Source: Cryptosporangium minutisporangium | GTDB lineage: Bacteria; Actinomycetota; Actinomycetes; Mycobacteriales; Cryptosporangiaceae | Length of the DNA stretch: 64,000 bases | Direction: 5' to 3' | NCBI RefSeq assembly: GCF_039536245.1 | Contig: NZ_BAAAYN010000012.1 | Span: forward strand, 62,001 to 126,000 | In this document: positions 1 through 64,000 of the stretch, piece after piece | Position numbering within the stretch: position 1 is the first letter of the stretch | Layout of the letters: each line of letters opens with the position of its first letter | Notes under the pieces: model-generated | Databases searched by the model: none | Seen by the model: the letters and a program-made list of their open reading frames with translations, nothing else | What the model was told of the DNA's origin: nothing | Program-made: the position numbers and the translations under genes

Positions 1-543
1 ATCCGCCGGGCCAAGGCGCCGGAGCTCCCGGTAGTGCTGCTGGAAGACACCGCGGCGCTGCTCGGTCTGGTCTTCGCGCTGTTCGGCGTCAGCATGACGC
101 TGATCACCCACGACGGTCTCTGGGACGCGATCGGCACGCTCGCGATCGGCATCCTGCTGGTGGCGGTGGCGGTGTTCCTCGCGATCGAGACGAAGAGCCT
201 GCTGCTCGGCGAAGGGGCCAGCGCCGAGGACCTGGAGCGGATCGAGCGGGCGATCTGCGCGGAGAACAGCACGGTCCAGCGCATCATCCACATGAAGACG
301 CTGTACCTGGGACCGGACGAACTGCTGGTCGCGGCCAAGATCGCCGTCCACCACGACGAGACGGCGGGTAAGGTCGCCGAAGCGATCGACGCCGCTGAAA
401 CGCGGATCAGGGATGCGGTGCCGGTCGCCCGGGTGATCTACCTGGAGCCGGACATTTATCACGCATCGAAGGTTCGCGCCGCGCAGTCCGCGGAGAGCGC
501 GCCTGCTGGGGGAGACGCCGAGACCCGTGGAGCTACTCACTAA
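1..543 (+). CDS. Cation diffusion facilitator family transporter, C-terminal part (5' end outside window)
   Basis: The reading frame is open from base 1, so the gene starts upstream; the first possible start inside the window (GTG at 34) lies within the conserved region and is not the real start. The visible part holds the last membrane segments (LLEDTAALLGLVFALFGVSM onward) followed by a cytoplasmic domain of about 90 residues with the ferredoxin-like fold expected of CDF proteins (IHMKTLYLGPDELLVAAKI). The family exports divalent cations such as Zn, Fe or Co by proton antiport at the inner membrane. The metal cannot be predicted because the N-terminal metal-site helices are missing here. 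The stop overlaps the manA start by 17 bp, so the two are probably translated from one transcript. Confidence 0.85.
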   Translation: MRRAKAPELPVVLLEDTAALLGLVFALFGVSMTLITHDGLWDAIGTLAIGILLVAVAVFLAIETKSLLLGEGASAEDLERIERAICAENSTVQRIIHMKTLYLGPDELLVAAKIAVHHDETAGKVAEAIDAAETRIRDAVPVARVIYLEPDIYHASKVRAAQSAESAPAGGDAETRGATH

Positions 544-1720
544 CCCGATCCGCACGTACGCCTGGGGCTCCACGTCGGCGATCGCCCGCGTGCAAGGTCG
601 TCCGGTGCCCAGCCGGGAGCCGGAGGCCGAGCTCTGGATGGGGGGCCACCCGTCGGCGCCGTCCCGCCTCATCCGGGACGGTGCCGAGCACGGACTCGAC
701 GCGCTCGTCGCGGCCGACCCCGCGGGGGAACTCGGGGCATCGGTGGCGGCCGCGCACGGCGCGCGGATGCCGTTCCTGCTGAAGCTCCTGGCGGCCGAGA
801 CCCCGCTGTCGTTACAGGCCCATCCGAGCGAGGATCAGGCCAGGACCGGGTTCGCCGCAGCCGAGGCGGCCGGTCTCGCGGCCGGTGATCCGCGCCGTAG
901 CTACGTCGACCCGAACCACAAGCCGGAGCTGATCTGCGCGGTGGGGGAGTTCTCCGCGCTCTGCGGGTTCCGGTCGGTCGAACGCTCGGTCGCCGTGCTC
1001 GCGCCGGTCGTCAGCGCGGTTCCCGCGCTCAAACCGCTGCTCGACGGGCTCCGGCTGACGCCGGACGGCGGCGGACTACGGACGTTCGTGGCGGGCCTCT
1101 TCGCGCTCCCGGACGCCGACCAGGTGGCCGTCGCTTTTGCGGACGCGTGCCGCGCGGTGATCGGGGAGTCCCCGGACTACCGGCTGGCGGTGGAGTTGGC
1201 TGACCAGTTCCCCGGCGACATCGGCGTGGTGCTGGCGCTCCTGCTCAACCACCTGGTGCTCGCACCCGGAGAGGCGATGTTCCTGCCCGCCGGCGTGCTG
1301 CACGCGTACCTGCACGGCGTCGGCGTCGAGGTGATGGCGTGCTCCGACAACGTGCTGCGGGGCGGGCTGACGCCGAAGCACGTCGACGTTCCCGAGCTGC
1401 TGCGGGTCGTGCGCTTCGAGGTGATGCCGCCGGAGCCGTTCCCGGCCGTGGAGGCGGGGCCGGGCGTCCGGGTGTGGGCCCCGCCGGTGCCGGAGTTCGT
1501 GCTGACCCGGGTCGTGCTGGACGAGGCCGGAGGGCGGGCGTCGCTCGCCGGTGACGGGCCGCGGATCCTGTTCTGTCTGGAGGGCGCCGTGACGGTCGAT
1601 GACGGCACCGACCCGGCCGAGCTGCGCGGTGGCCAGGCCGGCTACGTGTCGGCCGGCCACCGCGACGTCACGCTGACCGGCACCGGCACGGTGTTCCAAG
1701 CGACTACGGGTTCCGAGTGA
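527..1720 (+). CDS. manA: Mannose-6-phosphate isomerase, class I
   Basis: 397 residues, normal for class I (cupin) phosphomannose isomerases. It interconverts fructose-6-phosphate and mannose-6-phosphate, feeding GDP-mannose for glycans and mannosylated proteins; an O-mannosyltransferase lies at 28.3 kb. Visible motifs are an N-terminal NPIRTYAWGS, the zinc-site stretch LQAHPSEDQA, DPNHKPELICAVGEF, and the second His-rich cupin stretch PAGVLHAYLHGVGVEVM. The GTG start is preceded by GGGGGA and overlaps the CDF gene. The last codons (ATTGSE-stop) are already part of the 17-bp tandem array that follows, so the array has taken over the 3' end of the gene. The extreme C-terminus is therefore not expected to be conserved in relatives. 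Confidence 0.95.
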   Translation: MELLTNPIRTYAWGSTSAIARVQGRPVPSREPEAELWMGGHPSAPSRLIRDGAEHGLDALVAADPAGELGASVAAAHGARMPFLLKLLAAETPLSLQAHPSEDQARTGFAAAEAAGLAAGDPRRSYVDPNHKPELICAVGEFSALCGFRSVERSVAVLAPVVSAVPALKPLLDGLRLTPDGGGLRTFVAGLFALPDADQVAVAFADACRAVIGESPDYRLAVELADQFPGDIGVVLALLLNHLVLAPGEAMFLPAGVLHAYLHGVGVEVMACSDNVLRGGLTPKHVDVPELLRVVRFEVMPPEPFPAVEAGPGVRVWAPPVPEFVLTRVVLDEAGGRASLAGDGPRILFCLEGAVTVDDGTDPAELRGGQAGYVSAGHRDVTLTGTGTVFQATTGSE

Positions 1721-2347
1721 CTACGGGTTCCGAGTGACTACGGGTTCCGAGTGACTACGGGTTCCGAGTGACTACGGGTTCCGAGTGACTACGGGTTCCG
1801 AGTGACTACGGGTTCCGAGTGACTACGGGTTCCGAGTGACTACGGGTTCCGAGTGACTACGGGTTCCGAGTGACTACGGGTTCCGAGTGACTACGGGTTC
1901 CGAGTGACTACGGGTTCCGAGTGACTACGGGTTCCGAGTGACTACGGGTTCCGAGTGACTACGGGTTCCGAGTGACTACGGGTTCCGAGTGACTACGGGT
2001 TCCGAGTGACTACGGGTTCCGAGTGACTACGGGTTCCGAGTGACTACGGGTTCCGAGTGACTACGGGTTCCGAGTGACTACGGGTTCCGAGTGACTACGG
2101 GTTCCGAGTGACTACGGGTTCCGAGTGACTACGGGTTCCGAGTGACTACGGGTTCCGAGTGACTACGGGTTCCGAGTGACTACGGGTTCCGAGTGACTAC
2201 GGGTTCCGAGTGACTACGGGTTCCGAGTGACTACGGGTTCCGAGTGACTACGGGTTCCGAGTGACTACGGGTTCCGAGTGACTACGGGTTCCGAGTGACT
2301 ACGGGTTCCTAGCGACTACGGGTTCCTAGCGACTACGGCGTTCCGAG
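1702..2347. repeat. 17-bp tandem array starting at the manA stop codon
   Basis: The unit GACTACGGGTTCCGAGT is repeated 35 times without a single change from 1702 to 2296. Two variant units ending in TTCCTAGC (2297-2330) and one decayed unit follow. Each unit contains TGA; since 17 is not a multiple of 3, all three forward frames are closed within 51 bp. The complementary strand has TAG in each unit and is closed the same way. Within a unit ACT-a-CGG can pair with CCG-AGT around a GTT loop, giving a row of small imperfect hairpins. The array fills the gap between manA and the convergent sigma-like gene. There are no spacers, so it is not a CRISPR array. Perfect identity suggests recent expansion or strong homogenisation. 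Confidence 0.97.
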
Positions 2348-2363
2348 CCACCCACGGCCTGAG

Positions 2364-5063
2364 TCAGGCCGGGACCACCACCACGTCCGACGGCGTCGGC
2401 GTGCGCGGAGTCGACGGGGACGCCGGGGGTTCGCTCGTCCGCGGCGGAGTCGTGGTCGGATCGTCGTCCGGCGGCGTGGTCGGCGGAGTCGTCGGCGGCG
2501 TGGTCGGGGGAGTCGTCGGCGGGGTCGTCGGCGGCTTGCTCGGGGTCTTCGTCGGGGGCTTGGTCGGGGTCGTCGGGCGGGTCCCGGGCGTCGTCCGGCT
2601 GGGCGGCGGCGTGGTCGGCGTGCCGGACGAGGGGTCGGGGATCGGGATCGGGTTCTGATTCCCGGTGTTCGTGTCGATCTGGTAGTTGTCCGGGTCGTTT
2701 CCGCCGCCGGTGTTCGTGTCCGGTGCGTGCGGCATCGGAGCCGGGCCGTCCGGGGTGCTCGCCGCGCGCGGCGACGGGCTGGCGGCCGCGAGCACGTCGG
2801 CGGGGTTGTCGGTGGCCTGGTTCTGGGCCAGCACGACCGCGCCGATCGAGAACATCATCGCGGCGACCGCAGCGGCCGCACCGGCGGCCACGCGCCTGCG
2901 GCGCAGACCGGCGGTCGGAGCGGGGAACGTCGGGGCCGAGTTGAGGTAGGCGTGGCTCGGGGGCAGCTCCTCCGGAGCGCCCCACGGCGAGCCCGAGTAG
3001 ACGTTGCCCGGCCGAGCGCCCTGGGGCGCGGGATTCGCGTCGTTGCGCACCGCCCGGGGCCGGGTGGGGGCGTCGTTCGGGACGAGGCGGTTGATCGCGG
3101 TGGGCAGCTCGGAGTGCGGCATCGTGATGCCGTCCGCGGCCGATCCGCTCGCACCGGGTCCGGAGTGCACGCCGCCGTTCATTCCTGGGCTGCCCATGCC
3201 GCCGCCGGCGCCCGGGCCGCCCGCGGCGTTCCCGCCCATCCCCGAGCCGCCGGCCGCGTTGCCACCAGCGCCGGGACCGCTTGCGGCGTTGCCACCCGCA
3301 CCTGAGCCGCCGAAGGCGTTACCACCAGCGCCGGAGCCACCGGCTGCGTTGCCGCCCATCCCGGGTGCGCCGCCCGCGGCGTTACCTCCCATGCCAGGGC
3401 CGCCCGCAGCGTTACCACCGGCGCCGGGGCCGCTCACCGCGCTACCGCCCATGCCAGGCGCGCCGCCCGCGTTTCCGCTCATGCCCGCGCCGCTGGGGGC
3501 GGCGGACAGGCCGGGACCGCTGGTCAGCGCCGCGCCGAGCCCACCGCTGCTCGCGGCGACCGCGCCACCGCCCATTCCGCTGCTGGCGGCAACCGCGCCA
3601 CCCATGCCCGCGCTGGCGGCAACCGCGCCACCCATGCCCGCGCTGGCGGCAACCGCGCCACCCATGCCCGCGCTGGCGGCAACCGCGCCACCCATGCCCG
3701 CGCTGGCGGCAACCGCGCCACCCATGCCCGCGCTGGCGGCAACCGCGCCACCCATGCCCGCGCTGGCGGCAACCGCGCCACCCATGCCCGCGCTGGCGGC
3801 AACCGCGCCACCCATGCCCGCGCTGGCGGCAACCGCGCCACCCATGCCCGCGCTGGCGGCAACCGCGCCACCCATGCCCGCGCTGGCGGCAACCGCGCCA
3901 CCCATGCCCGCGCTGGCGGCAACCGCGCCACCCATGCCCGCGCTGGCGGCAACCGCGCCACCCATGCCCGCGCTGGCGGCAACCGCGCCACCCATGCCCG
4001 CGCTGGCGGCAACCGCGCCACCCATGCCCGCGCCTCCGGCGACAGCGGCAGCTCCGCCGTTCCCGGCGGCCACTGCGCCGAAGGACGGCGCCGCGCCGGC
4101 CGCCGCACCGGCGCCGAGCGCGAACGCCCCGTGCTCCAACGGCGCGCGCAGCCCGTGCCGGTACTCCAGCGCGACCTCCACCGCCTGCTCGCGGAGGAAC
4201 GGCGGGATGCCGAAGACCGGGAGCGCCGCCCCGAGCACCTCGAGCGCGTACGAGTCCAGGCTGTCCCGGCAGGTCGGGCACGGTGCCTCGGACCGCGTCC
4301 CGTAGAGGTGCCGCTCGATCACACTGCGCATCACGCCCGGGCGTCCCTCGGCCGCACCGGCGTGCCGCACCAACCGGCGCAGGTCGGTGCAGCGCTCGCT
4401 GCCGTACCAGACCGCCACCGCCGTGGTCAGCGTCGCGCGGATCCGGTCCCGCGCCCGGGCCAGCACCGCCTGCGCGTTCCGTCCGCCGATCACGGTGACC
4501 AGGTCGCGTCCGTCCAGCCGGTCGTGCCACTCCAGCTCGAACAGCAGGCGCTCGCGGTAGGTCAGCGTCTCCATCGCGCGCCAGACCAGACGCCGCAGCT
4601 CTCCGTCGCCGCCGGCGTCCATGATCCCGACCAGCAGCTGGGTGGTGGCGTCCGGCGACCGGCGGATCCGGGTCACCCGGCTGCGACCCTCGCCGACCCG
4701 CAGGCAGCTCTCGTACGCGGCCCGGGCCATCGCCAGCCGCAGCTGCTCCGGCCTGGTCAGCCGGGCGGCGGCCACGCTGCCGATGGCCTGCCCCAGCGCG
4801 ATCGTGGCGTTCTCGCGGTCCCGCAGCGTCCGCATGAACAAACCGAACAGCCAGCGGTGGTAACGGTCGAAGAGGGCGTCCAGACCGGCCTGGGCGATCC
4901 CGTCGGCGTCAACGGAGGTGGAGTGTCGGCGGAACCCACTGGCCCAGCTCGCTCGTGTTCCGGGTACGGCATCGGCGCCGGGGTCGTCGCTCTCGCGCAG
5001 GGCGGAGAGCACCACGGCATCGTCACGTAAGCCAAACGGAAGGGCGTCGCTGTTCGTGGACAT
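2364..5063 (-). CDS. Sigma-70-like protein fused to zinc-finger, repeat region and membrane anchor
   Basis: 899 residues. Residues ~60-115 (LDALFDRYHRWLFGLFMRTL) resemble sigma region 2 and ~160-212 resemble region 4. They are followed by Cys225, His252 and CPTC at 262-265, like the zinc-finger anti-sigma motif fused to some actinobacterial ECF factors. Residues ~348-487 are 14 identical copies of GMGGAVAASA, then a looser Gly/Ala/Asn-rich stretch. One membrane helix near 721-745 (VAAGAAAAVAAMMFSIGAVV) is followed by a Pro/Thr-rich tail (TTPPTTPP repeats) that should lie outside the cell. It may be a membrane-held regulator sensing the envelope. Region 4 is poorly conserved (LTYRERLLFELEWHD), so promoter binding is uncertain. 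Start chosen at ATG 5063; the gene is divergent from MerR-sahH. Confidence 0.75.
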   Translation of the reverse strand: MSTNSDALPFGLRDDAVVLSALRESDDPGADAVPGTRASWASGFRRHSTSVDADGIAQAGLDALFDRYHRWLFGLFMRTLRDRENATIALGQAIGSVAAARLTRPEQLRLAMARAAYESCLRVGEGRSRVTRIRRSPDATTQLLVGIMDAGGDGELRRLVWRAMETLTYRERLLFELEWHDRLDGRDLVTVIGGRNAQAVLARARDRIRATLTTAVAVWYGSERCTDLRRLVRHAGAAEGRPGVMRSVIERHLYGTRSEAPCPTCRDSLDSYALEVLGAALPVFGIPPFLREQAVEVALEYRHGLRAPLEHGAFALGAGAAAGAAPSFGAVAAGNGGAAAVAGGAGMGGAVAASAGMGGAVAASAGMGGAVAASAGMGGAVAASAGMGGAVAASAGMGGAVAASAGMGGAVAASAGMGGAVAASAGMGGAVAASAGMGGAVAASAGMGGAVAASAGMGGAVAASAGMGGAVAASAGMGGAVAASAGMGGAVAASSGMGGGAVAASSGGLGAALTSGPGLSAAPSGAGMSGNAGGAPGMGGSAVSGPGAGGNAAGGPGMGGNAAGGAPGMGGNAAGGSGAGGNAFGGSGAGGNAASGPGAGGNAAGGSGMGGNAAGGPGAGGGMGSPGMNGGVHSGPGASGSAADGITMPHSELPTAINRLVPNDAPTRPRAVRNDANPAPQGARPGNVYSGSPWGAPEELPPSHAYLNSAPTFPAPTAGLRRRRVAAGAAAAVAAMMFSIGAVVLAQNQATDNPADVLAAASPSPRAASTPDGPAPMPHAPDTNTGGGNDPDNYQIDTNTGNQNPIPIPDPSSGTPTTPPPSRTTPGTRPTTPTKPPTKTPSKPPTTPPTTPPTTPPTTPPTTPPDDDPTTTPPRTSEPPASPSTPRTPTPSDVVVVPA
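3601..4020 (-). repeat. 30-bp in-frame coding repeat, 14 identical copies
   Basis: Each 30-bp unit encodes the decapeptide GMGGAVAASA; 14 copies are identical at nucleotide level between 3601 and 4020, with variant copies on either side. Identity at silent sites shows recent expansion or gene-conversion-like homogenisation. Copy number is likely to vary between strains, which would change the length of the linker between the sigma-like part and the membrane helix. A less regular Gly-rich repeat region lies at about 3180-3540. Confidence 0.97.
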
Positions 5064-5179
5064 CCAATTCCTCGCCTCCGGTCGCTCTCTGATGATGTCA
5101 CTCTTGGACCAGGCGGCCGAGGACGTTCCCCGCCGTTGTCACATAACAGACTCATCCGTCGGTCTATTGACGTCAGAAG

Positions 5180-5237
5180 GGGCGGGTTGGTTGCAGTTCC
5201 CGCCCGATTCGGAAACCTTCACAGAACGCTGCTAACC
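5180..5237 (+). promoter_or_regulatory. Intergenic hairpin and -10-like box before merR-sahH
   Basis: A perfect 7-bp inverted repeat, GGGCGGG (5180-5186) with CCCGCCC (5199-5205), lies between the divergent sigma-like and MerR genes. A -10-like TAACCT (5232-5237) stands only 4 bp before the ATG at 5242, so the MerR message may be leaderless. The inverted repeat could be an operator for the MerR protein, but classical MerR sites lie between -35 and -10, and this one is slightly upstream. Both points are inference. Confidence 0.35.
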
Positions 5238-5241
5238 TCAA

Positions 5242-7232
<1,991 letters not shown>

Positions 7233-7254
7233 ACCGTTACATCGCCGGTGAGTA

Positions 7255-7282
7255 GCGTGCCCACCAGCGGGTAGGGGCACGC
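7255..7282 (+). terminator. Hairpin terminator after sahH
   Basis: GCGTGCCC (7255-7262) pairs perfectly with GGGCACGC (7275-7282) across a 12-base loop, 22 bp after the sahH stop. There is no U-tract, as is common in actinobacteria. The remaining bases to the next start at 7440 show nothing else I can name. Confidence 0.55.
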
Positions 7283-7439
7283 AGTCGGGGTCTCACCGTC
7301 GAAGACCCGGGCTGAGTCGGGCAGCGGTCATTGCCCGCAGTCGCAACACTGACTCCGACATTCGTCGGCACGCCGGGGCATCCGTACGCGGGTGTCCCGG
7401 CGCCGGGTAAACCGGGCGGCACTGCCGCCAGGAGGTGCT

Positions 7440-9176
7440 GTGTCCAAGGACGGGTCCCCAACCGTCATCACCAGGCCGTCCACCGCCGGCGGCTGGTCGC
7501 CGCGGCTGGTCCGCCCGCTGCGCGCCCGGGCGGTCTTCCTGCTCGCGTTCGCCGCCTTCTTCCTCGTCAGTGCCGGTTGGGCACTCGCGCTGCCGACCAA
7601 CGGCACCAACGACGAGGACGAACACATCGTCCGCGCCTACGGAGCGGCCAGCGGTCAGCTGTACTCCGCGCCTGCGGCGGCGGCGCGGGGCGGTGGCGCG
7701 TGGTACAGCGTGCCGCGGAGCCTGCTCCCGGTGAACGCCGACTGCGCCCAGCGATGGGAGCTTCCGGCGTCGTGCCTCCAGCGTCCGCCGGACGACCCGA
7801 GCCGCATCGAGGTCGGTACCGCCGCCGGGCGCTACAACCCCCTCTACTACGTGCCGGTCGGGCTCCCGATGGTGCTCAGCCCGAACATGGGCGGCATCGT
7901 CCTCGGCCGGCTGGTGTCCGGCGCGATGGTCGCCGGCATGATGGCGGCGGCGGTCACGATCGCGGTCCGGCGGCGCAGCCCGATGCTGATCGCCGCGCTG
8001 ATCGTCGCGGCCAGCCCGAACCTGCTCAACCTGGCCGGCTCGATCAACCCGAGCGGCCTGGAGCTGGCCTCCGGCGTGCTGACCTGGACCGCGCTGCTGA
8101 CGCTCGTCCGGGCACGCCCCGGGGAGCTGAGCGACCGCTGGACCGGCCAGCTACTGCTCGCGGCAGGCCTGGGAGCCGCGACGCTGGTGTCGATCCGGAC
8201 GCTCGGCCCGCTCCTGCTCGCGCTGACGGTCCTGGCCTGCATGGCGATCGCCCGTCCCGGCCGGAACCGGGAGTTGTTCATCCGCAGGGACACCCGGGCG
8301 GTGGGCATCGGCGTGTCGATCGCCGGCCTGTTCGGCGTCGCCTGGACGCTGTTCTCGGGTGTTCTGAACAACCCGCCGGCGGAGAACCCGCCGCCGCACC
8401 TCTCGTTCGCCGAGAAGCTGGCGTACATCATGGGCGACCGGCTCACCCAGTGGGTCGCGCAGCTGGTCGGCCGGTTCAGCTACGGCGAGGTGGCCGCGCC
8501 GAACGGCATGCTCGTCGCCTGGTACGGCCTCGCGCTGCTCATCCTGGTGCCGACGCTGTTGTTCGCCACCTGGCGGCAGGCGACCGTCCTGATCGGCATC
8601 GCGGCGGTCAGCATCGGCCTGCTCGTCGGCTTCGAGTTGCTCTACTACCAGCACATCGGTTGGGCGCAGCAGAGCCGGTACGTGCTGCCGTTCGGTGTCG
8701 GCGCGCTGCTGCTCGCCGGCTGCCTACGACGCTGGGAGGGCCGCCTCGGTGAGGTGGCGACCAAGCGGTTCGTGATGATCTGCGCGGTGACGACCGGCGC
8801 GATGCACGTCTGGGCGCTGGCCGTCGTGATGACGCGTTTCCAGGTGACGCAGCGGTTCAAGGCCCTCGGCGCCCTGCACGGCGCCTGGCTGCCCGCGGTG
8901 GGGCCGCAGATCCCGCTGCTGACGGTCGCGTTCGGTGGTCTGCTACTCGTCGCGCTCGTGGTGCTGACCCGGCAGCCACGCCCGCACGCTGAACCCGGCC
9001 TGGCAACGGCGTTCGAGGTGCTCGTGCCCGGGCGGCGTCTCCCGCCGCCCGCGGCGTCCCGGGAGACCGCGGACCCGGAGGCCTCGGCGGACGACAAGAC
9101 CGCGGTTCCCGCGGGGGTTTCGACGACATCGAGCGCCGCGAAGGCGGAGGAAGCGGACGTTCCCGCCGAGACCTGA
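7440..9176 (+). CDS. DUF2142-family polytopic membrane protein (first copy)
   Basis: Start placed at GTG 7440, directly behind the strong ribosome site AGGAGG (7430-7435); the frame is open to a GTG at 7392. 578 residues with about 12 hydrophobic segments. The first loop has the acidic motif NGTNDEDEHIVRAYG and later GRYNPLYYVPVGLP, typical of DUF2142, a family of GT-C-like membrane proteins often near cell-surface polysaccharide genes. The function is not established. The last ~50 residues are hydrophilic and low-complexity. The next gene is a paralogue (shared RGGGAWF/YxVPRSLLP and QLVGxFSYGE stretches), so this is a tandem duplication inside the sahH region. Confidence 0.85.
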   Translation: MSKDGSPTVITRPSTAGGWSPRLVRPLRARAVFLLAFAAFFLVSAGWALALPTNGTNDEDEHIVRAYGAASGQLYSAPAAAARGGGAWYSVPRSLLPVNADCAQRWELPASCLQRPPDDPSRIEVGTAAGRYNPLYYVPVGLPMVLSPNMGGIVLGRLVSGAMVAGMMAAAVTIAVRRRSPMLIAALIVAASPNLLNLAGSINPSGLELASGVLTWTALLTLVRARPGELSDRWTGQLLLAAGLGAATLVSIRTLGPLLLALTVLACMAIARPGRNRELFIRRDTRAVGIGVSIAGLFGVAWTLFSGVLNNPPAENPPPHLSFAEKLAYIMGDRLTQWVAQLVGRFSYGEVAAPNGMLVAWYGLALLILVPTLLFATWRQATVLIGIAAVSIGLLVGFELLYYQHIGWAQQSRYVLPFGVGALLLAGCLRRWEGRLGEVATKRFVMICAVTTGAMHVWALAVVMTRFQVTQRFKALGALHGAWLPAVGPQIPLLTVAFGGLLLVALVVLTRQPRPHAEPGLATAFEVLVPGRRLPPPAASRETADPEASADDKTAVPAGVSTTSSAAKAEEADVPAET

Positions 9177-9318
9177 GTGCTCCAGCCCGGCGAGGGGATC
9201 GGTTCAGTAGGCGCGCGCTGCGCCGACAGGCCGCGCCGGGCGCGGCCCTGTCGCACCCGCCCACTAGTGTGTCCGAGACGAGGCGGGGCAGGGGTTTCCC
9301 GCCGGGGAGGATGAGGTC

Positions 9319-11118
9319 GTGGCCGGTCCCGGAGTAACGGTGGCCGCCGCGTCGGAGGCAGCCGGTCCGGGCAGCATCCGTGGCCGGTGGGTACTGCTCG
9401 TCGCGGTCGTCTCGTTCTTCCTGATGGGCGCCGGCTGGGCCGCCGCCCTGCCGGTGAACGGCACCTACGACGAGTCCCAGCACTTGGTGCGCGCCTACGC
9501 GGTGGTGAGCGGCCAGGTCTACGCGACGCCCACGGACGCGATCCGGGGCGGCGGCGCCTGGTTCGACGTCCCCCGCAGCCTCCTGCCCGGCGAGCTCGAC
9601 TGCACCTGGAAGAACCGGGTGGCGGCGAGCTGCCAGGACCCGGCGCCCGACGACCGGGACACCGAACGGGTCGCCAGCGCCGCCGGCCGGTACAACCCGG
9701 TGTACTACGCGGTCGTCGGTGTTCCCCTGCTGATCTCGCCCGACCTCTCCGGCGTGGTCGCGGCCCGCCTGGTGTCCGCGCTCGGCGCGGCGGTGATGCT
9801 CGGGCTGGCGGTCTACATCGCGGTGCGCCGACGGCGCCCGCTGCTCGTCGCCGGGCTGATCGTCGTCTCGACGCCGATGGCGATGAACCTCAACGGCGCG
9901 ATCAACCCGAACGGATGGGAGATCGCGGCCGGAGTGCTGCTCTGGACCACGCTGCTGACGCTGTTCCGAGCGCGCCCCGGCGAGCTGTCCGAGCGGTTCA
10001 CCCGCTCGCTGGTCGTCCTGGCGGGAGTCACCGCTTCGCTGCTGCTCGTCCTTCGTGCGCTCGGGCCGGTACTGCTCATCCTCATCCTGCTGGCCTGCCT
10101 GCTGCTCGCGCGGCGGGCCTCGGTGATGGCGCTGGTGCGTCGGCACGACGTCTGGTGGGTGCTCGGCGTCGGAGCGGTGGTGGGCATCTACGCGATCGGC
10201 TGGATGCTGCTCTCCGGCCTGTCCGACAGCGAAGGCGCGGAGGGCAACGCCGCCGCCACGATCCCGTACTCCGACGCCCTGCGGCAGCTCTCGCTGACCC
10301 GGGTCACGTTCTGGGTCAACCAGTTGGTCGGCCAGTTCAGCTACGGCGAGACCACGCTCCCCAGCTGGACCATCGTCGCCTGGTACCTCATGGTCGGCGC
10401 GCTGGTCGGCCCGGCCCTGGCGGTGGTGAAGCGCCGCCACGCGCTGGTCCTGCTCGCGATCCTGGCGACGTCGTTCCTCGCCCTGGTCGCACTGGAGCTG
10501 GCCTATCTGCGCAACATCGGCTGGTCGCAGCACGGGCGGTACCTGATGCCGTTCGGGGTGGGGCTGGTTCTCGGTGCGGTCTCGCTGCGGCGCGTCGAGC
10601 GGGCGTTGGGCCCCACCGGCGTCGGACGGATCGTGCCGGCCGTCGCCGTGGTGACCGGCCTGCTGCACGTCTGGGCGTTGCTGCTGGTCCAGACGCGCTT
10701 CCAATTCGGACAGGGCTACGGCCTCAACCCGCTGCGGGGTAGCTGGAAGCCTCCGCTGGGCTCGTTCGCACCGCTGCTCGCCGAGCTGGTCGGCGTGTCC
10801 CTGCTGGCGTTGCTGGCGCTGTGGATCGTCCGGCGGATGCCGGCCGGCCCCGCGGAAGGGGCGGCCCTCTCCGACAGCACATCGACGCTCGCGACGGCCG
10901 GAGCGGGTCCCGCCGGTGTCGTCGACGGCAGCACGCCCGACGGGCCGACGCCGGCCGTGGTGGGGTCGCCCGCAGCCGAGGATTCCGCCGCCGCCTCGAC
11001 GGACGGCGGAACGAGTTCCCCGACGACCCCGGGGGCGCCCAGCCAGGCTGCGCGGCCCGCCGAGGCGTCGGTAGTCACCGGTGACGGACGGCTTCCGAAC
11101 GGAGCGGTCGCGCAGTGA
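9319..11118 (+). CDS. DUF2142-family polytopic membrane protein (second copy)
   Basis: 599 residues, GTG start with GGGGAGG a few bases upstream. It is a paralogue of the preceding protein: NGTYDESQHLVRAYAVVSGQ, RGGGAWFDVPRSLLPGELDC, RYNPVYYAVVGVPLL and NQLVGQFSYGETTLPSWTI line up with the first copy. About 12 membrane segments, then an Ala/Ser/Thr-rich cytoplasmic-looking tail of ~70 residues. It may be a GT-C-type glycosyltransferase or a surface polysaccharide processing protein; the acidic first-loop motif is compatible with a metal- or lipid-phosphate-binding site. The stop overlaps the start of the following SAHH-like gene (GTGA), which links the two unexpectedly. Confidence 0.85.
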   Translation: MAGPGVTVAAASEAAGPGSIRGRWVLLVAVVSFFLMGAGWAAALPVNGTYDESQHLVRAYAVVSGQVYATPTDAIRGGGAWFDVPRSLLPGELDCTWKNRVAASCQDPAPDDRDTERVASAAGRYNPVYYAVVGVPLLISPDLSGVVAARLVSALGAAVMLGLAVYIAVRRRRPLLVAGLIVVSTPMAMNLNGAINPNGWEIAAGVLLWTTLLTLFRARPGELSERFTRSLVVLAGVTASLLLVLRALGPVLLILILLACLLLARRASVMALVRRHDVWWVLGVGAVVGIYAIGWMLLSGLSDSEGAEGNAAATIPYSDALRQLSLTRVTFWVNQLVGQFSYGETTLPSWTIVAWYLMVGALVGPALAVVKRRHALVLLAILATSFLALVALELAYLRNIGWSQHGRYLMPFGVGLVLGAVSLRRVERALGPTGVGRIVPAVAVVTGLLHVWALLLVQTRFQFGQGYGLNPLRGSWKPPLGSFAPLLAELVGVSLLALLALWIVRRMPAGPAEGAALSDSTSTLATAGAGPAGVVDGSTPDGPTPAVVGSPAAEDSAAASTDGGTSSPTTPGAPSQAARPAEASVVTGDGRLPNGAVAQ

Positions 11119-12386
11119 GTGCACCGGAAGTCCAGTACGACGTCGCAGATCTCGGGCTCGCCGGCCACGGTCACAGCCGCATCGAGTGGGCCGACCGGTC
11201 GATGCCGGTGCTGCGCGCGATCCGCGACCGGTTCGCCGCCCAGCGTCCGTTCGACGGGGTGCGCATCGCGGCGTGCCTGAACATCACGGCGGAGACCGCG
11301 AACCTCGTCCGCACGCTGCAGGCCGGTGGGGCCGAGATCCGGCTGTGCGCGTCCAACCCGCTCTCGACCCAGGACGACACGGCGGCCGCGCTGGTGGTCG
11401 AGTACGGCGTCAGCGTCTTCGCGCGGCACCGCTCCGACTCGGTCACCTACCGGCAGCACCTCGACTCGGTCCTCGCCCGCGCACCGGAACTCGTGCTGGA
11501 CGACGCCTGCGACCTGGCCACCGCACTCCACACCGACTACCAGGATCTCCTGCCCGGCCTGCGCGGCGGCTGCGAGGAGACCACCAGCGGCGTCGTGCGG
11601 CTGCGGGCGATGGCGTCGGCCGATGCGCTCCGGTACCCGGTCGTCGCGGTCACCGACACCCCCACGAAGAACCTCGTCGACAATCGGATCGGCACCGCCC
11701 AGTCGTCGATCGACGCGTTGCTGCGCAGCACGAACATGCTGCTGGCCGGCGCCAACGTGGTGGTGGCCGGGTTCGGCTACGTGGGCCAGGGTCTGGCCGC
11801 GCGGCTGACCGGTCTCGGTGCGCGGGTCATCGTCACCGAAATCGACCCGGGCCGCGCGCTGGACGCGACGCTCTCCGGGTACGCGGTGATGACGATGGCC
11901 GAGGCGGCGCCGCTCGGCGACGTGTTCCTCACGGTCACCGGCAATCGGGACGTCATCCGCGCCGAGCACTTCGCGTTGATGAAGGACGGGGCGGTGCTCG
12001 CGAACGCGGGCCACTTTGACCTGGAGATCGACGTGGCGTGGCTCGGGGCGAACGCCGTGGAGCGGCGTATGGAGGTTCGCCCGCACGTCGACGAGTACGT
12101 CCAGGCGGACGGCCGGCGGCTGCTGCTCGTCGCCGAGGGACGGGTCGCGAATCTGGCCGGGGCCGAAGGGCATCCGGCCGCGGTGATGGACATCGCGTTC
12201 GGCATCCAGGCGCTCTCGGCGGAGTGGCTGCTCCGCAACGAGCCGGGTGCGTTGCCTGCGGCGGTGCTGGAGGTGCCGCCGGGCATCGATCGCGAGATCG
12301 CCCGCCTCAAGCTCGCCGCCCTCGACGTCACCCTCGACACCCTCACCGAGACCCAGCTGGCCTACCTGACGTCCTGGAGTAGCTGA
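11115..12386 (+). CDS. Second SAHH-like protein, short form
   Basis: 423 residues, about 64 shorter than SahH at 5.8 kb. It keeps EETTSGVVRLR, the active-site Lys and Asp in TDTPTKNLVDNR, the NAD loop GFGYVGQGLAARLTGLGARV, TEIDPGRALDA and GHFDLEIDV. It lacks the internal insertion and the C-terminal KPDHYRY. The Cys of the main enzyme (YGCRHS) is Thr here (IGTAQSSID), as in archaeal/Thermotoga-type enzymes. These features fit a working short-form SAHH or an enzyme acting on a related S-nucleosyl compound, not a decayed copy. It is coupled to the upstream DUF2142 gene by a 4-bp overlap. Substrate unknown. Confidence 0.85.
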   Translation: MSAPEVQYDVADLGLAGHGHSRIEWADRSMPVLRAIRDRFAAQRPFDGVRIAACLNITAETANLVRTLQAGGAEIRLCASNPLSTQDDTAAALVVEYGVSVFARHRSDSVTYRQHLDSVLARAPELVLDDACDLATALHTDYQDLLPGLRGGCEETTSGVVRLRAMASADALRYPVVAVTDTPTKNLVDNRIGTAQSSIDALLRSTNMLLAGANVVVAGFGYVGQGLAARLTGLGARVIVTEIDPGRALDATLSGYAVMTMAEAAPLGDVFLTVTGNRDVIRAEHFALMKDGAVLANAGHFDLEIDVAWLGANAVERRMEVRPHVDEYVQADGRRLLLVAEGRVANLAGAEGHPAAVMDIAFGIQALSAEWLLRNEPGALPAAVLEVPPGIDREIARLKLAALDVTLDTLTETQLAYLTSWSS

Positions 12387-12422
12387 GCGCCGCCCGAGAC
12401 ACGGTCGCTTGTAGAACGGGTA

Positions 12423-12535
12423 CGAAGGTGGAGCCCGCCGAGGACGAGGCTGGCAGTTGAGCGCGAGGCGCCGCCTCGACCTTGTGGTGGTCTCAAGGCC
12501 TCGCGCTCGCCTGCCAGGCTCGCCCCTCGGCGGGC
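12423..12535 (-). repeat. Interspersed ~110-bp hairpin element, copy A (reverse orientation)
   Basis: Copy A lies after the SAHH-like gene. Arms 12433-12469 and 12498-12535 pair at about 33 of 37 positions with one bulge. The apical part, read on the minus strand, is GGCCTTGAGACCAC, a few bases, then AAGGTCGAGGCGGC. The same core with differing inner stems appears at 21335-21445 and 55028-55136. On the minus strand the stem is followed by GGGCTCCA as in the other copies. It may be a mobile non-coding element or a structured 3' RNA; no transposase is nearby. Confidence 0.85.
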
Positions 12536-12589
12536 CGCCCACAAAGAGTTGTGTGATGTGTTAGTGGGGCCTGCCCGGTTGAGTTCGAG

Positions 12590-12608
12590 ATAGGTAAGGC
12601 TTACCGTG
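12590..12608 (+). promoter_or_regulatory. DtxR/IdeR-type iron box before efeUOB
   Basis: The sequence TAGGTAAGGCTTACC (12591-12605) contains the near-perfect palindrome GGTAAG-G-CTTACC and matches the 19-bp actinobacterial iron-box consensus at 13 positions. A second, weaker iron-box-like stretch GAGGCTTGCCTTGG follows at 12611-12624. IdeR/DtxR with iron(II) would repress transcription here, so efeUOB should be switched on by iron starvation. The box lies about 130 bp upstream of the efeU start. Confidence 0.8.
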
Positions 12609-12739
12609 GCGAGGCTTGCCTTGGCGTTTCCAGACCGTGAGTGGTGGTCGGAGCACGTCACGTCGACGACCGTCCGCCCCGGCCGTGCGATCCGGGGTGG
12701 GCAGACACCTGGACGGACGGCGACGCAGAGGGGCAGCGG

Positions 12740-13687
12740 ATGTTCGACTACTTCTTCCCGAACCTCCTCATCGGCCTCCGCGAGGGCCTGGAGGCCGCGC
12801 TCGTCGTCAGCATCCTCGTCGCCTACCTGGTGAAGACCGAGCGCCGCAACCGCCTCCCACTCGTCTGGGCAGGGGTCGCCGCCGCGATCGCCGTGTCGGT
12901 AGCGTTCGGCGCGCTGCTCACCTACGCCATCACCGGCCTGGACACGTTCAAGCAGCAGGAACTGGCCGGTGGTTTCCTGTCGATCGTCGCGGTCGGCTTG
13001 GTCACCTGGATGATCTTCTGGATGCGACGGACGGCCCGTCACCTCAAGGCCGACCTCACCGGAAAGCTCGAAGCGGCGATCGCGATGGGCGCGGGGGCGG
13101 TCGCGCTGATGGCGTTCCTGGCGGTGGCCCGCGAGGGCCTGGAGACCACGCTGTTCTTCTTCAGCGCCGCCCAGCAGGCGGAGAGCGAGCTCGGGCCGCT
13201 GCTCGGCTTCCTGGCCGGCATCGTGATCGCCGTCGCGCTGGCGTTCGCGCTGTACCGGGGCGCGGTCCGGATCAACCTGGGCACGTTCTTCACCTGGACG
13301 GGTGCGCTGCTGGTCGTCGTCGCCGCAGGCATCTTCTCCTACGGCTTCCACGACCTGCAGGAAGCGGAGGTCCTTCCCGGACTGAACACGCTGGCCTTCG
13401 ACGTCAGCGCCCAGGTCCCGCCGGACAGTTGGTACGGCACCCTGCTCAAGGGCATCTTCAACTTCCAGCCGCAGACGACCGTGCTGCAGGCGATCGCCTG
13501 GACCGCGTACCTCGTCCCGGTGCTGACGTTCTTCCTCTGGCCCAGCCGGACGAAATCACCCACCGCGGTGGCCGCGGACGGCGGCGACTCGCGGACCACG
13601 CAGGTCGGGGACGGCGCCGCTGTCGAGGCGTCGGCCGACGACACGTCCACCAAGAACTCGGTGACGGGCGCTCCCACCGGATCCTGA
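12740..13687 (+). CDS. efeU: Iron permease EfeU (FTR1 family)
   Basis: 315 residues from ATG 12740, preceded by AGAGGGG; the frame is open further upstream but has no conserved residues there. Seven membrane segments. Both iron-binding motifs of the FTR1/OFeT family are present: REGLE in the first segment (GLREGLEAALVVSILVAYL) and again in segment four (AREGLETTLFFF). The protein forms the inner-membrane channel of the EfeUOB iron uptake system. It is the first gene of a three-gene unit behind an iron box; efeO begins 84 bp downstream. The last ~45 residues are a hydrophilic Thr/Ser/Ala-rich tail. Confidence 0.95.
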   Translation: MFDYFFPNLLIGLREGLEAALVVSILVAYLVKTERRNRLPLVWAGVAAAIAVSVAFGALLTYAITGLDTFKQQELAGGFLSIVAVGLVTWMIFWMRRTARHLKADLTGKLEAAIAMGAGAVALMAFLAVAREGLETTLFFFSAAQQAESELGPLLGFLAGIVIAVALAFALYRGAVRINLGTFFTWTGALLVVVAAGIFSYGFHDLQEAEVLPGLNTLAFDVSAQVPPDSWYGTLLKGIFNFQPQTTVLQAIAWTAYLVPVLTFFLWPSRTKSPTAVAADGGDSRTTQVGDGAAVEASADDTSTKNSVTGAPTGS

Positions 13688-13771
13688 GTGCTCCCACCGG
13701 CCGTAGGCCGGAATCCCCACCCGCCGGCGCGGCCCGACCGTGCGCCGGAACGAACAGGAGAAACCCCCCAC

Positions 13772-14914
13772 ATGCGGACTTCCAGACCCTCCACCGTGCT
13801 CGTCCTGGCGCTCGCGGGCGTCACGCTGCTCGGCGCGGCCGGATGCGGCTCCAACGACGACGAGTCGGGCGACGCGTCCGGCGGTCCGATCTCGGTGGCC
13901 GCCACCGACACGTCGTGCAAGGTCGGTAAGACCAAGCTCGACGCCGGGACCAGCACGTTCGAGATCAAGAACACCGGCACGAAGGTCACCGAGTTCTACG
14001 TGTACGCCGAAGGCGACCGCATCATGGGTGAGGTCGAGAACATCGGCCCCGGCCTGTCGCGGAAGCTGATCGTCGAGCTGCCGGCCGGTGCGTACGAAGG
14101 CGCGTGCAAGCCGGGGATGCGGGGCGACGGGATCCGTACCGCGCTCGAGGTCACCGGCGCGAGCCAGTCGCTCTCCACCGACGACAAGCTCGCCGCGGCC
14201 ACCCAGAGCTACCAGCGCTACGTGAAGAGCCAGACCGGCGCGCTGATCACCAAGACCACCGAGTTCGTGAACGCGGTCAAGGCCAACGACATCGAGAAGG
14301 CGAAGGCGCTGTTCCCGGTCTCACGGACGTACTGGGAGCGGATCGAGCCGGTCGCGGAGAGCTTCGGCGACCTCGACCCGAAGATCGACGCCCGGGAGAA
14401 CGACGTCGAGCCGGGGACGGAGTGGACCGGGTTCCACCGGATCGAGAAGGACCTCTGGATCACCAAGGACGTCTCCAAGGACGGCGCGCTCGCCGACAAG
14501 TTGCTGGCGGACGTCCAGGAGGTCGTCGACAAGGCCAACACCGTGCAGCTCTCGCCGCTGCAGCTGGCCAACGGCGCCAAGGAACTGCTCGACGAGGTCG
14601 CGACCGGGAAGATCACCGGCGAGGAGGACCGCTACTCGCACACCGACCTCTGGGACTTCCAGGCGAACGTGGAGGGTTCCGAGGCGGCGATCGCCGCGCT
14701 GCGTCCGACGCTGGTCGAGCGGAACCCCGAGCTGGTGAAGAAGCTCGACGCTCAGTTCGCCGCCGTGCAGAAGCTGCTCGACGCGCAGGCGACCGACGAC
14801 GGCTTCAAGCTGTACACCGAGCTCACCAAGGCCGAGATCAAGCAGTTCGCCACGGCGGTCGACGCGTTGAGCGAGCCGCTGAGCCAGGTCGCGGCGGTCG
14901 TCGCGCAGAAGTGA
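13772..14914 (+). CDS. efeO: Iron uptake lipoprotein EfeO (cupredoxin-like domain plus M75/imelysin domain)
   Basis: 380 residues from ATG 13772 (CAGGAG upstream). The N-terminus is a lipoprotein signal (VLVLALAGVTLLGAAGCGS) with Cys as the lipidation site, so the protein should be anchored outside the membrane. A cupredoxin-like EfeO N-domain (VAATDTSCKVGKTKLDAGTS) follows, then the imelysin/M75 domain with its HxxE motif in WTGFHRIEKDLW and YSHTDLWDFQANVEGSE. EfeO is thought to bind extracellular iron and pass it to EfeU. It lies between efeU and efeB in the expected order. Confidence 0.95.
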   Translation: MRTSRPSTVLVLALAGVTLLGAAGCGSNDDESGDASGGPISVAATDTSCKVGKTKLDAGTSTFEIKNTGTKVTEFYVYAEGDRIMGEVENIGPGLSRKLIVELPAGAYEGACKPGMRGDGIRTALEVTGASQSLSTDDKLAAATQSYQRYVKSQTGALITKTTEFVNAVKANDIEKAKALFPVSRTYWERIEPVAESFGDLDPKIDARENDVEPGTEWTGFHRIEKDLWITKDVSKDGALADKLLADVQEVVDKANTVQLSPLQLANGAKELLDEVATGKITGEEDRYSHTDLWDFQANVEGSEAAIAALRPTLVERNPELVKKLDAQFAAVQKLLDAQATDDGFKLYTELTKAEIKQFATAVDALSEPLSQVAAVVAQK

Positions 14915-14968
14915 GTAGTGACGGGGCGCTCCGGCTGCGGAGCACCCCGACGCGAGGAAGGGCTGAGA

Positions 14969-16345
14969 ATGGCACGGACCACCGAGGACGGCACCGGCCG
15001 GATCCCCGCGCCGGACGGCACCGCCGCACCGGCGGAGGCCACACCCGAGGCTCCCGCCGCGCCGCAGCGAGAGCCGTCGCAGCGAGGGCTGTCGCGGCGA
15101 CGACTCTTGGGCGCGAGCGCCGCCGGCCTGGCCGGGCTGGGTGCTGCGGCGGCCGGCGGTTACGTCGTCGCCGACGCGCGTTCGGGTGCGCGCTCCAGCG
15201 GCAGCGACGCCGCGGCGGCCGTTCCGTTCTACGGCGTCCACCAGGCGGGCATCGTCACGCCGGCGCAGGACCGGCTGCACTTCGTCAGCTTCGACATCAC
15301 GACCACGAGCCGCGCCGACCTGGTCGACGTGCTGCGGGAGTGGACGAAGGCGGCCGAGCGGATGACGGCGGGGGAGGCGGCCGGCGACACCGGAGCGGTC
15401 GACGGGCCGATCGAGGCGCCGCCGGAGGACACCGGTGAGGCGCTCGGACTCCCGGCGTCGCAGTTGACGCTGACGATCGGGTTCGGCCCGACGATGTTCG
15501 ACCGGCGGTTCGGCTTGGCGGCCCGACGCCCGCCCGCCCTCGTCGACCTGCCCGCGTTTCCGGGCGACGCCCTGGACCCGGCCCGCTCCGGCGGTGACCT
15601 CGCGATCCAGGCGTGCGCCCACGACCCGCAGGTGGCGGTGCACGCGGTGCGCAACCTCGCCCGCATCGGCTTCGGTGCGGTCGCGGTGCGCTGGTCGCAG
15701 CTCGGTTTCGGCCGGACGTCGTCGACCTCGCGCGACCAGGCCACGCCGCGGAACCTGTTCGGATTCAAGGACGGCACCCGGAACCTGAAGGCGGAGGATT
15801 CGGCGCTGCTCGAGGAGCAGCTCTGGGCCGCGCCGGGTGACGGCGCACCGTGGATGGCCGGCGGGTCGTACCTGGTGGCCCGGCGGATGCGGATGCACAT
15901 CGAGACGTGGGACCGGACCCCGCTCTCCGAGCAGCAGGCGATCTTCGGCCGGTTCAAAGGCACCGGAGCGCCGACGACGAGCGTGGACGCCGACGACAAC
16001 GAGTTCGACGACTTCGAGTTCGACACGGTGACCGGTGCGTCGGAGCCGGTGATCGCGATGGATGCGCACACCCGGCTGGCGCACCCGGACCAGAACGCCG
16101 GCGCGCGGCTGCTGCGCCGCGGCTACAACTTCGTGGACGGCTCGGACGGGCTGGGCCGTCTGGACGCGGGCCTGTTCTTCCTGGCCTACCAGCGGGACCC
16201 GCGGAAGCAGTTCATCCCGATCCAGCGGAACCTGGCCCGCTCGGACACGATGAACGAGTACGTGAAGCACGTCGGGAGTGCGGTGTTCGCGTGCCCGCCG
16301 GGTGTCCGGAAGGGCGGCTACTGGGGCGACACGCTCTTCACTTAA
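14969..16345 (+). CDS. efeB: Deferrochelatase/DyP-type peroxidase EfeB
   Basis: 458 residues from ATG 14969 (AGGAAGGG upstream). A twin-arginine signal is clear: RGLSRRRLLGASAAGLAG. This exports the folded, haem-loaded enzyme. The DyP catalytic Asp motif is GFKDGTRN, and the haem-ligand region is MDAHTRLAHPDQ followed by LLRRGYNFVDG. The protein ends in the family's FACPPGVRKGGYWGD. With EfeU and EfeO it completes the iron/haem acquisition set; EfeB can act as a peroxidase and has been proposed to take iron from haem. The stop overlaps the stop end of the convergent RDD gene by 4 bp. Confidence 0.96.
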   Translation: MARTTEDGTGRIPAPDGTAAPAEATPEAPAAPQREPSQRGLSRRRLLGASAAGLAGLGAAAAGGYVVADARSGARSSGSDAAAAVPFYGVHQAGIVTPAQDRLHFVSFDITTTSRADLVDVLREWTKAAERMTAGEAAGDTGAVDGPIEAPPEDTGEALGLPASQLTLTIGFGPTMFDRRFGLAARRPPALVDLPAFPGDALDPARSGGDLAIQACAHDPQVAVHAVRNLARIGFGAVAVRWSQLGFGRTSSTSRDQATPRNLFGFKDGTRNLKAEDSALLEEQLWAAPGDGAPWMAGGSYLVARRMRMHIETWDRTPLSEQQAIFGRFKGTGAPTTSVDADDNEFDDFEFDTVTGASEPVIAMDAHTRLAHPDQNAGARLLRRGYNFVDGSDGLGRLDAGLFFLAYQRDPRKQFIPIQRNLARSDTMNEYVKHVGSAVFACPPGVRKGGYWGDTLFT

Positions 16346-17223
16346 GAGGGCTTCCAGGACCCGTCTGGACCGGGGACGGGCGTCGGCAGCGCCGGTGCGC
16401 CGAGGGCCACCACCGCCCGTCGTGCGGCCAGCCGCTCGGCCTCCCGGCGCCGACGCTCGGCGAGCACCGCGTTCAGGTAGGCCCAGCCGGGCGTGCCCGG
16501 CGGGGGAGGCGGTGTCGTGCTGCGGAGCACCTCGTCGGCGAGCCGCCGCCCGAGCGACGTCCGCGCTTCGGCGCGCATGCGCGGTGCGCGGGTGAGGAAC
16601 TGGCGCAGCGTCATCGCGAGGGAGTCGTCGATGCCGGTCAGGTCGAGGTCGCGAGCCCAGCGTGCGAGTTCCGGCGGCATGGAGATCGGGTGCTGGCGGC
16701 TCAGGTCCGGCAGGCGCTCGACCAGGACGATCGTGCCTGCTGCGAGGTCACCCAGCCGCTTTCCCCTGGCCGAGAACAGGATGCAGCTGGAGCCGAAGAT
16801 CCAGGTCAGCGGCGGCAGGAACAGGCCGGGCCACTCGATCGCGACGCCGATCAGCCCACGGGTCAACGCGTGCCGGAACCGGATCGGGCCGCCGTCGTCG
16901 CGGACCACCCGCAGTCCGAGCGCGAATTTTCCCGGACTCCGGCCGCGGCTCAGCGTCTCGAAGCTGACCGGCCAGACCACGAACGTGAACACCAGCACGA
17001 GCACCGAGAGCGTGCTCGCGACCGCGAAGTTGGCTTGCACCGCGACCGCGCCGAGCAGGGTGCTGAGCAGGATGTACAGCATGATCTGGATGAACGCGTC
17101 GATGCCGATCGCGACCGCCCGGGTGGCGAGCCGGGCTACCGGCAGTTCGACCTCGACGGCCTCCCCGATGATCAGCCGCTGCTGATCCGCTGCCCGCGCG
17201 CTCACCCGCTCAGCCTCGCACAT
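16342..17223 (-). CDS. RDD-family membrane protein
   Basis: 293 residues. The N-terminal half is an RDD domain with about four membrane segments: RLATRAVAIGIDAFIQIMLY holds the Arg and Asp that define the family, followed by LSRGRSPGKFALGLRVVRDD. The C-terminal ~130 residues are soluble, with LARWARDLDLTGIDDSLAMT, a stretch seen in actinobacterial RDD proteins that often sit beside a stage II sporulation M-like protein and MoxR/VWA genes. Here those are not adjacent (a MoxR/VWA pair lies at 55-58 kb). Function unknown; some RDD proteins act in ion transport. Start at ATG 17223; GTG at 17202 (VSARAADQQ) is an alternative. Confidence 0.85.
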   Translation of the reverse strand: MCEAERVSARAADQQRLIIGEAVEVELPVARLATRAVAIGIDAFIQIMLYILLSTLLGAVAVQANFAVASTLSVLVLVFTFVVWPVSFETLSRGRSPGKFALGLRVVRDDGGPIRFRHALTRGLIGVAIEWPGLFLPPLTWIFGSSCILFSARGKRLGDLAAGTIVLVERLPDLSRQHPISMPPELARWARDLDLTGIDDSLAMTLRQFLTRAPRMRAEARTSLGRRLADEVLRSTTPPPPPGTPGWAYLNAVLAERRRREAERLAARRAVVALGAPALPTPVPGPDGSWKPS

Positions 17224-17263
17224 GTCCGCTCGCCTCGGCCCGGGTGCCCGGCGTCGCGCGTGG

Positions 17264-17908
17264 TCAGGCGAGGGTGAAGCCGAGTTCTATTGCCAGCACA
17301 TCGGCCAGGGCGATGGCCTGGTCGGTCGTGATCATGGCGCCTCGCAGCGTCGTCAGGCCCTTGGCGCCCGCCAGCCGGGACGTCCGCAGGTCACATTTGC
17401 GGGCGGCGTCCGCGCCGAACTCGGCGCCCTGCAGGTCACAGTCGTCGAAGACGATGCCGGAGAGGTCGCCGCGCAGAGTGGTGCCGGAGAACGTGCAGTC
17501 CCGGAACACGATCGAGCCCTTGCCGCGGCGTACGAACAGGCTGCCGTCGTCCCACCGGCAGCCGCTGATCAGCACGTCCTCCACGAACGAGGCGATCAGG
17601 CGCCAGCCGACCAGGCGTGAGTCGGTGATCGCCAGCCGGCGGGCGGAGACGCCTTCCCAGCGCGCGCCGGCGAGATCGGAGCGCTCGATCCGGACGTCGC
17701 TCAGGTCGAGCGGCTCGAACCTGGTCCCGGAGAGGTCGGCACCCTCGGCCCGCACCGTCGCGATCTCGCCACGTCCGGCGATCCCGACGTACGTGCCGGT
17801 CAGCACGTTGCGGTAGAGGTCGATCTCGTCGTCGAGCGGGCCGTCGAAGGGCTCGAGGACGTCGTCGTCCAGCTGGGGCGGGCGAGGGGCGATCCCAGTC
17901 GGTGGCAC
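17264..17908 (-). CDS. Pentapeptide-repeat protein
   Basis: About 214 residues. Repeats of the A(D/N)LXX type form a right-handed beta helix: GADLSGTRFEPLDLSDVRIE, RSDLAGARWEGVSARRLAIT, FRDCTFSGTTLRGDLSGIVF, CDLQGAEF. Such proteins are binding scaffolds; a few mimic DNA and protect gyrase, but nothing here identifies a partner. The ending GAKGLTTLRGAMITTDQAIA is the common close of pentapeptide proteins. Start is uncertain: GTG 17908 and GTG 17926 are both possible without a visible ribosome site, so translation may be leaderless. The frame is open far upstream, but that part is antisense to the next gene. It is divergent from the phosphotransferase. Confidence 0.8.
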   Translation of the reverse strand: MPPTGIAPRPPQLDDDVLEPFDGPLDDEIDLYRNVLTGTYVGIAGRGEIATVRAEGADLSGTRFEPLDLSDVRIERSDLAGARWEGVSARRLAITDSRLVGWRLIASFVEDVLISGCRWDDGSLFVRRGKGSIVFRDCTFSGTTLRGDLSGIVFDDCDLQGAEFGADAARKCDLRTSRLAGAKGLTTLRGAMITTDQAIALADVLAIELGFTLA

Positions 17909-17971
17909 TGGAAAACCGTAACCCACGTGATCCGGCGTCGGGCGGTGGCGGAGTACCGGGAGAATGGCCGG

Positions 17972-18949
17972 GTGAGCGCTCCGCCGGCCGGACCGGGAAG
18001 TCGAGCTCGTCCACGTCCGACCTGGACCGAACTCCCTGACGCCGTGCGCAGCGGCGTCGAACGGATGCTCGGTGCCCGGGTCGTGGAGGCGAGCAGCGTG
18101 CCGCTGGGGCTCACTCCGGGGCTGGCGTCCCGGCTCGTGCTGGACGACGGGCGACGCGTGTTCGTCAAGGCAGCGGGAGTCCATCGCGGTGCCTCGACGG
18201 TGGAGAAGCTGCGCCGCGAAGGGCGGGTGATGGACGCGCTGCCGCCGGAGGTGCCGGCGCCCCGGCTGCTCGGCACCTACGACGACGGACGGTGGGCCGC
18301 GGTGGCGTGCGCCGACGTCGACGGCCGTCCGCCCACGACGCCCTGGACGCGACCGGAGCTCGACCGGGTGCTGGCCGCCCTCACCGAGTGCGCGGCGGCG
18401 ACGACGCCGAGCCCGCTGCCGGGGCCGAGTTTTGTGCTCGACTGGGCCGGCGACCTGACCGGCTGGCGGCAACTCCCCCTCCGCCCGTCGGCGGAGGCGG
18501 AGCTGCGAGCCGTGCTGCCGGAGGACACCCACTGGGTGACGCGCGACCTCGAACGGCTGGGGCGGCTGGAGGCCGGTTGGTCGGTGGGCGCCAACGGGAA
18601 CACGCTGCTCCACGGCGACATGCGCGCCGACAACATCGTGCTCACCGACGACCACGTCTGGTTCGTCGACTGGCCGTCGGCCTGCGTCGGTGCGCCCTGG
18701 CTCGACCTGCTGTTCCTGCTGCCCGGCGTGGTGGCGACCGGGGCCGATTTTGATCTCGAGGAGATCGTCCGCACCCATCCCCTGACCAGGGACGTCGCGC
18801 CGGAGACGATCACCGCGACGCTGGCGGCGCTCGCCGGGTTCCTGGTGACGGTCGGCCTCGAACCGCCCCCGTGGTACGCGCCGGAGGTCCGGTCGTATCA
18901 GCTCGCCGAGGCTGCTGCGGCGATTCGCTGGCTGGCGCGCCGCGGCTGA
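17972..18949 (+). CDS. Aminoglycoside phosphotransferase-like (APH/choline kinase fold) protein
   Basis: 325 residues from GTG 17972, preceded by GGGAGA. The kinase-like catalytic loop is LLHGDMRADNIVLTDD and the metal-binding Asp is in VWFVDWPSACVGAPWLDLLF. An N-terminal Lys (RRVFVKAAGVHRG) fits the ATP site. The substrate is unknown; most chromosomal members of this family in actinobacteria phosphorylate small metabolites rather than give antibiotic resistance, so no resistance claim is made. It is divergent from the pentapeptide gene with about 60 bp between the starts. Confidence 0.85.
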   Translation: MSAPPAGPGSRARPRPTWTELPDAVRSGVERMLGARVVEASSVPLGLTPGLASRLVLDDGRRVFVKAAGVHRGASTVEKLRREGRVMDALPPEVPAPRLLGTYDDGRWAAVACADVDGRPPTTPWTRPELDRVLAALTECAAATTPSPLPGPSFVLDWAGDLTGWRQLPLRPSAEAELRAVLPEDTHWVTRDLERLGRLEAGWSVGANGNTLLHGDMRADNIVLTDDHVWFVDWPSACVGAPWLDLLFLLPGVVATGADFDLEEIVRTHPLTRDVAPETITATLAALAGFLVTVGLEPPPWYAPEVRSYQLAEAAAAIRWLARRG

Positions 18950-19016
18950 GTTGCAGAAGCGGTGCGGGCGGCCGTACTTCCCTCCGTTCGACCGAACGGA
19001 AACCGATGACGAAGAC

Positions 19017-19415
19017 ATGACCACGGACTCGGCATCGGCGTCGACGCTCCTCGCGGTGCTCCGGCGCCCCGGGACGTTGCTGCTGTGCGTCCTGCTGGCC
19101 GATACGTACGCGTACTTCATCTCGAACGCGGGTGACTCTCCGGTCGGGCTTCTGGTGTACCTGCTGCAGATGTTCTTGCTCTACCGGATCTGGCGGGGCG
19201 CGAACCTCGTGCCGTGGCTGTTGCTGCTGGTGATCTCCGGGTACGAGGCCTTCTGCGTTCGACAGGTGCTCGACGCCGGTGTCGCCGCGGACCACCGGTC
19301 GTGGGTGACCGCACACGTGGTGGCGATCGCGACCACCGTGTTCGTTCTGATCAGCCCTTCTGTTCGCGGCAGACTCGCTCCGGTTCGCGGTTCCGATCCT
19401 CGGCGCGTCGCATGA
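19017..19415 (+). CDS. Small membrane protein of unknown function
   Basis: 132 residues from ATG 19017, about 70 bp after the phosphotransferase. I do not recognise a family. Three to four hydrophobic segments are visible: GTLLLCVLLADTYAYFISNA, VGLLVYLLQMFLLYRIWRGA, VPWLLLLVISGYEAF and AHVVAIATTVFVLISP. It ends in a short Arg-rich tail. It is in the same direction as the phosphotransferase and may share its transcript. Third-position GC is high along the whole frame, which supports a real gene. Confidence 0.6.
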   Translation: MTTDSASASTLLAVLRRPGTLLLCVLLADTYAYFISNAGDSPVGLLVYLLQMFLLYRIWRGANLVPWLLLLVISGYEAFCVRQVLDAGVAADHRSWVTAHVVAIATTVFVLISPSVRGRLAPVRGSDPRRVA

Positions 19416-19578
19416 AGGTGATCTCCGCCACGTCGGCGCCGAGGCGGCGGCCAGCCGGGTACCGACGAGCCGTCGGCACCACCCGGGCGTCCTGCGGTGA
19501 TGACCAGCCGGACGAACCGGGGACGGCGAACGGCTGACCCGGTCCGCCCTGCTGACGGACCGCACGGCATACCGCCAA
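19351..19578 (-). CDS. Possible small unrecognised gene, antisense end
   Basis: The minus frame is free of stops from 19351 to 19656 and has a coding-like composition between 19416 and 19600 (about 79 percent GC at third positions in my count of 62 codons), where no plus-strand gene exists. It reads AVCRAVRQQGGPGQPF and GWSSPQDARVVPTARRYPAG. A TTGACA box lies upstream on this strand near 19631. The only starts are TTG (19578 or 19656). Its last 65 bp overlap the small membrane gene. I do not recognise the protein; it may also be a remnant. Confidence 0.25.
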   Translation of the reverse strand: MAVCRAVRQQGGPGQPFAVPGSSGWSSPQDARVVPTARRYPAGRRLGADVAEITFMRRAEDRNREPERVCREQKG

Positions 19579-19834
19579 CTCGTCGAACTCTGTAACGTTC
19601 TTGTTGCTCGACCGGGAACACCACGTGTCAACCAGGTGGATCGCAGGTCGACGCAAGGGAGTGGCTCCATCCGCAGCCGGCTACCGCCGGTCGAGCCCCC
19701 CGACATCCGGCCACGGCGTCGTTGCTAGCGACGCCCGATGCCCCGTGCCTGTTGAACGCAACGACCCCCTGTGGTCGACGCGCTGGCGGGCTGGCCGGGA
19801 TGCCCACAACGATCGTCGTCGCGTTGGAGTAGTC

Positions 19835-21343
19835 ATGATCGCCGGTCCCTCGGACCAGCCTGCCCTGTTGTCTGCCCGTAGCCGTCAGGAGCGTGGAGCG
19901 GATCCCGCAATCGGCCGACCCCACGGCGCAGCCACCACGATCGATGCCCTCGACGCAGCGGAAGCCGCGGGCTCGCCGGCGGCCAGGATCGTCCGCCGGG
20001 CGTTCCGCCGAACCTACGACGTCACCGACCTCGCGATGGGCGCCGCCGACGTGCTGCGGTCCAACGACATCGGCACGATGGTCACCGCTGCGCCTGCGCT
20101 CTACCCGCACATGTGGAGCTGGGACGCCGCGTTCATCTCGATCGGCCTCGCCCACCTCGGTGTCGATCGGGCCGGGCAGGAGATCCGGACGCTGCTGGCG
20201 GCCCAGTGGGCGGACGGCATGATCCCGCACATCGTCTACGGCGACCGGGGCGGCTACTTCCCGGGGCCCGGTCGGTGGGGCACCGCCGAGCTGTCCGCGT
20301 CCGCCCCGCAGGCACCGTTGACGTCCGGCATCTGCCAGCCGCCGGTGCACGCGATCGCGGTCGGTCGGATCCTCGAGGTGGCGCGCCGTGGGAGCGCGGA
20401 AGACCGGGCCGCGGGGGAGCAGCTGGTCCGGGACTCCTGGGACGCGCTCTACCGCTGGCACGCCTGGCTGTCGCAGTACCGCGACCCGGACGGCACCGGA
20501 CTGATCGCCGTCGTGCACGGGTGGGAATCCGGCATGGACAACTCGCCGCGCTGGGACCAGCCGTACACGGCCGTCGTTCCCGGCCCCGACCTGCCGCCGT
20601 ACGTGCGCCTCGATCGGGAGCTGGTGCGGGACGGGGCCGAGCGCCCGACCGACCTGGAGTACGACCGCTACCTCTGGCTGATCGAGGAGATGCGTCGCGC
20701 CTCCTACGACCCGGTGAAGGTGTACGACACGTGCAGCTTCCTGGTGGCCGACGTTTTTGTCAGCGCGATCTTCGCGGTCGCGTCCGACGTCCTGGCCGAC
20801 CTCGGTGAGGAGTTCGGGCAGCCGGCGGCGCACGTCGCCGAGCTGCGGACCTGGGCGGCCCGGTCGCGTGCGGCGGTCGCTGCCTCGTGCCACCCGGAGA
20901 CCGGCCTGGCCCGGGACTTCGACCGGCGCACCGGTCAGTGGATCGACGTCGAGACCCTCGCCGGGTTCGCGCCGCTGATCTGTGGCGGTCTCGACGCCGA
21001 CGCCGAGCGAGCACTGCTGGCGACGCTGCACGGGCCGCGGTGGGCCGGGCACCCCGAGCTGGTGGCCAAGGTGCCGCCGACGGTCTCGCCGGACTCCGCG
21101 GGCTTCAAGTCCCGCGAGTACTGGCGTGGTCCGCAGTGGCCGGTGGTCTCGTGGCTGTTCGGGTGGGCGCACGCCCGACACGGTCACACCGCTGCGGCGG
21201 CGACGCTCCGCACCGAGACGCTGAAGCTGGTCGGCGACGGCGCGTTCTCGGAGTACTACGAGCCGGTGACCGGCGAGGCGCTCGGCTCCCGGATGCAATC
21301 CTGGACCGCCGCCGTAATTCTGGACTGGTGCACGGCCCGCTGA
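19835..21343 (+). CDS. ggH: Glucosylglycerate hydrolase-like glycosidase (GH63 type)
   Basis: 502 residues from ATG 19835 (GGAG six bases upstream); the open frame continues upstream without conserved residues. It resembles the mycobacterial glucosylglycerate hydrolase: VLRSNDIGTMVTAAPALYPH, MWSWDAAFISIGLAHLGVDR, LTSGICQPPVHAIAV, HGWESGMDNSPRWDQPY, REYWRGPQWPVVSWLFGWAH and the end SRMQSWTAAVILDW. The (alpha/alpha)6-barrel enzymes of this family hydrolyse glucosylglycerate, a compatible solute made under nitrogen limitation or salt stress, releasing glucose and glycerate. The Asp of WSWDAA is a candidate catalytic acid. No synthase gene is in the window. The stop codon lies inside repeat element copy B. 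Confidence 0.85.
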   Translation: MIAGPSDQPALLSARSRQERGADPAIGRPHGAATTIDALDAAEAAGSPAARIVRRAFRRTYDVTDLAMGAADVLRSNDIGTMVTAAPALYPHMWSWDAAFISIGLAHLGVDRAGQEIRTLLAAQWADGMIPHIVYGDRGGYFPGPGRWGTAELSASAPQAPLTSGICQPPVHAIAVGRILEVARRGSAEDRAAGEQLVRDSWDALYRWHAWLSQYRDPDGTGLIAVVHGWESGMDNSPRWDQPYTAVVPGPDLPPYVRLDRELVRDGAERPTDLEYDRYLWLIEEMRRASYDPVKVYDTCSFLVADVFVSAIFAVASDVLADLGEEFGQPAAHVAELRTWAARSRAAVAASCHPETGLARDFDRRTGQWIDVETLAGFAPLICGGLDADAERALLATLHGPRWAGHPELVAKVPPTVSPDSAGFKSREYWRGPQWPVVSWLFGWAHARHGHTAAAATLRTETLKLVGDGAFSEYYEPVTGEALGSRMQSWTAAVILDWCTAR

Positions 21344-21445
21344 GAACGACGCTCACAGGCGGCTGCTGCGGCCTTGAGACCACAGCCAGGTCGAGGCGGC
21401 CTCGCGCTCGACTGCGAGCGACGCCCTCCGCGGGCTCCAGGTTCG
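21335..21445 (+). repeat. Interspersed ~110-bp hairpin element, copy B
   Basis: This copy starts inside the last codons of ggH: GCCCGC at 21335 and the TGA stop at 21341-21343 belong to the left arm. It shares the apical core GGCCTTGAGACCAC / AGGTCGAGGCGGC and the flank GGGCTCCAGGTTCG (21432-21445) with copies A and C. With copy C it also shares AGAACGACGCT in the left arm. The outer arms pair at most positions but the inner stem is poor. The rest of the gap to 21522 shows nothing else. Confidence 0.8.
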
Positions 21446-21521
21446 AGCAACTTCGCGCCATCGTGTGGTGGGAATTGCAGATGGGTCGAGCCGCAGACGG
21501 TCGGCGCCCGTATTCAGGTGC

Positions 21522-21818
21522 ATGGACGTAGCCCGCCACCCGTCCGACACGCTGACCACGTACCTACCGCCCGGCTGGATGACGCTGCGCGTCGCGCATG
21601 ACCGCTGGCTCATCTACGGACCCCACCAGGTTCGCGGCGCCTCCCGCGGTTCCGCCGTACTCGTCGGCGAACTGACCTGGCTGCACTCGGACGAGTGGCG
21701 GGTGTTGCCGGTCGGCGAGATCCTGCCCTGGGAGCGGACCTACCCGAACGTCCTCGCCGCGCTCGACCCGCTGATGACCTGGTGGAACCTCCGCCGCCGC
21801 CGTCCAGCAGCCAGCTAG
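21522..21818 (+). CDS. Hypothetical protein, 98 residues
   Basis: ATG 21522 is the likely start; the frame is open to 21465 but upstream codons run into the tail of the repeat element. The protein reads LTTYLPPGWMTLRVAHDRWL, IYGPHQVRGASRGSAVLVGE and is rich in Trp (six residues). No signal peptide or membrane segment. I do not recognise a family. It is convergent with the DUF4253 gene, 4 bp between stops. Confidence 0.55.
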   Translation: MDVARHPSDTLTTYLPPGWMTLRVAHDRWLIYGPHQVRGASRGSAVLVGELTWLHSDEWRVLPVGEILPWERTYPNVLAALDPLMTWWNLRRRRPAAS

Positions 21819-21822
21819 CTGG

Positions 21823-22581
21823 TCAGTCCCACCAGAAGTACCAGCTAGGGCTGCGGACCTGGCCCGCCGCGAGTGCGGCTAAGGAGCCCACGCCCTGGTC
21901 GACCGCGTCGGGGCAGTACGCGTACTGCTCGACCGCCGTCTCCGCGGCCGCCCGGGGGTCCATCGGCGGCGTCGGCACCAGCAGCTCCAGCATGTCGAAC
22001 GAGAGCGTCACCAGCTGCGCGCCGTACAGGTCGTGCCACCGCTTGAGGATCGCGACGTGGTCCGCGGGCTCGACGTCGCAGTTGACCGCGCCCTGCCAGG
22101 TCAGCAGGCCCGGCACCTCGTAACCCGCCCGGGCGGGGATCAGCGCGACCAGCGTCTCCTGCTTGTCCCAGACGAACTCGGGCTCCGGGCTGGGCTGGAC
22201 GTCGAGGTCCGGGTTCTGGAACACGTCTTCGACGGACATCGTGTCCTGCGCCGCGGCCAGTTCGGCGAGCCGGCGGGCGCCGTCGAGGACCAGGCCCCGC
22301 TCGACGGCGGTCGGGTCGCAGTCGTTCTCGGCCATGTACGCGAGGTCGGCGGTCTCGTCACCCGGCCCGACCAGGAACGGGTACAGCCCGGTGCGCTCGT
22401 GCAGCCGGCGCAGGCGCAGCCAGTGGTCGAACCCTTCGCCGGCGTCGACTGGGTACGACCACACCGGCACCCCGGTGCCAGTGCGGAAGAGCAGGTCGAG
22501 TCCGGGGAGCGCGACGCCGAGCCGGACGAAGACGTCCTGCGGGTTGCCCCCTCGATCGGAGAACGAACTGACAGCGGCCAC
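21823..22581 (-). CDS. DUF4253 domain protein
   Basis: 252 residues. The C-terminal half carries the DUF4253 pattern: HVAILKRWHDLYGAQLVTLS, FDMLELLVPTPPMDPRAAAE, YAYCPDAVDQG and the closing SPSWYFWWD. The family is common in actinobacteria, where it is cytosolic and uncharacterised; its fold has been linked by others to barnase-inhibitor-like or suppressor proteins, which I cannot verify here. Start at ATG 22581. No operon partner on this strand. Confidence 0.8.
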   Translation of the reverse strand: MAAVSSFSDRGGNPQDVFVRLGVALPGLDLLFRTGTGVPVWSYPVDAGEGFDHWLRLRRLHERTGLYPFLVGPGDETADLAYMAENDCDPTAVERGLVLDGARRLAELAAAQDTMSVEDVFQNPDLDVQPSPEPEFVWDKQETLVALIPARAGYEVPGLLTWQGAVNCDVEPADHVAILKRWHDLYGAQLVTLSFDMLELLVPTPPMDPRAAAETAVEQYAYCPDAVDQGVGSLAALAAGQVRSPSWYFWWD

Positions 22582-22774
22582 GCGGCAAGTCTCTCAGGCC
22601 GACCGGTGTGTCGGCAGGGAAGGTAGGCGACGGACTGTCCCGCGTGTGGACACGGGGTGATCCGGCAACCCCTCTCCCCATGAACCAAGCCGCGTCCCAC
22701 CCGGCGCTTTCACGATTCCGTCACCAGGCGGTCGGCCCCGCAAGCCGCGAGGCGCGTCGCGGAAAGCACCGTCG

Positions 22775-24103
22775 GTGATCGCGGCCGTCTTCGTCGCGGC
22801 AGTGGTCTTCCTCGCTGCGAACGCAGTTTTCGTGGCGGCGGAGTTCTCGCTCACCAGCCTCGACCGGCCCCGGGTGCAGCGTCTGGCGGATCGGGGCAGC
22901 GAGCGGGACGCGCGGGTCCTCGCCGCGCTTCGGACGCTGTCCTTCCAGCTCTCCGGCTGCCAGCTGGGCATCACGGTCTCGTCGCTGGTGCTCGGGTACC
23001 TCGCCGAACCCTCGATCGGACGTCTGCTCCACCCGGCGTTCGAGGCGGCCGGCCTGTCGGCCGGTGTCGCCAAGACCGCGTCCTATCTGGCGGCGCTCAT
23101 CCTGGCGACGGCCGTGCAGACGGTCTTCGGTGAGTTGGTCCCGAAGAACGCGGCGGTCTCCGAGCCGCTGGGCACCGCCCGGCTCGTCGCGCCGATACTG
23201 CGGGCCTTCAGCGCCGCCTGCAAGCCGCTGATCCTGGCCCTGAACGGCTCGGCCAACTGGGTGATCCGCAAGCTGGGCATCGAGCCGCAGGACGAGCTGG
23301 GCGCCGGCCGGTCCCGCGCCGAGCTCCGGAGCGTGGTCAGCGCGTCGGTCGAGCACGGTGCGCTGGCCCCCGGGACCGCCCGGCTGGTGCGTCGCTCGTT
23401 GGCGTTCGACGACCGGACCGTCGCCGACGTGCTGACGCCGCGGACCAAGGTGTGCGCACTGGCCGATCACAGTACGGTCGCCGACCTGGCCGCCGAGTGC
23501 CGCCGAACCGGCTTCTCCCGGTTCCCGGTCTTCGAGCACCAGCTGGACAACGTCCTCGGCGTCGTCCACGTGAAGTCTGTCTTCCGCTACCGGGACGAGG
23601 ACCGTGCCCGCACGCCGATCCGGGAGGTGATCGAGCCGTTCGGTGTCGTTCCGGAGACCTTGGAGCTGGACGAGGCGCTCGGCCAGCTCCGGGCGGAGCC
23701 GCTGCAGATGGCCGCGGTCATCGACGAGTACGGCGGGCTGGCCGGCGTGGTCACGCTGGAGGACCTGATCGAGGAACTCGTCGGCGAGGTCCGGGACGAA
23801 CACGACCGTCCACCTGAGCCGGACGTCGTCAAGCTCGGCAACGACGTCTGGCGGGTGTCCGGCCTGCTGCGGGACGACGCGGCGGCGACGCGCATCTGTT
23901 TCAACGTCCCGTCCGGGCCGTACGAGACGCTGGCCGGCCTGTTCCTCGACCGGGCGGGCAAGGTGCCCGAGGTCGGCGACGCGGTCACGGTGGAGGACGC
24001 GATCGACCCCGCGACCTGGGAGCTGACGGTCGAGGCGATGGACGCCCACCGGATCGCGTCGATCCGCTTGGTGCGCACCGAGCACGAGCCGAGGGAGGGC
24101 TGA
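22775..24103 (+). CDS. CNNM/HlyC-CorC family protein (DUF21-CBS-CorC_HlyC)
   Basis: 442 residues from GTG 22775. Domain order: DUF21 membrane domain (AAVVFLAANAVFVAAEFSLT; FGELVPKNAAVSEPLG), two CBS domains at ~200-330 (FSRFPVFEHQLDNVLGVVHV; VIDEYGGLAGVVTLEDLIEE) and a C-terminal CorC_HlyC domain. The EFSLTS and GELVPKN motifs are those of CNNM transporters, which move or sense Mg. Older annotations call such proteins haemolysins. A paralogue follows after one base, so the two are one transcription unit and may form a heteromer. Confidence 0.92.
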   Translation: MIAAVFVAAVVFLAANAVFVAAEFSLTSLDRPRVQRLADRGSERDARVLAALRTLSFQLSGCQLGITVSSLVLGYLAEPSIGRLLHPAFEAAGLSAGVAKTASYLAALILATAVQTVFGELVPKNAAVSEPLGTARLVAPILRAFSAACKPLILALNGSANWVIRKLGIEPQDELGAGRSRAELRSVVSASVEHGALAPGTARLVRRSLAFDDRTVADVLTPRTKVCALADHSTVADLAAECRRTGFSRFPVFEHQLDNVLGVVHVKSVFRYRDEDRARTPIREVIEPFGVVPETLELDEALGQLRAEPLQMAAVIDEYGGLAGVVTLEDLIEELVGEVRDEHDRPPEPDVVKLGNDVWRVSGLLRDDAAATRICFNVPSGPYETLAGLFLDRAGKVPEVGDAVTVEDAIDPATWELTVEAMDAHRIASIRLVRTEHEPREG

Positions 24104-24104
24104 C

Positions 24105-25211
24105 ATGGACCTCGGCTTCATACTGTTGGCGTGCGTGCTGCTGCTGGGCAACGCGTTCTTCGTCGGCGCCGAGTTCGCGCTGGTCACGAGCCGGCGGGAT
24201 CAGCTGGAACCGCGGGCCGCCCAGGGTTCGCGCGCCGCACGGACCGCGCTCTACGGCGTCGAGCACCTCTCGCTGATGCTGGCCGGAGCACAGCTGGGGA
24301 TCTCGCTCTGCTCGCTGGGGCTCGGCGCGGTCGGTGAGCCGGCGGTCGCCCACCTGATCGAGAAGCCGCTGGAGCTGGTCCACGTCCCCGAAGGGCTGTT
24401 GCACCCGATCGCGTTCGCGGTCGCGCTCTCGATCGTCTCCTATCTGCACCTGGTGCTCGGTGAGCTGGTGCCGAAGAACATCTCGCTGGCGGGTCCGGTG
24501 CGCGCAGCGCTGCTCCTCGGCCCGCCGATGGTCACCTGGTGCCGGATCACCAAGCCGGTCGTGGTGAGCCTCAACGCGGTCGCGAACGGCGTCCTGAGGC
24601 TGTGCGGCATCACGCCGCGGGACGAACTGAACACCGTCTACACCGGCGAGGAGATGACCGAGTTGGTCGCGGAGTCGCGCGCCGAGGGCTTCCTGGACGT
24701 GGAGGCCGAGCAGCGGCTGACCCGGGCACTCTCCAGCGAGGCGCGGACCGCCGGCGACGTGGCGCTGGCGGGGGAGCAACTGCAGGTCGTCCCGGACGGC
24801 ACCACCGTACGGGAGGTGGAACGGCTGGTCGCCTCGTCCGGGTACTCACGGTTCCCGGTCCGGGGGTCGTCCGACGACGGCTTCCTCGGGTACGTCCACG
24901 CGAAGGACCTGCTGGACGCCCGCCCGGACGAGCTCGACGGGGCGTTGCCCGCCCGTCTGATCCGCACGATGCCGGACGTGGAGCACGAGGCGCCTCTCGC
25001 CGATGCGGTCGAGGTCCTGCGGCGGAGCGGAGCGCACCTGGGGCTGGTGTCCTTCAACGGCAATGGGGATGCCGGCCGAGTGGCCGTCGTCGCGCTGGAG
25101 GACCTGCTCGAGGAGCTGGTGGGGCAGCTCAACGAGACGCCGCCGGTCGCGGACCGCGACGACCCGGACCCGGCGCCCGTCGCGGGCAACAACCGGGCTG
25201 CGACCGATTAG
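24105..25211 (+). CDS. CNNM family protein (DUF21-CBS), without C-terminal domain
   Basis: 368 residues. DUF21 membrane domain (LLLGNAFFVGAEFALVTSRR; LGELVPKNISLAGPVRAALL) and a CBS pair (YSRFPVRGSSDDGFLGYVHA; VVALEDLLEELVGQL). It stops soon after the second CBS domain and so lacks the CorC_HlyC domain its upstream partner has. Pairs of one full and one short CNNM-like gene are common in actinobacteria, which supports a joint role in divalent-cation transport at the inner membrane. Confidence 0.92.
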   Translation: MDLGFILLACVLLLGNAFFVGAEFALVTSRRDQLEPRAAQGSRAARTALYGVEHLSLMLAGAQLGISLCSLGLGAVGEPAVAHLIEKPLELVHVPEGLLHPIAFAVALSIVSYLHLVLGELVPKNISLAGPVRAALLLGPPMVTWCRITKPVVVSLNAVANGVLRLCGITPRDELNTVYTGEEMTELVAESRAEGFLDVEAEQRLTRALSSEARTAGDVALAGEQLQVVPDGTTVREVERLVASSGYSRFPVRGSSDDGFLGYVHAKDLLDARPDELDGALPARLIRTMPDVEHEAPLADAVEVLRRSGAHLGLVSFNGNGDAGRVAVVALEDLLEELVGQLNETPPVADRDDPDPAPVAGNNRAATD

Positions 25212-25317
25212 CCGACGTCCAGGCGTTTGGCATCGCAGCTCAACGGCGACTGTTTAGCCAGGCACCCCGGTCACCGCGACCGGAGGTCATTGCTGAACAG
25301 CCACGGATGGAGGCCCC

Positions 25318-26139
25318 ATGACCGCCACGGTGAGCGGAGCAGGTAACACCGCACGCCGCGCCGCCCGCAGCGACACGATCACCCGGATCGGACGCGTGGG
25401 CTTGGTTGCGTACGGGGTGGTGAACCTCCTCATCGCATTCCTGGCCATCAAGGTCGCGACCGGTGAGTCCTCCGGTGAGGAAGCGAACAAGAACGGCGCG
25501 CTGAGCGAGGTCGCGCAGACTTCGTTCGGCCAGGCCCTGCTCTGGATCATCACGGTCGGCCTGGCCGCGCTGACGATCTGGCAGATCGCCGAGGCGATCT
25601 GGGGCCACGCGTCCGCCGGTAAGCGCCGCACGGTGAAGCGACTGACCAGCGCCGGTGAGGCGTTCCTGTTCGGCTTCCTGGCGTTCACCGCGGGCAAGTT
25701 CGCGATGGGAACCCCGCAGAAGGGCAGCAAGACCGAGTCGGTGACCGGCAAGCTGCTCGAGCAGCCGTTCGGCCGCGCGCTCGTGATCGTCTTCGGTCTG
25801 GCGATCATCGTGGTCGCCGCGTTCGTCATCCGCCACGGCTGGGCCAAGCGGTTCCGCGACGACCTCGACCTCTCGCACGCCGACGCCCGTTCGCGGCGCA
25901 CCGCCGAACGTCTCGGCCAGGTCGGCTACATGGCGGTCGGCGCGGCGTACGCCGTCGTGGGTGGCCTGGTCATCACCGCGGCGGTCACGTTCGACAAGGA
26001 GAAGGCGTCCGGTCTGGACGGTGCCATGAAGACCGTCGCCGAGCAGCCGTTCGGCTCGCTGCTCCTGTGGCTGGTGGCGCTCGGCTTCATCTGCTACGGC
26101 GTCTACTGCTTCTTCGACGCCCGCTACCGCAAGAGCTGA
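25318..26139 (+). CDS. DUF1206 membrane protein
   Basis: 273 residues from ATG 25318 with GGAGG upstream. Three repeats of a two-helix unit define DUF1206: RVGLVAYGVVNLLIAFLAIK, then a second (GEAFLFGFLAFTAGKFAMG) and a third (GQVGYMAVGAAYAVVGGLV). Each repeat is followed by a short glycine- and charge-rich loop ending in ...PFG..L. Role unknown; predicted in the inner membrane. Single-gene unit, convergent with the VOC gene. Confidence 0.88.
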   Translation: MTATVSGAGNTARRAARSDTITRIGRVGLVAYGVVNLLIAFLAIKVATGESSGEEANKNGALSEVAQTSFGQALLWIITVGLAALTIWQIAEAIWGHASAGKRRTVKRLTSAGEAFLFGFLAFTAGKFAMGTPQKGSKTESVTGKLLEQPFGRALVIVFGLAIIVVAAFVIRHGWAKRFRDDLDLSHADARSRRTAERLGQVGYMAVGAAYAVVGGLVITAAVTFDKEKASGLDGAMKTVAEQPFGSLLLWLVALGFICYGVYCFFDARYRKS

Positions 26140-26143
26140 CCCC

Positions 26144-26566
26144 TCAGGAGACGCAGAACTCGTTGCCCTCCGGGTCGTAGAGGGTGATGGTCCGCGGACC
26201 ACGGTCTGCCGTCTCCCAACCCTTCGTCGCGCCGAGGTCGAGCAACCGCTCGACCTCGGCGTCGACGTTCTCCGGGCCGACGTGCAGGTCGAGGTGGACG
26301 CGGTTCTTGGCGGACTTCGGCTCCGGGACGCGCTGGAAGAACAGCCGCGGACGGCCGCCCGAGGAGTCGCGGCACGTGGCGACGTCGGCGAAGCACCGCC
26401 GCCCGTCCCGCGTCAGTGTCTCGGCCTCCGGCAGCCGACCGGCGGCAACCAGCTGGTCGACGATCGCGGTGTGGTCCTCGACCTCGTAACCGAGCGCGGC
26501 CGCCCAGAACGCCGCCTGGGCGTGCGGGTCGGCGGTGTCGAACGCGATCTGCAGTCCGGTCGTCAT
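26144..26566 (-). CDS. VOC-superfamily protein (glyoxalase-like)
   Basis: 140 residues from ATG 26566, behind GGAGGAGGGG. The long upstream open frame (to 27295) is antisense noise over the sortase. Two beta-alpha-beta-beta-beta modules: QIAFDTADPHAQAAFWAAAL and NRVHLDLHVGPENVDAEVER, ending in RTITLYDPEGNEFCVS. Members bind a metal and catalyse isomerisation, epimerisation or dioxygenation, or simply bind drugs; no substrate can be named. Confidence 0.85.
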   Translation of the reverse strand: MTTGLQIAFDTADPHAQAAFWAAALGYEVEDHTAIVDQLVAAGRLPEAETLTRDGRRCFADVATCRDSSGGRPRLFFQRVPEPKSAKNRVHLDLHVGPENVDAEVERLLDLGATKGWETADRGPRTITLYDPEGNEFCVS

Positions 26567-26622
26567 GGCCCCTCCTCCGAATTCGAGGGCCTCATGCAAC
26601 CACGTAGACCGGTTTCGCGGCG

Positions 26623-27378
26623 CTAACCGGTCGCGGGCGACGCGTAGACGACGACGTTCGCCGCGTACGACTGGGTTTTCCGGTCGTACGGGCTGGTGCA
26701 GGTGATCAGCACGAGCCGCTCCGGCACTCCCTGCGCGAAGACGTCGCCCGGGAGGGTGGCCTTCTGGTAGACCCGGCGGGCGGCCACCCGGTAGGCGCGC
26801 CGTCCGGACGTGCCGTCGACCCAGATCAGGTCGCCGACTGAGAGCGTTCCGATCTTGTACAGCGCCCCTCGTCCGAGCTCCCGGTCGTCGACGTGACCGG
26901 CGAGGATCACCGATCCGAAACCGGAGCCAGGACCCGCACCCGCTGACCACCAGCCGACCCGGCGCGGGTCGTCCGGCAGCGTCAGCCCACCCACCGGGTC
27001 GAGCTTCTCCGACTCGACGGCCGCGTCGACACCGAGCACCGGGATCACCAGACGCCGGGGGCGTGCCACGTCGGGGGCGGGCGGCACGGTGAGCGACGGT
27101 GCGGGGGACCGGGTCGCGGTCCGCGGTGTGGTGCGCTTCGGCGTCGGGCTCGCCGGGGCGGCGGCTCGTGGTGTCTCGCCAGGGACGACGCCCACCTCGG
27201 TGGGCAGCGGCGGGGCGGGCGGCGGCGTCAGGGCGTAGATCGCGGCGGCCGCGAGGCAGACGATGCCGGAGGCGAGCCCGGCGTACGCCGGCCACCGGCT
27301 GGAGCGATTCGGAGCAGGGAGCCGGAACTTACGACGCGTCGGCAGCAGGAACCGCCGGGTCGGGAGCGACCCGCTCAT
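26623..27378 (-). CDS. Sortase, class E/F type
   Basis: 251 residues from ATG 27378, whose ATGA overlaps the stop of the DUF4142 gene. One N-terminal membrane anchor (YAGLASGIVCLAAAAIYALT), a Pro/Thr/Ala-rich stalk, then the sortase barrel. The catalytic His is in VILAGHVDDRELG and Cys in ERLVLITCTSPYD. GWWSAGAGPGSG is typical of actinobacterial sortases. It probably cleaves a sorting signal and attaches a protein to the envelope. The upstream DUF4142 protein has a C-terminal membrane helix but no clear LPXTG, so it is not an obvious substrate. Confidence 0.88.
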   Translation of the reverse strand: MSGSLPTRRFLLPTRRKFRLPAPNRSSRWPAYAGLASGIVCLAAAAIYALTPPPAPPLPTEVGVVPGETPRAAAPASPTPKRTTPRTATRSPAPSLTVPPAPDVARPRRLVIPVLGVDAAVESEKLDPVGGLTLPDDPRRVGWWSAGAGPGSGFGSVILAGHVDDRELGRGALYKIGTLSVGDLIWVDGTSGRRAYRVAARRVYQKATLPGDVFAQGVPERLVLITCTSPYDRKTQSYAANVVVYASPATG

Positions 27379-28100
27379 GCTCCGGAGTGTCCACTCTCGG
27401 CAGGGCCGGTCAGGGACCGGCGACGCCAGAACCATGCCGAGGCGAGAACCAGCACCAAGCCGACCGCGGCGAGCGTTCCGGCGATCACCGGACGGTTCCC
27501 GGACGAGATGCCCCGCCCGCCCTCCACCTGTCCGGGGGCCGCGCCCACCGCGGGTGCGGAGTCGTCGAGCAGCTGCGCGTGCTGAGCCACGACCGGCGAG
27601 GTCTGCCGCGCGAGCTGCTTGACCTCACCGTTCTGGCCGCCGGTCAGTTCGGCCTCCACCTGCCGCCGGAGCGACGCCTGGGCCTGACGCTGCGTGGTGA
27701 CCCACAGACCGTCGAACGCCGGGCCGCTGGTCTGCTCGTAGCGGCTGAGCATCGCCTGCTGGGTGGCGTCCGGGCGGGCAGGCAGGTCGACGCCGAGCTT
27801 CTTCGCGACCGGCCGGAGCGCGTTGTCGAGGCGGGAGTGATCGGTGAGCCAGCGGTTGGCGATGGTCCGCGTCTCGGGGTCGGTCGCCTTGCGGATGGCG
27901 ATCCGAGCAGCGGCGATGGCGCTCAGGTGGGCCTGGTGCGCGCCGCGGAGGAACGACTGGTCCTGCGCGTTCACCCCGGGCGCGGGTGCCGCCTGGGCCG
28001 GCGTCCCCAGTGCTCCGACGACCAGCCCGCCGACGAGGACGATGATTACCGAGAGCAGCGCCGCTAAGCGGCTATCGGTGGAAACGACCCTCAGCCGCAT
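27375..28100 (-). CDS. DUF4142 secreted protein with C-terminal membrane anchor
   Basis: 241 residues from ATG 28100, preceded by GGAAGGA. An N-terminal signal (LLSVIIVLVGGLVVGALGTP...AQA) is followed by a four-helix DUF4142 domain (AHLSAIAAARIAIRKATDPE; FDGLWVTTQRQAQASLRRQV). A C-terminal helix (VIAGTLAAVGLVLVLASAWF) ends in WRRRS, so it spans the membrane with the domain outside. DUF4142 proteins are ferritin-like helical proteins of unknown role. It is coupled to the sortase, which suggests a shared envelope task. Confidence 0.85.
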   Translation of the reverse strand: MRLRVVSTDSRLAALLSVIIVLVGGLVVGALGTPAQAAPAPGVNAQDQSFLRGAHQAHLSAIAAARIAIRKATDPETRTIANRWLTDHSRLDNALRPVAKKLGVDLPARPDATQQAMLSRYEQTSGPAFDGLWVTTQRQAQASLRRQVEAELTGGQNGEVKQLARQTSPVVAQHAQLLDDSAPAVGAAPGQVEGGRGISSGNRPVIAGTLAAVGLVLVLASAWFWRRRSLTGPAESGHSGA

Positions 28101-28287
28101 GGCATCGTCCTTCCGGGCAGCCCGATCATCCGGACAGCGGGGGCAGAAGTCCTCACCGTGGTTCACCGAGAAGGTACCGGATACCTCCCAGTGACCCTAC
28201 CGCTGCGTTCGGTTCAACACGCTGTGTGTTACCCCCGGAGTTCGGTCCATACGCGTCCCACTCGTCCCGGGAGCCTACGATCGGCGG

Positions 28288-29859
28288 GTGGCCGTGACCG
28301 AACCGTTGTTGCCGTCCTCCCCCGAGGAGCTCGCCGAGACGCCGGGCGCTCGCCCGTCGCTGCGTCGCCGGCTCGCCGCCGGGCTGCCGACAGATCGGGT
28401 GTCGTCGTGGGTGTGGACCGGTCTGGTCGCGCTGCTCGCCCTGGTGCTCCGCCTGGTCGGGCTGGCCAAACCGGGCGACAAGATCTTCGACGAGGTCTAC
28501 TACGCCAAGGAGGCCTACGACCTCCTGCAGTTCGGCGTCGAGCGGGACAAGGAGGGCAACGGTCCCGGCTACGTCGTCCACCCGCCGCTGGGTAAATGGC
28601 TGATCGCCGCCGGTGAGCAGGTCTTCGGCTACGAGGCGGTCGGCTGGCGCATCTCCGCAGCGATCGTCGGCGCGCTCTCGGTGCTGCTGCTCGCGCGGAT
28701 CGCGCGGCGCCTGTTCGGCTCGACGCTCCTGGGGTGCGTGGCCGGCCTGTTGCTCGCGCTGGACGGCCTGCACTTCGTGATGAGCCGGGTCGCGCTCCTC
28801 GACATCTACCTGATGTTCTTCCTGCTGCTCGCGTTCGGCTGCGCACTGCTCGACCGGGACTCGACCCGGACGTGGCTGCTCCGCCGGGCCGAGGCCGGGG
28901 AAGACCTGACCGCCGGAACCGGCTTCCGCGTGCCCTGGTGGCGACTCGCGACCGCGGTGAGCGCCGGGTGCGCGCTCGGCGTCAAGTGGAGCGCGGGCTG
29001 GTACATCATCGCGCTGGCCGCGCTCGCGTTCTGGTGGGCCGTGCAAGCCAGGCGCAGCGCGGGCGTGCGGCATCCGATCTGGGACGCGCTCACCTGGGAA
29101 ACCGGTTGGCTGGTCCTCTCCGGCGTGGTGATCCTCGCCGTCTACCTGTCGACGTGGACCGGGTGGTTCCTCTCCGACGACGGCTGGAACCGCAACGGCA
29201 ACCCCTGGCCGGGGCCGTCGTGGCTACCGTCGTCGATCGGGAACCTGTGGGAGTACCACGTCCACGCGTACGACTTCCACACCGGTCTCGCCGCCAAGCA
29301 CGACTACCAGTCGACGCCGTGGAGTTGGCTGATCCTCGGCCGGCCGGTGGCGTATTACTACTCCAGCGATCCGGGCTGCGGAACCGACAACTGCTCGGCC
29401 GAGGTGCTCGCGCTGGGCACTCCGCTGCTCTGGTGGTCGTTCATCCCGGCGCTGCTGATGATCACCTGGCGCTGGCTGGCGGGCCGTGACTGGCGCGCCG
29501 GGACGATCCTGCTGATGAGCCTCGGTGCGGGCATCCTGCCGTGGACGCTCTACCCGAGCCGGACGATGTTCTACTTCTACACGCTTCCGGCGCTGCCGTT
29601 CCTCGTGCTCGCGGTGACGCTGGCGATCGGCATGGTGCTCGGCCCCGGGCTCGGTCGGAAGGTCGATCCGGCTGACGTTCCGATCGGCACGGTGCCCGAT
29701 CCGACCGATCGGGATCGACGGCTGGTCGGCGCGGTGGCGGTGGCGTCGTACCTGGTGGTGATCGCGGCGACGTTCGCCTACTTCTACCCGATCTACACCG
29801 GCGAGCAGCTGACGTACGACTCCTGGCACACCCGGATGTGGTTCGACTCCTGGATCTGA
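28288..29859 (+). CDS. pmt: Protein O-mannosyltransferase (GT39, PMT family)
   Basis: 523 residues from GTG 28288. A GT-C polytopic enzyme using polyprenyl-phosphate-mannose to mannosylate exported proteins. The catalytic acidic motif is in the first outer loop, KIFDEVYYAKEAYDLL, followed by VVHPPLGKWLIAAGEQ. Others are LDGLHFVMSRVALLDIYLMF, CALGVKWSAGWYI and PWSWLILGRPVAYYY. About 11 membrane helices. Such enzymes work with Sec-exported proteins; the Pro/Thr-rich exported tails of the sigma-like protein (2.4 kb) and the 62-kb protein are plausible targets, by inference only. Confidence 0.95.
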   Translation: MAVTEPLLPSSPEELAETPGARPSLRRRLAAGLPTDRVSSWVWTGLVALLALVLRLVGLAKPGDKIFDEVYYAKEAYDLLQFGVERDKEGNGPGYVVHPPLGKWLIAAGEQVFGYEAVGWRISAAIVGALSVLLLARIARRLFGSTLLGCVAGLLLALDGLHFVMSRVALLDIYLMFFLLLAFGCALLDRDSTRTWLLRRAEAGEDLTAGTGFRVPWWRLATAVSAGCALGVKWSAGWYIIALAALAFWWAVQARRSAGVRHPIWDALTWETGWLVLSGVVILAVYLSTWTGWFLSDDGWNRNGNPWPGPSWLPSSIGNLWEYHVHAYDFHTGLAAKHDYQSTPWSWLILGRPVAYYYSSDPGCGTDNCSAEVLALGTPLLWWSFIPALLMITWRWLAGRDWRAGTILLMSLGAGILPWTLYPSRTMFYFYTLPALPFLVLAVTLAIGMVLGPGLGRKVDPADVPIGTVPDPTDRDRRLVGAVAVASYLVVIAATFAYFYPIYTGEQLTYDSWHTRMWFDSWI

Positions 29860-29987
29860 GAGCCAGGGGTGTGACGGGTGACCCGCCAGCGTCCGCAAGC
29901 GCAGCGCTGATAGTGGATCTGCCCTTCGCTGGTCGGGTGGCTCGATATCGTCCGCCATAAGTGCTGAGTGCTCATGTCCGCGAGCAT
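29793..29987 (-). CDS. Small CxC protein overlapping the pmt 3' end
   Basis: 64 residues from ATG 29987 (ATG 29975 also possible). It reads HLWRTISSHPTSEGQIHYQR, then CACGRWRVTRH; the motif TSEG-x-x-x-YxRCxCGRW looks like a small conserved actinobacterial protein. The two Cys and nearby His could bind zinc. The last third is antisense to pmt and is probably not conserved. It starts 14 bp from the divergent CGNR gene, sharing its promoter region. Confidence 0.45.
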   Translation of the reverse strand: MLADMSTQHLWRTISSHPTSEGQIHYQRCACGRWRVTRHTPGSQIQESNHIRVCQESYVSCSPV

Positions 29988-30001
29988 GCTGTAATGGTCT
30001 T

Positions 30002-30517
30002 GTGCACATCAACCCTTACGGCGAAGATCCGGTCCGGTTCGCGGTCGAGCTCGCCGTCGACCCGCCGTCCAGCGCCGCCGACTTGGTCGCCCGGTGCCGT
30101 GCGGCGGGCGTCACCGATGTGACCGGCCGCGAGGTGGACCTGGACGACGTGCGGCGCTTCCTGGACGAGTGGCTCGGGGTGGTCGACGCCCCGGACGAGG
30201 CCGCGCGAGCCGACCGGCTGAACGCCTTGCTCGCCGCAGCGTCGGCGTACCCGCGGCTGACCAACCACGCCGGGGACGGCTGGCACCTCCACTACCGGGA
30301 CCCAGACCTACCGCTGGCCGGCGTTCTGCGGGCGTTGATCAGCGTCGGTACGGCGCTGCACCTCGCCGGGCGGGGGATGCACCGGCTGGGGCGCTGTGCC
30401 GTGGCCGAGTGCCGCCGTCCGTTCGCCGACGTGAGCCGCACCGGGCGCCAGCGCTACTGCTCGCCGGCGTGCGCGAACCGGGACGCCGTCCGCCGTCACC
30501 GCGCGCGGGTCTCCTGA
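30002..30517 (+). CDS. CGNR zinc-finger/ABATE-domain regulator
   Basis: 171 residues from GTG 30002. A -10-like TAATGG ends 4 bp before the start, so the message may be leaderless. An N-terminal stress-related ABATE-type domain (VRFAVELAVDPPSSAADLVA) is followed by a C-terminal treble-clef finger: GRCAVAECRRPFADVSRTGR, QRYCSPACANRDAVRRHR, where the family has CxxxxC...CSxxCxNR. These are presumed DNA- or RNA-binding regulators. The 3' end overlaps the convergent TIGR03086 gene by 22 bp. Confidence 0.88.
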   Translation: MHINPYGEDPVRFAVELAVDPPSSAADLVARCRAAGVTDVTGREVDLDDVRRFLDEWLGVVDAPDEAARADRLNALLAAASAYPRLTNHAGDGWHLHYRDPDLPLAGVLRALISVGTALHLAGRGMHRLGRCAVAECRRPFADVSRTGRQRYCSPACANRDAVRRHRARVS

Positions 30518-31152
30518 GCCTGCCCCGGTGTGCGGGCCCCCGCGGCCGGGCGCCATTCCGGAGATCGACCGAGTGCGGACAGGAGGCGGGCGAAGGGTGA
30601 CGCGTCGTCCCGCGCGGGCAGGCCCGGCGCGAAGGGACTGCCGGGCGCCGTTCGCTCGGCGCCGTCCGGCAGCGCCAGTACGACCGGGAGCAGGGCGTCG
30701 ACGAGCGCCTCGTCCGGCGTGAACTCCCGCTCCAGCGCGGCCGCGACGTCCCACGCGTGGACCAGGTAATCGATGGTGTGGAAGCCGATCGCGAGCACGG
30801 CCGGGAACGGCGTCGGTGCGATCTCCGGCAGGTGGAACGGGCGGTCCGGCGCGTCCACTGCGGCGAACGCGGCGAGCACCTCGTCCGCGGCGGCGCGGTA
30901 CTGCTCCACGGCGGCGTCTCCCAGATGCGGAACCGTCCACGGTGCGGGGTCGTCGCCGCGCCCCGCGGCGGCCGCAGCGAAGCCGCGGTGTTGCGCCACC
31001 AGGTGGCCCAGCAGATCGGCGACGCTCCACCCCGTGCACGGCGTCGGGCGATCGACGTCTGCGGTGGTGACGGCGTCGACCTGTTCGACGCTGAGTCGCA
31101 CGGCCCGGGTGTCGAGGTCCCGGATGGTCGTCCAGTCGAAATCAATACGCAT
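30496..31152 (-). CDS. TIGR03086-family metal-binding (mycothiol-isomerase-like) protein
   Basis: 218 residues. The N-terminal DinB/maleylpyruvate-isomerase-like four-helix domain shows PTPCTGWSVADLLGHLVAQH, and a later His pair FHTIDYLVHAWDVAAALERE; together they give the three-His metal site. The C-terminal part matches the TIGR03086 ending. Such proteins use or resemble enzymes using mycothiol, the actinobacterial thiol. It is divergent from MarR with a 51-bp shared control region and is likely its target. Confidence 0.88.
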   Translation of the reverse strand: MRIDFDWTTIRDLDTRAVRLSVEQVDAVTTADVDRPTPCTGWSVADLLGHLVAQHRGFAAAAAGRGDDPAPWTVPHLGDAAVEQYRAAADEVLAAFAAVDAPDRPFHLPEIAPTPFPAVLAIGFHTIDYLVHAWDVAAALEREFTPDEALVDALLPVVLALPDGAERTAPGSPFAPGLPARDDASPFARLLSALGRSPEWRPAAGARTPGQAQETRAR

Positions 31153-31203
31153 GCGCTTACGATGTGCTCATGCTTATGATTTGTCAACAGGTATCTTCGC
31201 GGG
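31153..31203. promoter_or_regulatory. Shared control region between TIGR03086 and MarR genes
   Basis: Read on the minus strand, a perfect -35 box TTGACA is followed by two similar motifs, ATAAGCATG and GTAAGCGCATG, in direct orientation. They could be MarR half-sites. The region is only 51 bp, so binding of the MarR protein would affect both genes. The -10 elements are not clear. Confidence 0.45.
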
Positions 31204-31626
31204 ATGAGCCGACCGGACCTGGCCGCGATGATGGCCCCGATCGGACGGGCGCTCGTCGCTCTCGAGCGGCCGATCCTGCAGGAACACCAGCTCTCGATGT
31301 GGGCGTACGCGGTGCTCTCCAGCCTCGACGACGAACCGGTGCGGACGCAGGCCGCGCTGGCCGAAGCGATCGGCGCCGACAAGACCCGGCTGATCGCGGT
31401 GCTCGACCAGTTGCAGGCCGACGGGCTGATCGAGCGGCGTCCGGCTCCCGACGACCGGCGCGCCCGCGTCCTGTCGATCACCGCGGAAGGCCGCCGGGTC
31501 CGCGACGCCGTGCAGGCCGCGATCCGCCGCGAAGAGGAGCAACTGCTGGCGGTGCTGCCCGCGGCGCAGCGCGACGCGTTCGTCGCCGCACTGCAGGCCT
31601 TGCACGCCGCCGTGCGCCCTACCTGA
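31204..31626 (+). CDS. MarR-family transcriptional regulator
   Basis: 140 residues from ATG 31204. The winged helix is clear: QAALAEAIGADKTRLIAVLD, QLQADGLIERRPAPDDRRAR, with the wing DDRRARVLSITAEG. MarR dimers usually repress their own gene and a neighbour and let go when they bind a phenolic or react with an oxidant. The divergent TIGR03086 gene is the natural target. The 3' end overlaps the convergent response regulator by 8 bp. Confidence 0.92.
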   Translation: MSRPDLAAMMAPIGRALVALERPILQEHQLSMWAYAVLSSLDDEPVRTQAALAEAIGADKTRLIAVLDQLQADGLIERRPAPDDRRARVLSITAEGRRVRDAVQAAIRREEEQLLAVLPAAQRDAFVAALQALHAAVRPT

Positions 31627-32266
31627 CCACTCGGCTTTCCCACGCCCAGGCGGCGACCTCCACCCGGTTCCGTAGCCCCAGCTTGGTCTGGATCCCGGAG
31701 ACGTGGCTCTTCACGGTGCTCAGCGAGATGAACAGCTCGGCGGCGATCTCCCGGTTGGTCCGGCCGTGGGCGACGGCCCGGACCACCTCCAGCTCGCGGT
31801 CGGTCAGCGGCCGGGGGAGTGGCGCACGAGCCGGGCCGACGTCGTTCAGGTGGCGCAGCAGCCGCACGGTGACCGAGGGCGACACCAGCGCGTCCCCGGC
31901 GTGTGCGGCGCGGACCGCCTCGACGAGCAGCGCGGGGCCGGCGTCCTTGAGCAGGAAGCCGACGGCGCCGGCCCGCAGCGCGCCGTAGACGTACTCGTCC
32001 AGGTCGAACGTCGTGACGACGACGACGCGCAGCGGATCGCGGACGCCAGGACCGGACAGGGCACGGGTGACCTCCAGGCCGTCGAGCCGGGGCATCCGGA
32101 TGTCGACGAGGCAGACGTCCGGCCGGAGTTCCCGCGCCAGCGCGATCGCCTCGACGCCGTCGGTGGCCTCGGCCACGACCGTGAAGTCTGACTGGTCCTC
32201 GAGGATCAGACGCAGGCCGCCGCGGACCATCGCCTGGTCGTCGGCGAGCAGGACGCGGATCGTCAT
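31619..32266 (-). CDS. NarL/LuxR-type response regulator
   Basis: 215 residues from ATG 32266. Receiver domain with acidic pair (RVLLADDQAMVRGGLRLIL) and phospho-acceptor Asp in DVCLVDIRMPRLDG; conserved Lys in GFLLKDA. The C-terminal LuxR helix-turn-helix is LTDRELEVVRAVAHGRTNRE, then LFISLSTVKSHVSGI. Its start overlaps the kinase stop (ATGA), forming a two-component operon. The likely target is the divergent ABC exporter at 33.5 kb. Confidence 0.94.
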   Translation of the reverse strand: MTIRVLLADDQAMVRGGLRLILEDQSDFTVVAEATDGVEAIALARELRPDVCLVDIRMPRLDGLEVTRALSGPGVRDPLRVVVVTTFDLDEYVYGALRAGAVGFLLKDAGPALLVEAVRAAHAGDALVSPSVTVRLLRHLNDVGPARAPLPRPLTDRELEVVRAVAHGRTNREIAAELFISLSTVKSHVSGIQTKLGLRNRVEVAAWAWESRVVR

Positions 32267-33366
32267 ACCGGCAGCGTCGCCCGCACCGACCAGCCGGCGT
32301 CGTCCCGGGGGCCGACGTGCAGCGTTCCGCCGAGCGACTCGACCCGTTCGCGCATGCCGGCGAGGCCGTAGCCGGTGCGGTGATACCCCGTGCGGTGGTA
32401 ACGCGGCGCGTCGTCCGTGACGTGGACGATCAGCTGGGATCCCTCGTCGGTGACCCGGACGCCGACCGTGCTGGCCTGCGGGGCGTGCTGCGACACGTTG
32501 GTCAGCGACTCCTGGACGATCCGGTAGACCGTGCTCGCGATCTCCGGCGGCCAGTCCGGGAGCTCGGTCGGCAGCCGGCGGTGGACCGTCGGTCCGTGCC
32601 GCGCCGCGAACCGGTCGAGCAGCGCGGTCAGCTCCTCGGGGCCGGCGGTGGTGGGAGCGGTGTCCGAGGTGGTCCGCAGCACGCCCACGACGCGGCGCAT
32701 CGCGGCCAGCGCTTCGGTGCCCGCGTCCTCGATCCCGGCAAGCGACGGCCCCAGCGGCGCCAGCGACTCGTCCCGGCGGGTGGCGAGCCGGGCCGCCTGG
32801 GCCTGCACGACGATCCCGGTGATGTGGTGCGCGACGACGTCGTGCAGCTCGCGGGCCACCTCCAGACGTTCCTCCCGGCGTACGTCCTCCAGCGTCGCGC
32901 GCCGCTGGGCGTCCCACGCGCGCAGCGCCAAGCCGGCGAGGACCGCCGACGACCAACCGAGCGCGTTGAGTATCGGCACGACGTCCGCGCCTCCCGCCGC
33001 GAAACTGCCGAGCACGACGGCGAGCCCACCCGAGGCCACCGCTCCCGCCGGGCCGCTCGGAAGCGTCCGTACGGCGGTCGCGACCAGCACCGCCAGCGCC
33101 AGCACCGCCACCGGCCCCGGCTCCTGCGGCAACCCAGCCACCCACGCGACGAGGATCGCTCCCGCCGCGACGACCAGCCCTGCACCGGCGGCCGCCGGTA
33201 AGTGGCGACGACGGGCAAGCGCACATCCGGCCACCAGCGCACCGGCCGCCGCGTCGAAGGCCCAGTAGCCACCGCCCCAGCTGACCCGGATCGCGACGGC
33301 GGTGTACACCAGCGCGACCGCGAACAGGACACCGAGCGCGGCGTCGCCCCAGACCGGAGTTCTCAC
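32263..33366 (-). CDS. Sensor histidine kinase (HisKA_3 type)
   Basis: 367 residues. The N-terminal third has about four to five membrane helices and little extracytoplasmic sequence, like intramembrane-sensing kinases that work with ABC exporters. The phospho-acceptor His is in VARELHDVVAHHITGIVVQA; the ATPase domain has VYRIVQESLTNVSQHA and GYGLAGMRERVESLGG. A duplicated YHRTG(Y) pair sits just before the G-box. It pairs with the following regulator. The start is 120 bp from the divergent ABC operon. Confidence 0.93.
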   Translation of the reverse strand: MRTPVWGDAALGVLFAVALVYTAVAIRVSWGGGYWAFDAAAGALVAGCALARRRHLPAAAGAGLVVAAGAILVAWVAGLPQEPGPVAVLALAVLVATAVRTLPSGPAGAVASGGLAVVLGSFAAGGADVVPILNALGWSSAVLAGLALRAWDAQRRATLEDVRREERLEVARELHDVVAHHITGIVVQAQAARLATRRDESLAPLGPSLAGIEDAGTEALAAMRRVVGVLRTTSDTAPTTAGPEELTALLDRFAARHGPTVHRRLPTELPDWPPEIASTVYRIVQESLTNVSQHAPQASTVGVRVTDEGSQLIVHVTDDAPRYHRTGYHRTGYGLAGMRERVESLGGTLHVGPRDDAGWSVRATLPV

Positions 33367-33485
33367 ACCGAGCAGGCTACGAAATCGCCGCCGAGCCCGA
33401 ACCGGTCAAAAGTACGACCGGTGCCGTGCGGAACCAGCCGTCGGCAGGGCGCTCCGAGCCCCTGCGGAGCCGGAGGCTGCCCCTC

Positions 33486-34322
33486 ATGACTCCAACTCCC
33501 GTCCTCGAGGCCCAGCCTCCCGTCCTCGAGGCACAGCGCCTCGGGAAGCGCTACGGGCGCCGCGTAGCCCTGGTCGACTGCGACCTCCGGGTTCCGGCCG
33601 GCCGGATCGTCGGCCTGGTCGGTCCGAACGGTGCCGGCAAGTCGACGCTGCTCCAGCTCGTGTGCGGGCTGATCGCCCCGTCGTCCGGCTCGCTGCGGGT
33701 GCTCGGCGCACGCCCCGCGTCCGACGCCCGCCACTTGGCCAAGGTGGGCTTCGTGGCCCAGGACGCACCGGTCTACTCCGGACTGACGGTCGCCGACCAC
33801 CTACGGCTCGGTGCCCACCTCAACCCGCGGTGGGACGCGCCGCTCGCCCAGCGGCGGCTGGCGGAGGCCGGGGTGGCGTCCGGCCAGAAAGCCGGCCGGT
33901 TGTCCGGCGGCCAGCGCGCCCGGCTCGCGCTGACGCTGGCGGCGGCGAAGCGTCCGGAGCTGCTCGTCCTGGACGAGCCGGCCGGTGCTCTCGATCCGCT
34001 GGCGCGGGTCGAGTTCTTGGCGAACCTGCGGGAGTCGATCACCGAGCTCGGCGCGAGCGCCGTGCTCTCCTCGCACCTGCTCTCGGACGTCGAGCGCGTC
34101 TGCGATCACCTGATCGTGCTGGGGAACGGTCGGGTCCAGGTGGCGGGGGACGTGCGCGACCTGCTCGCCTCCCACCACCGGGTGGACGCCGTCCCACCCG
34201 GCGCCGACGTGATCGCGGCCGGAGTCGTCCGGGCAGCATCGCCACCGCCCGGGGCGCGCTCGGCTTCGCTGGAGGACGTCGCTCTGGCCTACCTGACCCG
34301 GGCTGTGGGGGCCGTCCGATGA
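33486..34322 (+). CDS. ABC transporter ATP-binding protein
   Basis: 278 residues from ATG 33486. Walker A GPNGAGKST, signature LSGGQRARLALTLA, Walker B LLVLDEPAGAL, and switch His in SSHLLSDVERV. The C-terminal ~60 residues are short. It belongs to the exporter type (drug or peptide export) regulated by adjacent two-component systems. The stop overlaps the permease start (ATGA). Confidence 0.95.
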   Translation: MTPTPVLEAQPPVLEAQRLGKRYGRRVALVDCDLRVPAGRIVGLVGPNGAGKSTLLQLVCGLIAPSSGSLRVLGARPASDARHLAKVGFVAQDAPVYSGLTVADHLRLGAHLNPRWDAPLAQRRLAEAGVASGQKAGRLSGGQRARLALTLAAAKRPELLVLDEPAGALDPLARVEFLANLRESITELGASAVLSSHLLSDVERVCDHLIVLGNGRVQVAGDVRDLLASHHRVDAVPPGADVIAAGVVRAASPPPGARSASLEDVALAYLTRAVGAVR

Positions 34323-35287
34323 TCTGGCTGAGCTGGCGGCAGTTCCGCGGGCAAGCGCTGGCCGCGGGCATCGTGCTCGGGGCACTCGCCGTCACCCTGG
34401 TGGTGGTCGGGTACCAGATCCGGAACAGCGCGTTCGTGCGGTGCGAGAGCGACTGCGGTGGGTTGGCCGCGCCGTTCCAGGACCGGTTCGCGAACCGGCT
34501 CTACTTCCTCGACGCCGGGCTGCTCGCGCTTCCGGCGGTGATCGGGGCGTTCTGGGGGGCTCCACTGGTCGCCCGGGAAGTGGAGGCGGGAACTCATCGT
34601 CTGGTGTGGAACCAGAGCGTGACCCGGCGACGGTGGCTGCTGGTCAAACTGCTGGTCGTCGGCGTGGCGAGCGCGGTGGTCGCGGGGCTGTTCAGCGCGC
34701 TGCTCACCTGGGCTGCCAGCCCCTACGACGCGGTCGCCGGCGACCGGTTCACGGCGCTGCTGTTCGGCACGCGCAACCTCGCTCCGGCCGGTTACCCGCT
34801 GTTCGCCTTCGTCCTGGGGGCCGCGCTCGGCTTGCTGCTCCGGCGGACGTTGCCGGCGATGGCGCTGACCGTGGTGCTCGTCGTCGTGGCGCAGATCGTG
34901 GTGCCGACTCTCGTCCGCCCGCAGCTGCGGACACCCGTGACGACGTCGGTACCGATGACCGCGGAGGCAATCGCGAACCTGCGGTTCCTCGGGACCGACG
35001 CCGAGATCAGCGGGATCTCGATTCCGGGCGCCATGGTGGTCTCGACCTCGAAGCTGCTCGGCCCGGACGGCGACGTCGTCGACCTCGCCCCCTACCGGTC
35101 GTGCGTGTCCCGGTCGCCGGAGAGCGCACCGGCCTGCCTGGAGGCGCTGGACCTGCACGTCCGGGTGGCCCACCACCCGGCCGACCGGTACTGGACGTTC
35201 CAATGGCTCGAGCTGGGCCTGCTGGTCGGCGTAGCCGGGCTGCTCGCCGGTCTCGCCCTGTGGAGCGTCCGCCGTCGGCCGGCCTGA
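34319..35287 (+). CDS. ABC transporter permease
   Basis: 322 residues from ATG 34319; the much longer open frame upstream is noise over the ATPase. Six membrane segments, starting MIWLSWRQFRGQALAAGIVL. A large outside loop between segments 5 and 6 contains two Cys pairs worth of residues (CVSRSPESAPAC). VEAGTHRLVWNQSVTRRRWL is typical of ABC-2-like permeases of the actinobacterial 'transporter' family. Together with the ATPase it forms a probable antimicrobial or lipid exporter; the substrate is unknown. Confidence 0.92.
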   Translation: MIWLSWRQFRGQALAAGIVLGALAVTLVVVGYQIRNSAFVRCESDCGGLAAPFQDRFANRLYFLDAGLLALPAVIGAFWGAPLVAREVEAGTHRLVWNQSVTRRRWLLVKLLVVGVASAVVAGLFSALLTWAASPYDAVAGDRFTALLFGTRNLAPAGYPLFAFVLGAALGLLLRRTLPAMALTVVLVVVAQIVVPTLVRPQLRTPVTTSVPMTAEAIANLRFLGTDAEISGISIPGAMVVSTSKLLGPDGDVVDLAPYRSCVSRSPESAPACLEALDLHVRVAHHPADRYWTFQWLELGLLVGVAGLLAGLALWSVRRRPA

Positions 35288-35293
35288 GGACGG

Positions 35294-35689
35294 CTACCCG
35301 GCCAGGGTGTGCCGGCGAGCGTCGACCTCGATCTCGATCCGCATGCGTGGGTCGGCGAGGCCGACGACGAGCATCGTCGCGGCCGGACGAACCTCTCCGA
35401 AGTACCGGCGGAGCACCGGCCAGCACGGCTCGAAGTCGTTGCGGTCCGGCAGCAGGTAACGAACCCGGACGACGTCCGCGAACGTGCACTTCGCCTCGGC
35501 GAGTGCCGCGCCGATGTTGCGCAGGCACTGTTCGGCTTGCGCCACGACGTCGTCCGGGATCGTCATCGTGGAGTAGTCGAACCCGGTCGTGCCGGAGACG
35601 TAGACGTGATCGCCGTCCATGACGGCGCGGGCGTAGCCGATCTCCTCCTCGAAGGTCGAACCGCTGAGGATCGTGTGCCGCTCGGTCAT
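35294..35689 (-). CDS. RidA-family protein
   Basis: 131 residues. YjgF/YER057c/UK114 fold: YARAVMDGDHVYVSGTTGFD, AEAKCTFADVVRVRYLLPDR and the end PRMRIEIEVDA. The Arg of VRVRYLL and the final Glu match the residues RidA uses to hydrolyse reactive imines/enamines (2-aminoacrylate). An ilvA, a source of such imines, is in the window at 60 kb but not linked. Start GTG/ATG at 35689; convergent with the ABC permease, 6 bp between stops. Confidence 0.9.
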   Translation of the reverse strand: MTERHTILSGSTFEEEIGYARAVMDGDHVYVSGTTGFDYSTMTIPDDVVAQAEQCLRNIGAALAEAKCTFADVVRVRYLLPDRNDFEPCWPVLRRYFGEVRPAATMLVVGLADPRMRIEIEVDARRHTLAG

Positions 35690-35706
35690 GAAGCGGACCC
35701 TAGCGG

Positions 35707-36141
35707 TCAGGCTCGGGCGAACTGCATGTCGATCCAGTGGTGCCAGTTCCCGTCCTCGTCGGTGCGCTCCCAGCGGGCCGCCATGGTGCCGCCATCCGCG
35801 GTGATCGTGAGAACGGCGCGGGTGCTCGCGTCCGCGAACGTCCAGACGCCGTCGGCATCGACGCTCGCCCGCATCACGCTCACGGTTCCGGCATTGTCGA
35901 AGGCCCGCATGGCGTACGTCCGGCTAGCCGGGTCGTACTCGCCGATCAGCTCGATGACGCGCACCTGCTCGTCGCCCATCCGGACGTCGACGTGGTGCAC
36001 GAGGAAGCCGTCGCCGAGCCACTCGTAGGCGTCCGTGCCCTCGATCTCGACGGCCGGGCCGAAGCGGCCGGGCACTGTCCGGCCGGACGAACGCCACAAG
36101 CCGACGAGTGGCTCGAAGGGCTTGAGGTCGGGATTGTCCAT
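35707..36141 (-). CDS. DUF1579-like/lipocalin-type small protein
   Basis: 144 residues. A beta-barrel-like pattern: FEPLVGLWRSSGRTVPG, EWLGDGFLVHHVDVRMGDEQ, IELIGEYDPASRTYAMRAFD, ending in DGNWHHWIDMQFARA. This resembles the DUF1579/THAP4-like ligand-binding barrels of actinobacteria. No catalytic residues can be assigned. It is 17 bp upstream of ridA on the same strand and probably co-transcribed. Confidence 0.65.
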   Translation of the reverse strand: MDNPDLKPFEPLVGLWRSSGRTVPGRFGPAVEIEGTDAYEWLGDGFLVHHVDVRMGDEQVRVIELIGEYDPASRTYAMRAFDNAGTVSVMRASVDADGVWTFADASTRAVLTITADGGTMAARWERTDEDGNWHHWIDMQFARA

Positions 36142-36249
36142 GGTGCCTCCGAGTCAGCCGGTGTTCTCGATCATGGTGGCGATCGCCCGCAACCCGGCGA
36201 CGATCTCCGCCGCCGACGTTCCGGCCTCGTCCCACTAAAGCGACCGCGA

Positions 36250-36273
36250 GCCCCGCCGGAGACCCGGCGGGGC
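36250..36273 (-). terminator. Hairpin terminator downstream of the 36.3-kb membrane gene
   Basis: GCCCCGCCGG (36250-36259) and CCGGCGGGGC (36264-36273) form a perfect 10-bp stem with the loop AGAC, 14 bp beyond the stop of the membrane gene on the minus strand. No U-tract follows. Confidence 0.7.
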
Positions 36274-36286
36274 ACGGCGGAACGGG

Positions 36287-36805
36287 TCAGGCGGCGAGGA
36301 GCGCGCCCAGGGCCAGTGCGGAGGCCCCGAAGACCACCACGTGGCGGACGTTCTGCAGGACCCACGTCCAGGCCGGGAAGCCGTCCTCGGCAGCCTTGAG
36401 CAGGGCCGGAACGTCGATCCGAGCCAGCATCGGGTCGCCCTTGCGGGCGAAGGCGGCCTGGACGGACTTCGCCGCGGTCAGGTTGCTGTACAGGATGACC
36501 GCGTTGCCGAGCAGGACGAGCGTCTGGAACACCCAGGTCAGCGGATGGGACCAACCACTGCCGAGCAGGTTGAGCGTCGCCAGCGTCAGCATCACCGCGG
36601 CGATCGTGACCGGAGCCGCGGTCTCGTGGCCTCCGGCGTCGAACCGCATCCCGTGCTCGGTGAGCACGGTCTTCCGGACGCCCTGCCGCGCGAGTTCGGC
36701 CTCGGCGCCGGCCATCGCGGTGGCTCCGTAGCGGCGACGCACCACCGGGATGCTCACGAACGCGACGGCGACCAGCACCTGCATGACAGCGACGAACACG
36801 TTCAC
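36287..36805 (-). CDS. Membrane protein, probable target of the divergent TetR
   Basis: 172 residues from ATG 36805 with about four hydrophobic segments: VFVAVMQVLVAVAFVSIPVV, VTIAAVMLTLATLNLLG, VFQTLVLLGNAVILYSNLTA and VVVFGASALALGALLA. I do not recognise a family. It faces a TetR gene across 121 bp that contain three operator copies, so it is the likely regulated gene; TetR-controlled small membrane proteins often deal with toxic hydrophobic compounds. Confidence 0.7.
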   Translation of the reverse strand: MNVFVAVMQVLVAVAFVSIPVVRRRYGATAMAGAEAELARQGVRKTVLTEHGMRFDAGGHETAAPVTIAAVMLTLATLNLLGSGWSHPLTWVFQTLVLLGNAVILYSNLTAAKSVQAAFARKGDPMLARIDVPALLKAAEDGFPAWTWVLQNVRHVVVFGASALALGALLAA

Positions 36806-36832
36806 GGTGACCTCCGGGGCCGGATACGGCGA

Positions 36833-36906
36833 CTTGAACTAAGTGCAGGACCACCGTAACCGTGGACTTGTACTAAGTGCAAGAGGTGTCTTGAACTAAG
36901 TTCAAG
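36833..36906. promoter_or_regulatory. Three copies of a TetR-type operator
   Basis: Three 17-bp copies lie in the same orientation: CTTGAACTAAGTGCAGG (36833), CTTGTACTAAGTGCAAG (36867) and CTTGAACTAAGTTCAAG (36890-36906). The third is a perfect palindrome around one base. Copies 2 and 3 are 23 bp apart and copies 1 and 2 are 34 bp apart. They fill the gap between the divergent membrane gene and TetR gene. Copy 3 ends 20 bp before the TetR start, implying autorepression. Confidence 0.85.
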
Positions 36907-36926
36907 CCGTGTCGTAGGGTGAGGCC

Positions 36927-37604
36927 ATGGCGCGCGAGGTGTTGACGAAGGAGCAGATCGTCCGGACCGCGATCGAGCTGCTCGACGAGGACGGGCTGGA
37001 CGGCCTGAACATGCGGGCGCTGGGGAAGCGCCTCGGTGCCGTGCCGACCGCCGTCTACTGGCACGTGTCCAACAAGGACAAGCTGATGGTGCTCGCCGGC
37101 GACGAGGTCTGGAACGAGATCGCGCTGCCCGCCCCGGACCCGGACGACTGGCGCACTCCGGCCGTTGGGCTGGCGACCGAGCTGTACGCCATGCTGATGC
37201 GTCACCCGTGGCTGGTGCCTGCCTTCGGCTCGTACCTGTTCTACGGCCCGGGTAAAGCCCGGTACGACGATCGCTGCCTCGCCGTCTACGAAGCAGGTGG
37301 GTTCGCCGGCCCGGACGCCGACCGGGCCGCGGCGGCCGTCTTCACGTTCGTCTTCGGCAACGCGCTGGGCGCGTCGGCCATGATGTCACTGACCAGACGA
37401 TTGAGCCGCAACGGCGGCGATGCCGACGCGCTGATTCAGGAGACGCTGACCAAGGCGACCGAGGTCGCGATGCAGTTCCCGCAGCTGCGAACTCGACTGA
37501 CCAGCCCGGCCGCGGAGTACAACGCCGCACCCGCGCAGACGTTCGAGCACGGGTTGCGCGCGCTCCTCGATGGTCTGGAGGCGTCCCGCGCATCGAACCG
37601 TTGA
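36927..37604 (+). CDS. TetR-family repressor (TetR_C type)
   Basis: 225 residues from ATG 36927. N-terminal helix-turn-helix: EQIVRTAIELLDEDGLDGLN, then MRALGKRLGAVPTAVYWHVS, the TetR hallmark. The C-terminal domain (DWRTPAVGLATELYAMLMRH) is like that of TetR itself and close relatives that control efflux. It is divergent from the 36.3-kb membrane gene and has three palindromic sites upstream. Confidence 0.93.
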   Translation: MAREVLTKEQIVRTAIELLDEDGLDGLNMRALGKRLGAVPTAVYWHVSNKDKLMVLAGDEVWNEIALPAPDPDDWRTPAVGLATELYAMLMRHPWLVPAFGSYLFYGPGKARYDDRCLAVYEAGGFAGPDADRAAAAVFTFVFGNALGASAMMSLTRRLSRNGGDADALIQETLTKATEVAMQFPQLRTRLTSPAAEYNAAPAQTFEHGLRALLDGLEASRASNR

Positions 37605-37701
37605 CCTGCAAGAACACACCGCGATCGGCCCGGTCGAACTGTCCCGAGCCGAGCTCGACGCCCGCGATCGAGGCGCCGAGCCCGACGTGGTCCCGATGTC
37701 G

Positions 37702-38160
37702 TCAGGCGCTCTCGGCGTGCAGGAGCACGTCGCCCCAACCCGCTTGGACCATGCTGGTGAAACGCCACTCGCCGGCCTTCTTGGCCATGACGTCCACATA
37801 GCGCATGTGGTGGCTCTCGCCGCCTGCGGTCACGACGGAGTTCGTGATCACGACGGCGATGTCGGCGTTGAGAAAGACCGGCTGCCGGCGGTTGTCGATC
37901 GTGATCGACGACGGGTCGGAACCGTCCGCGCTCATGTCCATGGTCTGGACGAAGGTGCTTCGGTCCCACTCCCGGACCACGCACTCGCCCGCCGAGTCGT
38001 TGGTCATCACGACGAGAGGGAAGAGCGCCATGTCGGCCATGGCCTGGACGTCGTTGCGGCGGACGTGAGCGTCGTAGCGGTCGAACCATGCCAGCAGAGC
38101 GTCTGTCTCCTGGTCCGTCGGGACGAAGGGGGTGGTGGTGAGCGGGTTCTGCTCGGTCAC
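37702..38160 (-). CDS. SnoaL/NTF2-like protein
   Basis: 152 residues from GTG 38160, preceded by GAGGAG. Cone-shaped alpha+beta fold pattern: TDALLAWFDRYDAHVRRNDV, VREWDRSTFVQTMDM and KAGEWRFTSMVQAGWGDVLL. Members are isomerases, cyclases or stress proteins; no active site can be named. A palindrome at 38201-38220 sits about 40 bp upstream, so it is probably a regulated gene. Confidence 0.75.
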   Translation of the reverse strand: MTEQNPLTTTPFVPTDQETDALLAWFDRYDAHVRRNDVQAMADMALFPLVVMTNDSAGECVVREWDRSTFVQTMDMSADGSDPSSITIDNRRQPVFLNADIAVVITNSVVTAGGESHHMRYVDVMAKKAGEWRFTSMVQAGWGDVLLHAESA

Positions 38161-38200
38161 GTTGCTCCTCGGGGACGCGCATCGGAGGTTCCTCGTACAG

Positions 38201-38220
38201 TGTACAACGTACTACGTACA
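38201..38220. promoter_or_regulatory. Palindromic operator candidate before the SnoaL-like gene
   Basis: TGTACAACGTACTACGTACA is symmetric in its outer TGTAC/GTACA and central GTAC. A preceding GTACAG extends the symmetry. It is 41 bp upstream of the minus-strand start at 38160 and 29 bp from the end of the aminotransferase gene. No regulator gene for it is adjacent. Confidence 0.5.
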
Positions 38221-38249
38221 AGGATCTCATCGTGATCGCGCGGATGCCT

Positions 38250-39350
38250 TCAGCCCAGCGCCTCCGCCACTCGGCCGAGCGCTTCGTCCAGGTCGCCGGT
38301 CGAGAGGTGACCGAAGCCGACGCGGAAGACCCGGTCGTGCTCGCCGAACCAGGAGCCCGGTGCCACTCGCGTGTCCCGCGCTGCCAGGCGGGCGTAGAAC
38401 GTCGAGACCGCGTCCTCGGAGAATCTGTCGGCAGGCAGACGCAGGCAGCAGAGCGCGCCACCGTCCGGCCGAACGATCTCCACCGGCTGGTCCTGCGTCC
38501 ACCGCAGTAGTTGGTCGAGCGAGCGCCGCAGGCGCTGCGCGCGAGGCGCCAGGATCTCCGTCTGCTGACGGAGCACTTGCACGGCGAGGAACTCGTCGAC
38601 GGACGAGCACGCGATCGTGGTGAGGAACTTCGCTTCCCGCAGTCGGGCGTAGAACTCCGGATCGTTCGAGGTCAGCCAGCCGATGCGGAGCCCAGGGGCG
38701 CCGTGCGCCTTCGACAGCGCCGAACAGGTGACGACGCGCGGCGACAGTCCGGCCGCCGACGGGGGCACTGGGGCGTTGCCGTAGGTGGACGCGCGGTAGG
38801 TCTCGTCCACCAGCACCACTGCGCTCGGCGCACGCTTCGCCACCGCGGCGAGCAGGCCGCGCAGCTCCTCCTCGGAGAATCGGACGCCCGACGGGTTCTG
38901 TGGGGACGCCAACGACACCAACCGGGTCTCCGGCGTGAGGGCGCCGGCGATCCGGTCGAGCGGCAACCGGTAGCCGTCGTCGAACGACAACGTCACGACG
39001 TCGACCTGCGCGCCGATCGCCTCGGGAACCGCCCTGGCCGGTGGAAAGCACGGTGCCGCGAGCAGCACCCGGTCTCCGGGACGGCACGTGACCTGGGCGA
39101 GGAGGAACATCGCCTCGATCGCCCCGACCGTCACCAACACCTGATCGGCCGCGATCCCCGCGTCGGCCGCGATCAACGCCCGCAGCTCGACGTCGCCCTG
39201 CGTGGTGCCGTAGCCGAGCGGAAGCTCGGCGAGCGCCGAGATCTCGGCCAGGTCGCCGACTCGCAGGGCCGGGACCGTGCTCTCGGCCAGGTCGTAGCGC
39301 ACCGACTGGTCGATCAGGGCGGTCATCGGGCTCAGGGTGGGAGTCGTCAT
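38250..39350 (-). CDS. PLP-dependent aminotransferase, class I/II
   Basis: 366 residues from ATG 39350. Fold type I: AELPLGYGTTQGDVELRALI, SLASPQNPSGVRFSEEELRG (substrate-carboxylate Asn), VLVDETYRASTYG (PLP-nitrogen Asp), and the Schiff-base Lys in TCSALSKAHGAPGLRIGWLT. The substrate is not predictable. It is divergent from a MocR regulator, which in this family commonly controls an aminotransferase or vitamin B6 genes; the shared region has CCAAT/ATTGG boxes. Confidence 0.88.
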   Translation of the reverse strand: MTTPTLSPMTALIDQSVRYDLAESTVPALRVGDLAEISALAELPLGYGTTQGDVELRALIAADAGIAADQVLVTVGAIEAMFLLAQVTCRPGDRVLLAAPCFPPARAVPEAIGAQVDVVTLSFDDGYRLPLDRIAGALTPETRLVSLASPQNPSGVRFSEEELRGLLAAVAKRAPSAVVLVDETYRASTYGNAPVPPSAAGLSPRVVTCSALSKAHGAPGLRIGWLTSNDPEFYARLREAKFLTTIACSSVDEFLAVQVLRQQTEILAPRAQRLRRSLDQLLRWTQDQPVEIVRPDGGALCCLRLPADRFSEDAVSTFYARLAARDTRVAPGSWFGEHDRVFRVGFGHLSTGDLDEALGRVAEALG

Positions 39351-39389
39351 GTCCTCGATGATCGGAGCGGTCGTCGGCGTGCGGCAGAT

Positions 39390-39425
39390 CCAATGACGGT
39401 AAATTGGTTTGCCGATGGAGCCAAT
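39390..39425. promoter_or_regulatory. CCAAT/ATTGG boxes between aminotransferase and MocR
   Basis: CCAAT (39390-39394), ATTGG (39403-39407) and CCAAT again (39421-39425, inside the first MocR codons) lie in the divergent promoter region. The same pentamers occur before the other MocR gene of the window at 50.5 kb, so I read them as MocR half-sites. Confidence 0.55.
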
Positions 39426-40839
39426 CAACGTCGTGGAGCGTCTCGGCCGGTGGTCCTCCGGGCGTGGACCGCTCTACCTGCTGCTCGCCGCCCGGATCCG
39501 GACACTGATCGACGAGGGCGAGCTGCCACCGGGCGCCCAGCTACCGCCCGATCGAGCGTTGGCGGCCGCGCTGGCGGTCGGGCGTACGACGGTCGTCGCG
39601 GCGTACGACCAGTTGACCGTCGAGGGACGCATCGTCCGTCGGCAGGGCAGCGGCACGAGAGTCGCGGGGCCTGCGGCCGTGCCCGCGCGGCAAACGACCG
39701 ACGCGCCGGCGTTCCTGCATCTGCTCGAGCCTCGGGACGGCGTGATCCTGATGGCCTGCGCAGCGCCCGACGCGCCGCCGCCGGAACTCGTCGACGCCTA
39801 TGCCCGCATGCTGCCGGCGCTCGCGGACACGGTCGGCGACATCGGCTACCACCCTCTGGGGCACGCGGAACTTCGTCGCGCGATCGCCGCCCGGTACACC
39901 GACCGCGGCGTGCCCACCGCGTCGGAGCAGATCTTGATCACCACCGGAGGGCAGCAGGCCATCTCGCTGATCGCCCGCGCGCTGCTCCGTCCGGGCGACC
40001 GGGTCCTCGTGGAAGCGCCGACCTATCCCGGGGCGCTGGAAGCCTTCCGCGAGGAGGCCGCCGTGCTCCGCACGCTGCCGATCGGGCTCCCCGGACTTCG
40101 CGCCGCCCTCGCCACGCACCGCCCGACCCTCGTGTACGCGATCCCGACGTTCCACAACCCGACGGGCGCGGTACTACCCGAATCGTCCCGCCGGCGGCTC
40201 GTGCGGGACGCCGCCGCGGTCGGCGTCGTCCTCATCGAGGACGAGGTCCTCGCCGACCTGGGGTTTCCCGGCGAACGCCCGCCGGCGCCGCTGGCCGCCT
40301 ACGGCGACCAGGTGATCACGATCGGGTCGTTGAGCAAGACGGTCTGGGGCGGGCTGCGGATCGGCTGGCTGCGGGCTCCGACCCCGATGGTGGCCCGGCT
40401 GGGCCGTCTGCGGGCCGTGCAGGACCTGGGAGGCAACGTGCCCGCACAGCTCGCCGCGGCCAGGCTCCTGTCTGATCTGGACGCGGTGCGCGAGCGCGGG
40501 GCCGCGCAACGTCGCGCCCGGCACGACCATCTCCGGGCCGAGCTCGCGCGCGCACTTCCGGACTGGGAGGTACCGGCGGTTCGCGGCGGTCAGACCCTCT
40601 GGATTCGCCTCCCGCGCGGCGACGGCGGCTCGTTCGCCCAGCATGCGCTGCGTTATGGGGTCGCCGTGCTGCCCGGCGTCGGTCTGGACGCGAGCGGCGG
40701 CAGCACGGAGTACGTACGCATGCACTTCCTGGCTTCGCCGGACGAGTCGAGCGAGGCCGTCCGGCGTCTCGCTGCCGCGTGGCAGGCCTACGAGCCGTCC
40801 TCCGATCGGATCGGCGGGCCGCCACCACTGGCGATCTGA
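39415..40839 (+). CDS. MocR-type GntR/aminotransferase fusion regulator (first)
   Basis: 474 residues from ATG 39415 (TTG 39409 also possible). An N-terminal GntR winged helix (LYLLLAARIRTLIDEGELPP; DRALAAALAVGRTTVVAAYD) is fused to a fold-type-I aminotransferase-like domain with PTFHNPTGAVLPE, VVLIEDEVLADLGFPG and the PLP Lys in ITIGSLSKTVWGGLRIGWLR. MocR proteins use bound PLP as an effector instead of for catalysis. It is divergent from a free-standing aminotransferase. Confidence 0.93.
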   Translation: MEPINVVERLGRWSSGRGPLYLLLAARIRTLIDEGELPPGAQLPPDRALAAALAVGRTTVVAAYDQLTVEGRIVRRQGSGTRVAGPAAVPARQTTDAPAFLHLLEPRDGVILMACAAPDAPPPELVDAYARMLPALADTVGDIGYHPLGHAELRRAIAARYTDRGVPTASEQILITTGGQQAISLIARALLRPGDRVLVEAPTYPGALEAFREEAAVLRTLPIGLPGLRAALATHRPTLVYAIPTFHNPTGAVLPESSRRRLVRDAAAVGVVLIEDEVLADLGFPGERPPAPLAAYGDQVITIGSLSKTVWGGLRIGWLRAPTPMVARLGRLRAVQDLGGNVPAQLAAARLLSDLDAVRERGAAQRRARHDHLRAELARALPDWEVPAVRGGQTLWIRLPRGDGGSFAQHALRYGVAVLPGVGLDASGGSTEYVRMHFLASPDESSEAVRRLAAAWQAYEPSSDRIGGPPPLAI

Positions 40840-40894
40840 AGACGTGCCAGCTGTGCCGTCGGGTTGGCTGGGGAAAGGGTTGGACGGGACGATG

Positions 40895-42553
<1,659 letters not shown>

Positions 42554-42566
42554 CGGTTACGCGCCC

Positions 42567-42609
42567 TTGACCAATGCGTTAGTAGTGGCTAACGTTAGTC
42601 ATCACTAAC
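42567..42609 (+). promoter_or_regulatory. Promoter and double ArsR-type operator of the VOC-arsR operon
   Basis: -35 TTGACC (42567-42572) and -10 TAACGT (42590-42595) are 17 bp apart. Two inverted repeats overlap them: GTTAGTAGTGGCTAAC (42578-42593) and GTTAGTCATCACTAAC (42594-42609). The second has perfect 6-bp arms. The ArsR protein encoded second in this operon is the natural ligand, giving autorepression. Confidence 0.8.
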
Positions 42610-42625
42610 CAATGAGGGAGGCCAC

Positions 42626-42982
42626 ATGGGCGCGCCGATCGTGTTTTTCGAGGTCATCAGCGACGACGCCGAGCGGGCAAGACGCTTCTACGGCGAGCTC
42701 TTCGACTGGACGACCGACGCGGACCCGGCCATGGGCGGTTACGCGCTGGTCGACACCGGCAACGGGGAGGACGCGGTCGGGGGCGGTATCGGGCCGGCGT
42801 CCGAGGAGGACGGACCTGGGGTCCGGATCTACGCCCGCGTCGACGACTTGGACGCCTACCTGCAGAAGGCGACGAAGCTCGGCGGGACCACGATCGTCGA
42901 GCCGCAGGACCTGCCGGGCGACTACGGCAAATTCGCCATGTTCCTGGATCCCGACGGAAACAAAGTGGGCCTGTGGAGCTGA
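42626..42982 (+). CDS. VOC-superfamily protein
   Basis: 118 residues from ATG 42626 with GAGGGAGG upstream. Two VOC modules: IVFFEVISDDAERARRFYGE, LFDWTTDADPAMGG and GVRIYARVDDLDAYLQKATK, ending FAMFLDPDGNKVGLW. First gene of a four-gene operon (VOC, ArsR, SRPBCC, YciI). It overlaps the ArsR gene by 10 bp. It may detoxify or bind a small molecule that also relieves the ArsR repressor. Confidence 0.9.
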   Translation: MGAPIVFFEVISDDAERARRFYGELFDWTTDADPAMGGYALVDTGNGEDAVGGGIGPASEEDGPGVRIYARVDDLDAYLQKATKLGGTTIVEPQDLPGDYGKFAMFLDPDGNKVGLWS

Positions 42983-43305
42983 TCGATCAGACCTTGAAAG
43001 CTCTAGCTGAACCGCGTCGGCGAGAAATCCTGCAACTCGTCGCGCGCGACGAGCTGGCCGCGGGTGAGATCGCCGCGGCGTTCGACGTCACCCGCACGGC
43101 CGTGAGCCAACACCTGTCCGTGCTCAAGGGCGCGGGGCTGCTGAGCGAGCGCCGCGACGGGACCCGTCGGCTCTACCGCGCCCGGCCGGACGGCCTGGAC
43201 GCGCTGCGGCGCCTGCTCGACGACATGTGGGCATCATCGCTGGACATCGCGCGCGGCCTGGCTGAGGGCGACGCGGCAGATCAGGAGGTGCGCGGTGCAG
43301 GCTGA
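42973..43305 (+). CDS. ArsR-family repressor
   Basis: 110 residues from GTG 42973. Winged helix: LKALAEPRRREILQLVARDE, IAAAFDVTRTAVSQHLSVLK, GAGLLSERRDGTRRLYRARP. No Cys residue, so it does not sense metals in the classical way. Members of this subgroup are usually followed by an SRPBCC gene, as here. The stop overlaps that gene by 11 bp. It likely binds the GTTAGT/ACTAAC palindromes at 42578-42609. Confidence 0.93.
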   Translation: MELIDQTLKALAEPRRREILQLVARDELAAGEIAAAFDVTRTAVSQHLSVLKGAGLLSERRDGTRRLYRARPDGLDALRRLLDDMWASSLDIARGLAEGDAADQEVRGAG

Positions 43306-43780
43306 ACCCGTAGCGTCGCTGCGCCCACCGGTCCGCCAGGCCACGCTCGTCCGGCGGGACGTCGCCCATACCTTCTCGTCGTTCGTCAGCACGATCGGCC
43401 AGTGGTGGCCGCTGCGCCCGATGTCCGCCGACCCCGACCGGGCCGTGGACGTGGTGTTCGAGCAGCACGTCGGCGGCACCGTCTACGAGCGCTGGGACGA
43501 CGACACCACCGTGCAGTGGGCCGAGGTGGTCGCCTGGGAACCGCCGCGCAGGTTCGTCATGAACTGGCGGATGACCAGCGCAGCCACCGAGGTGGAGCTG
43601 CGGTTCAAACCGCTCGGTCCGGCTTTGACCCGCGTCGAGGTCGAACACCGCGGCTGGGAAGCCATGTCCGAAGCCGACCTGGCCAAGGACTGCGCGCTGC
43701 CCGGCGGCGGCTATCTCGGCGGCACCTACAACACGGGTTGGTCCCTGATCCTCGAGCATTTCCGGGAGTCCACCTCATGA
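43295..43780 (+). CDS. SRPBCC (AHSA1-like) domain protein
   Basis: 161 residues from GTG 43295. START/AHSA1-like fold: VRRDVAHTFSSFVSTIGQWW, ERWDDDTTVQWAEVVAWEPP, RRFVMNWRMTSAATEVELRF and GWSLILEHFRES. A deep hydrophobic pocket is expected, for a lipid, aromatic or other hydrophobic ligand. The ArsR-SRPBCC pair is a frequent actinobacterial module. The stop overlaps the YciI start (ATGA). Confidence 0.92.
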   Translation: MQAEPVASLRPPVRQATLVRRDVAHTFSSFVSTIGQWWPLRPMSADPDRAVDVVFEQHVGGTVYERWDDDTTVQWAEVVAWEPPRRFVMNWRMTSAATEVELRFKPLGPALTRVEVEHRGWEAMSEADLAKDCALPGGGYLGGTYNTGWSLILEHFRESTS

Positions 43781-44085
43781 TCTACGCCTACAACTTGCTG
43801 TCCCCTCGGCCGAGCTTCGTCACCGACATGACCGACGACGAGAAGGCCGCGATGGCAGCACACACCGAGTACTGGAAAGGGCTGTTGGCCGACGGCGTGG
43901 CGGTGTGCTTCGGTGCGGTGCTGGATCCGGCCGGCCCGTACGGCCTGGCCGTGGTCGAGGCCGACGATCAGGCCCACATCGAGCAGATCGCGGCCAATGA
44001 CCCGGCTGTCCGCTCGGGTATGACCGCCAAGTTCCATCCGATGCCGGGCGGCTTCGTCCGCCCGGTCCCAGCGGCAACGCGCTGA
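43777..44085 (+). CDS. YciI-family protein
   Basis: 102 residues from ATG 43777. Ferredoxin-like dimeric alpha+beta barrel: IYAYNLLSPRPSFVTDMTDD, MAAHTEYWKGLLADGVAVCF, VVEADDQAHIEQIAANDPAV. The His-Asp pair typical of YciI is H29 and D-containing EADD. Last gene of the ArsR operon; possibly hydrolyses or isomerises the same compound. Confidence 0.9.
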   Translation: MIYAYNLLSPRPSFVTDMTDDEKAAMAAHTEYWKGLLADGVAVCFGAVLDPAGPYGLAVVEADDQAHIEQIAANDPAVRSGMTAKFHPMPGGFVRPVPAATR

Positions 44086-44365
44086 CCTGGGGAAGTAGGC
44101 CCACCCAGGTCCGTGCACGGCGGACGTGACGCGGGCGGCCCGGCTAATTCGCTGGGCCGCCCGCGGTGGGTTCTAGGCGTCGTGCTGGTGAAGTTCTCGC
44201 GATACCGGGTTACTCGGCTGCACGCATCTGGAATCGCAAGAGCCTCGATGCCGCACCTAGCTTGTTCCAATGAGCGATACACCCGAGGCCCACCCGAATC
44301 ATCCGCTGCCCGGCTCGTGACAGTGATCGGCGCGTACCACAGGGCTGACGATGGCGACGCAATCG
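44086..44365. other. Intergenic stretch without a recognisable gene
   Basis: Between the YciI gene and the first 76-bp repeat I see no convincing coding frame, RNA or promoter. Open frames here have start codons without ribosome sites and end within ~85 codons. It marks the left edge of the accessory zone. Confidence 0.4.
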
Positions 44366-44441
44366 TTTGACGAGAAGCCAACGTCTCGTAGGGCTCCGAT
44401 GCGTTGACGAGTCGGCAATCGGTTGAGATCCCGAAAGGGGC
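44366..44441 (+). repeat. 76-bp direct repeat, left copy
   Basis: Starts TTTGACGAGAAGCCAACG and ends GAGATCCCGAAAGGGGC. It differs from the right copy (45189-45264) at only about five positions. The two are 823 bp apart in direct orientation and border a damaged toxin-antitoxin-like pair. Confidence 0.9.
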
Positions 44442-44568
44442 CTGGCGTCCGGGTCCTCGTGCTCGATCTCGTACTCGCACTCCGAGCAGGGGTCTGGCGG
44501 TATGTGCTCGCGCCAGTGGATCAGGACCCATTGCCGAGCGAAGTTGCGGGACCGATCCGCCGATCGAG

Positions 44569-44838
44569 GTGGCGGCCGAGGCTCTGACCGAGGAGTTCGC
44601 CTGGCTGAGCCTTCTGCCGGCGGATGACGTCAAGCAGTTCGTGGCTGACTTCATCAAGGCGGCAAGGATTTCCGCCGAACTGGGCCAGTGGTCGGTCCCG
44701 GTGGAGCTGCTCCGAGGATGGAAGGCGACGGCCACGGTCTACGCCGACCCCGACCTCCTGCGTCAGCTGAGCGGCCCGCTGAACGATGACCTCCGCCCGG
44801 TCCCGGCCCCAGTTGAAGCGGACTCGGATGGCGGCTAA
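44569..44838 (+). CDS. Antitoxin-like protein, probably N-terminally shortened
   Basis: 89 residues from GTG 44569; the frame is open to a TTG inside the left 76-bp repeat, which I do not trust. It reads LTEEFAWLSLLPADDVKQFV, ADFIKAARISAELGQWSVPV, LLRGWKATATVYADPDLLRQ and resembles the C-terminal half of actinobacterial Phd-like antitoxins that precede a RelE-like partner. No N-terminal DNA-binding part is recognisable. It overlaps the next gene by 11 bp. Confidence 0.45.
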   Translation: MAAEALTEEFAWLSLLPADDVKQFVADFIKAARISAELGQWSVPVELLRGWKATATVYADPDLLRQLSGPLNDDLRPVPAPVEADSDGG

Positions 44839-45193
44839 GCGCGGCGACCGAGTCGCGCCGCCCGGAAAGCCAGGAGGTTGGGAGGCTCGGTTCGCCACCT
44901 CCGAAGCTGCGCAAGGTTGGGAGGCCCTGTGTCAGTCGGCGAAGTCGAACACATGGGAAGCGTGGATCGTCCTCACCGAGAGGCCAACCGCGCCGGTGAA
45001 CCCGGCGCGACAGCACCGTCTCTACGGCTCGCTGGGGCACCGCGAGATCGGCGGTCGACCTCTTGAAAAGTGGCAGTACGAGGTAACCGCGGGTGGCCGT
45101 TCCGTCGTGCTAGCTGGAACGCAATGGGGAATCGGGTCCGCCATCGCTCGGCTGCATGTAGGGGGCTTCATGCGACGACGTCCAATTATTTGA
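44828..45193 (+). CDS. Toxin-like protein with replaced C-terminus
   Basis: 121 residues from ATG 44828. The first ~85 residues (KRGDRVAPPGKPGGWEARFA; AAQGWEALCQSAKSNTWEAW; GRPLEKWQYEVTAGGR) resemble the RelE-like toxins that follow such antitoxins. After GGR the usual ending (an IWYL-like strand) is absent in all frames and replaced by unrelated residues (SVVLAGTQWGIG). The stop TGA lies in the right 76-bp repeat. Probably an inactive, recombined toxin. Confidence 0.45.
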   Translation: MAAKRGDRVAPPGKPGGWEARFATSEAAQGWEALCQSAKSNTWEAWIVLTERPTAPVNPARQHRLYGSLGHREIGGRPLEKWQYEVTAGGRSVVLAGTQWGIGSAIARLHVGGFMRRRPII

Positions 45194-45264
45194 CGAGAAG
45201 GCAACGTCTCGCAGGGCTCCGATGCGTTGACGAGTCGGCAAACGGTTGAGATCCCGAAAGGGGC
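45189..45264 (+). repeat. 76-bp direct repeat, right copy
   Basis: Begins in the last codons of the toxin-like ORF. Differences from the left copy include C/G, T/C and T/A changes; translated in the one open minus frame they alter residues (D/V, Y/C, A/P), so the repeat is not behaving like selected coding sequence. Confidence 0.9.
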
Positions 45265-45342
45265 GGTTGCCGGGCTGACGCCATACGTCGAAGCTGAGTG
45301 CTTTCCTGAGCTCAGGGAGCGGCCTGCTGACGGGGGTCTTAC

Positions 45343-45660
45343 GTGAGTCGTCATGTCCTGTTGGGCCCGTGGTTCACCGCCGTGCTCGTCCTCGCAATGG
45401 TGGCGCTTGCCGGGCGGCAGGGCTCGTCCGCCGCGTCGGCCTACTCGGCGGCGGGCTGGCACCGAGAGGCGTTTCAGCAGACAGTGCTGGCCGCGGGCTG
45501 CGCTGTGGTGGCGGCGGGCTGGTTCGTCCGATTCTGCTGGGAAGTCCGGCGCGATCTGCGGAGCGAGGCAACGGATAAGCAGGCGGGGGCCCGCTCTGCG
45601 TCGGTCTCCGCAGTTCTACTCATCCGCGTCGACGTAAACCTGGCCAGGATCGGCCCATGA
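45343..45660 (+). CDS. Small membrane protein of unknown function
   Basis: 105 residues from GTG 45343. Two hydrophobic segments: LGPWFTAVLVLAMVALAG and TVLAAGCAVVAAGWFVRFCW, then a charged tail. I recognise no family. It overlaps the next membrane gene by ATGA, so the two act as a pair inside the accessory zone. Confidence 0.5.
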   Translation: MSRHVLLGPWFTAVLVLAMVALAGRQGSSAASAYSAAGWHREAFQQTVLAAGCAVVAAGWFVRFCWEVRRDLRSEATDKQAGARSASVSAVLLIRVDVNLARIGP

Positions 45661-46067
45661 CGTTGACGAGTGCGCGCGGCGGCCCGATGGTCCAACTGGC
45701 CGGGGCGCTGGCGGTCGCGGTGGCGACCGCGGTCACCTGGTGGTCCTGGCTGGGTTGGGACAACGAGTACCAGGTCGACCCAGTGACCGGGGATGCGTCC
45801 GGGCCGTATCAGTCATGGCAGGTCGTCGGGTGCGGCCTGACGCTGGTCGCGATCGCAGTGGTCGGTGGGTTGACGCTGTGGCCGTGGATCCCACCGGTCG
45901 TCCTGACCCTGACGTTCACCGGTGTCTGGTCGCGGTGGGCTGGCTCCGCGGACGTGACGGGGCTGTGGGTGGTCGGCGCCGGTCTGCTGTTCGTCGGGCT
46001 GGCGGTGGGCTCGACGATAGTCACGACGGCCGCCTGGAGCGCTCGGGGCCACCTACCTCCCGCCTGA
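45657..46067 (+). CDS. Membrane protein of unknown function
   Basis: 136 residues from ATG 45657. Four hydrophobic segments: LAGALAVAVATAVTWWSWL, VVGCGLTLVAIAVVGGLTL, WIPPVVLTLTFTGVWSRWA and WVVGAGLLFVGLAVGSTIVT. Between the first two is an exposed loop WDNEYQVDPVTGDASGPYQS. Family unknown. Coupled to the preceding small membrane gene. Confidence 0.55.
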   Translation: MTLTSARGGPMVQLAGALAVAVATAVTWWSWLGWDNEYQVDPVTGDASGPYQSWQVVGCGLTLVAIAVVGGLTLWPWIPPVVLTLTFTGVWSRWAGSADVTGLWVVGAGLLFVGLAVGSTIVTTAAWSARGHLPPA

Positions 46068-46141
46068 CCGCTACGCCGAACGGATGGCCGACTACCAGTC
46101 AGAACTCACCATCGCCGCGATCGTGCTCTGGCTCCGATGAC

Positions 46142-46222
46142 CCCGTTGGGGCCGTGGTTGCAGTAACCGTTCGGGTTCTTGCACTTGAGAGATACTGCTG
46201 GTGGTAGATGTCTACTTCGGCG
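46142..46222 (-). pseudogene. msrA 3' fragment 1 (frameshifted)
   Basis: The minus strand reads TACCACCAGCAGTATCTC and on to the [12 protein letters not shown] region of MsrA, but one base is missing relative to msrA (GCAAGAACCC against GCAAAAAACCC), shifting the frame. Homology to msrA fades beyond GGTGGTA on one side and stops at about 46142 on the other. No start; a relic. Confidence 0.8.
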
Positions 46223-46228
46223 AAGCTG

Positions 46229-46960
46229 CTACGGACGTCCGGTGAGAACTTCCATCGCGGCGACGATCATCGTCGGTCTCGCACCCGCGAGAAGCTTTTT
46301 CTTGTCGGGATTCGGCGCATAGCCGATTGATCGGATTCCGGCGAAGTGTGCTGCGCGGATGTCGGTGTCCGAGCCGCCGATCAAGACGGCGTGGGTCGCT
46401 TCGGTGTTGAGCGTGCGAAGCAAGCGCCACACCGGAGTCTTCACTGGCTCGCTGCTTCCCGCTGTTGGATGGTGTCGTCCTGCTATGTCCGAGACCAGTC
46501 GCGTTAGCCCGAACCTGGCGAGAAGCGATTTCACTGCCTCGCCGCTGGTCCGAGTGCTGATGATGGCGACGGTTCGCCCGGACGTCTGGCAGGCATGCAG
46601 GAAGTCGATCACGCCAGGCGTCGGTTCGGCAGTGACTGCGGCTCGGAGTTCGGCGGCGGTCAGCATTTGGTCGACGAGGTGAGGAAGATCGGGGTGCCTG
46701 CTGCTAGCTGCCCACCGGAAGTATTCGTGAGGGTCGGTGACGCGGTCGAAGGCGTTAGGCAGCGTCATCCCGAGGTTCGTGACGAGTAGGCGCAGGTCAT
46801 CGACGACCGTAGGCGCGGAGCGTCCGGGGAAGAGATCGCAGACCGGTCCGTCGAAGCTGAGCAGGATGCGCCGTGGTTCGCTCAGCAGCACGTCGAGCTG
46901 TTTTGGGTCCGTATCAGGCCATTGGCTTTGGTCTGAATCATCCGTTGGATGTTCGTCCAC
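46229..46960 (-). CDS. HAD-superfamily hydrolase-like protein with altered nucleophile position
   Basis: About 243 residues from GTG 46960; the frame is open to 47077. HAD fold: motif 1 region RRILLSFDGPVCDLFPG, motif 2 VAIISTRTSG, Lys region SSEPVKTPVWRLLRTLN, motif 4 AVLIGGSDTDIRAAHFAGIR. The usual first Asp (DxDG) is Ser here (SFDG), which should weaken or abolish phosphatase activity; the second Asp is present. It lies between two msrA relics, in a segment with somewhat lower GC. Confidence 0.75.
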   Translation of the reverse strand: MDEHPTDDSDQSQWPDTDPKQLDVLLSEPRRILLSFDGPVCDLFPGRSAPTVVDDLRLLVTNLGMTLPNAFDRVTDPHEYFRWAASSRHPDLPHLVDQMLTAAELRAAVTAEPTPGVIDFLHACQTSGRTVAIISTRTSGEAVKSLLARFGLTRLVSDIAGRHHPTAGSSEPVKTPVWRLLRTLNTEATHAVLIGGSDTDIRAAHFAGIRSIGYAPNPDKKKLLAGARPTMIVAAMEVLTGRP

Positions 46961-47098
46961 GGCCTCTAGGGTGTCATGGGCCAGCGCGAGGGCGATCACT
47001 GCAAGCCTGCGCGACGAACGCAGCGGCCACTCGTTGACGCCGACCGACCGACAGCGTCGTGAGTCTCGCCGAGACACGTGTCATCGGCCGCGAACGAA

Positions 47099-47300
47099 AC
47101 GAGCGGCCCGACTGATCGTCGGACCGCCCGTCGTCGTGCGTAGTGCTATCGCGTAAGTGCGCGGCGCCCGGGACCTCGATCGACGTCTGGGCGGGCATGT
47201 TTCCCACACCGATGGGGCAGATGAGCCCGTTCGGCCCGTGGTTGCAGTAACCGTTCGGGTTTTGCACTCGAGAGATACTGCTGGTGGTACTTGTCCGGTT
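47099..47300 (-). pseudogene. msrA 3' fragment 2 with its terminator
   Basis: The minus strand encodes [45 protein letters not shown], in frame and alignable without gaps to the C-terminus of the intact MsrA (48.3 kb), with mostly conservative changes. A hairpin similar to the msrA terminator lies at 47099-47131. The 5' two thirds of the gene are missing. The pattern suggests the 3' end of a diverged functional msrA, brought in with a cassette. Confidence 0.85.
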
Positions 47301-47570
47301 TGTTTTAGCGCAGCTGTGGCGCTGTGAGCTGCGGTGACGAGACGGGTCGCGCCGGCTCGTTTCGCTGGGGGAGTGAACATTGCGGCCCCGGCGGAACTCA
47401 AAGGCGGGTCGGTCGAGGGCTGATGCCGGGGTGTTCGGGCGCACGCCCCGCGGCATGAAGTGGCGTACTGCCTGTGTCTAGCCTTGGCGCGTCAGTGATG
47501 CGGGCGGGCGGCCCCAGCACCGTGAGCGAGCAGGTTGTCCACAAGTCGGCGTTCGGCGGCTGGAGACGTG

Positions 47571-47777
47571 ATGACCGGCGCTTACACTCCACGTATGGCA
47601 GACCAACCGGACTCGCCGAAGCGGGACGACGAAGAGCCTGCGAACGAGCGAAAGTTGCCCCGGCACCTTGCCCGGCTGGTGGGTTCGCTGCGTGGACCTG
47701 CGGATCTCGCGCAGAACCACGACAAATACCTGGCGTATCCGCAGGAGCAGCAGGCGGGCGGAGCAGCCTCGGCGTGA
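47571..47777 (+). CDS. Antitoxin partner of the PIN toxin (putative)
   Basis: 68 residues from ATG 47571 (GGAG five bases upstream; ATG 47595 is an alternative). Small, charged protein: DQPDSPKRDDEEPANERKLP, RHLARLVGSLRGPADLAQNH, DKYLAYPQEQQAGG. No recognised DNA-binding fold. Its stop overlaps the toxin start (GTGA), the usual order antitoxin-toxin, and this is the main reason for the call. Confidence 0.55.
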   Translation: MTGAYTPRMADQPDSPKRDDEEPANERKLPRHLARLVGSLRGPADLAQNHDKYLAYPQEQQAGGAASA

Positions 47778-48205
47778 TCCTCTGCGATACGGGGCCGCTC
47801 GTCGCGGCCTTCAACGAGGCGGACGACAACCACGAGCGATGCTCTCGGTTCCTCGTCGAGAACTGGACCAGACTCGTCGTCCCGTCGCTCGCGGTGACGG
47901 AGATCTGCCACCTGCTGTCCGACCCGCGACGGCGGGGGAGTCAAGGGCTGGCGGCAGACTTCTGCGCTGCGATCGCCGAGGACGAGTTGCGCGTAGTAGA
48001 GGTCTCGCCCTACGACTACCGGCGGATGTCGGAGCTCCTCAGCACCTACGCATCACTCCGCTTACAGGCGGTGGATGCCTGCGTCGTTGCGCTCGCCGAG
48101 CGATTAGACCTTCGCGAGGTCGCCGCGCTCGATCGTCGCGACTTCAGCGTGGTGGCGCCGCGACACCTGCCGAAGGGTCAGCGCCTCAGGCTGCTTCCGG
48201 ATTGA
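47774..48205 (+). CDS. PIN-domain ribonuclease toxin (VapC-like)
   Basis: 143 residues from GTG 47774. PIN domain with acidic residues in the expected places: VILCDTGPLVAAFNEADDNH (first Asp), VTEICHLLSD (Glu), LQAVDACVVALAERLDLREV (Asp) and AALDRRDFSVVAPRH (last Asp). VapC toxins cut specific RNAs such as initiator tRNA. Part of a cassette between the intact msrA and msrA fragment 2, convergent with msrA. Confidence 0.88.
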   Translation: MILCDTGPLVAAFNEADDNHERCSRFLVENWTRLVVPSLAVTEICHLLSDPRRRGSQGLAADFCAAIAEDELRVVEVSPYDYRRMSELLSTYASLRLQAVDACVVALAERLDLREVAALDRRDFSVVAPRHLPKGQRLRLLPD

Positions 48206-48207
48206 GT

Positions 48208-48240
48208 ACGGGCGGCCCGGCTGTGTGCCGGACCGCCCGT
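48208..48240. terminator. Bidirectional terminator between PIN toxin and msrA
   Basis: ACGGGCGG-c-CCGGC (48208-48221) and GCCGG-a-CCGCCCGT (48227-48240) form a 13-bp stem with one mismatch and loop TGTGT. It serves the convergent toxin (stop 48205) and msrA (stop 48262). A related hairpin accompanies msrA fragment 2. Confidence 0.8.
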
Positions 48241-48261
48241 CGTCATGGGACAGCTAGTGCG

Positions 48262-48957
48262 TCAGTGCGCTGCGCCAGGAGCCTCGATGGAGGTCTGGGC
48301 CGGCACGTTGGCGATACCCACGGGGCAGCTGAGCCCATTGGGGCCGTGGTTGCAGTAGCCGTTCGGGTTTTTTGCGTTGGACAGATACTGCTGGTGGTAG
48401 TCCTCGGCGTAATAGAACTCGCCGAGCGGCGCGATCGCCGTCGTGATCTCGCCGAGTCCGGCCGCGGTGACCACCGGCTGGAACACCTCGCGGCTCGCCT
48501 CGGCGGCGGCGGCCTGGGCGTCGGTGGTGGTGTAGATGGCCGAGCGGTACTGGGTCCCGCGGTCGTTGCCCTGCCGCATGCCCTGCGTCGGGTCGTGGTT
48601 CTCCCAGAACGCCTTGAGCAGCGTCTCGTAGGAGACCTTCGCCGGGTCGTAGACGACGAGCACGACCTCGGCGTGCCCGGTCATCCCGGAGCAGACCTCC
48701 TCGTACGTGGGGTTCTGCGTGAAGCCGCCGGCGTAACCGGCCGCGGTGGAGTACACACCGGGGATCCGCCAGAAGATGCGCTCCACGCCCCAGAAACAGC
48801 CCATCCCGAAGACGGCGGTCTCGTAACCCTCCGGCCACGGGCCGGTCAGCGGGGTGTCGAGCACGGTGTGGCGGTCGGCGACCGGCAGCGGCTGTGCCCG
48901 GCCGGGGAGCGCGTTCGCCGCGTCGATCAGCTCGGACTTGCTGCGGCCGAACAGCAT
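48262..48957 (-). CDS. msrA: Peptide methionine-S-sulfoxide reductase A
   Basis: 231 residues from ATG 48957 behind AGGAGG. Repairs oxidised methionine. Catalytic Cys in [47 protein letters not shown], and [18 protein letters not shown] with C-terminal resolving Cys residues (GYCNHG; LSCPVG). Its 3' end marks the right edge of the cassette zone: two partial copies of this end lie at 47.2 and 46.2 kb in the same orientation. Confidence 0.96.
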
Positions 48958-49044
48958 GTTTCGCCTCCTGCGATTCAGCGGGACCGGGTCTTCCCGGCCC
49001 ACGTCCAGCTCAACGCGGCGACACTGCCCGCTGTTCCAGGAGAC

Positions 49045-50478
49045 TCAGGTCACGCCGCGCAACGGTAGATCGTCCAGCACCTCGCCGCCCAGTGCGAGGT
49101 ACGCCGCGGCCAGTCGGTCGACCGCCAGGTCGAGCGCCTCCGCGTCGAGCGTGTACGGCAGTCGGACGAAACGCTCGAACGCACCGTCCAGGCCGAACCG
49201 GGGCCCGGCTGCCAGCGCCACCCCGTGCCGCTCCGCGGAGATGGCCAGGGCCGAGGCGATCGGCGCGCCGAGGTCAACCCAGAATCCCAGTCCGCCGGTC
49301 GGCGCGTTCGGCTTCCACGAGGGCAGCCGCAACGCGAGCCGCTCGTGCATCCGGGCTCGCGAGGAGCGGAGCCACTCCCGGCGATCCTCCGCGATCTCGA
49401 CCGTACGAGGCACCAGATCGGTCGCTATCAGCTGTTCGAGGATCGGGCTGGCCAGGTCCATCGACGCCCGGGCCGCCCCCAGCCGGCGCACCATCGTCGG
49501 GGAAGCCCGTAGCCAGCCCACCCGCAGCCCGCCCCAGAACATTTTGCTGGCCGAGCCGGTGGTCACCACCAGTTCCGACGACACGGGTGGCGGCGTCGGC
49601 CGGTCGAGCCACAACTCCGCCACGGTCTCGTCGATCACCAGCGTCGTCCCGGTTCGCGCGGCGAGCGCCACCAGCGACGCCCGGTCCTCGGCCGACATGC
49701 AGAAACCCGTCGGGTTCTGGAAGTCCGGCACCAGGTATGCCAGCCGAGGTGCGGTGTGCCGGATCGTCGCCGCGAGCATCTCCAGGTCCCACCCGTCCGG
49801 TCCGAACGGCACCGGCACCGGGCGGCAACCCGCCCGCCGCACCGCCTCCAACGCGTTCGGGTACGTCGGGTGCTCGACCACGATCCGGTCGCCCGGCGAC
49901 GCCAACGCGCGCAGTGTGAGCGCGAACGCGTGCTGGGCGCCGGCCGTGACCAGCACCTGGTCGGGAGTGGTGGTCGCTCCGCGGGCGGTGTACCGATCGG
50001 CGACCGCGGACCGCAGCGCGGACAGCCCGAGCGGGTCGTACCCGTGGGTGGGCAGGTAGCGGGTGAGCTGGGTGATCGCGCACTCCGCGGCGGCGTGCAG
50101 CCACTCGGCGGGCGCCGGTGGTGCCGCGTGCGCGAGATCGATCAGGTCGTCGTCGTCGACGAGCGTCGCCACCGGGCCGGCGGCCGACACCCCGGTGGAC
50201 GGCAGATCGGTCCAGGTGCCCGCGCCGCGTCGACTGTGCAGAAAACCGTCCTCCCGTAGCCGCTCGTAGGCCGCCGCGACCGTCGTGCGGGACACGCCGA
50301 GGGCGTCGGCGAGCTCGCGTTCGGCCGGGACGCGGGTGTGCAACGGCACCCGTCCGTCCAGGATCAGCAGCCGCAGCCGGCTCGCCAAACCCGCGTAGGC
50401 AGTCGGCACCGCCCCGCTGCGCCAGTCGCCCAGGAGGCGTACCAGATGGAGGCCGTTGACCCGACGATCGGTGTTCAC
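49045..50478 (-). CDS. MocR-type GntR/aminotransferase fusion regulator (second)
   Basis: 477 residues from GTG 50478. Winged helix LASRLRLLILDGRVPLHTRV, RELADALGVSRTTVAAAYER, then an aminotransferase-like domain: PDFQNPTGFCMSAEDRASLV, TLVIDETVAELWLDRPTPPP and PLP Lys in TGSASKMFWGGLRVGWLRAS. It is divergent from a YczE-like membrane gene, an arrangement known from Bacillus ycxD-yczE, so it probably controls that gene. ATTGG/CCAAT boxes lie in between. Confidence 0.93.
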   Translation of the reverse strand: MNTDRRVNGLHLVRLLGDWRSGAVPTAYAGLASRLRLLILDGRVPLHTRVPAERELADALGVSRTTVAAAYERLREDGFLHSRRGAGTWTDLPSTGVSAAGPVATLVDDDDLIDLAHAAPPAPAEWLHAAAECAITQLTRYLPTHGYDPLGLSALRSAVADRYTARGATTTPDQVLVTAGAQHAFALTLRALASPGDRIVVEHPTYPNALEAVRRAGCRPVPVPFGPDGWDLEMLAATIRHTAPRLAYLVPDFQNPTGFCMSAEDRASLVALAARTGTTLVIDETVAELWLDRPTPPPVSSELVVTTGSASKMFWGGLRVGWLRASPTMVRRLGAARASMDLASPILEQLIATDLVPRTVEIAEDRREWLRSSRARMHERLALRLPSWKPNAPTGGLGFWVDLGAPIASALAISAERHGVALAAGPRFGLDGAFERFVRLPYTLDAEALDLAVDRLAAAYLALGGEVLDDLPLRGVT

Positions 50479-50495
50479 CAGTCCACTATCCCGAA

Positions 50496-50523
50496 ATTGG
50501 CTATTGGATAGAAGGCCAATTGG
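50496..50523. promoter_or_regulatory. ATTGG/CCAAT boxes between MocR and yczE-like gene
   Basis: ATTGG at 50496 and 50503 and CCAATTGG at 50516-50523. The spacing of the first two is 7 bp. The same pentamers stand before the MocR gene at 39.4 kb. Confidence 0.6.
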
Positions 50524-50539
50524 GGTAACGGTAGAGCCC

Positions 50540-51202
50540 GTGAACAGCCTGTTGCCCTCCGACCATCGGCCCCGCCGGCTCGCGCAGCTCTACGTCGGGC
50601 TCGCCCTCTACGGATTCTCGATGGCCCTGATGCTCCGCGCCGACCTCGGTCTCGACCCGTGGGACGCCTTCCACCAGGGCATCGCGACGCACGTCCCGTG
50701 GAGCTTCGGCACGGTGACGATCGTGGTCGGGGCAGCGGTCCTGCTGTTCTGGATCCCGCTGCGGCAGCGGCCCGGGTTGGGCACCCTCAGCAACGTCGTG
50801 GTGATCGGCTTGGCGGTCGACGCTTCGCTGTGGCTGCTGCCCACCATGACGTGGCTGCCCGGCCGCTGGACGTTCCTGGTGGCGGGCATCCTGCTGAACG
50901 GCATCGCTGGAGGCTGTTACATCGGCGCGGGGCTCGGCCCCGGGCCGCGGGACGGCCTGATGACCGGGGTGGTCGCCAAGACCGGCTGGTCGATCCGGCT
51001 GGTCCGCACCGGCCTCGAGCTGACCGTGCTCGCGGTCGGGTGGCTGCTCGGCGGCACGGTCGGCATCGGCACCGTGCTGTACGCCGTCAGCATCGGTCCG
51101 GTCGTCCACGTGACCCTTCCGCTGCTCACGGTGGGCGGCGCAGCGACGTCGGCGACCGAACCGCCGTCCTCCGAAGGAGGCGGCCTGCCCGCCGCGGCAT
51201 AG
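50540..51202 (+). CDS. YczE/YitT-type membrane protein
   Basis: 220 residues from GTG 50540. About five to six membrane helices with YVGLALYGFSMALMLRADLG, LDPWDAFHQGIATHVPWSFG and GAGLGPGPRDGLMTGVVAKT, the DPWD and GPRDGLM motifs of the YczE family. Function unknown; associated with MocR regulators and in Bacillus with lipopeptide export loci. Possibly transports a vitamer or amino compound sensed by the MocR protein. Confidence 0.88.
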   Translation: MNSLLPSDHRPRRLAQLYVGLALYGFSMALMLRADLGLDPWDAFHQGIATHVPWSFGTVTIVVGAAVLLFWIPLRQRPGLGTLSNVVVIGLAVDASLWLLPTMTWLPGRWTFLVAGILLNGIAGGCYIGAGLGPGPRDGLMTGVVAKTGWSIRLVRTGLELTVLAVGWLLGGTVGIGTVLYAVSIGPVVHVTLPLLTVGGAATSATEPPSSEGGGLPAAA

Positions 51203-51212
51203 GCTCGACGCC

Positions 51213-52355
51213 ATGAGTGAACTTGGCTTCGAGACGCTCGCCATCCACGCCGGGCAGGAGGCCGATCCGACGACCGGCGCCGTGGTTCCTCCGCTGCACC
51301 TGTCCTCGACGTTCAAGCAGGATGGCGTCGGCGGTCTGCGCAACGGCTACGAGTACGCACGCAGCGGCAACCCCACGCGGGCGGCGCTGGAGGAGTGCCT
51401 GGCCGCGCTGGAGGGCGGGAGCCGGGCGTTCGCGTTCGCGTCCGGGCTCGCCGCGGAAGACACGCTGCTGCGGTCGGTGGCCCGGCCCGGTGCGCACGTG
51501 CTGCTGCCCGGTGACGCCTACGGCGGCAGCTACCGGCTGATCGCCGGCGTGCTGTCGAACTGGGGGATCACCCACACGTCGGTCGACCTGGCCGATCTCG
51601 ACGCGGTACGGGCGGCGATCCGCCCGGAGACCGCCGTGGTCTGGTGCGAGACGCCGACGAACCCGCTGCTCGGCATCGCCGACATCGCCGCGCTGGCCGG
51701 GATCGCACACGACGCCGGCGCGCTGCTCGTCGTCGACAACACGTTCGCCTCGCCGTACCTGCAGCAGCCGCTCGCCCTGGGCGCGGACGCCGTCGTGCAC
51801 TCGACGACGAAGTACATCGGCGGTCACTCCGACGTGGTCGGCGGGGCCCTCGTGGTGAAGGACGCCGCGCTCGCCGAGAAGGTCGGCTACCACCAGAACG
51901 CGGTGGGCGCGATCGCCGGCCCGTTCGACTCCTGGCTGACGCTGCGCGGGATCAAGACGCTCGCGGTCCGGATGGAGCGTCACTGCGACAACGCCGAGCG
52001 CATCGTCGAGACCCTCCAGAGCCACCCGGCCGTGGCCGCGGTCCGTTATCCGGGCCTGGCCGAGCACCCCGGGCACGAGACGGCCGCCAAGCAGATGCGC
52101 CGGTTCGGGGGCATGGTCGGCATCCAGCTCCGCGGCGGAGTGGACACCGCACTCCAGGTCTGCGCGAAGACCAAACTCTTCACGCTGGCCGAGTCGCTCG
52201 GTGGCGTCGAGTCGCTGATCGAGCACCCCGGCAAGATGACGCACCAGAGCGTCGCGGGCTCCCCGCTCGAGGTCCCGGACGACCTGGTCCGCCTCTCGGT
52301 GGGCATCGAGAACGTCGACGACCTGATCGGTGACCTGCTGCAGGCCCTCGCATGA
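51213..52355 (+). CDS. metB: Cystathionine gamma-synthase
   Basis: 380 residues from ATG 51213. Cys/Met-metabolism PLP enzyme: AIHAGQEADPTTGAVVPPLH, YEYARSGNPTRAALEECLAA, VVDNTFASPYLQQPL and the PLP Lys in HSTTKYIGGHSDVVGGALVV; ends with SLGGVESLIEHPGKMTHQSV. It makes cystathionine from an activated homoserine and cysteine; cystathionine gamma-lyase or O-acetylhomoserine sulfhydrylase activity cannot be excluded. Stop overlaps the amidase start (ATGA). Confidence 0.92.
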   Translation: MSELGFETLAIHAGQEADPTTGAVVPPLHLSSTFKQDGVGGLRNGYEYARSGNPTRAALEECLAALEGGSRAFAFASGLAAEDTLLRSVARPGAHVLLPGDAYGGSYRLIAGVLSNWGITHTSVDLADLDAVRAAIRPETAVVWCETPTNPLLGIADIAALAGIAHDAGALLVVDNTFASPYLQQPLALGADAVVHSTTKYIGGHSDVVGGALVVKDAALAEKVGYHQNAVGAIAGPFDSWLTLRGIKTLAVRMERHCDNAERIVETLQSHPAVAAVRYPGLAEHPGHETAAKQMRRFGGMVGIQLRGGVDTALQVCAKTKLFTLAESLGGVESLIEHPGKMTHQSVAGSPLEVPDDLVRLSVGIENVDDLIGDLLQALA

Positions 52356-53713
52356 TCGGTGCCACCGCCACCGACATCGCCGCGGCGGTTCGGGAGGGGC
52401 GCACCACCGCCCGTGAAGTGATCACCGCACACCTCGCCCACATCCACCGCGTCGACCCCCGGTACGGCGCGTTCCGTCGCGTGCGGGCCGTCGAGGCGCT
52501 GGCCGAGGCCGACGCCGTCGACCAGCGCCCGGACCGCGCGGACCTGCCGCTGGCGGGCGTGCCGGTGGCGATCAAGGACCACGTCGACGTCGCCGGCGAA
52601 GTCCGCGCCGACGGGTCACTCGCCACCTCACGGGAGCCGGCGACCGAGGATCATCCGCTGGTCGCCCGGTGGCGGGCCGCCGGCGCGGTCGTCATCGGGC
52701 TGACCCGGGTGCCGGAGCTGTGCATCTTCCCGACGAGCGATGACCCGGAGGACATCGCCCGCAGTCCGTGGGACCCCCGCTACAGCGCCGGTGGCTCGTC
52801 CGGCGGAGCGGCGGCCGCGGTCTCGGCGGGCATGGTGCCGCTCGCCCACGGCAGCGACGGCATGGGGTCGATCCGGATCCCGGCCGCCTGCTGCGGCCTG
52901 CTCGGCCTCAAGCCGGGCGGTGGCGTCACCCCGCACGTCGACGGCGAGGGCTGGCTGGGCCTGTCCGAGCACGGTGTGCTCGCAACGACCGTCGAGGACA
53001 TCGCGCTCGGGCTCGCCGTGATGGCCGGCCAGCCGGTCGCGCCGGTACGGCCGCGAGATCGGCTCCGGATCGCGGTGTCGTCCCGTACGCCGGTGGTGTT
53101 CGCCCCGCCGGACGCGGAGACCGTCGCCGGCCTGCACCGTGTCGGTCGGGCGCTCGCGCTCGCCGGGCACTCGACGTTCGCGCGGCACCCGCGCGTCCCC
53201 GTGTCGCTGCAGACGCTGGCGGGGGCCTACTGGGTGGGTGCCGTGGCCGCCGAACTGCCGGCGAACATCGACGAGTCGGCGCTGCAGCCGCGCACCCGGA
53301 CGCACGTGGCGCTCGGACGCGCGGCCCTGCGGGCCGGACTGGTCGACGAAGCCCAGCGGGACCGGTGGCGCGAACGGGCGCTGAGCTTCTTCGACGACAT
53401 CGACGTACTGGTCGCGCCGGTGCTGGCGCGTCCGCCGGCGAAGGCGGAGGCGTGGTCGACCAAGCCCTGGTGGACGAACGCCCAGATGTCCACCCGGACG
53501 GCGCCCTACCCCAACCTCTGGAACCTCGCTTCGTTCCCGGCGTTGGCGGTGCCGGCCGGCGTCCGCGCGGACGGAGCGCCGGCCTCGGTGCAGCTCGTCG
53601 GCCCGCCCGGCAGCGAAGACCTGCTGCTCGGCACCGCCGCGCAGCTCGCCGAGGTGCTGCCGTGGAAGCGGCACCCCGATGAGGTGATCACTCGAACGGC
53701 TGCACGACCATGA
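52352..53713 (+). CDS. Amidase-signature enzyme
   Basis: 453 residues from ATG 52352. The Ser-cisSer-Lys triad is visible: Lys in VAIKDHVDVAG, cis-Ser in YSAGGSSGGAAAAVSAGMVP, nucleophile Ser in GSDGMGSIRIPAACCGLLGL. Not GatA, since the surrounding sequence and lone context differ. Substrate unknown. Coupling to metB suggests that the two are made together. The last 26 bp overlap the convergent DUF2269 gene. Confidence 0.92.
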   Translation: MIGATATDIAAAVREGRTTAREVITAHLAHIHRVDPRYGAFRRVRAVEALAEADAVDQRPDRADLPLAGVPVAIKDHVDVAGEVRADGSLATSREPATEDHPLVARWRAAGAVVIGLTRVPELCIFPTSDDPEDIARSPWDPRYSAGGSSGGAAAAVSAGMVPLAHGSDGMGSIRIPAACCGLLGLKPGGGVTPHVDGEGWLGLSEHGVLATTVEDIALGLAVMAGQPVAPVRPRDRLRIAVSSRTPVVFAPPDAETVAGLHRVGRALALAGHSTFARHPRVPVSLQTLAGAYWVGAVAAELPANIDESALQPRTRTHVALGRAALRAGLVDEAQRDRWRERALSFFDDIDVLVAPVLARPPAKAEAWSTKPWWTNAQMSTRTAPYPNLWNLASFPALAVPAGVRADGAPASVQLVGPPGSEDLLLGTAAQLAEVLPWKRHPDEVITRTAARP

Positions 53714-54239
53714 GGACGACGATGATCAACAGGAGCAGCGAGACGACGCCGCTGGAGGCCGCGATCCGTCCGTAGGCGGAGTCGACCTTGCGCCGGGCCT
53801 CGACGTCGATCGTGGCCGTATCGGTTCCGGCCGGCTCGGTGACGGGTGCGGCGCTCTCCGGCGTCGTGGAGTCGCCGGCGGCATCGATCGGCGTCGCCGG
53901 CACCGTCGTGGACGCGTCGAGCAGGCGCGCGGCGCCGGTCAGTCCCGGCGCCACCACGCCGATGCCGAGGAGCAGCGCGATGACGTAGAGGGTGATCGAG
54001 ATGACGATCCACGCGTCACTGAACGACCACCGTTCGCTGCCGACCGCGGTGAGCAGGAAGCCCAGCCCCGCGACCACCAGGGAGAGCAGCGTGTAGAGCG
54101 TCGTCGTGCGCGCCGCCTCGTGGACCCCGCGCGCGTCGTGCCGACGGATGGCCCGCATCCCCATCATCGGAGCGATCGCCATCGGTCCGATGAGGAAGAC
54201 CGCAGCGAGCACGTGCAAGGTCAACACGAACGTGGTCAT
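53688..54239 (-). CDS. DUF2269-like membrane protein
   Basis: 183 residues from ATG 54239. Four membrane segments: FVLTLHVLAAVFLIGPMAIA, TTLYTLLSLVVAGLGFLLTA, AWIVISITLYVIALLLGIGV and VVSLLLLIIVVLMVVQPF, with a Thr/Pro-rich insert of ~45 residues before the last. The HVLAAVFLIGP start is typical of DUF2269. Function unknown. Confidence 0.8.
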   Translation of the reverse strand: MTTFVLTLHVLAAVFLIGPMAIAPMMGMRAIRRHDARGVHEAARTTTLYTLLSLVVAGLGFLLTAVGSERWSFSDAWIVISITLYVIALLLGIGVVAPGLTGAARLLDASTTVPATPIDAAGDSTTPESAAPVTEPAGTDTATIDVEARRKVDSAYGRIAASSGVVSLLLLIIVVLMVVQPFE

Positions 54240-54505
54240 GAGGTCGCCTCCGCCGTGTTAGCAGCAGACGGGGGGAGCATCGCAGGGCGCCCTAGCGCCC
54301 GAGGAGCGGAGCGGAGGAGGCGGCCGGGGTACACGGTCATGGCGGACACCTTAACCAGGAGTTGTTTGCCCGGCTGACTACCCATGTGCGGTGGTCACAA
54401 AGCACGCGGTAACGACTGTGTATTTGCCCTACAGGCGGAAGTTGACGGTATTACTGTGAACTCCGCTGACAAGAGAGACGTAGGTCACGGCCTGGAGGGC
54501 GACCC

Positions 54506-55024
54506 ATGCGAGCTGCGCCTCCGCCCCCGGAGTTGCGGAGCCGGAGCTATGAGCGCCGACGGAAGCGCCGACGCCGCCGGCGCATTCTGCTGGCGAGCGC
54601 GGCGGCGGTCGTGTTCTCGTTGACGATCACGTCCGTGACCGCGGTGCTGGTCCATCGCTCCAGCACGGTCGGCCCGGAGAGCCCGAAGGTCGCCGCCGAG
54701 CAGTTGCTGCGCAGCATGGCGCAGAACAGCATCAACGAGTTCGAGCAGGCGCTCTGCGAGCCGAAGCGCTACCAGGCGAGCGCGATCCTGCGCGAGTTCA
54801 ACAGCGGCCTGGTCGACTTCGGCCAGGAGCTGGACGACATCTCGTGGCGCATCACCAAGGAGACCCGTCGCAGTGCGGACGAGGTCGAGCTCGACATGGA
54901 CGTCACGTTGAGGGTCGTGGAGAAACGGACCGGCGAGCCCGACGACCGCCCGTTCCCCATGCGCATGCAGGTCGTCCAAGACCGCGGCTGGTACATCTGC
55001 GAAATCGAGATCCTCACCCTGTAG
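54506..55024 (+). CDS. Membrane-anchored exported protein (DUF4878/Rv0361-like)
   Basis: 172 residues from ATG 54506 (GGAGGG upstream). A strongly basic N-terminus (YERRRKRRRRRRILL) precedes one membrane helix (ILLASAAAVVFSLTITSVTA). The outside domain is a small NTF2-like fold: ESPKVAAEQLLRSMAQNSIN, FEQALCEPKRYQASAILREF, MRMQVVQDRGWYICEIEILT. It may be a conserved actinobacterial surface protein; no enzymatic residues. The hairpin element copy C starts 4 bp after the stop. Confidence 0.65.
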   Translation: MRAAPPPPELRSRSYERRRKRRRRRRILLASAAAVVFSLTITSVTAVLVHRSSTVGPESPKVAAEQLLRSMAQNSINEFEQALCEPKRYQASAILREFNSGLVDFGQELDDISWRITKETRRSADEVELDMDVTLRVVEKRTGEPDDRPFPMRMQVVQDRGWYICEIEILTL

Positions 55025-55027
55025 GCG

Positions 55028-55136
55028 GCCCGCCCAGAACGACGCTGACAGCCGCGCGCAAGGCCTTGAGACCACACAAAGGTCGAGGCGGCCTTGCGCG
55101 CGGATGCCAGCGTCGCCCTGGACGGGCTCCAGGTCC
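55028..55136 (+). repeat. Interspersed ~110-bp hairpin element, copy C
   Basis: The best-preserved fold of the family: arms 55028-55064 and 55091-55127 pair at 32 of 37 positions. Apical core GGCCTTGAGACCAC, then AGGTCGAGGCGGC; flank GGGCTCCAGGTCCG. The inner stem CCGCGCGCAAGG differs fully from that of copy A (GAGCGCGAGG-type) but pairs equally well. It sits between convergent genes and may also terminate transcription. Confidence 0.88.
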
Positions 55137-55159
55137 GTAGCACTACAACTGCCGAGCTG

Positions 55160-57166
55160 CTAGCGGCGGCGGCCGGCGGCTATGGCGGTGCGGCGTTTGA
55201 GGAAGTCTCGGACGACGTACTCGCCCAGGTTGTCGGCGTCGGACGTGAAGATCCGGCCACCGTTCCGGCGCGCCACCTCGGTCATGAAGTCGATCAACCG
55301 CGGATCCTCGCCCAGCATGAACACGTTGATCGCGATGCCCGACCGGGTGGCCTTGTCGACCTCGGCCAGCGTCAGCGCCAGCGTCTCCGGCATCGGCGGC
55401 CACATGAACACCGCTTCGCCGTCCCGCTCCAGGTGAGCGGTCGGCTCCCCGTCGGTCACCACCAGCAGGATCGGCTCGGCGTCGCCGTGCCGGGACAGGT
55501 GCCGCCGCGCCAGCATCAGCGCGTGCTGCAGGTTCGTGCCCTGCACCGGGTCGAAGTCCAGCCCGGCCAGCTCCGCCGGGCGCAGCGGCCGGGCGTACTG
55601 GCTGAACCCGATCAGCTCGATCGAGTCCTGCGGGTACCGGGTGGTGACCAGGTGGTGCAGCGCGAGCGCGGTCGACTTCGCCGCGCCCCACGTCCCGTTC
55701 AGCTCCATCGAGTACGACAGGTCGACCAGCAGCGCGACCGCCGCCCGTGACCGCTGCTCGGTCTCCACGACCTCGAAGTCGTCCACGATCAGCCCGACGC
55801 CGTCGGCCGAGGGCCCGGCGCGGAGGACGGCGTTCCGCACGGTGCGGACGACGTCCAGCGGCTGGGTGTCGCCGAACTGCCAGCCCCGGCTGCTGCCGGT
55901 CAGCTCGCCCGCTCCGCCCGCGTCCGGGATGTCGTGATCGCCGCGCGGCCCGTCGTGCAGCTGGGCGAACACCCGCCGCAGCGCCGTGGCGCCTAGCCGA
56001 CGCAGCGCCTTCGGCGCCAGCTCCAACTGACCGTTGCGGTTCTGCAGCCACCCCTGCCGGGTCAGCTCCCGCTCGATCCGTCGCAGGTTGGCCAGGTCGT
56101 CGACGGCCTCCCGCCCCAGCGCGCGCTGCACGAGCTCTTCGTCGACGTCGTCCAAGCCGGCACCGGCGTACTGCTGACCGAGTTGCCGGTCCAGCGACTC
56201 GACGTCGGAGAGTTCGGCGATCGCGCTGGTGGCGTCGCCCATCCCCATGCCTTCCTGGCCGGACATCCGTGGGTCGCCGCCCCACCGCAGGTCCGGACGG
56301 GCGGCCCGGAGCTGCTGGTTGAGCCGCTCCAGCTCGGTGGAGAGCCCGAGGTCCCCGCCGAACATGGAGTCCATCAGGCTGCCCAGCTCGGCCCGTTGCT
56401 CGGCCGTGAGGCCGTCCATCATCCGCTGAGTAGCGGCGGCCCGCCGCGCCAGCTGGTCGATCAGCTCGTCGATGCTGTTCGGCCGCTCCGGGAAGAACTC
56501 GCCGTGCCGGTCGAGGAACCGGTCGAGGTCGTCCTGACCGGCCTCGCCCCGCGCGTGCTTGCTGAGCAGATCGTTGAGGTCCGCGATCATGTCCCGGACG
56601 CGCTGCATGTCCTCGGGCGAGGCGTTCTCGAGCGCCTGCTTCATCCCGGAGAACTGGCTGTCGAGCACCTCCCGGCGCAGCAGGTCCTGGATCTCCTGGT
56701 ACTTGCTCGCGGCCTCGGGGGAGCGCCACTGCCGGTCAGCCAGCGCGCGGACGGCGCTCGCGGTTTCGCTCGGCAGAGCGTCCAGCTCGGCTTCGTCGAA
56801 GCGCGCCAGATCGTCGGGATCGGCGAACAACGCACGCTTCTCCGCCTCGAGCGCCTGGTCGAGCAGCTCCCGGACCTGCTCCAGGGTGCCGTCCAGGCGC
56901 CCGGAACGGCGCAGTTGGTCACGTCGGCGGCGTAGCCGTCGGCGCAGGTCGTCCAGCCCGGAGAGGCCGTCCCGGCCGCGCTGCAGCAGCCGACGCAGTG
57001 CGTCGGCCGGCGTCGAGCCGGCCAGGATGTCGTCGCCGATCCCGTCCAGTGCTTCGCGGACGTCGAACGGCGGCGCGAGCGGGTCGGCACCGCCCGACCA
57101 GCGGCCGTACCGGTACCCGCCGCGTCGGCGAGGGGGCGGTGGGGGTTCCAGCGGTTCTGCGGTCAT
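55160..57166 (-). CDS. VWA-domain protein, partner of the MoxR ATPase
   Basis: 668 residues from ATG 57166. N-terminal half is helical and charged (QLRRSGRLDGTLEQVRELLD), with helical stretches that may bind partners. C-terminal von Willebrand A domain: MIDAS motif DxSxS in AVALLVDLSYSMELNGTWGA, Thr in VQGTNLQHALML, Asp in LLVVTDGEPTAH. Mg-chelatase-like MoxR/VWA pairs work as chaperones for metal or cofactor insertion. It lies 17 bp after the MoxR gene. Confidence 0.9.
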   Translation of the reverse strand: MTAEPLEPPPPPRRRGGYRYGRWSGGADPLAPPFDVREALDGIGDDILAGSTPADALRRLLQRGRDGLSGLDDLRRRLRRRRDQLRRSGRLDGTLEQVRELLDQALEAEKRALFADPDDLARFDEAELDALPSETASAVRALADRQWRSPEAASKYQEIQDLLRREVLDSQFSGMKQALENASPEDMQRVRDMIADLNDLLSKHARGEAGQDDLDRFLDRHGEFFPERPNSIDELIDQLARRAAATQRMMDGLTAEQRAELGSLMDSMFGGDLGLSTELERLNQQLRAARPDLRWGGDPRMSGQEGMGMGDATSAIAELSDVESLDRQLGQQYAGAGLDDVDEELVQRALGREAVDDLANLRRIERELTRQGWLQNRNGQLELAPKALRRLGATALRRVFAQLHDGPRGDHDIPDAGGAGELTGSSRGWQFGDTQPLDVVRTVRNAVLRAGPSADGVGLIVDDFEVVETEQRSRAAVALLVDLSYSMELNGTWGAAKSTALALHHLVTTRYPQDSIELIGFSQYARPLRPAELAGLDFDPVQGTNLQHALMLARRHLSRHGDAEPILLVVTDGEPTAHLERDGEAVFMWPPMPETLALTLAEVDKATRSGIAINVFMLGEDPRLIDFMTEVARRNGGRIFTSDADNLGEYVVRDFLKRRTAIAAGRRR

Positions 57167-57183
57167 CGTCTACCCCCTCGGGG

Positions 57184-58638
57184 TCAGGAACCGTAGAGGG
57201 TCTGACCGTCGGCCACGTCCTTGGCCAGCCGGCGGTTGAGGTGGAGCCCTTCCATCGCGAACTCGACCGCGGCGGCGGCCAGACCCGGCGACTCCGCCCC
57301 GTCGGGCACGCCGAGCCGTTCGAGGATCTGCGCCAGGCCGGGCACCGTGCCGAGCTGGTGTAGCAGGTCGGCGGCGGCGACGTTCTCGCCGGCCATCACC
57401 GTGCTGCCGCCTTCGAACTTCGTCTGCAGCCCGGAGAGGTCGACGCCGGCCAGGTACCGCCGGAACGTCCTGGCCACCGCACGACGGAGCAGATGGTCGA
57501 GGACCTCGATCTCCCGGCCGTCCTCCAGGTCGCCGGAGAGATCGGCGAACTCCACCTTGCCCCGGCTGGCCGGAACCACCGAGGGCAGGTCGCTGACCCG
57601 GGCGACCGGTGTCTCGCCGGTCCGGGCCGCCCGCCGCACCGCGGAGGCGGCGACGGTCTCCAGCGCGGCGATCGCGAACCGGGCCGAGACGCCGGACCGC
57701 TGGTCGACCTGCGGTGCCTCCCGGACCTCCCGGGTGAAGCGGGCGATGACCTCCCGCAGGTGGTCGGGCACGACCGGCTCACCCAGCGGCTCGTCCGGCC
57801 AGGTGACCAGCGCCTCCTGCTCGATCACGGCCAGTTCGCCGGTGAGGTCGAGCGGGTAGTGCGTGCGGATCTCCGCGCCGAACCTGTCCTTGAGGGGCGT
57901 GATGATGCGCCCGCGGTTCGTGTAGTCCTCGGGGTTCGCGCTGGCGACCACGAGCAGGTCGAGCGGCAGGCGCAGCGTGTAACCGCGGACCTGGACGTCC
58001 CGCTCCTCGAGCACGTTGAGCAGCGAGACCTGGATCCGCTCGGCCAGGTCGGGGAGTTCGTTCACGGCGATGATGCCGCGGTTGGTGCGGGGGACCAGTC
58101 CGTAGTGGATGGTCTCCGGGTCGCCGAGCGTTCGGCCCTGGGCGACCTTGATCGGGTCGACGTCGCCGATCAGGTCACCGACGGACGTGTCCGGGGTGGC
58201 GAGCTTCTCGCCGTAGCGGAACGAGCGGTGCAGCCACTCGACCGGTGTGGCGTCGCCGAGTTCGGCGACGAGGTTCTGCCCGTACACGCTGATCGGCGCG
58301 AACGGGTGGTCATTGAGTTCGGAGCCGGCGATCACCGGGGTCCACTCGTCGAGCAGGGAGACCAGCGACCGGATCAGCCGGGTCTTGCCCTGGCCGCGTT
58401 CGCCGAGCAGTACCAGGTCGTGGCCGGCGAGCAGAGCCCGCTCCAGCTCGGGGAGGACCGTGTCGTCGAATCCGAGGATTCCGGGGACGGAGGGTTCGCC
58501 GGCCCGCAGCCGGGCCAGCAGGTTGTGCCGGATTTCGGCTTTCACGCCGCGGTAGGGGGTCCCGGCGTCCCGCAGGGCGCCGAGAGTGGTCGGTTCGGGC
58601 CGGGCTGCCGCCTCGGCCGCCGAGGCATCACGCGTCAC
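57184..58638 (-). CDS. MoxR-type AAA+ ATPase (magnesium-chelatase-like)
   Basis: 484 residues from GTG 58638. Walker A GERGQGKTRLIRSL, Walker B region GIIAVNELPDLAERIQVSLL, sensor ASANPEDYTNRGRIITPLKD with Arg finger candidates. Typical of ChlI-like proteins that act with the VWA protein encoded next. Client unknown; in other bacteria such pairs mature metalloenzymes or act in stress response. Confidence 0.92.
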   Translation of the reverse strand: MTRDASAAEAAARPEPTTLGALRDAGTPYRGVKAEIRHNLLARLRAGEPSVPGILGFDDTVLPELERALLAGHDLVLLGERGQGKTRLIRSLVSLLDEWTPVIAGSELNDHPFAPISVYGQNLVAELGDATPVEWLHRSFRYGEKLATPDTSVGDLIGDVDPIKVAQGRTLGDPETIHYGLVPRTNRGIIAVNELPDLAERIQVSLLNVLEERDVQVRGYTLRLPLDLLVVASANPEDYTNRGRIITPLKDRFGAEIRTHYPLDLTGELAVIEQEALVTWPDEPLGEPVVPDHLREVIARFTREVREAPQVDQRSGVSARFAIAALETVAASAVRRAARTGETPVARVSDLPSVVPASRGKVEFADLSGDLEDGREIEVLDHLLRRAVARTFRRYLAGVDLSGLQTKFEGGSTVMAGENVAAADLLHQLGTVPGLAQILERLGVPDGAESPGLAAAAVEFAMEGLHLNRRLAKDVADGQTLYGS

Positions 58639-58723
58639 GGTCCGACGCTACGTCGGAATCCCGAGCCTTGCGAGGCTGTGCACCCTTTTCCGCCTTCGGC
58701 GCCTCGACCTCAGCCGACCTCAG

Positions 58724-58799
58724 CAGTCACGGGCTACGAAGAACGCAGTCACGGGCTACGAAGAACGCAGTCACGGGCTACGAAGAACGCAGTCACGGG
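58724..58799 (-). repeat. 22-bp tandem array starting at a stop codon
   Basis: On the minus strand TGACTGCGTTC followed by TTCGTAGCCCG is repeated three times plus TGACTG. The first TGA (58795-58793) is the stop codon of the MEDS-kinase gene. Like the manA array the unit starts TGACT-R-CG, is not a multiple of 3, and contains TGA and TAG. Confidence 0.95.
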
Positions 58800-59707
58800 G
58801 ACGAGATGGAACGCACCAATTGCACGGTCGCGCCGTCTCCGTCGTAGATCGTGACTCGTTGGCAGATTTGCCGGGCTAGCCACAGGCCGCGTCCCCGCTC
58901 CTGCGCAGTCCCCGGCGGGCGGTACCCGGCGACCAGCGAGTTGACGATCGGCTGGGCGCTCCAGATGTCGCAGTACAGGCAGTCGCCGTCCCGCCAGAAG
59001 CGTCCGACGCCCAGGCCGCCGCCGTGCTCGACGGCGTTGCTCGCGATCTCGTAGATCGCGATCAGGAACTCCTGCGCGTCGTCCTCGACCATCCCGGCGT
59101 CCCGCGCCCAGCCCAGCGTGGCCTGCCGGACGGTCGGGATCTCCGCCGCGTGGAACTCGATCGTCATCGCGTCGGCCGGTACGACCAGCCGTGCCGGCTG
59201 CGGACGCGCGGCCAGGAACTCCGCCGCCGGGACGTAGACCGACGAGTTCGAGACGCCCGACGTGCCCATCGTCGAGGGGTGGGTGTGGTGAGCCACCTCC
59301 AGCACTCCCGGGTCGAGAACGCTGGCGTCGTAGGCGCAGCAGAGGTCGACGGGTAGGCCGGCGAGTGCGGTGTTCAGCACCGACTCGTAGTCCTCCCACT
59401 CCGCGCCGCCGGTCCGGTCGTCCCAGCGGATCTCGGTGAGCACCCGCAGACGCTGCCCACGGCGCGCGCACCGTTCGGCCCGCCGGGCGTAGCCGCCGAT
59501 CGTCCAGGCCGGTACGCGGTGCCATTCCCGGTCGTCGACCACCTCGACGCGGGTGGCCAGGGAGCCCAGCGCCGCGGTCAGCTCGGCGGCACGCGGGCTC
59601 GCCACCACGACGGTGTCACCCGCAGCGATGCCCTGCCGGACGTACTCGGTCGCGCATCCGAGGAAATCGTCGACGGAGGAGTAGACGAGCGCGTGGTGTT
59701 CGAGCAT
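58793..59707 (-). CDS. MEDS domain plus anti-sigma-type ATPase (regulatory protein)
   Basis: 304 residues from ATG 59707; the frame is open to 59881 but no conserved residues lie there. N-terminal MEDS domain (HHALVYSSVDDFLGCATEYV; GVLEVAHHTHPSTM region) is followed by an RsbW-like HATPase domain: FLIAIYEIASNAVEHGGGLG and RGRGLWLARQICQRV. Members switch sigma factors by binding anti-anti-sigma proteins. A natural partner could be a sigma system outside the window or the sigma-like protein at 2.4 kb (speculation). Its stop codon is the first base of a tandem array. Confidence 0.88.
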   Translation of the reverse strand: MLEHHALVYSSVDDFLGCATEYVRQGIAAGDTVVVASPRAAELTAALGSLATRVEVVDDREWHRVPAWTIGGYARRAERCARRGQRLRVLTEIRWDDRTGGAEWEDYESVLNTALAGLPVDLCCAYDASVLDPGVLEVAHHTHPSTMGTSGVSNSSVYVPAAEFLAARPQPARLVVPADAMTIEFHAAEIPTVRQATLGWARDAGMVEDDAQEFLIAIYEIASNAVEHGGGLGVGRFWRDGDCLYCDIWSAQPIVNSLVAGYRPPGTAQERGRGLWLARQICQRVTIYDGDGATVQLVRSISSP

Positions 59708-60020
59708 CGGCCCCGCGCCGGGGGGCGGATCGCCATCGATCTGTGCGGCGGTCAAGGCCGACCCGAAGGAGTCAGGCGGGGAACCCGCTGAACGGCTCCC
59801 ACCGCAGAGCGCACAGTCGTCTCCTGCCCGTCGTCTCCCAGATGCACCGGCACTACCCGCATACCGGATTAGTAATCGCACCGGCGCCGGTCAGGGTAAC
59901 CACCGTTCTTCGCCCCTCGCAGCACCCCCGGCACCAGAGGTACACCAACCACCCAAGAGTGGCAGGGACCAGGCGGGTCCGGCCCGTCCTCCGGAGCGGG
60001 GTGCTGGCACGATCGTCGAT
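59708..60020. other. Intergenic region before ilvA
   Basis: Between divergent MEDS-kinase and ilvA genes. I see no leader peptide rich in branched-chain amino acids, no T-box and no clear operator. The promoters of both genes must lie here. Confidence 0.4.
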
Positions 60021-61289
60021 ATGCCGAGCACCGACTCGTTGGACACCCCAGCCGAGGTGGACACCCCTGCCGGGACGGGTGATCCCGCTGTCCTGGTGAC
60101 GCCCGCCGATGTCCGGGCTGCGCGGGACGCGCTCGCCGGTGTGGTGCGGCGGACGCCGCTGGAGGAGTGCGAGCCGCTCCGCCGCCTGGTCGGCGGACCG
60201 GCGTACCTGAAGTGCGAGAACCTGCAGCACGCGGGCTCGTTCAAGCTGCGCGGAGCGTACCTGCGGCTGGCGCGGCTCTCGCCGGAGGAGCGAGCCACCG
60301 GGGTGGTCGCGGCGAGCGCGGGCAACCACGCCCAGGGCGTGGCGCTCGCGGCCCGCCAGGTGGGGACGCACGCCACCGTCTTCATGCCGGTGGGCGCCTC
60401 GCTGCCGAAGGTGGCGGCCACCCGCGAGTACGGCGCCACCGTCGAACTGGTCGGCAACAGCATCGACGAGGCGATGGCGGCGGCCACCCGGTTCGCCCGG
60501 GAGCGCGGCGCGGTCTACGTCCACCCGTTCGACCATCCGGACGTCGTCGCCGGACAGGGCACCGTCGGGCTGGAGATCCTGGAGCAGTGCCCGGACGTCC
60601 GGACGATCGTCGTGCCGACCGGCGGTGGCGGGCTGGTCGCCGGGATCGCGTCGGTGGTCACCACCGAGCGTCCGGACATCCGGCTGATCGGCGTGCAAGC
60701 GGCGGGTGCCGCCGCGGTACCGCCGTCGCTGGCGGCCGGACACCCGGTCGCGCTGGCCGAGATGCGGACGATGGCCGACGGCATCGCCGTCGGACGCCCC
60801 GGCGAGCTGACCCTCGCCCACATCAGCGCGCAGGTCGCCGAGGTGCGGACGGTCACCGAGGAGCAGCTCTCGCAGGCGCTGCTGTTCGGACTGGAGCGGG
60901 CGAAGATGGTGGTGGAGCCCGCAGGTGCGGCCGCGCTCGCCGCGGTGCTGGCCGACCCGGGAGCCTTCCAGGCGCCGGTCGTCGTCGTGCTCTCCGGCGG
61001 CAACATCGACCCGCTGCTGCTGCTCCGGGTGATCGAGCACGGCATGGCAGCCGCCGGCCGGTACGCCGACCTGACCGTGCGGTTCGCCGACCGTCCCGGC
61101 ATGTTGGCGGGGCTGCTCGGCGTCCTGGCGCGGCACCGGGCCAACGTTCTGGACATCGCTCACGTGCGGCACGACGCCGCGCTGCGGGTCGGCGACGTCG
61201 AGGTGTCGCTGACGCTGGAGACGGACGGCCCCGACCACTCCCACCGGACGATCAACGCACTGCGGGCCGCAGGCTACTCAGTGGAGTGA
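60021..61289 (+). CDS. ilvA: Threonine ammonia-lyase (ACT-domain form)
   Basis: 422 residues from ATG 60021. PLP enzyme of fold II: PLP Lys in LQHAGSFKLRGAYLRLARLS, AGNHAQGVALAARQVGTHAT, phosphate loop VPTGGGGLVAGIAS, and Ser in VVLSGGNIDPLLLLR. A single ACT domain at the C-terminus (DLTVRFADRPGMLAGLLGVL), as in the shorter bacterial enzyme. It deaminates threonine to 2-oxobutanoate for isoleucine; the first ~25 residues are not conserved. Convergent with greA. Confidence 0.93.
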   Translation: MPSTDSLDTPAEVDTPAGTGDPAVLVTPADVRAARDALAGVVRRTPLEECEPLRRLVGGPAYLKCENLQHAGSFKLRGAYLRLARLSPEERATGVVAASAGNHAQGVALAARQVGTHATVFMPVGASLPKVAATREYGATVELVGNSIDEAMAAATRFARERGAVYVHPFDHPDVVAGQGTVGLEILEQCPDVRTIVVPTGGGGLVAGIASVVTTERPDIRLIGVQAAGAAAVPPSLAAGHPVALAEMRTMADGIAVGRPGELTLAHISAQVAEVRTVTEEQLSQALLFGLERAKMVVEPAGAAALAAVLADPGAFQAPVVVVLSGGNIDPLLLLRVIEHGMAAAGRYADLTVRFADRPGMLAGLLGVLARHRANVLDIAHVRHDAALRVGDVEVSLTLETDGPDHSHRTINALRAAGYSVE

Positions 61290-61304
61290 CCCGCGGCCCG
61301 CAGT
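61259..61304. terminator. Hairpin terminator between ilvA and greA
   Basis: ACTGCGGGCCGC (61259-61270) pairs perfectly with GCGGCCCGCAGT (61293-61304); the 22-base loop holds the ilvA stop codon. It ends 10 bp from the greA stop and works for either strand. Confidence 0.75.
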
Positions 61305-61313
61305 GAACGGGAA

Positions 61314-61814
61314 TCAGCCGCCGAACGGCTCGAGCTTGGCGATCGTGACGTTGATCTTGGCGCCGCTCGGGGCGTCGTAGCTCACCTTGTCGCCCGGCTT
61401 GTGGTCGAGGATCGCGGAGCCGAGCGCGGACTCCGGGGAGTACACGGTCAGGTCCGTCGTCGACGAGATCTCCCGGGAACCGAGCAGGAACGTCTCGGTG
61501 TCGTCGGGGTCGTCGTCGAACTGGACCGTGACCACCGTGCCGGGCACGACGACGGTCGCCGTGGTGGGCGCCTCGCCGACGCGCGCGCTACGGAGCAGGT
61601 CCTCGAGCTGCCGGATCCGGCCTTCCTGCTTGCCCTGCTCCTCCTTGGCGGCGTGGTAGCCACCGTTCTCACGGAGGTCGCCTTCCTCGCGGCGCGCGTT
61701 GATCTCCGCCGCGATCACCGGGCGGTTCGACTTGAGCTCCTCGAGCTCGGCCTTCAGCCGGTCGAACGCCTCCTGGGTGAGCCAGGTTGCGCGCGCCTCA
61801 TCGGTCGTAGACAC
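61314..61814 (-). CDS. greA: Transcription elongation factor GreA
   Basis: 166 residues from GTG 61814, behind GAGGAG. N-terminal coiled coil (AFDRLKAELEELKSNRPVIA; EINARREEGDLRENGGYHAA) with the acidic tip residues D/E in REEGDLREN that reach the RNA polymerase centre. C-terminal FKBP-like domain (GDKVSYDAPSGAKINVTIAK). GreA stimulates RNA cleavage by stalled polymerase. In actinobacteria the greA-DUF4307-mca order is common; here a GASR-repeat membrane gene separates greA and DUF4307. Confidence 0.96.
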   Translation of the reverse strand: MSTTDEARATWLTQEAFDRLKAELEELKSNRPVIAAEINARREEGDLRENGGYHAAKEEQGKQEGRIRQLEDLLRSARVGEAPTTATVVVPGTVVTVQFDDDPDDTETFLLGSREISSTTDLTVYSPESALGSAILDHKPGDKVSYDAPSGAKINVTIAKLEPFGG

Positions 61815-62165
61815 GGGTGCTCCTCGGGGGTCAACGGATAGATCGGGTGGAACGGAGCTTCATAGGATAGCCCGGTAGAGCGCTTCCGGGCCGGGCTCGG
61901 GGAAGCCCAGTGCAGTCACGTGGTTACTCAGCCGATTCGTTTTCGGCCGCGCGCACCGCGTCAACCCCGCCAGGGACCGAGCCTTCGTCGTCTCCTGGCG
62001 TGATCGCCTGCCGTGCGTCTCACCACGCTGACTACCTCTCTCGCCGCCTCGGGAGGACGCCCCCAGGCGACCGGATGATCAGGATGACATCCCCATGCCA
62101 TTTCGTTCAACGATTGGCGCCCCCCGAAGTGCCCACGCGGACGGCGAAGTTTCGGGCTTCGCAGG
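61815..62165. other. Intergenic region between greA and the GASR-repeat gene
   Basis: About 350 bp. One plus-strand open frame exists but lacks coding composition and a ribosome site. The greA promoter should lie near 61850-61900. I see no repeat or RNA motif. Confidence 0.4.
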
Positions 62166-63308
62166 TCAGGGGCAGGACTCAGCGCTGGGGGCGGGCTGCT
62201 CAGCCGACTCCTCCGGGCTGGGCTCGGTGGTCTCGTCCGGCTCCTCGGTCGGGTCGGCCAGGGGACGCGCGGTAGCGGACGCGGGTGCGTCGGCTGCGGG
62301 TGCGTCGGCGGCCATGGCCGCCATGGCCGCCGCGCAGGTCGGGGTGGGGCGGGAGGCCGCGCCCGGACGGCTGGTGCGGCCGGGTCGGCCGGTCCGACTG
62401 GGCGCCTCGGGGCGGGTCGGTGGGTTCCCGGCGCCCGACTCCTCGTCGGGTCCGCCGTCGTCGCCGGCGGGTGGAGCCGCCGGAGCACCGGGGCGTGCGG
62501 CTCCCGGCGTGGCACCCGGCCCGCCCGGAGTGCCCGCCGTCGTCGTCGGGCGCGGAGCGACCTGACCGTCCGGGCCGGGCGTCGGCTGGGTGCCCGTGGT
62601 CGGTGCGCCGTCCGGTCCCGGGGTGGTGCTGGGGGAGACCGCCGCGAACGGCGGTGCGCTGGTGTCGACCCGGTCGCTCGGCTGCGCGTGCAGCATGGCC
62701 AGCGTGACGCCGAGGACGCCGACCGCGACGGTCATGCCGGCGGTCGAGAGCCCGAGCCGTGCCGGTGCCGGGGACTGGGGTGGCCGGTGCCGTCCGGTGT
62801 AGCTGCGCCGGGCCCGTCCCGACCGCTCCGGGTACCGCGCCACGTCCGACCGGTCCGAGCGCGGGACCAGGGCCAGTGGGTGCTCGCGGTAGTCGACGGT
62901 TTCGGCCGCGGACGGCACGGCGGGGAGGTCGACGGTCGTGGCGTCGTCCGGATCTCGGCGCACCACCGGGAGCGAGTCGGTCGTGACGTCGCCGAGCGGC
63001 CGAACAGGCGGCAACGGCAACCGCCCGGACCACTCCGGCGGTACTGCGGGAAATTCCTCGGTGACGTCGGAGAGCTGGTCGTACGCGCTGGTCCGCGCGG
63101 CGTCGTAACCGGCCCGGTCGAGTTCGGCAGCGTCGGCGTCGGCCCGGTCGCGTTCGGCGGCCCTGGCGCGGGCCCAGTAGAGCGGGTCGGCCGTCTCCGC
63201 CCCGTGCCGGGACGCCCCGGGCCGAGACGCCCCCTGCCGGGACGCCCCATCACGGGACGCCCGATCACGAGACGCCCCATCACGAGATGCGGAGTGCCGA
63301 GCAGCCAT
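62166..63308 (-). CDS. Single-pass membrane protein with N-terminal GASRx repeats and Pro/Thr-rich tail
   Basis: 380 residues from ATG 63308. Residues ~4-40 are six or seven copies of (G)ASRx, 15 bp each. A hydrophilic cytoplasmic part, one membrane helix (LGLSTAGMTVAVGVLGVTLA) near 195-215, then a tail rich in Pro, Thr, Gly and Ala, ending AESCP. The tail holds an Ala/Met stretch CAAAMAAMAADAPAAD. No enzyme domain. Looks like an envelope or scaffold protein; its tail resembles an O-mannosylation substrate. Confidence 0.65.
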   Translation of the reverse strand: MAARHSASRDGASRDRASRDGASRQGASRPGASRHGAETADPLYWARARAAERDRADADAAELDRAGYDAARTSAYDQLSDVTEEFPAVPPEWSGRLPLPPVRPLGDVTTDSLPVVRRDPDDATTVDLPAVPSAAETVDYREHPLALVPRSDRSDVARYPERSGRARRSYTGRHRPPQSPAPARLGLSTAGMTVAVGVLGVTLAMLHAQPSDRVDTSAPPFAAVSPSTTPGPDGAPTTGTQPTPGPDGQVAPRPTTTAGTPGGPGATPGAARPGAPAAPPAGDDGGPDEESGAGNPPTRPEAPSRTGRPGRTSRPGAASRPTPTCAAAMAAMAADAPAADAPASATARPLADPTEEPDETTEPSPEESAEQPAPSAESCP

Positions 63309-63551
63309 ACGGGTGACGTCTCCGCTCGGTCGTGGTGACAACCGTCAGCGTCGAAAGCCGGCGGCTACGTGCGGAAGACCCCCTCACGCACTAGCCAGGT
63401 AACCTCGGGAAATCGTCAGCGGCGAGGCTGCTGTCCCGATGCGATCCCGCTACCCGAGGGGACCGTCCGTCGTTCGGGGGAACGGATGGCCCTCCGGGCA
63501 CAGTTCACCCCCGCCCCTCCACTACCCCGACGACGCTGCGCCCTCCGTGGT

Positions 63552-63953
63552 TCACTGCGCCGGCCTGCAGCCCGCCGTCTCACCGCTGATCGCCCGCTTC
63601 GTCGTGGTGAGCGTGACGATCTGGTTGACGACGGCGTCGCCCGCCGGAACCGAGATCTCCGTCCGGCCGACCTCGGAGCCGTCCTCCGCCCGGGAGCGCA
63701 CCGCGCACCGCAACGGCGTCTCGCGTGCGCCGGAGACCTCCACCTCGATCCGCACGGCACGGTCGGACGTCACCGAGTAGCGCAGTACCCGCGCCTCGAC
63801 GTGGTCGTCGCCGTAGGTCGTGTAGAGCTTTCCGGCGACGCCGATCCCGGCGATCACCACGACCGCGACCAGCGCTGGGACCAGCCATCGGGGATAGCTG
63901 CGTGGTGACCGTCGCCGGCCGTACCGGTCGGGTGGAAATACTGGTGCGGTCAC
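63552..63953 (-). CDS. DUF4307 membrane protein
   Basis: 133 residues from GTG 63953. A short basic start (RYGRRRSPRSYPRW), one membrane helix (LVPALVAVVVIAGIGVAGKL) and an outside beta-rich domain with RVLRYSVTSDRAVRIEVEVS and RCAVRSRAEDGSEVGRTEIS, which is the DUF4307 pattern. It usually lies next to mca, the mycothiol conjugate amidase, which should be just outside the window. Confidence 0.88.
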   Translation of the reverse strand: MTAPVFPPDRYGRRRSPRSYPRWLVPALVAVVVIAGIGVAGKLYTTYGDDHVEARVLRYSVTSDRAVRIEVEVSGARETPLRCAVRSRAEDGSEVGRTEISVPAGDAVVNQIVTLTTTKRAISGETAGCRPAQ

Positions 63954-64000
63954 GAGCGCTCCGGTAGAGGGGTCGGCGAGCCGCTGTCACGGCGATCTCG

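What the first reader, a model, noticed from the sequence alone, without database searches (positions are those of the whole stretch)
12423..12535. Family of ~110-bp hairpin elements with conserved apical core and changing but still paired stems
Three copies lie in unrelated gaps (12423-12535 on minus; 21335-21445 and 55028-55136 on plus). All have GGCCTTGAGACCAC / AGGTCGAGGCGGC at the top, and GGGCTCCA after the stem. Stems of copies A and C differ in sequence but pair over about 33/37 and 32/37 positions: compensatory change, the mark of a selected RNA or of a cruciform element moved by an enzyme. All sit close to stop codons; copy B swallows the ggH stop. I know no named family like this.
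Basis: partly seen in the sequence, partly recalled or inferred. Interest (0 to 1): 0.85.

Follow-up and report, generated by a model that had tools for sequence, protein, structure and literature searches.

The report
Mobile hairpin repeats at gene ends
The three hairpins belong to a previously unnamed family of about 115-bp hairpin-forming mobile repeats, with more than a hundred copies in this actinobacterial genome, that mostly sit exactly at the stop codons of genes; the stem sequences vary but stay paired, and the enzyme that moves them is unknown.

Summary
An exact core search finds 13 copies in the genome (reversed control 0). A covariance model finds about 115 distinct sites, and many more in three congeners. 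A pattern of the two ends hits only the 5 genomes of this family among 399 of the order; the sister genus has the same ends around a different interior hairpin. Covariation is very strong: 63 copies, 37 pairs, 95.4% paired, 24 pairs changed on both sides, no shuffle or slid control close. Many sites are empty, partly deleted, or occupied on the opposite strand in congeners, so the elements move. In this genome 67 of 95 copies start at the 3' end of a same-strand gene, 47 within 0-6 bases of its stop codon, with TAG enriched (30/67 against 18%). G-U pairs are not favoured over A-C, the antisense strand folds better, and certain mismatches are kept in nearly every copy. This points to recognition as folded DNA, not to a selected sense RNA. 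No Y1 transposase or reverse transcriptase gene is found. Best reading: a new family of non-autonomous palindromic (MITE/REP/ERIC-like) elements that land at stop codons, moved by an unidentified enzyme.

The parts
12426..12543 (-). Copy A, hairpin element (118 bp); starts GTGGGCGGCCCGCCGAG, ends CGGCGGGCTCCA
   Evidence: absent at the syntenic place in G002 and G003
12470..12500 (-). Copy A conserved apical core
21327..21442 (+). Copy B, hairpin element (116 bp); interrupts the last codons of the upstream glycoside-hydrolase-like gene (PF22422)
   Evidence: empty in G003 and G001, and with the hairpin mostly deleted in G002
21370..21400 (+). Copy B conserved apical core
21341..21343 (+). TGA inside copy B that now ends the upstream gene
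55020..55134 (+). Copy C, hairpin element (115 bp)
   Evidence: empty in G003, truncated in G002
55062..55092 (+). Copy C conserved apical core
55022..55024 (+). TAG stop of the gene just upstream of copy C
55135..55159 (+). 3' tail of copy C, inserted together with the hairpin: homology with the empty G003 site resumes at CTAG 55160-55163

Best explanation
The three copies belong to a genus- and family-specific, non-autonomous mobile element (MITE/REP-like). The unit is a ~115-bp imperfect hairpin plus a 20-90 bp tail that often carries one or two small hairpins. It inserts with its left end (GTG[G/C][G/A]CGGCCCG) at or just before the stop codon at the 3' end of a gene, most often at TAG, in the sense direction, and then forms that gene's 3' untranslated region and sometimes supplies the stop. 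SHOWN: the family, its copy number, covariation, presence/absence in congeners, and stop-codon adjacency. INFERRED: it is recognised as a folded DNA hairpin (single strand or cruciform) through its ends and fixed mismatches, by an enzyme encoded elsewhere that was not identified. The stems change freely because pairing, not sequence, is what matters.
For: About 115 distinct sites in this genome; 44 matches, including antisense duplicates and fragments, in the complete congener genome G003. Two-end pattern in 5 of 399 genomes of the order, all of this family, with one chance hit of the reversed control in all. Empty sites: copy B in G003 and G001, copy C in G003, copy A in G002/G003, and nearly all of 20 further copies in G003. 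At two loci the relative carries the element on the opposite strand, at or near the stop of the converging gene (L028: at its TAG; L022). Stop-codon adjacency 67/95, TAG 30/67 against 23/130 for all genes, P about 3e-7; in the sister genus 5 of 5 distinct copies sit at a stop codon. Covariation 0.353 against 0.107 for shuffles. At 14 strongly covarying pairs: WC 845, G-U 7, A-C 13, and all 63 copies have at least one mismatch at one of two adjacent positions, as expected for DNA-structure recognition.
Against: No mobilising enzyme found: Pfam Y1_Tnp and RVT_1 have no match in five genomes while controls ring. No clean target duplication; the right end varies and host DNA next to the insertion is sometimes lost (L031, L034, L037). 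No larger copy carrying a gene was seen among the unmatched left ends that were read. No experiment.
Confidence: 0.66

Rival explanations
1. A structured RNA element of 3' untranslated regions (stability or termination element) kept by selection on the transcript, spread by ordinary duplication.
For: Sense orientation at stop codons; strong folding; conserved internal loop CTTGAG/CGAGGCG with T-G pairs flanked by covarying stems.
Against: G-U not favoured over A-C among changes (7 vs 13); antisense folds better in 109 of 113; frequent empty sites and deleted hairpins in congeners suggest it is dispensable; no T-run after the hairpin; no Rfam match in the window, and only one sub-threshold hit to a microRNA family elsewhere.
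Confidence: 0.14
2. A REP-type element moved by a Y1 (HUH) transposase on single-stranded DNA, whose gene has been lost or diverged.
For: GTGG or GTGC two bases 5' of the hairpin foot in 53 of 107 copies, like the GT[AG]G guide of REPs (PMC6006769); mismatched hairpin; in G003 17 of 18 full copies co-oriented with replication.
Against: No PF01797 match in G000-G004, controls positive. REP hairpins are 21-65 nt (PMC6006769), this one is about 110. Mapping 20 G000 copies plus the three window copies onto G003 gives only 15 of 23 co-oriented, so the replication bias is not robust.
Confidence: 0.1
3. Integron-like attC sites: folded single-strand recombination sites following cassette genes.
For: Variable stems with fixed mismatches and a variable, sometimes branched tip resemble attC features EHB and VTS (PMC2727003); position after stop codons in sense.
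Against: No conserved GTT/AAC recombination triplets at the ends (logos); copies are dispersed singly, not in cassette arrays; insertion leaves the neighbouring genes syntenic. The integrase itself was not searched.
Confidence: 0.04
4. The paired changes come from arm-to-arm correction (template switching or repair in the extruded hairpin) and segment exchange between copies, not from selection for pairing.
For: Almost no half-changed intermediates (20 of 882 cells); inner segments look mosaic between copies.
Against: Mismatches at fixed places persist in nearly all copies (cols 22-106, 34/35), which correction should erase. This rival concerns the covariation only and is compatible with mobility.
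Confidence: 0.3

Closest known systems
ERIC/IRU, YPAL, RUP and other bacterial MITE-like small repeats (PMC2229807)
   Same: 100-170 bp, no coding capacity, palindromic, >100 copies, intergenic, mobilising enzyme mostly unknown
   Different: Those usually have terminal inverted repeats and TA target duplications; here no clean duplication, a polar left end at gene stop codons, and different-sequence but paired stems between copies
REP elements with RAYT (PMC3733652, PMC6006769)
   Same: Imperfect hairpin with a GTGG-like tetranucleotide at its 5' foot, high copy number, mostly extragenic
   Different: Hairpin two to five times longer, no Y1 transposase gene in five genomes
attC sites of integrons (PMC2727003)
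   Same: Structure recognised more than sequence, mismatched bases in the stem, variable tip, behind stop codons
   Different: No GTT/AAC boxes, no cassette arrays
Rickettsia RPE elements (PMC2229807)
   Same: 105-146 bp, long stem-loop
   Different: No sequence comparison was made here; different taxon

Membership tests
Bacterial MITE-like small repeat | Short, non-coding, many dispersed copies, presence/absence between relatives | tested here: met
Bacterial MITE-like small repeat | Terminal inverted repeats plus target-site duplication (typically TA) | tested here: inconclusive
   Arms pair from G1 of CGGCCCG inwards but the outermost bases do not; TAG stands on both sides only at site C; right end variable
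Bacterial MITE-like small repeat | Autonomous parent element with the same ends | tested here: not met
   Unmatched left ends that were read are truncated copies without a gene; search limited to exact left-end matches in this genome
REP / RAYT | 5' GT[AG]G at the hairpin foot | tested here: inconclusive
   GTGG 29, GTGC 24, GTAG 3 of 107 copies
REP / RAYT | Short hairpin of 21-65 nt | tested here: not met
   about 110 nt
REP / RAYT | Y1 transposase (PF01797) in the genome | tested here: not met
   0 of 5 genomes, controls positive
Integron attC | GTT/AAC recombination boxes at the ends | tested here: not met
   position logos
Integron attC | Integron integrase | not tested
Group II intron or other retroelement | Reverse transcriptase (PF00078) | tested here: not met
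   0 of 5 genomes, controls positive
Known structured RNA | Rfam match at gathering score | tested here: not met

The most novel reading that the evidence does not exclude
A mobile DNA element directed to stop codons and recognised by hairpin shape (fixed mismatches in an otherwise freely changing stem), moved by an enzyme that is neither a Y1 transposase nor reverse transcriptase based: an unrecognised structure-reading recombination system in actinobacteria.
Probability: 0.22. Interest if true: 0.82.

Novelty: new variant of a known kind. Interest (0 to 1): 0.58.

Why it matters
It adds a high-copy mobile repeat family to a group where none was found described in the papers searched, and shows a case where selection or repair keeps a 110-nt stem paired while its sequence turns over and specific mismatches are preserved. 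If the DNA-fold reading holds, it gives about a hundred natural variants with which to learn what an unknown enzyme reads in a folded DNA. It also remodels gene 3' ends: insertions replace stop codons and terminal codons.

Tried and rejected
Exact core scan of GTDB genome contigs: no hit, records near the window may be left out. Y1 transposase and reverse transcriptase as movers: absent. The small hairpin GCGCCTGGCGGCGC as a gene's own terminator: rejected as the general case, since it is absent from the empty G003 site and kept with an element remnant in G002 at L026. Replication-strand bias: striking in G003 (17/18) but only 15/23 for G000 copies mapped to G003, so not used as main evidence. 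Autonomous partner from unmatched left ends: only truncated copies. A first pair count used a misplaced structure string; one search replaces it. Rfam: one sub-threshold hit of L105 to a microRNA family, taken as chance.

Full report
OBSERVATION. The three copies are present as described. The exact core occurs 13 times in the 9.23 Mb, 152-contig genome, 0 times for the reversed control. A covariance model from these 13 gives 141 matches, about 115 distinct sites after removing antisense duplicates, with only 150 candidates scored, so this is a lower bound. Three congeners have 30 to 61 or more matches each, antisense duplicates included.

DISTRIBUTION. A pattern of both ends with free interior (CGGCCCGCYSAG N70-99 CTSRGCGGGCTC) hits 5 of 399 genomes of the order, all of this family, with a single reversed-control hit overall. 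In the sister genus (G004) five distinct copies have the same ends around a different interior hairpin, and all five follow TAG or TGA directly. The closest outside match of a window protein is Frankia (59%); from this, genome size and family structure I guess Cryptosporangium (own knowledge, not verified).

ANATOMY. Left end GTG[G/C][G/A]CGGCCCG, right end CGGGCTCCA, then GGT and a variable tail (CAGAAC, CGAGCAAC, CCGTAG types). The hairpin has outer, middle and apical modules that vary between copies; the tip exists as several classes, one with a 55-nt extra branch. The tail often has a small hairpin GCGCCTGGCGGCGC (30 exact in G000, 1 for the control), sometimes a further GCGGACG...CGTCCGC hairpin.

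COVARIATION. On 63 copies and 37 pairs 95.4% of cells pair; slid versions give 31-41%; 24 pairs change on both sides; covariation 0.353 against 0.107 for shuffles, 0 of 500 as high. Changes are Watson-Crick to Watson-Crick: in 14 strongly covarying pairs 845 WC, 7 G-U, 13 A-C, 17 other. A sense RNA under selection should favour G-U over A-C. Counting all aligned arm positions, A-C exceeds G-U (278 against 146, of which 96 G-U are one fixed pair), and the antisense strand folds better in 109 of 113. Some mismatches are kept: cols 22-106 are A-C or G-T in 55 of 63, and in all 63 there is at least one mismatch (G-A in 58) at cols 34-93 or 35-92. Relatedness of copies inflates any such count; the shuffles do not remove it.

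MOBILITY. Synteny with congeners shows site B empty in G003 and G001 (gene continues GACTGGCTGGACCAGTAA and GACTGGCTCGACTGA) and with a deleted hairpin in G002; site C empty in G003 and truncated in G002; site A without element in G002/G003. Of 20 further copies, G003 lacks the element at nearly all and G002 is empty, holds a remnant with the hairpin deleted (L026, L042, L069, L087, L122), or has an own copy (L024). At L028 and L022 G002 has an element in the opposite orientation next to the stop of the converging gene (at L028: GGCGGAGTAG|TGCACGGCCC). Some insertions shorten genes or replace 27-40 bp of host DNA (L031, L034, L037). In three cases orthologous genes carry elements of different tip classes (L021/L065, L109/L057, L114/L054), meaning reinsertion or internal exchange.

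POSITION. With a codon-usage gene caller written for this purpose, 67 of 95 G000 copies start within -7 to +30 of a same-strand stop, 47 within 0 to 6; 44 between converging genes, 29 in tandem same strand, 16 tandem opposite, 6 diverging. TAG ends 30 of the 67 against 23 of 130 genes. In congeners the same genes often end in TGA, so whether TAG was the target or came with the element is open.

MECHANISM. The best reading is a non-autonomous hairpin element recognised as folded DNA by an enzyme acting in trans. Family, mobility and position are shown; recognition mode and enzyme are inferred. No Y1 transposase or reverse transcriptase was found in five genomes. Replication co-orientation is 17/18 in G003 (dnaA-dnaN-recF-gyrB at the start of the record; gene baseline 103 of 173) but 15/23 for G000 copies mapped onto G003, so single-strand insertion at forks stays only a possibility.

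CLOSEST KNOWN. ERIC/RUP-like small repeats (PMC2229807), REPs (PMC3733652, PMC6006769) and attC sites (PMC2727003) each share some features; each membership test has unmet or open points, so I file it as a new family of the general small palindromic mobile-repeat kind.

Noticed in passing
L017 (G000:C66 around 2768-2882): An element sits inside the stem of another element and is followed by about three ~60-bp tandem half-element units.
   Followed up: partly
G003:C1:2042946-2043053 (L193): Tandem array of left-half units (CGGCCCGYCCAGAACAAGCCTGACGCTGGAGGG).
   Followed up: no
window 12560-12640: A TTAGGTAAGGCTTACC-type palindrome resembling an iron-regulator box, conserved in congeners, upstream of the FTR1 iron permease gene next to copy A.
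   Followed up: no
G000 genome: The small hairpin GCGCCTGGCGGCGCT occurs 30 times (reversed control 1), usually but not always in the tail of an element; it may be a separate repeat.
   Followed up: partly
G003:C1 (complete genome): All 18 full copies lie in 0.05-2.6 and 6.4-8.9 Mb; none in the 3.8 Mb opposite the origin.
   Followed up: partly
G000:C64:13542-13710 and G000:C17 near 370300: Pairs of elements or remnants in opposite orientation, each at the end of one of two converging genes.
   Followed up: no

Follow-up and report, generated by a model that had tools for sequence, protein, structure and literature searches.

Why does a tandem array of 22-bp units in Cryptosporangium minutisporangium lie across the stop codon of a gene? 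A second array, at the end of manA, crosses a stop codon within the same window (the whole stretch of 64,000 nucleotides that we analyzed), and from this pair the first-pass annotation had proposed a shared mechanism generating repeats at stop codons. We therefore asked how each array relates to the stop it covers, how often arrays cross stops elsewhere, and what kind of process would leave them there.

Anatomy and Surroundings of the 22-bp Array

The array occupies the short gap between two co-directional genes on the minus strand:

58793..59881, minus strand: gene for a 362-aa protein with a MEDS sensory domain and an HATPase_c_2 (anti-sigma-type ATPase) domain (ORF, Pfam)
58793..58795, minus strand: TGA stop of this gene, inside the first 22-bp unit (ORF end, congener stops)
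58724..58799, minus strand: 22-bp tandem array, ~3.5 copies of the unit TGACTGCGTTCTTCGTAGCCCG (TRF; exact copies located; unique in the genome)
58705..58724, no strand assigned: 10-bp direct repeat, two copies of CGACCTCAGC, adjoining the array (TRF)
58641..58657, no strand assigned: palindrome TCCGACGCTACGTCGGA directly ahead of the AAA gene's GTG (sequence; kept in the 3' flanks of three congeners)
57184..58638, minus strand: MoxR-like AAA ATPase gene, the next gene, co-directional (ORF; Pfam AAA_5 and Mg_chelatase)

The array annotated at 58724-58799 proved to be exact, with three full copies and a partial one. TRF called it on the window at 58723-58799 (period 22, 3.5 copies, 100% match), and the full copies of TGACTGCGTTCTTCGTAGCCCG were located on the minus strand at 58774-58795, 58752-58773 and 58730-58751. 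In 100 dinucleotide shuffles of the window, there was none. Beyond these three copies, no occurrence of the unit was found in the 9.23-Mb draft genome, even when up to three mismatches were allowed.

The first TGA of the array is indeed the gene's own stop (ORF 58793-59881, minus strand), and the Pfam matches of the encoded protein were clear (MEDS, 1.7e-18; HATPase_c_2, 8.5e-10). The unit had been described as starting at this TGA; the triplet does lie in the first unit, but the repeat begins four bases (CCCG) upstream of it, so that a start at TGA merely reflects the phase chosen. The unit carries a TAG in addition to the TGA, which places stops in all three frames downstream. A terminator scan detected two weak hairpins within the array (5-pair stems, tail TTCTTCGTAG), as against 0.2 expected.

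Past the array come the 10-bp direct repeat, about 50 bp of other DNA, the palindrome and the GTG of the AAA gene. The palindrome (window 58636-58657 region) ends two bases ahead of this GTG and contains a -10-like TAGCGT, 6 bases before the GTG, which might point to a leaderless promoter or an operator. A sigma-70 promoter scan found no promoter at the palindrome, and Rfam gave no matches at gathering score between 57000 and 60000. A protein search among named organisms returned no match, and a plasmid search returned no DNA match and only distant proteins.

Age of the 22-bp Array

Orthologues of the MEDS/HATPase gene in three congeners (67-78% identical by tblastn) end with a TGA at the matching place, and a tandem array at this gene end was absent from all three. 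In these genomes, a spacer of just a few tens of bases separates the stop from the palindrome and GTG. Because the three congeners share the gene end without the array, the latter is evidently a recent, lineage-specific duplication, and the stop of the MEDS gene, by the same comparison, evidently predates it. When the 22-bp unit was aligned with the spacer of one congener (G002), the homology was not significant, 512 of 5000 shuffles aligning equally well.

The Array at the End of manA

The second array has a different history. Its features are as follows:

527..1720, plus strand: manA-type phosphomannose isomerase gene, whose present TGA lies within the array (ORF; Pfam PMI_typeI_cat; orthologue ends)
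1688..2347, plus strand: manA 3' array with a 17-bp unit (TRF, unit census)
2310-2312 and 2327-2329, plus strand: two TAG triplets, apparent relics of the ancestral manA stop (sequence, census, congener stops)

TRF assigned this array a period of 17 and 38.7 copies, beginning within the coding sequence. A census of units read from ACTAC yielded 35 identical units and two distal units reading ACTACGGGTTCCTAGCG, with TAG; the gene-proximal units read GAG TGA, and TAG is kept solely in the distal ones. In all three congeners, manA has a similar Ala-Thr-Thr tail followed by a TAG stop. The seed of the array was likely the gene's own end, GCG ACT ACG GGT TCC TAG. The first TGA of the manA array, which had been annotated as the gene's stop, does serve as the present stop but does not appear to be ancestral: it is evidently a secondary stop derived from the altered older TAG, the direction of the change being read from the congeners, and the protein now ends one codon later. 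The two TGAs of the window are accordingly not equivalent, that of the MEDS gene being apparently ancestral and that of manA an array-made replacement. The manA case thus illustrates how an array can overwrite the stop codon of a gene and shift it by one codon.

The similarity claimed between the starts of the two units (TGACT) is weak: aligning them takes a 2-base gap plus one mismatch, and an equally high score is reached by 636 in 20000 random pairs of gene ends with TGA. Common ancestry of the units was rejected, as each is unlike all others, the manA unit comes from that gene's own last codons, and the likeness is weak. The manA array lies in a convergent gap, the 22-bp array in a co-directional one.

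The window also contains a 30-bp array of 16 copies (3544-4033) inside an ORF on the minus strand (2364-5063), a triplet-unit coding repeat in a protein without a Pfam match.

Arrays across Stop Codons in the Genome

The proposed scan of gene ends was carried out on 2,064,000 of the 9,231,419 bases (22% of the genome), a non-random sample that was chosen by contig number and includes the window. Arrays were called by TRF, and 1854 genes (~87% coding) by a codon-usage script, not a standard gene finder. For the placement null, every array was reduced to its first unit and the remainder and then assigned random positions in gaps of matching type, with a coding overlap of at most one unit. Of the 102 non-coding arrays, the 93 that sit between two called neighbor genes went into these gap-based tests (55 of 59 for non-triplet units).

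Arrays proved commoner at stops than elsewhere, as had been suspected: 19 of 55 non-triplet intergenic arrays cross a stop, versus 6.8 expected (~2.8-fold). Leaving out the two window arrays changed little (17/53 versus 6.4 expected, p 0.00005). With a whole-sample null ignoring gap type, the counts were 27/102 versus 8.8 for all arrays and 19/59 versus 5.0 for non-triplet ones, while start codons were crossed by 5/102 arrays, as compared to 10.4 expected. The excess of arrays across stops is real.

Chance origin of the stronger arrays (score ≥50) was ruled out for this genome, the one covered by the control: 65 real arrays (25 at stops) reached this score, whereas six shuffles of the 1781 regions yielded 0-4 (0-1 at stops). 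Lowering the score to 40 gave 86 real arrays (26 at stops), versus 12-21 (0-5 at stops) by chance in shuffles of these regions. Among wholly coding arrays, only 1 of 39 had a non-triplet unit (score ≥50, at least 2.4 copies, period of at least 9).

The 27 stop-crossing arrays of any unit length cover 31 gene ends. A Pfam domain was found in 27 of the 31 genes, and several domains reach within a few residues of the stop. At 28 of the 31 ends, the distance from the array's gene-side edge to the stop is no more than one unit plus 3 bp, implying that the stop is older than the duplication. For three of these genes, true orthologues (80-91% identity) were present in the sample of a congener (G003), the sole sample in which orthologues of stop-array genes other than the MEDS gene and manA were sought; their stops fall at the matching residue or within one, without an array. 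A fourth match was too distant (31% identity) to be included among the orthologues. That arrays truncate genes and so create stops was therefore rejected as a general account, the stop being normally in the first unit and the orthologue ends in agreement.

These arrays do not share an anchoring point. Within the first unit, stops are spread uniformly (KS p 0.28), the units use TGA, TAG and TAA and have no sequence in common, and most arrays comprise about two copies. The observation that unit lengths are not multiples of three is correct for the pair in the window (22 and 17), but the 19 non-triplet units among the 27 that cross a stop are just the neutral two thirds. Given the uniform stop phase, the neutral unit lengths, the use of all three stop codons, the unrelated units and the secondary nature of the manA TGA, the shared repeat-generating mechanism that had been proposed is not supported.

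Some individual arrays are worth recording. The largest stop-spanning unit in the sample, of 78 bp, is repeated 3.6 times with 100% identity and covers the TGA that ends a small FeS_assembly_P gene (L059:15994-16277, i.e., G000:C2:135994-136277). In two convergent pairs (L101:15359-15394 and L059:13992-14030), the short gap and both stops are contained in one array, meaning that a single duplication copied two stops on opposite strands.

The genome further harbors a dispersed family of intergenic arrays with a period of ~32 bp, consisting of a core GTGGTTGTCGCG, then a CTTCCGGG-like stretch and ~10 variable bases. It occurs on contigs C1, C4, C8, C11, C17, C19, C26, C27, C35, C75 and C93 (e.g., L105:1210-1797), and none was found within the 64-kb window. 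We counted 40 exact core pairs in this genome; a reversed-pattern control gave 0, as did each of the three congeners. Matches to the core GTGGTTGTCG in the 2.06-Mb sample numbered 82, of which 74 were non-coding, with 43 neighboring pairs at 32 bp. The family looks like the species-specific spread of one repeat.

Other Genomes and Gap Types

In 1.0 Mb of Nonomuraea gerenzanensis, which belongs to another family, stops are crossed by 23 of the 54 non-triplet arrays, versus 9.0 expected. In 0.8 Mb of the congener G003, there was no significant excess (3/15 versus 1.6 expected, p 0.20); with triplet arrays included, 3 of 50 cross a stop, versus 5.2 expected. Because 35 of these 50 arrays called non-coding are triplet arrays, some of them may lie in genes missed by the script. 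The statistical suspicion of stop enrichment was hence correct in two of the three samples, and a stop-codon mechanism is not needed.

The type of gap has the greatest influence. In our own sample, convergent gaps of up to 200 bp total 12.6 kb and contain 15 non-triplet arrays, co-directional ones total 46.6 kb and contain 11, and divergent ones total 23.5 kb and contain 4; per permitted placement, arrays are ~5-fold denser in convergent than in co-directional gaps. When the three samples were pooled, the profile showed a broad peak within ~30 bp of stops, declining downstream. The 5' ends of genes are array-poor, with zero arrays within 10 bp of the starts in divergent pairs (pooled over the three samples).

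Within gaps of up to 200 bp, stop-crossing arrays numbered 17 of 30 versus 9.3 expected in our own sample, and 22 of 34 versus 11.7 in Nonomuraea. Selection alone does not account for this 1.8-fold excess at stops relative to other parts of these short gaps.

Origin of the Stop-Crossing Arrays

We think it probable that duplications of the slippage type survive wherever they leave protein and promoter unharmed, most of all between convergent genes. This account builds on what was shown, namely, array anatomy, recency, stop enrichment, the hot spot in convergent gaps and the unchanged gene ends wherever orthologues were compared. The generator would be slippage or some other short-duplication process (e.g., fill-in end joining), with selection as the main filter. 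Actinomycetes possess Ku/LigD end joining, and have NucS instead of MutSL.

At the MEDS gene, a segment of ~22 bp, by chance including the stop, would have been duplicated in tandem, and one or two more duplications would have produced a young minisatellite. A duplication over a stop would be silent, as the first copy holds the frame and the stop and the remainder becomes 3' untranslated DNA. Inside a gene, a non-triplet duplication would break the gene, and over the promoter or start region it may disturb the promoter or the ribosome site; in both cases, it would be purged by selection. Surviving arrays would pile up at the 3' ends of genes, chiefly in short, promoterless convergent gaps. From silence across stops would follow not only the enrichment but also the absence of a fixed phase, the neutral unit lengths, the presence of all three stop codons and the unrelatedness of the units.

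Selection by itself, however, should make arrays as frequent at the stop as in other parts of a convergent gap, and stops are over-hit in two genomes. The residual excess could reflect selection on terminators or more frequent duplication at the ends of genes. In the latter case, a milder form of the mechanism that had been proposed, gene 3' ends would be mutational hot spots, where transcription-coupled breaks, paused polymerase or hairpins raise duplication, most of all where transcripts converge. The residual excess in short gaps of our own genome and Nonomuraea, the broad peak that fades with distance from the stop and the ~5-fold density in convergent gaps are all consistent with this, but terminators and upstream promoters constraining the rest of the gap would give the same pattern, G003 lacks a significant excess, and the hairpin scores of the units are mixed (mean z -1.5 versus mononucleotide shuffles, owing to a small number of palindromic units). 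We regard this explanation as rather unlikely. Similarly doubtful is its broader version, whereby the gene ends of high-GC actinomycetes, chiefly in tail-to-tail pairs, are true duplication hot spots at which minisatellites are born at a raised rate, beyond mere survival.

The stops in all three frames and the weak terminator-like hairpins of the 22-bp array might suggest that arrays are selected for a function, in that extra other-frame stops or repeated hairpins insulate neighboring genes. Unit lengths without triplet bias, units without common sequence, mostly about two copies per array and the lack of the 22-bp array in congeners count against such a function, and we consider it very improbable. 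Least credible of all is a mobile or site-specific element targeting stop codons, for despite the two stop-crossing arrays in 64 kb and the excess in the genome sample, the 22-bp unit has no further copy in the genome, each locus has its own unit (that of manA being made from the gene's last codons) and the position of the stop within the unit is not fixed.

The persistence of silent duplications, our preferred reading, offers a testable rule for the sites of bacterial minisatellites: across stops and between convergent genes, where duplication is silent. If the residual excess at stops had a mutational origin, gene ends would contribute measurably to the birth of repeats and to changes at the C-terminus.

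Comparison with Known Systems

Searches of open-licence literature turned up no paper that, judged by its title and the start of its abstract, describes bacterial tandem repeats as overrepresented across stop codons, and the passages of PMC9879509, PMC2734929, PMC4679880 and PMC12548453 contain no placement test at stop codons. Several known repeats nonetheless resemble the 22-bp array in part.

Passages of PMC2734929 describe a Mycobacterium tuberculosis MIRU-VNTR between rnc and fpg1 as an array specific to one lineage, the corresponding gap of other mycobacteria being much shorter. Both there and here, near-identical head-to-tail units stand in the gap beside a stop, and the gap has expanded in one lineage; the first unit of the 22-bp array, however, holds the stop, whereas the rnc-fpg1 repeats begin 40 bp past the rnc stop (PMC2734929). 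Borg repeats, according to passages of PMC9879509, have mostly non-triplet units when intergenic, and their arrays may begin inside the end of an ORF, but they are A-rich, perfect and carried by an archaeal extrachromosomal element. Some of the TAACTGA direct repeats of marine Beggiatoaceae overlap the stop of the upstream gene and provide stops in all frames; unlike the arrays studied here, which have their own unit at each locus, they consist of one unit common to many loci and are mostly oriented to the downstream start (passages of PMC4679880). The mycobacterial MIRUs are likewise short repeats sited so that genes still work, but they are dispersed related copies at start codons (passages of PMC12548453), whereas no such dispersed copies of the 22-bp unit exist in its genome at up to three mismatches.

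In the one genome of the species that was covered, the array has the head-to-tail, near-identical units of ~10-100 bp that are typical of a VNTR or minisatellite (22 bp, 3.5 copies, 100% match). We conclude that it is a young minisatellite and of a familiar type, the general pattern of placement being modestly interesting.
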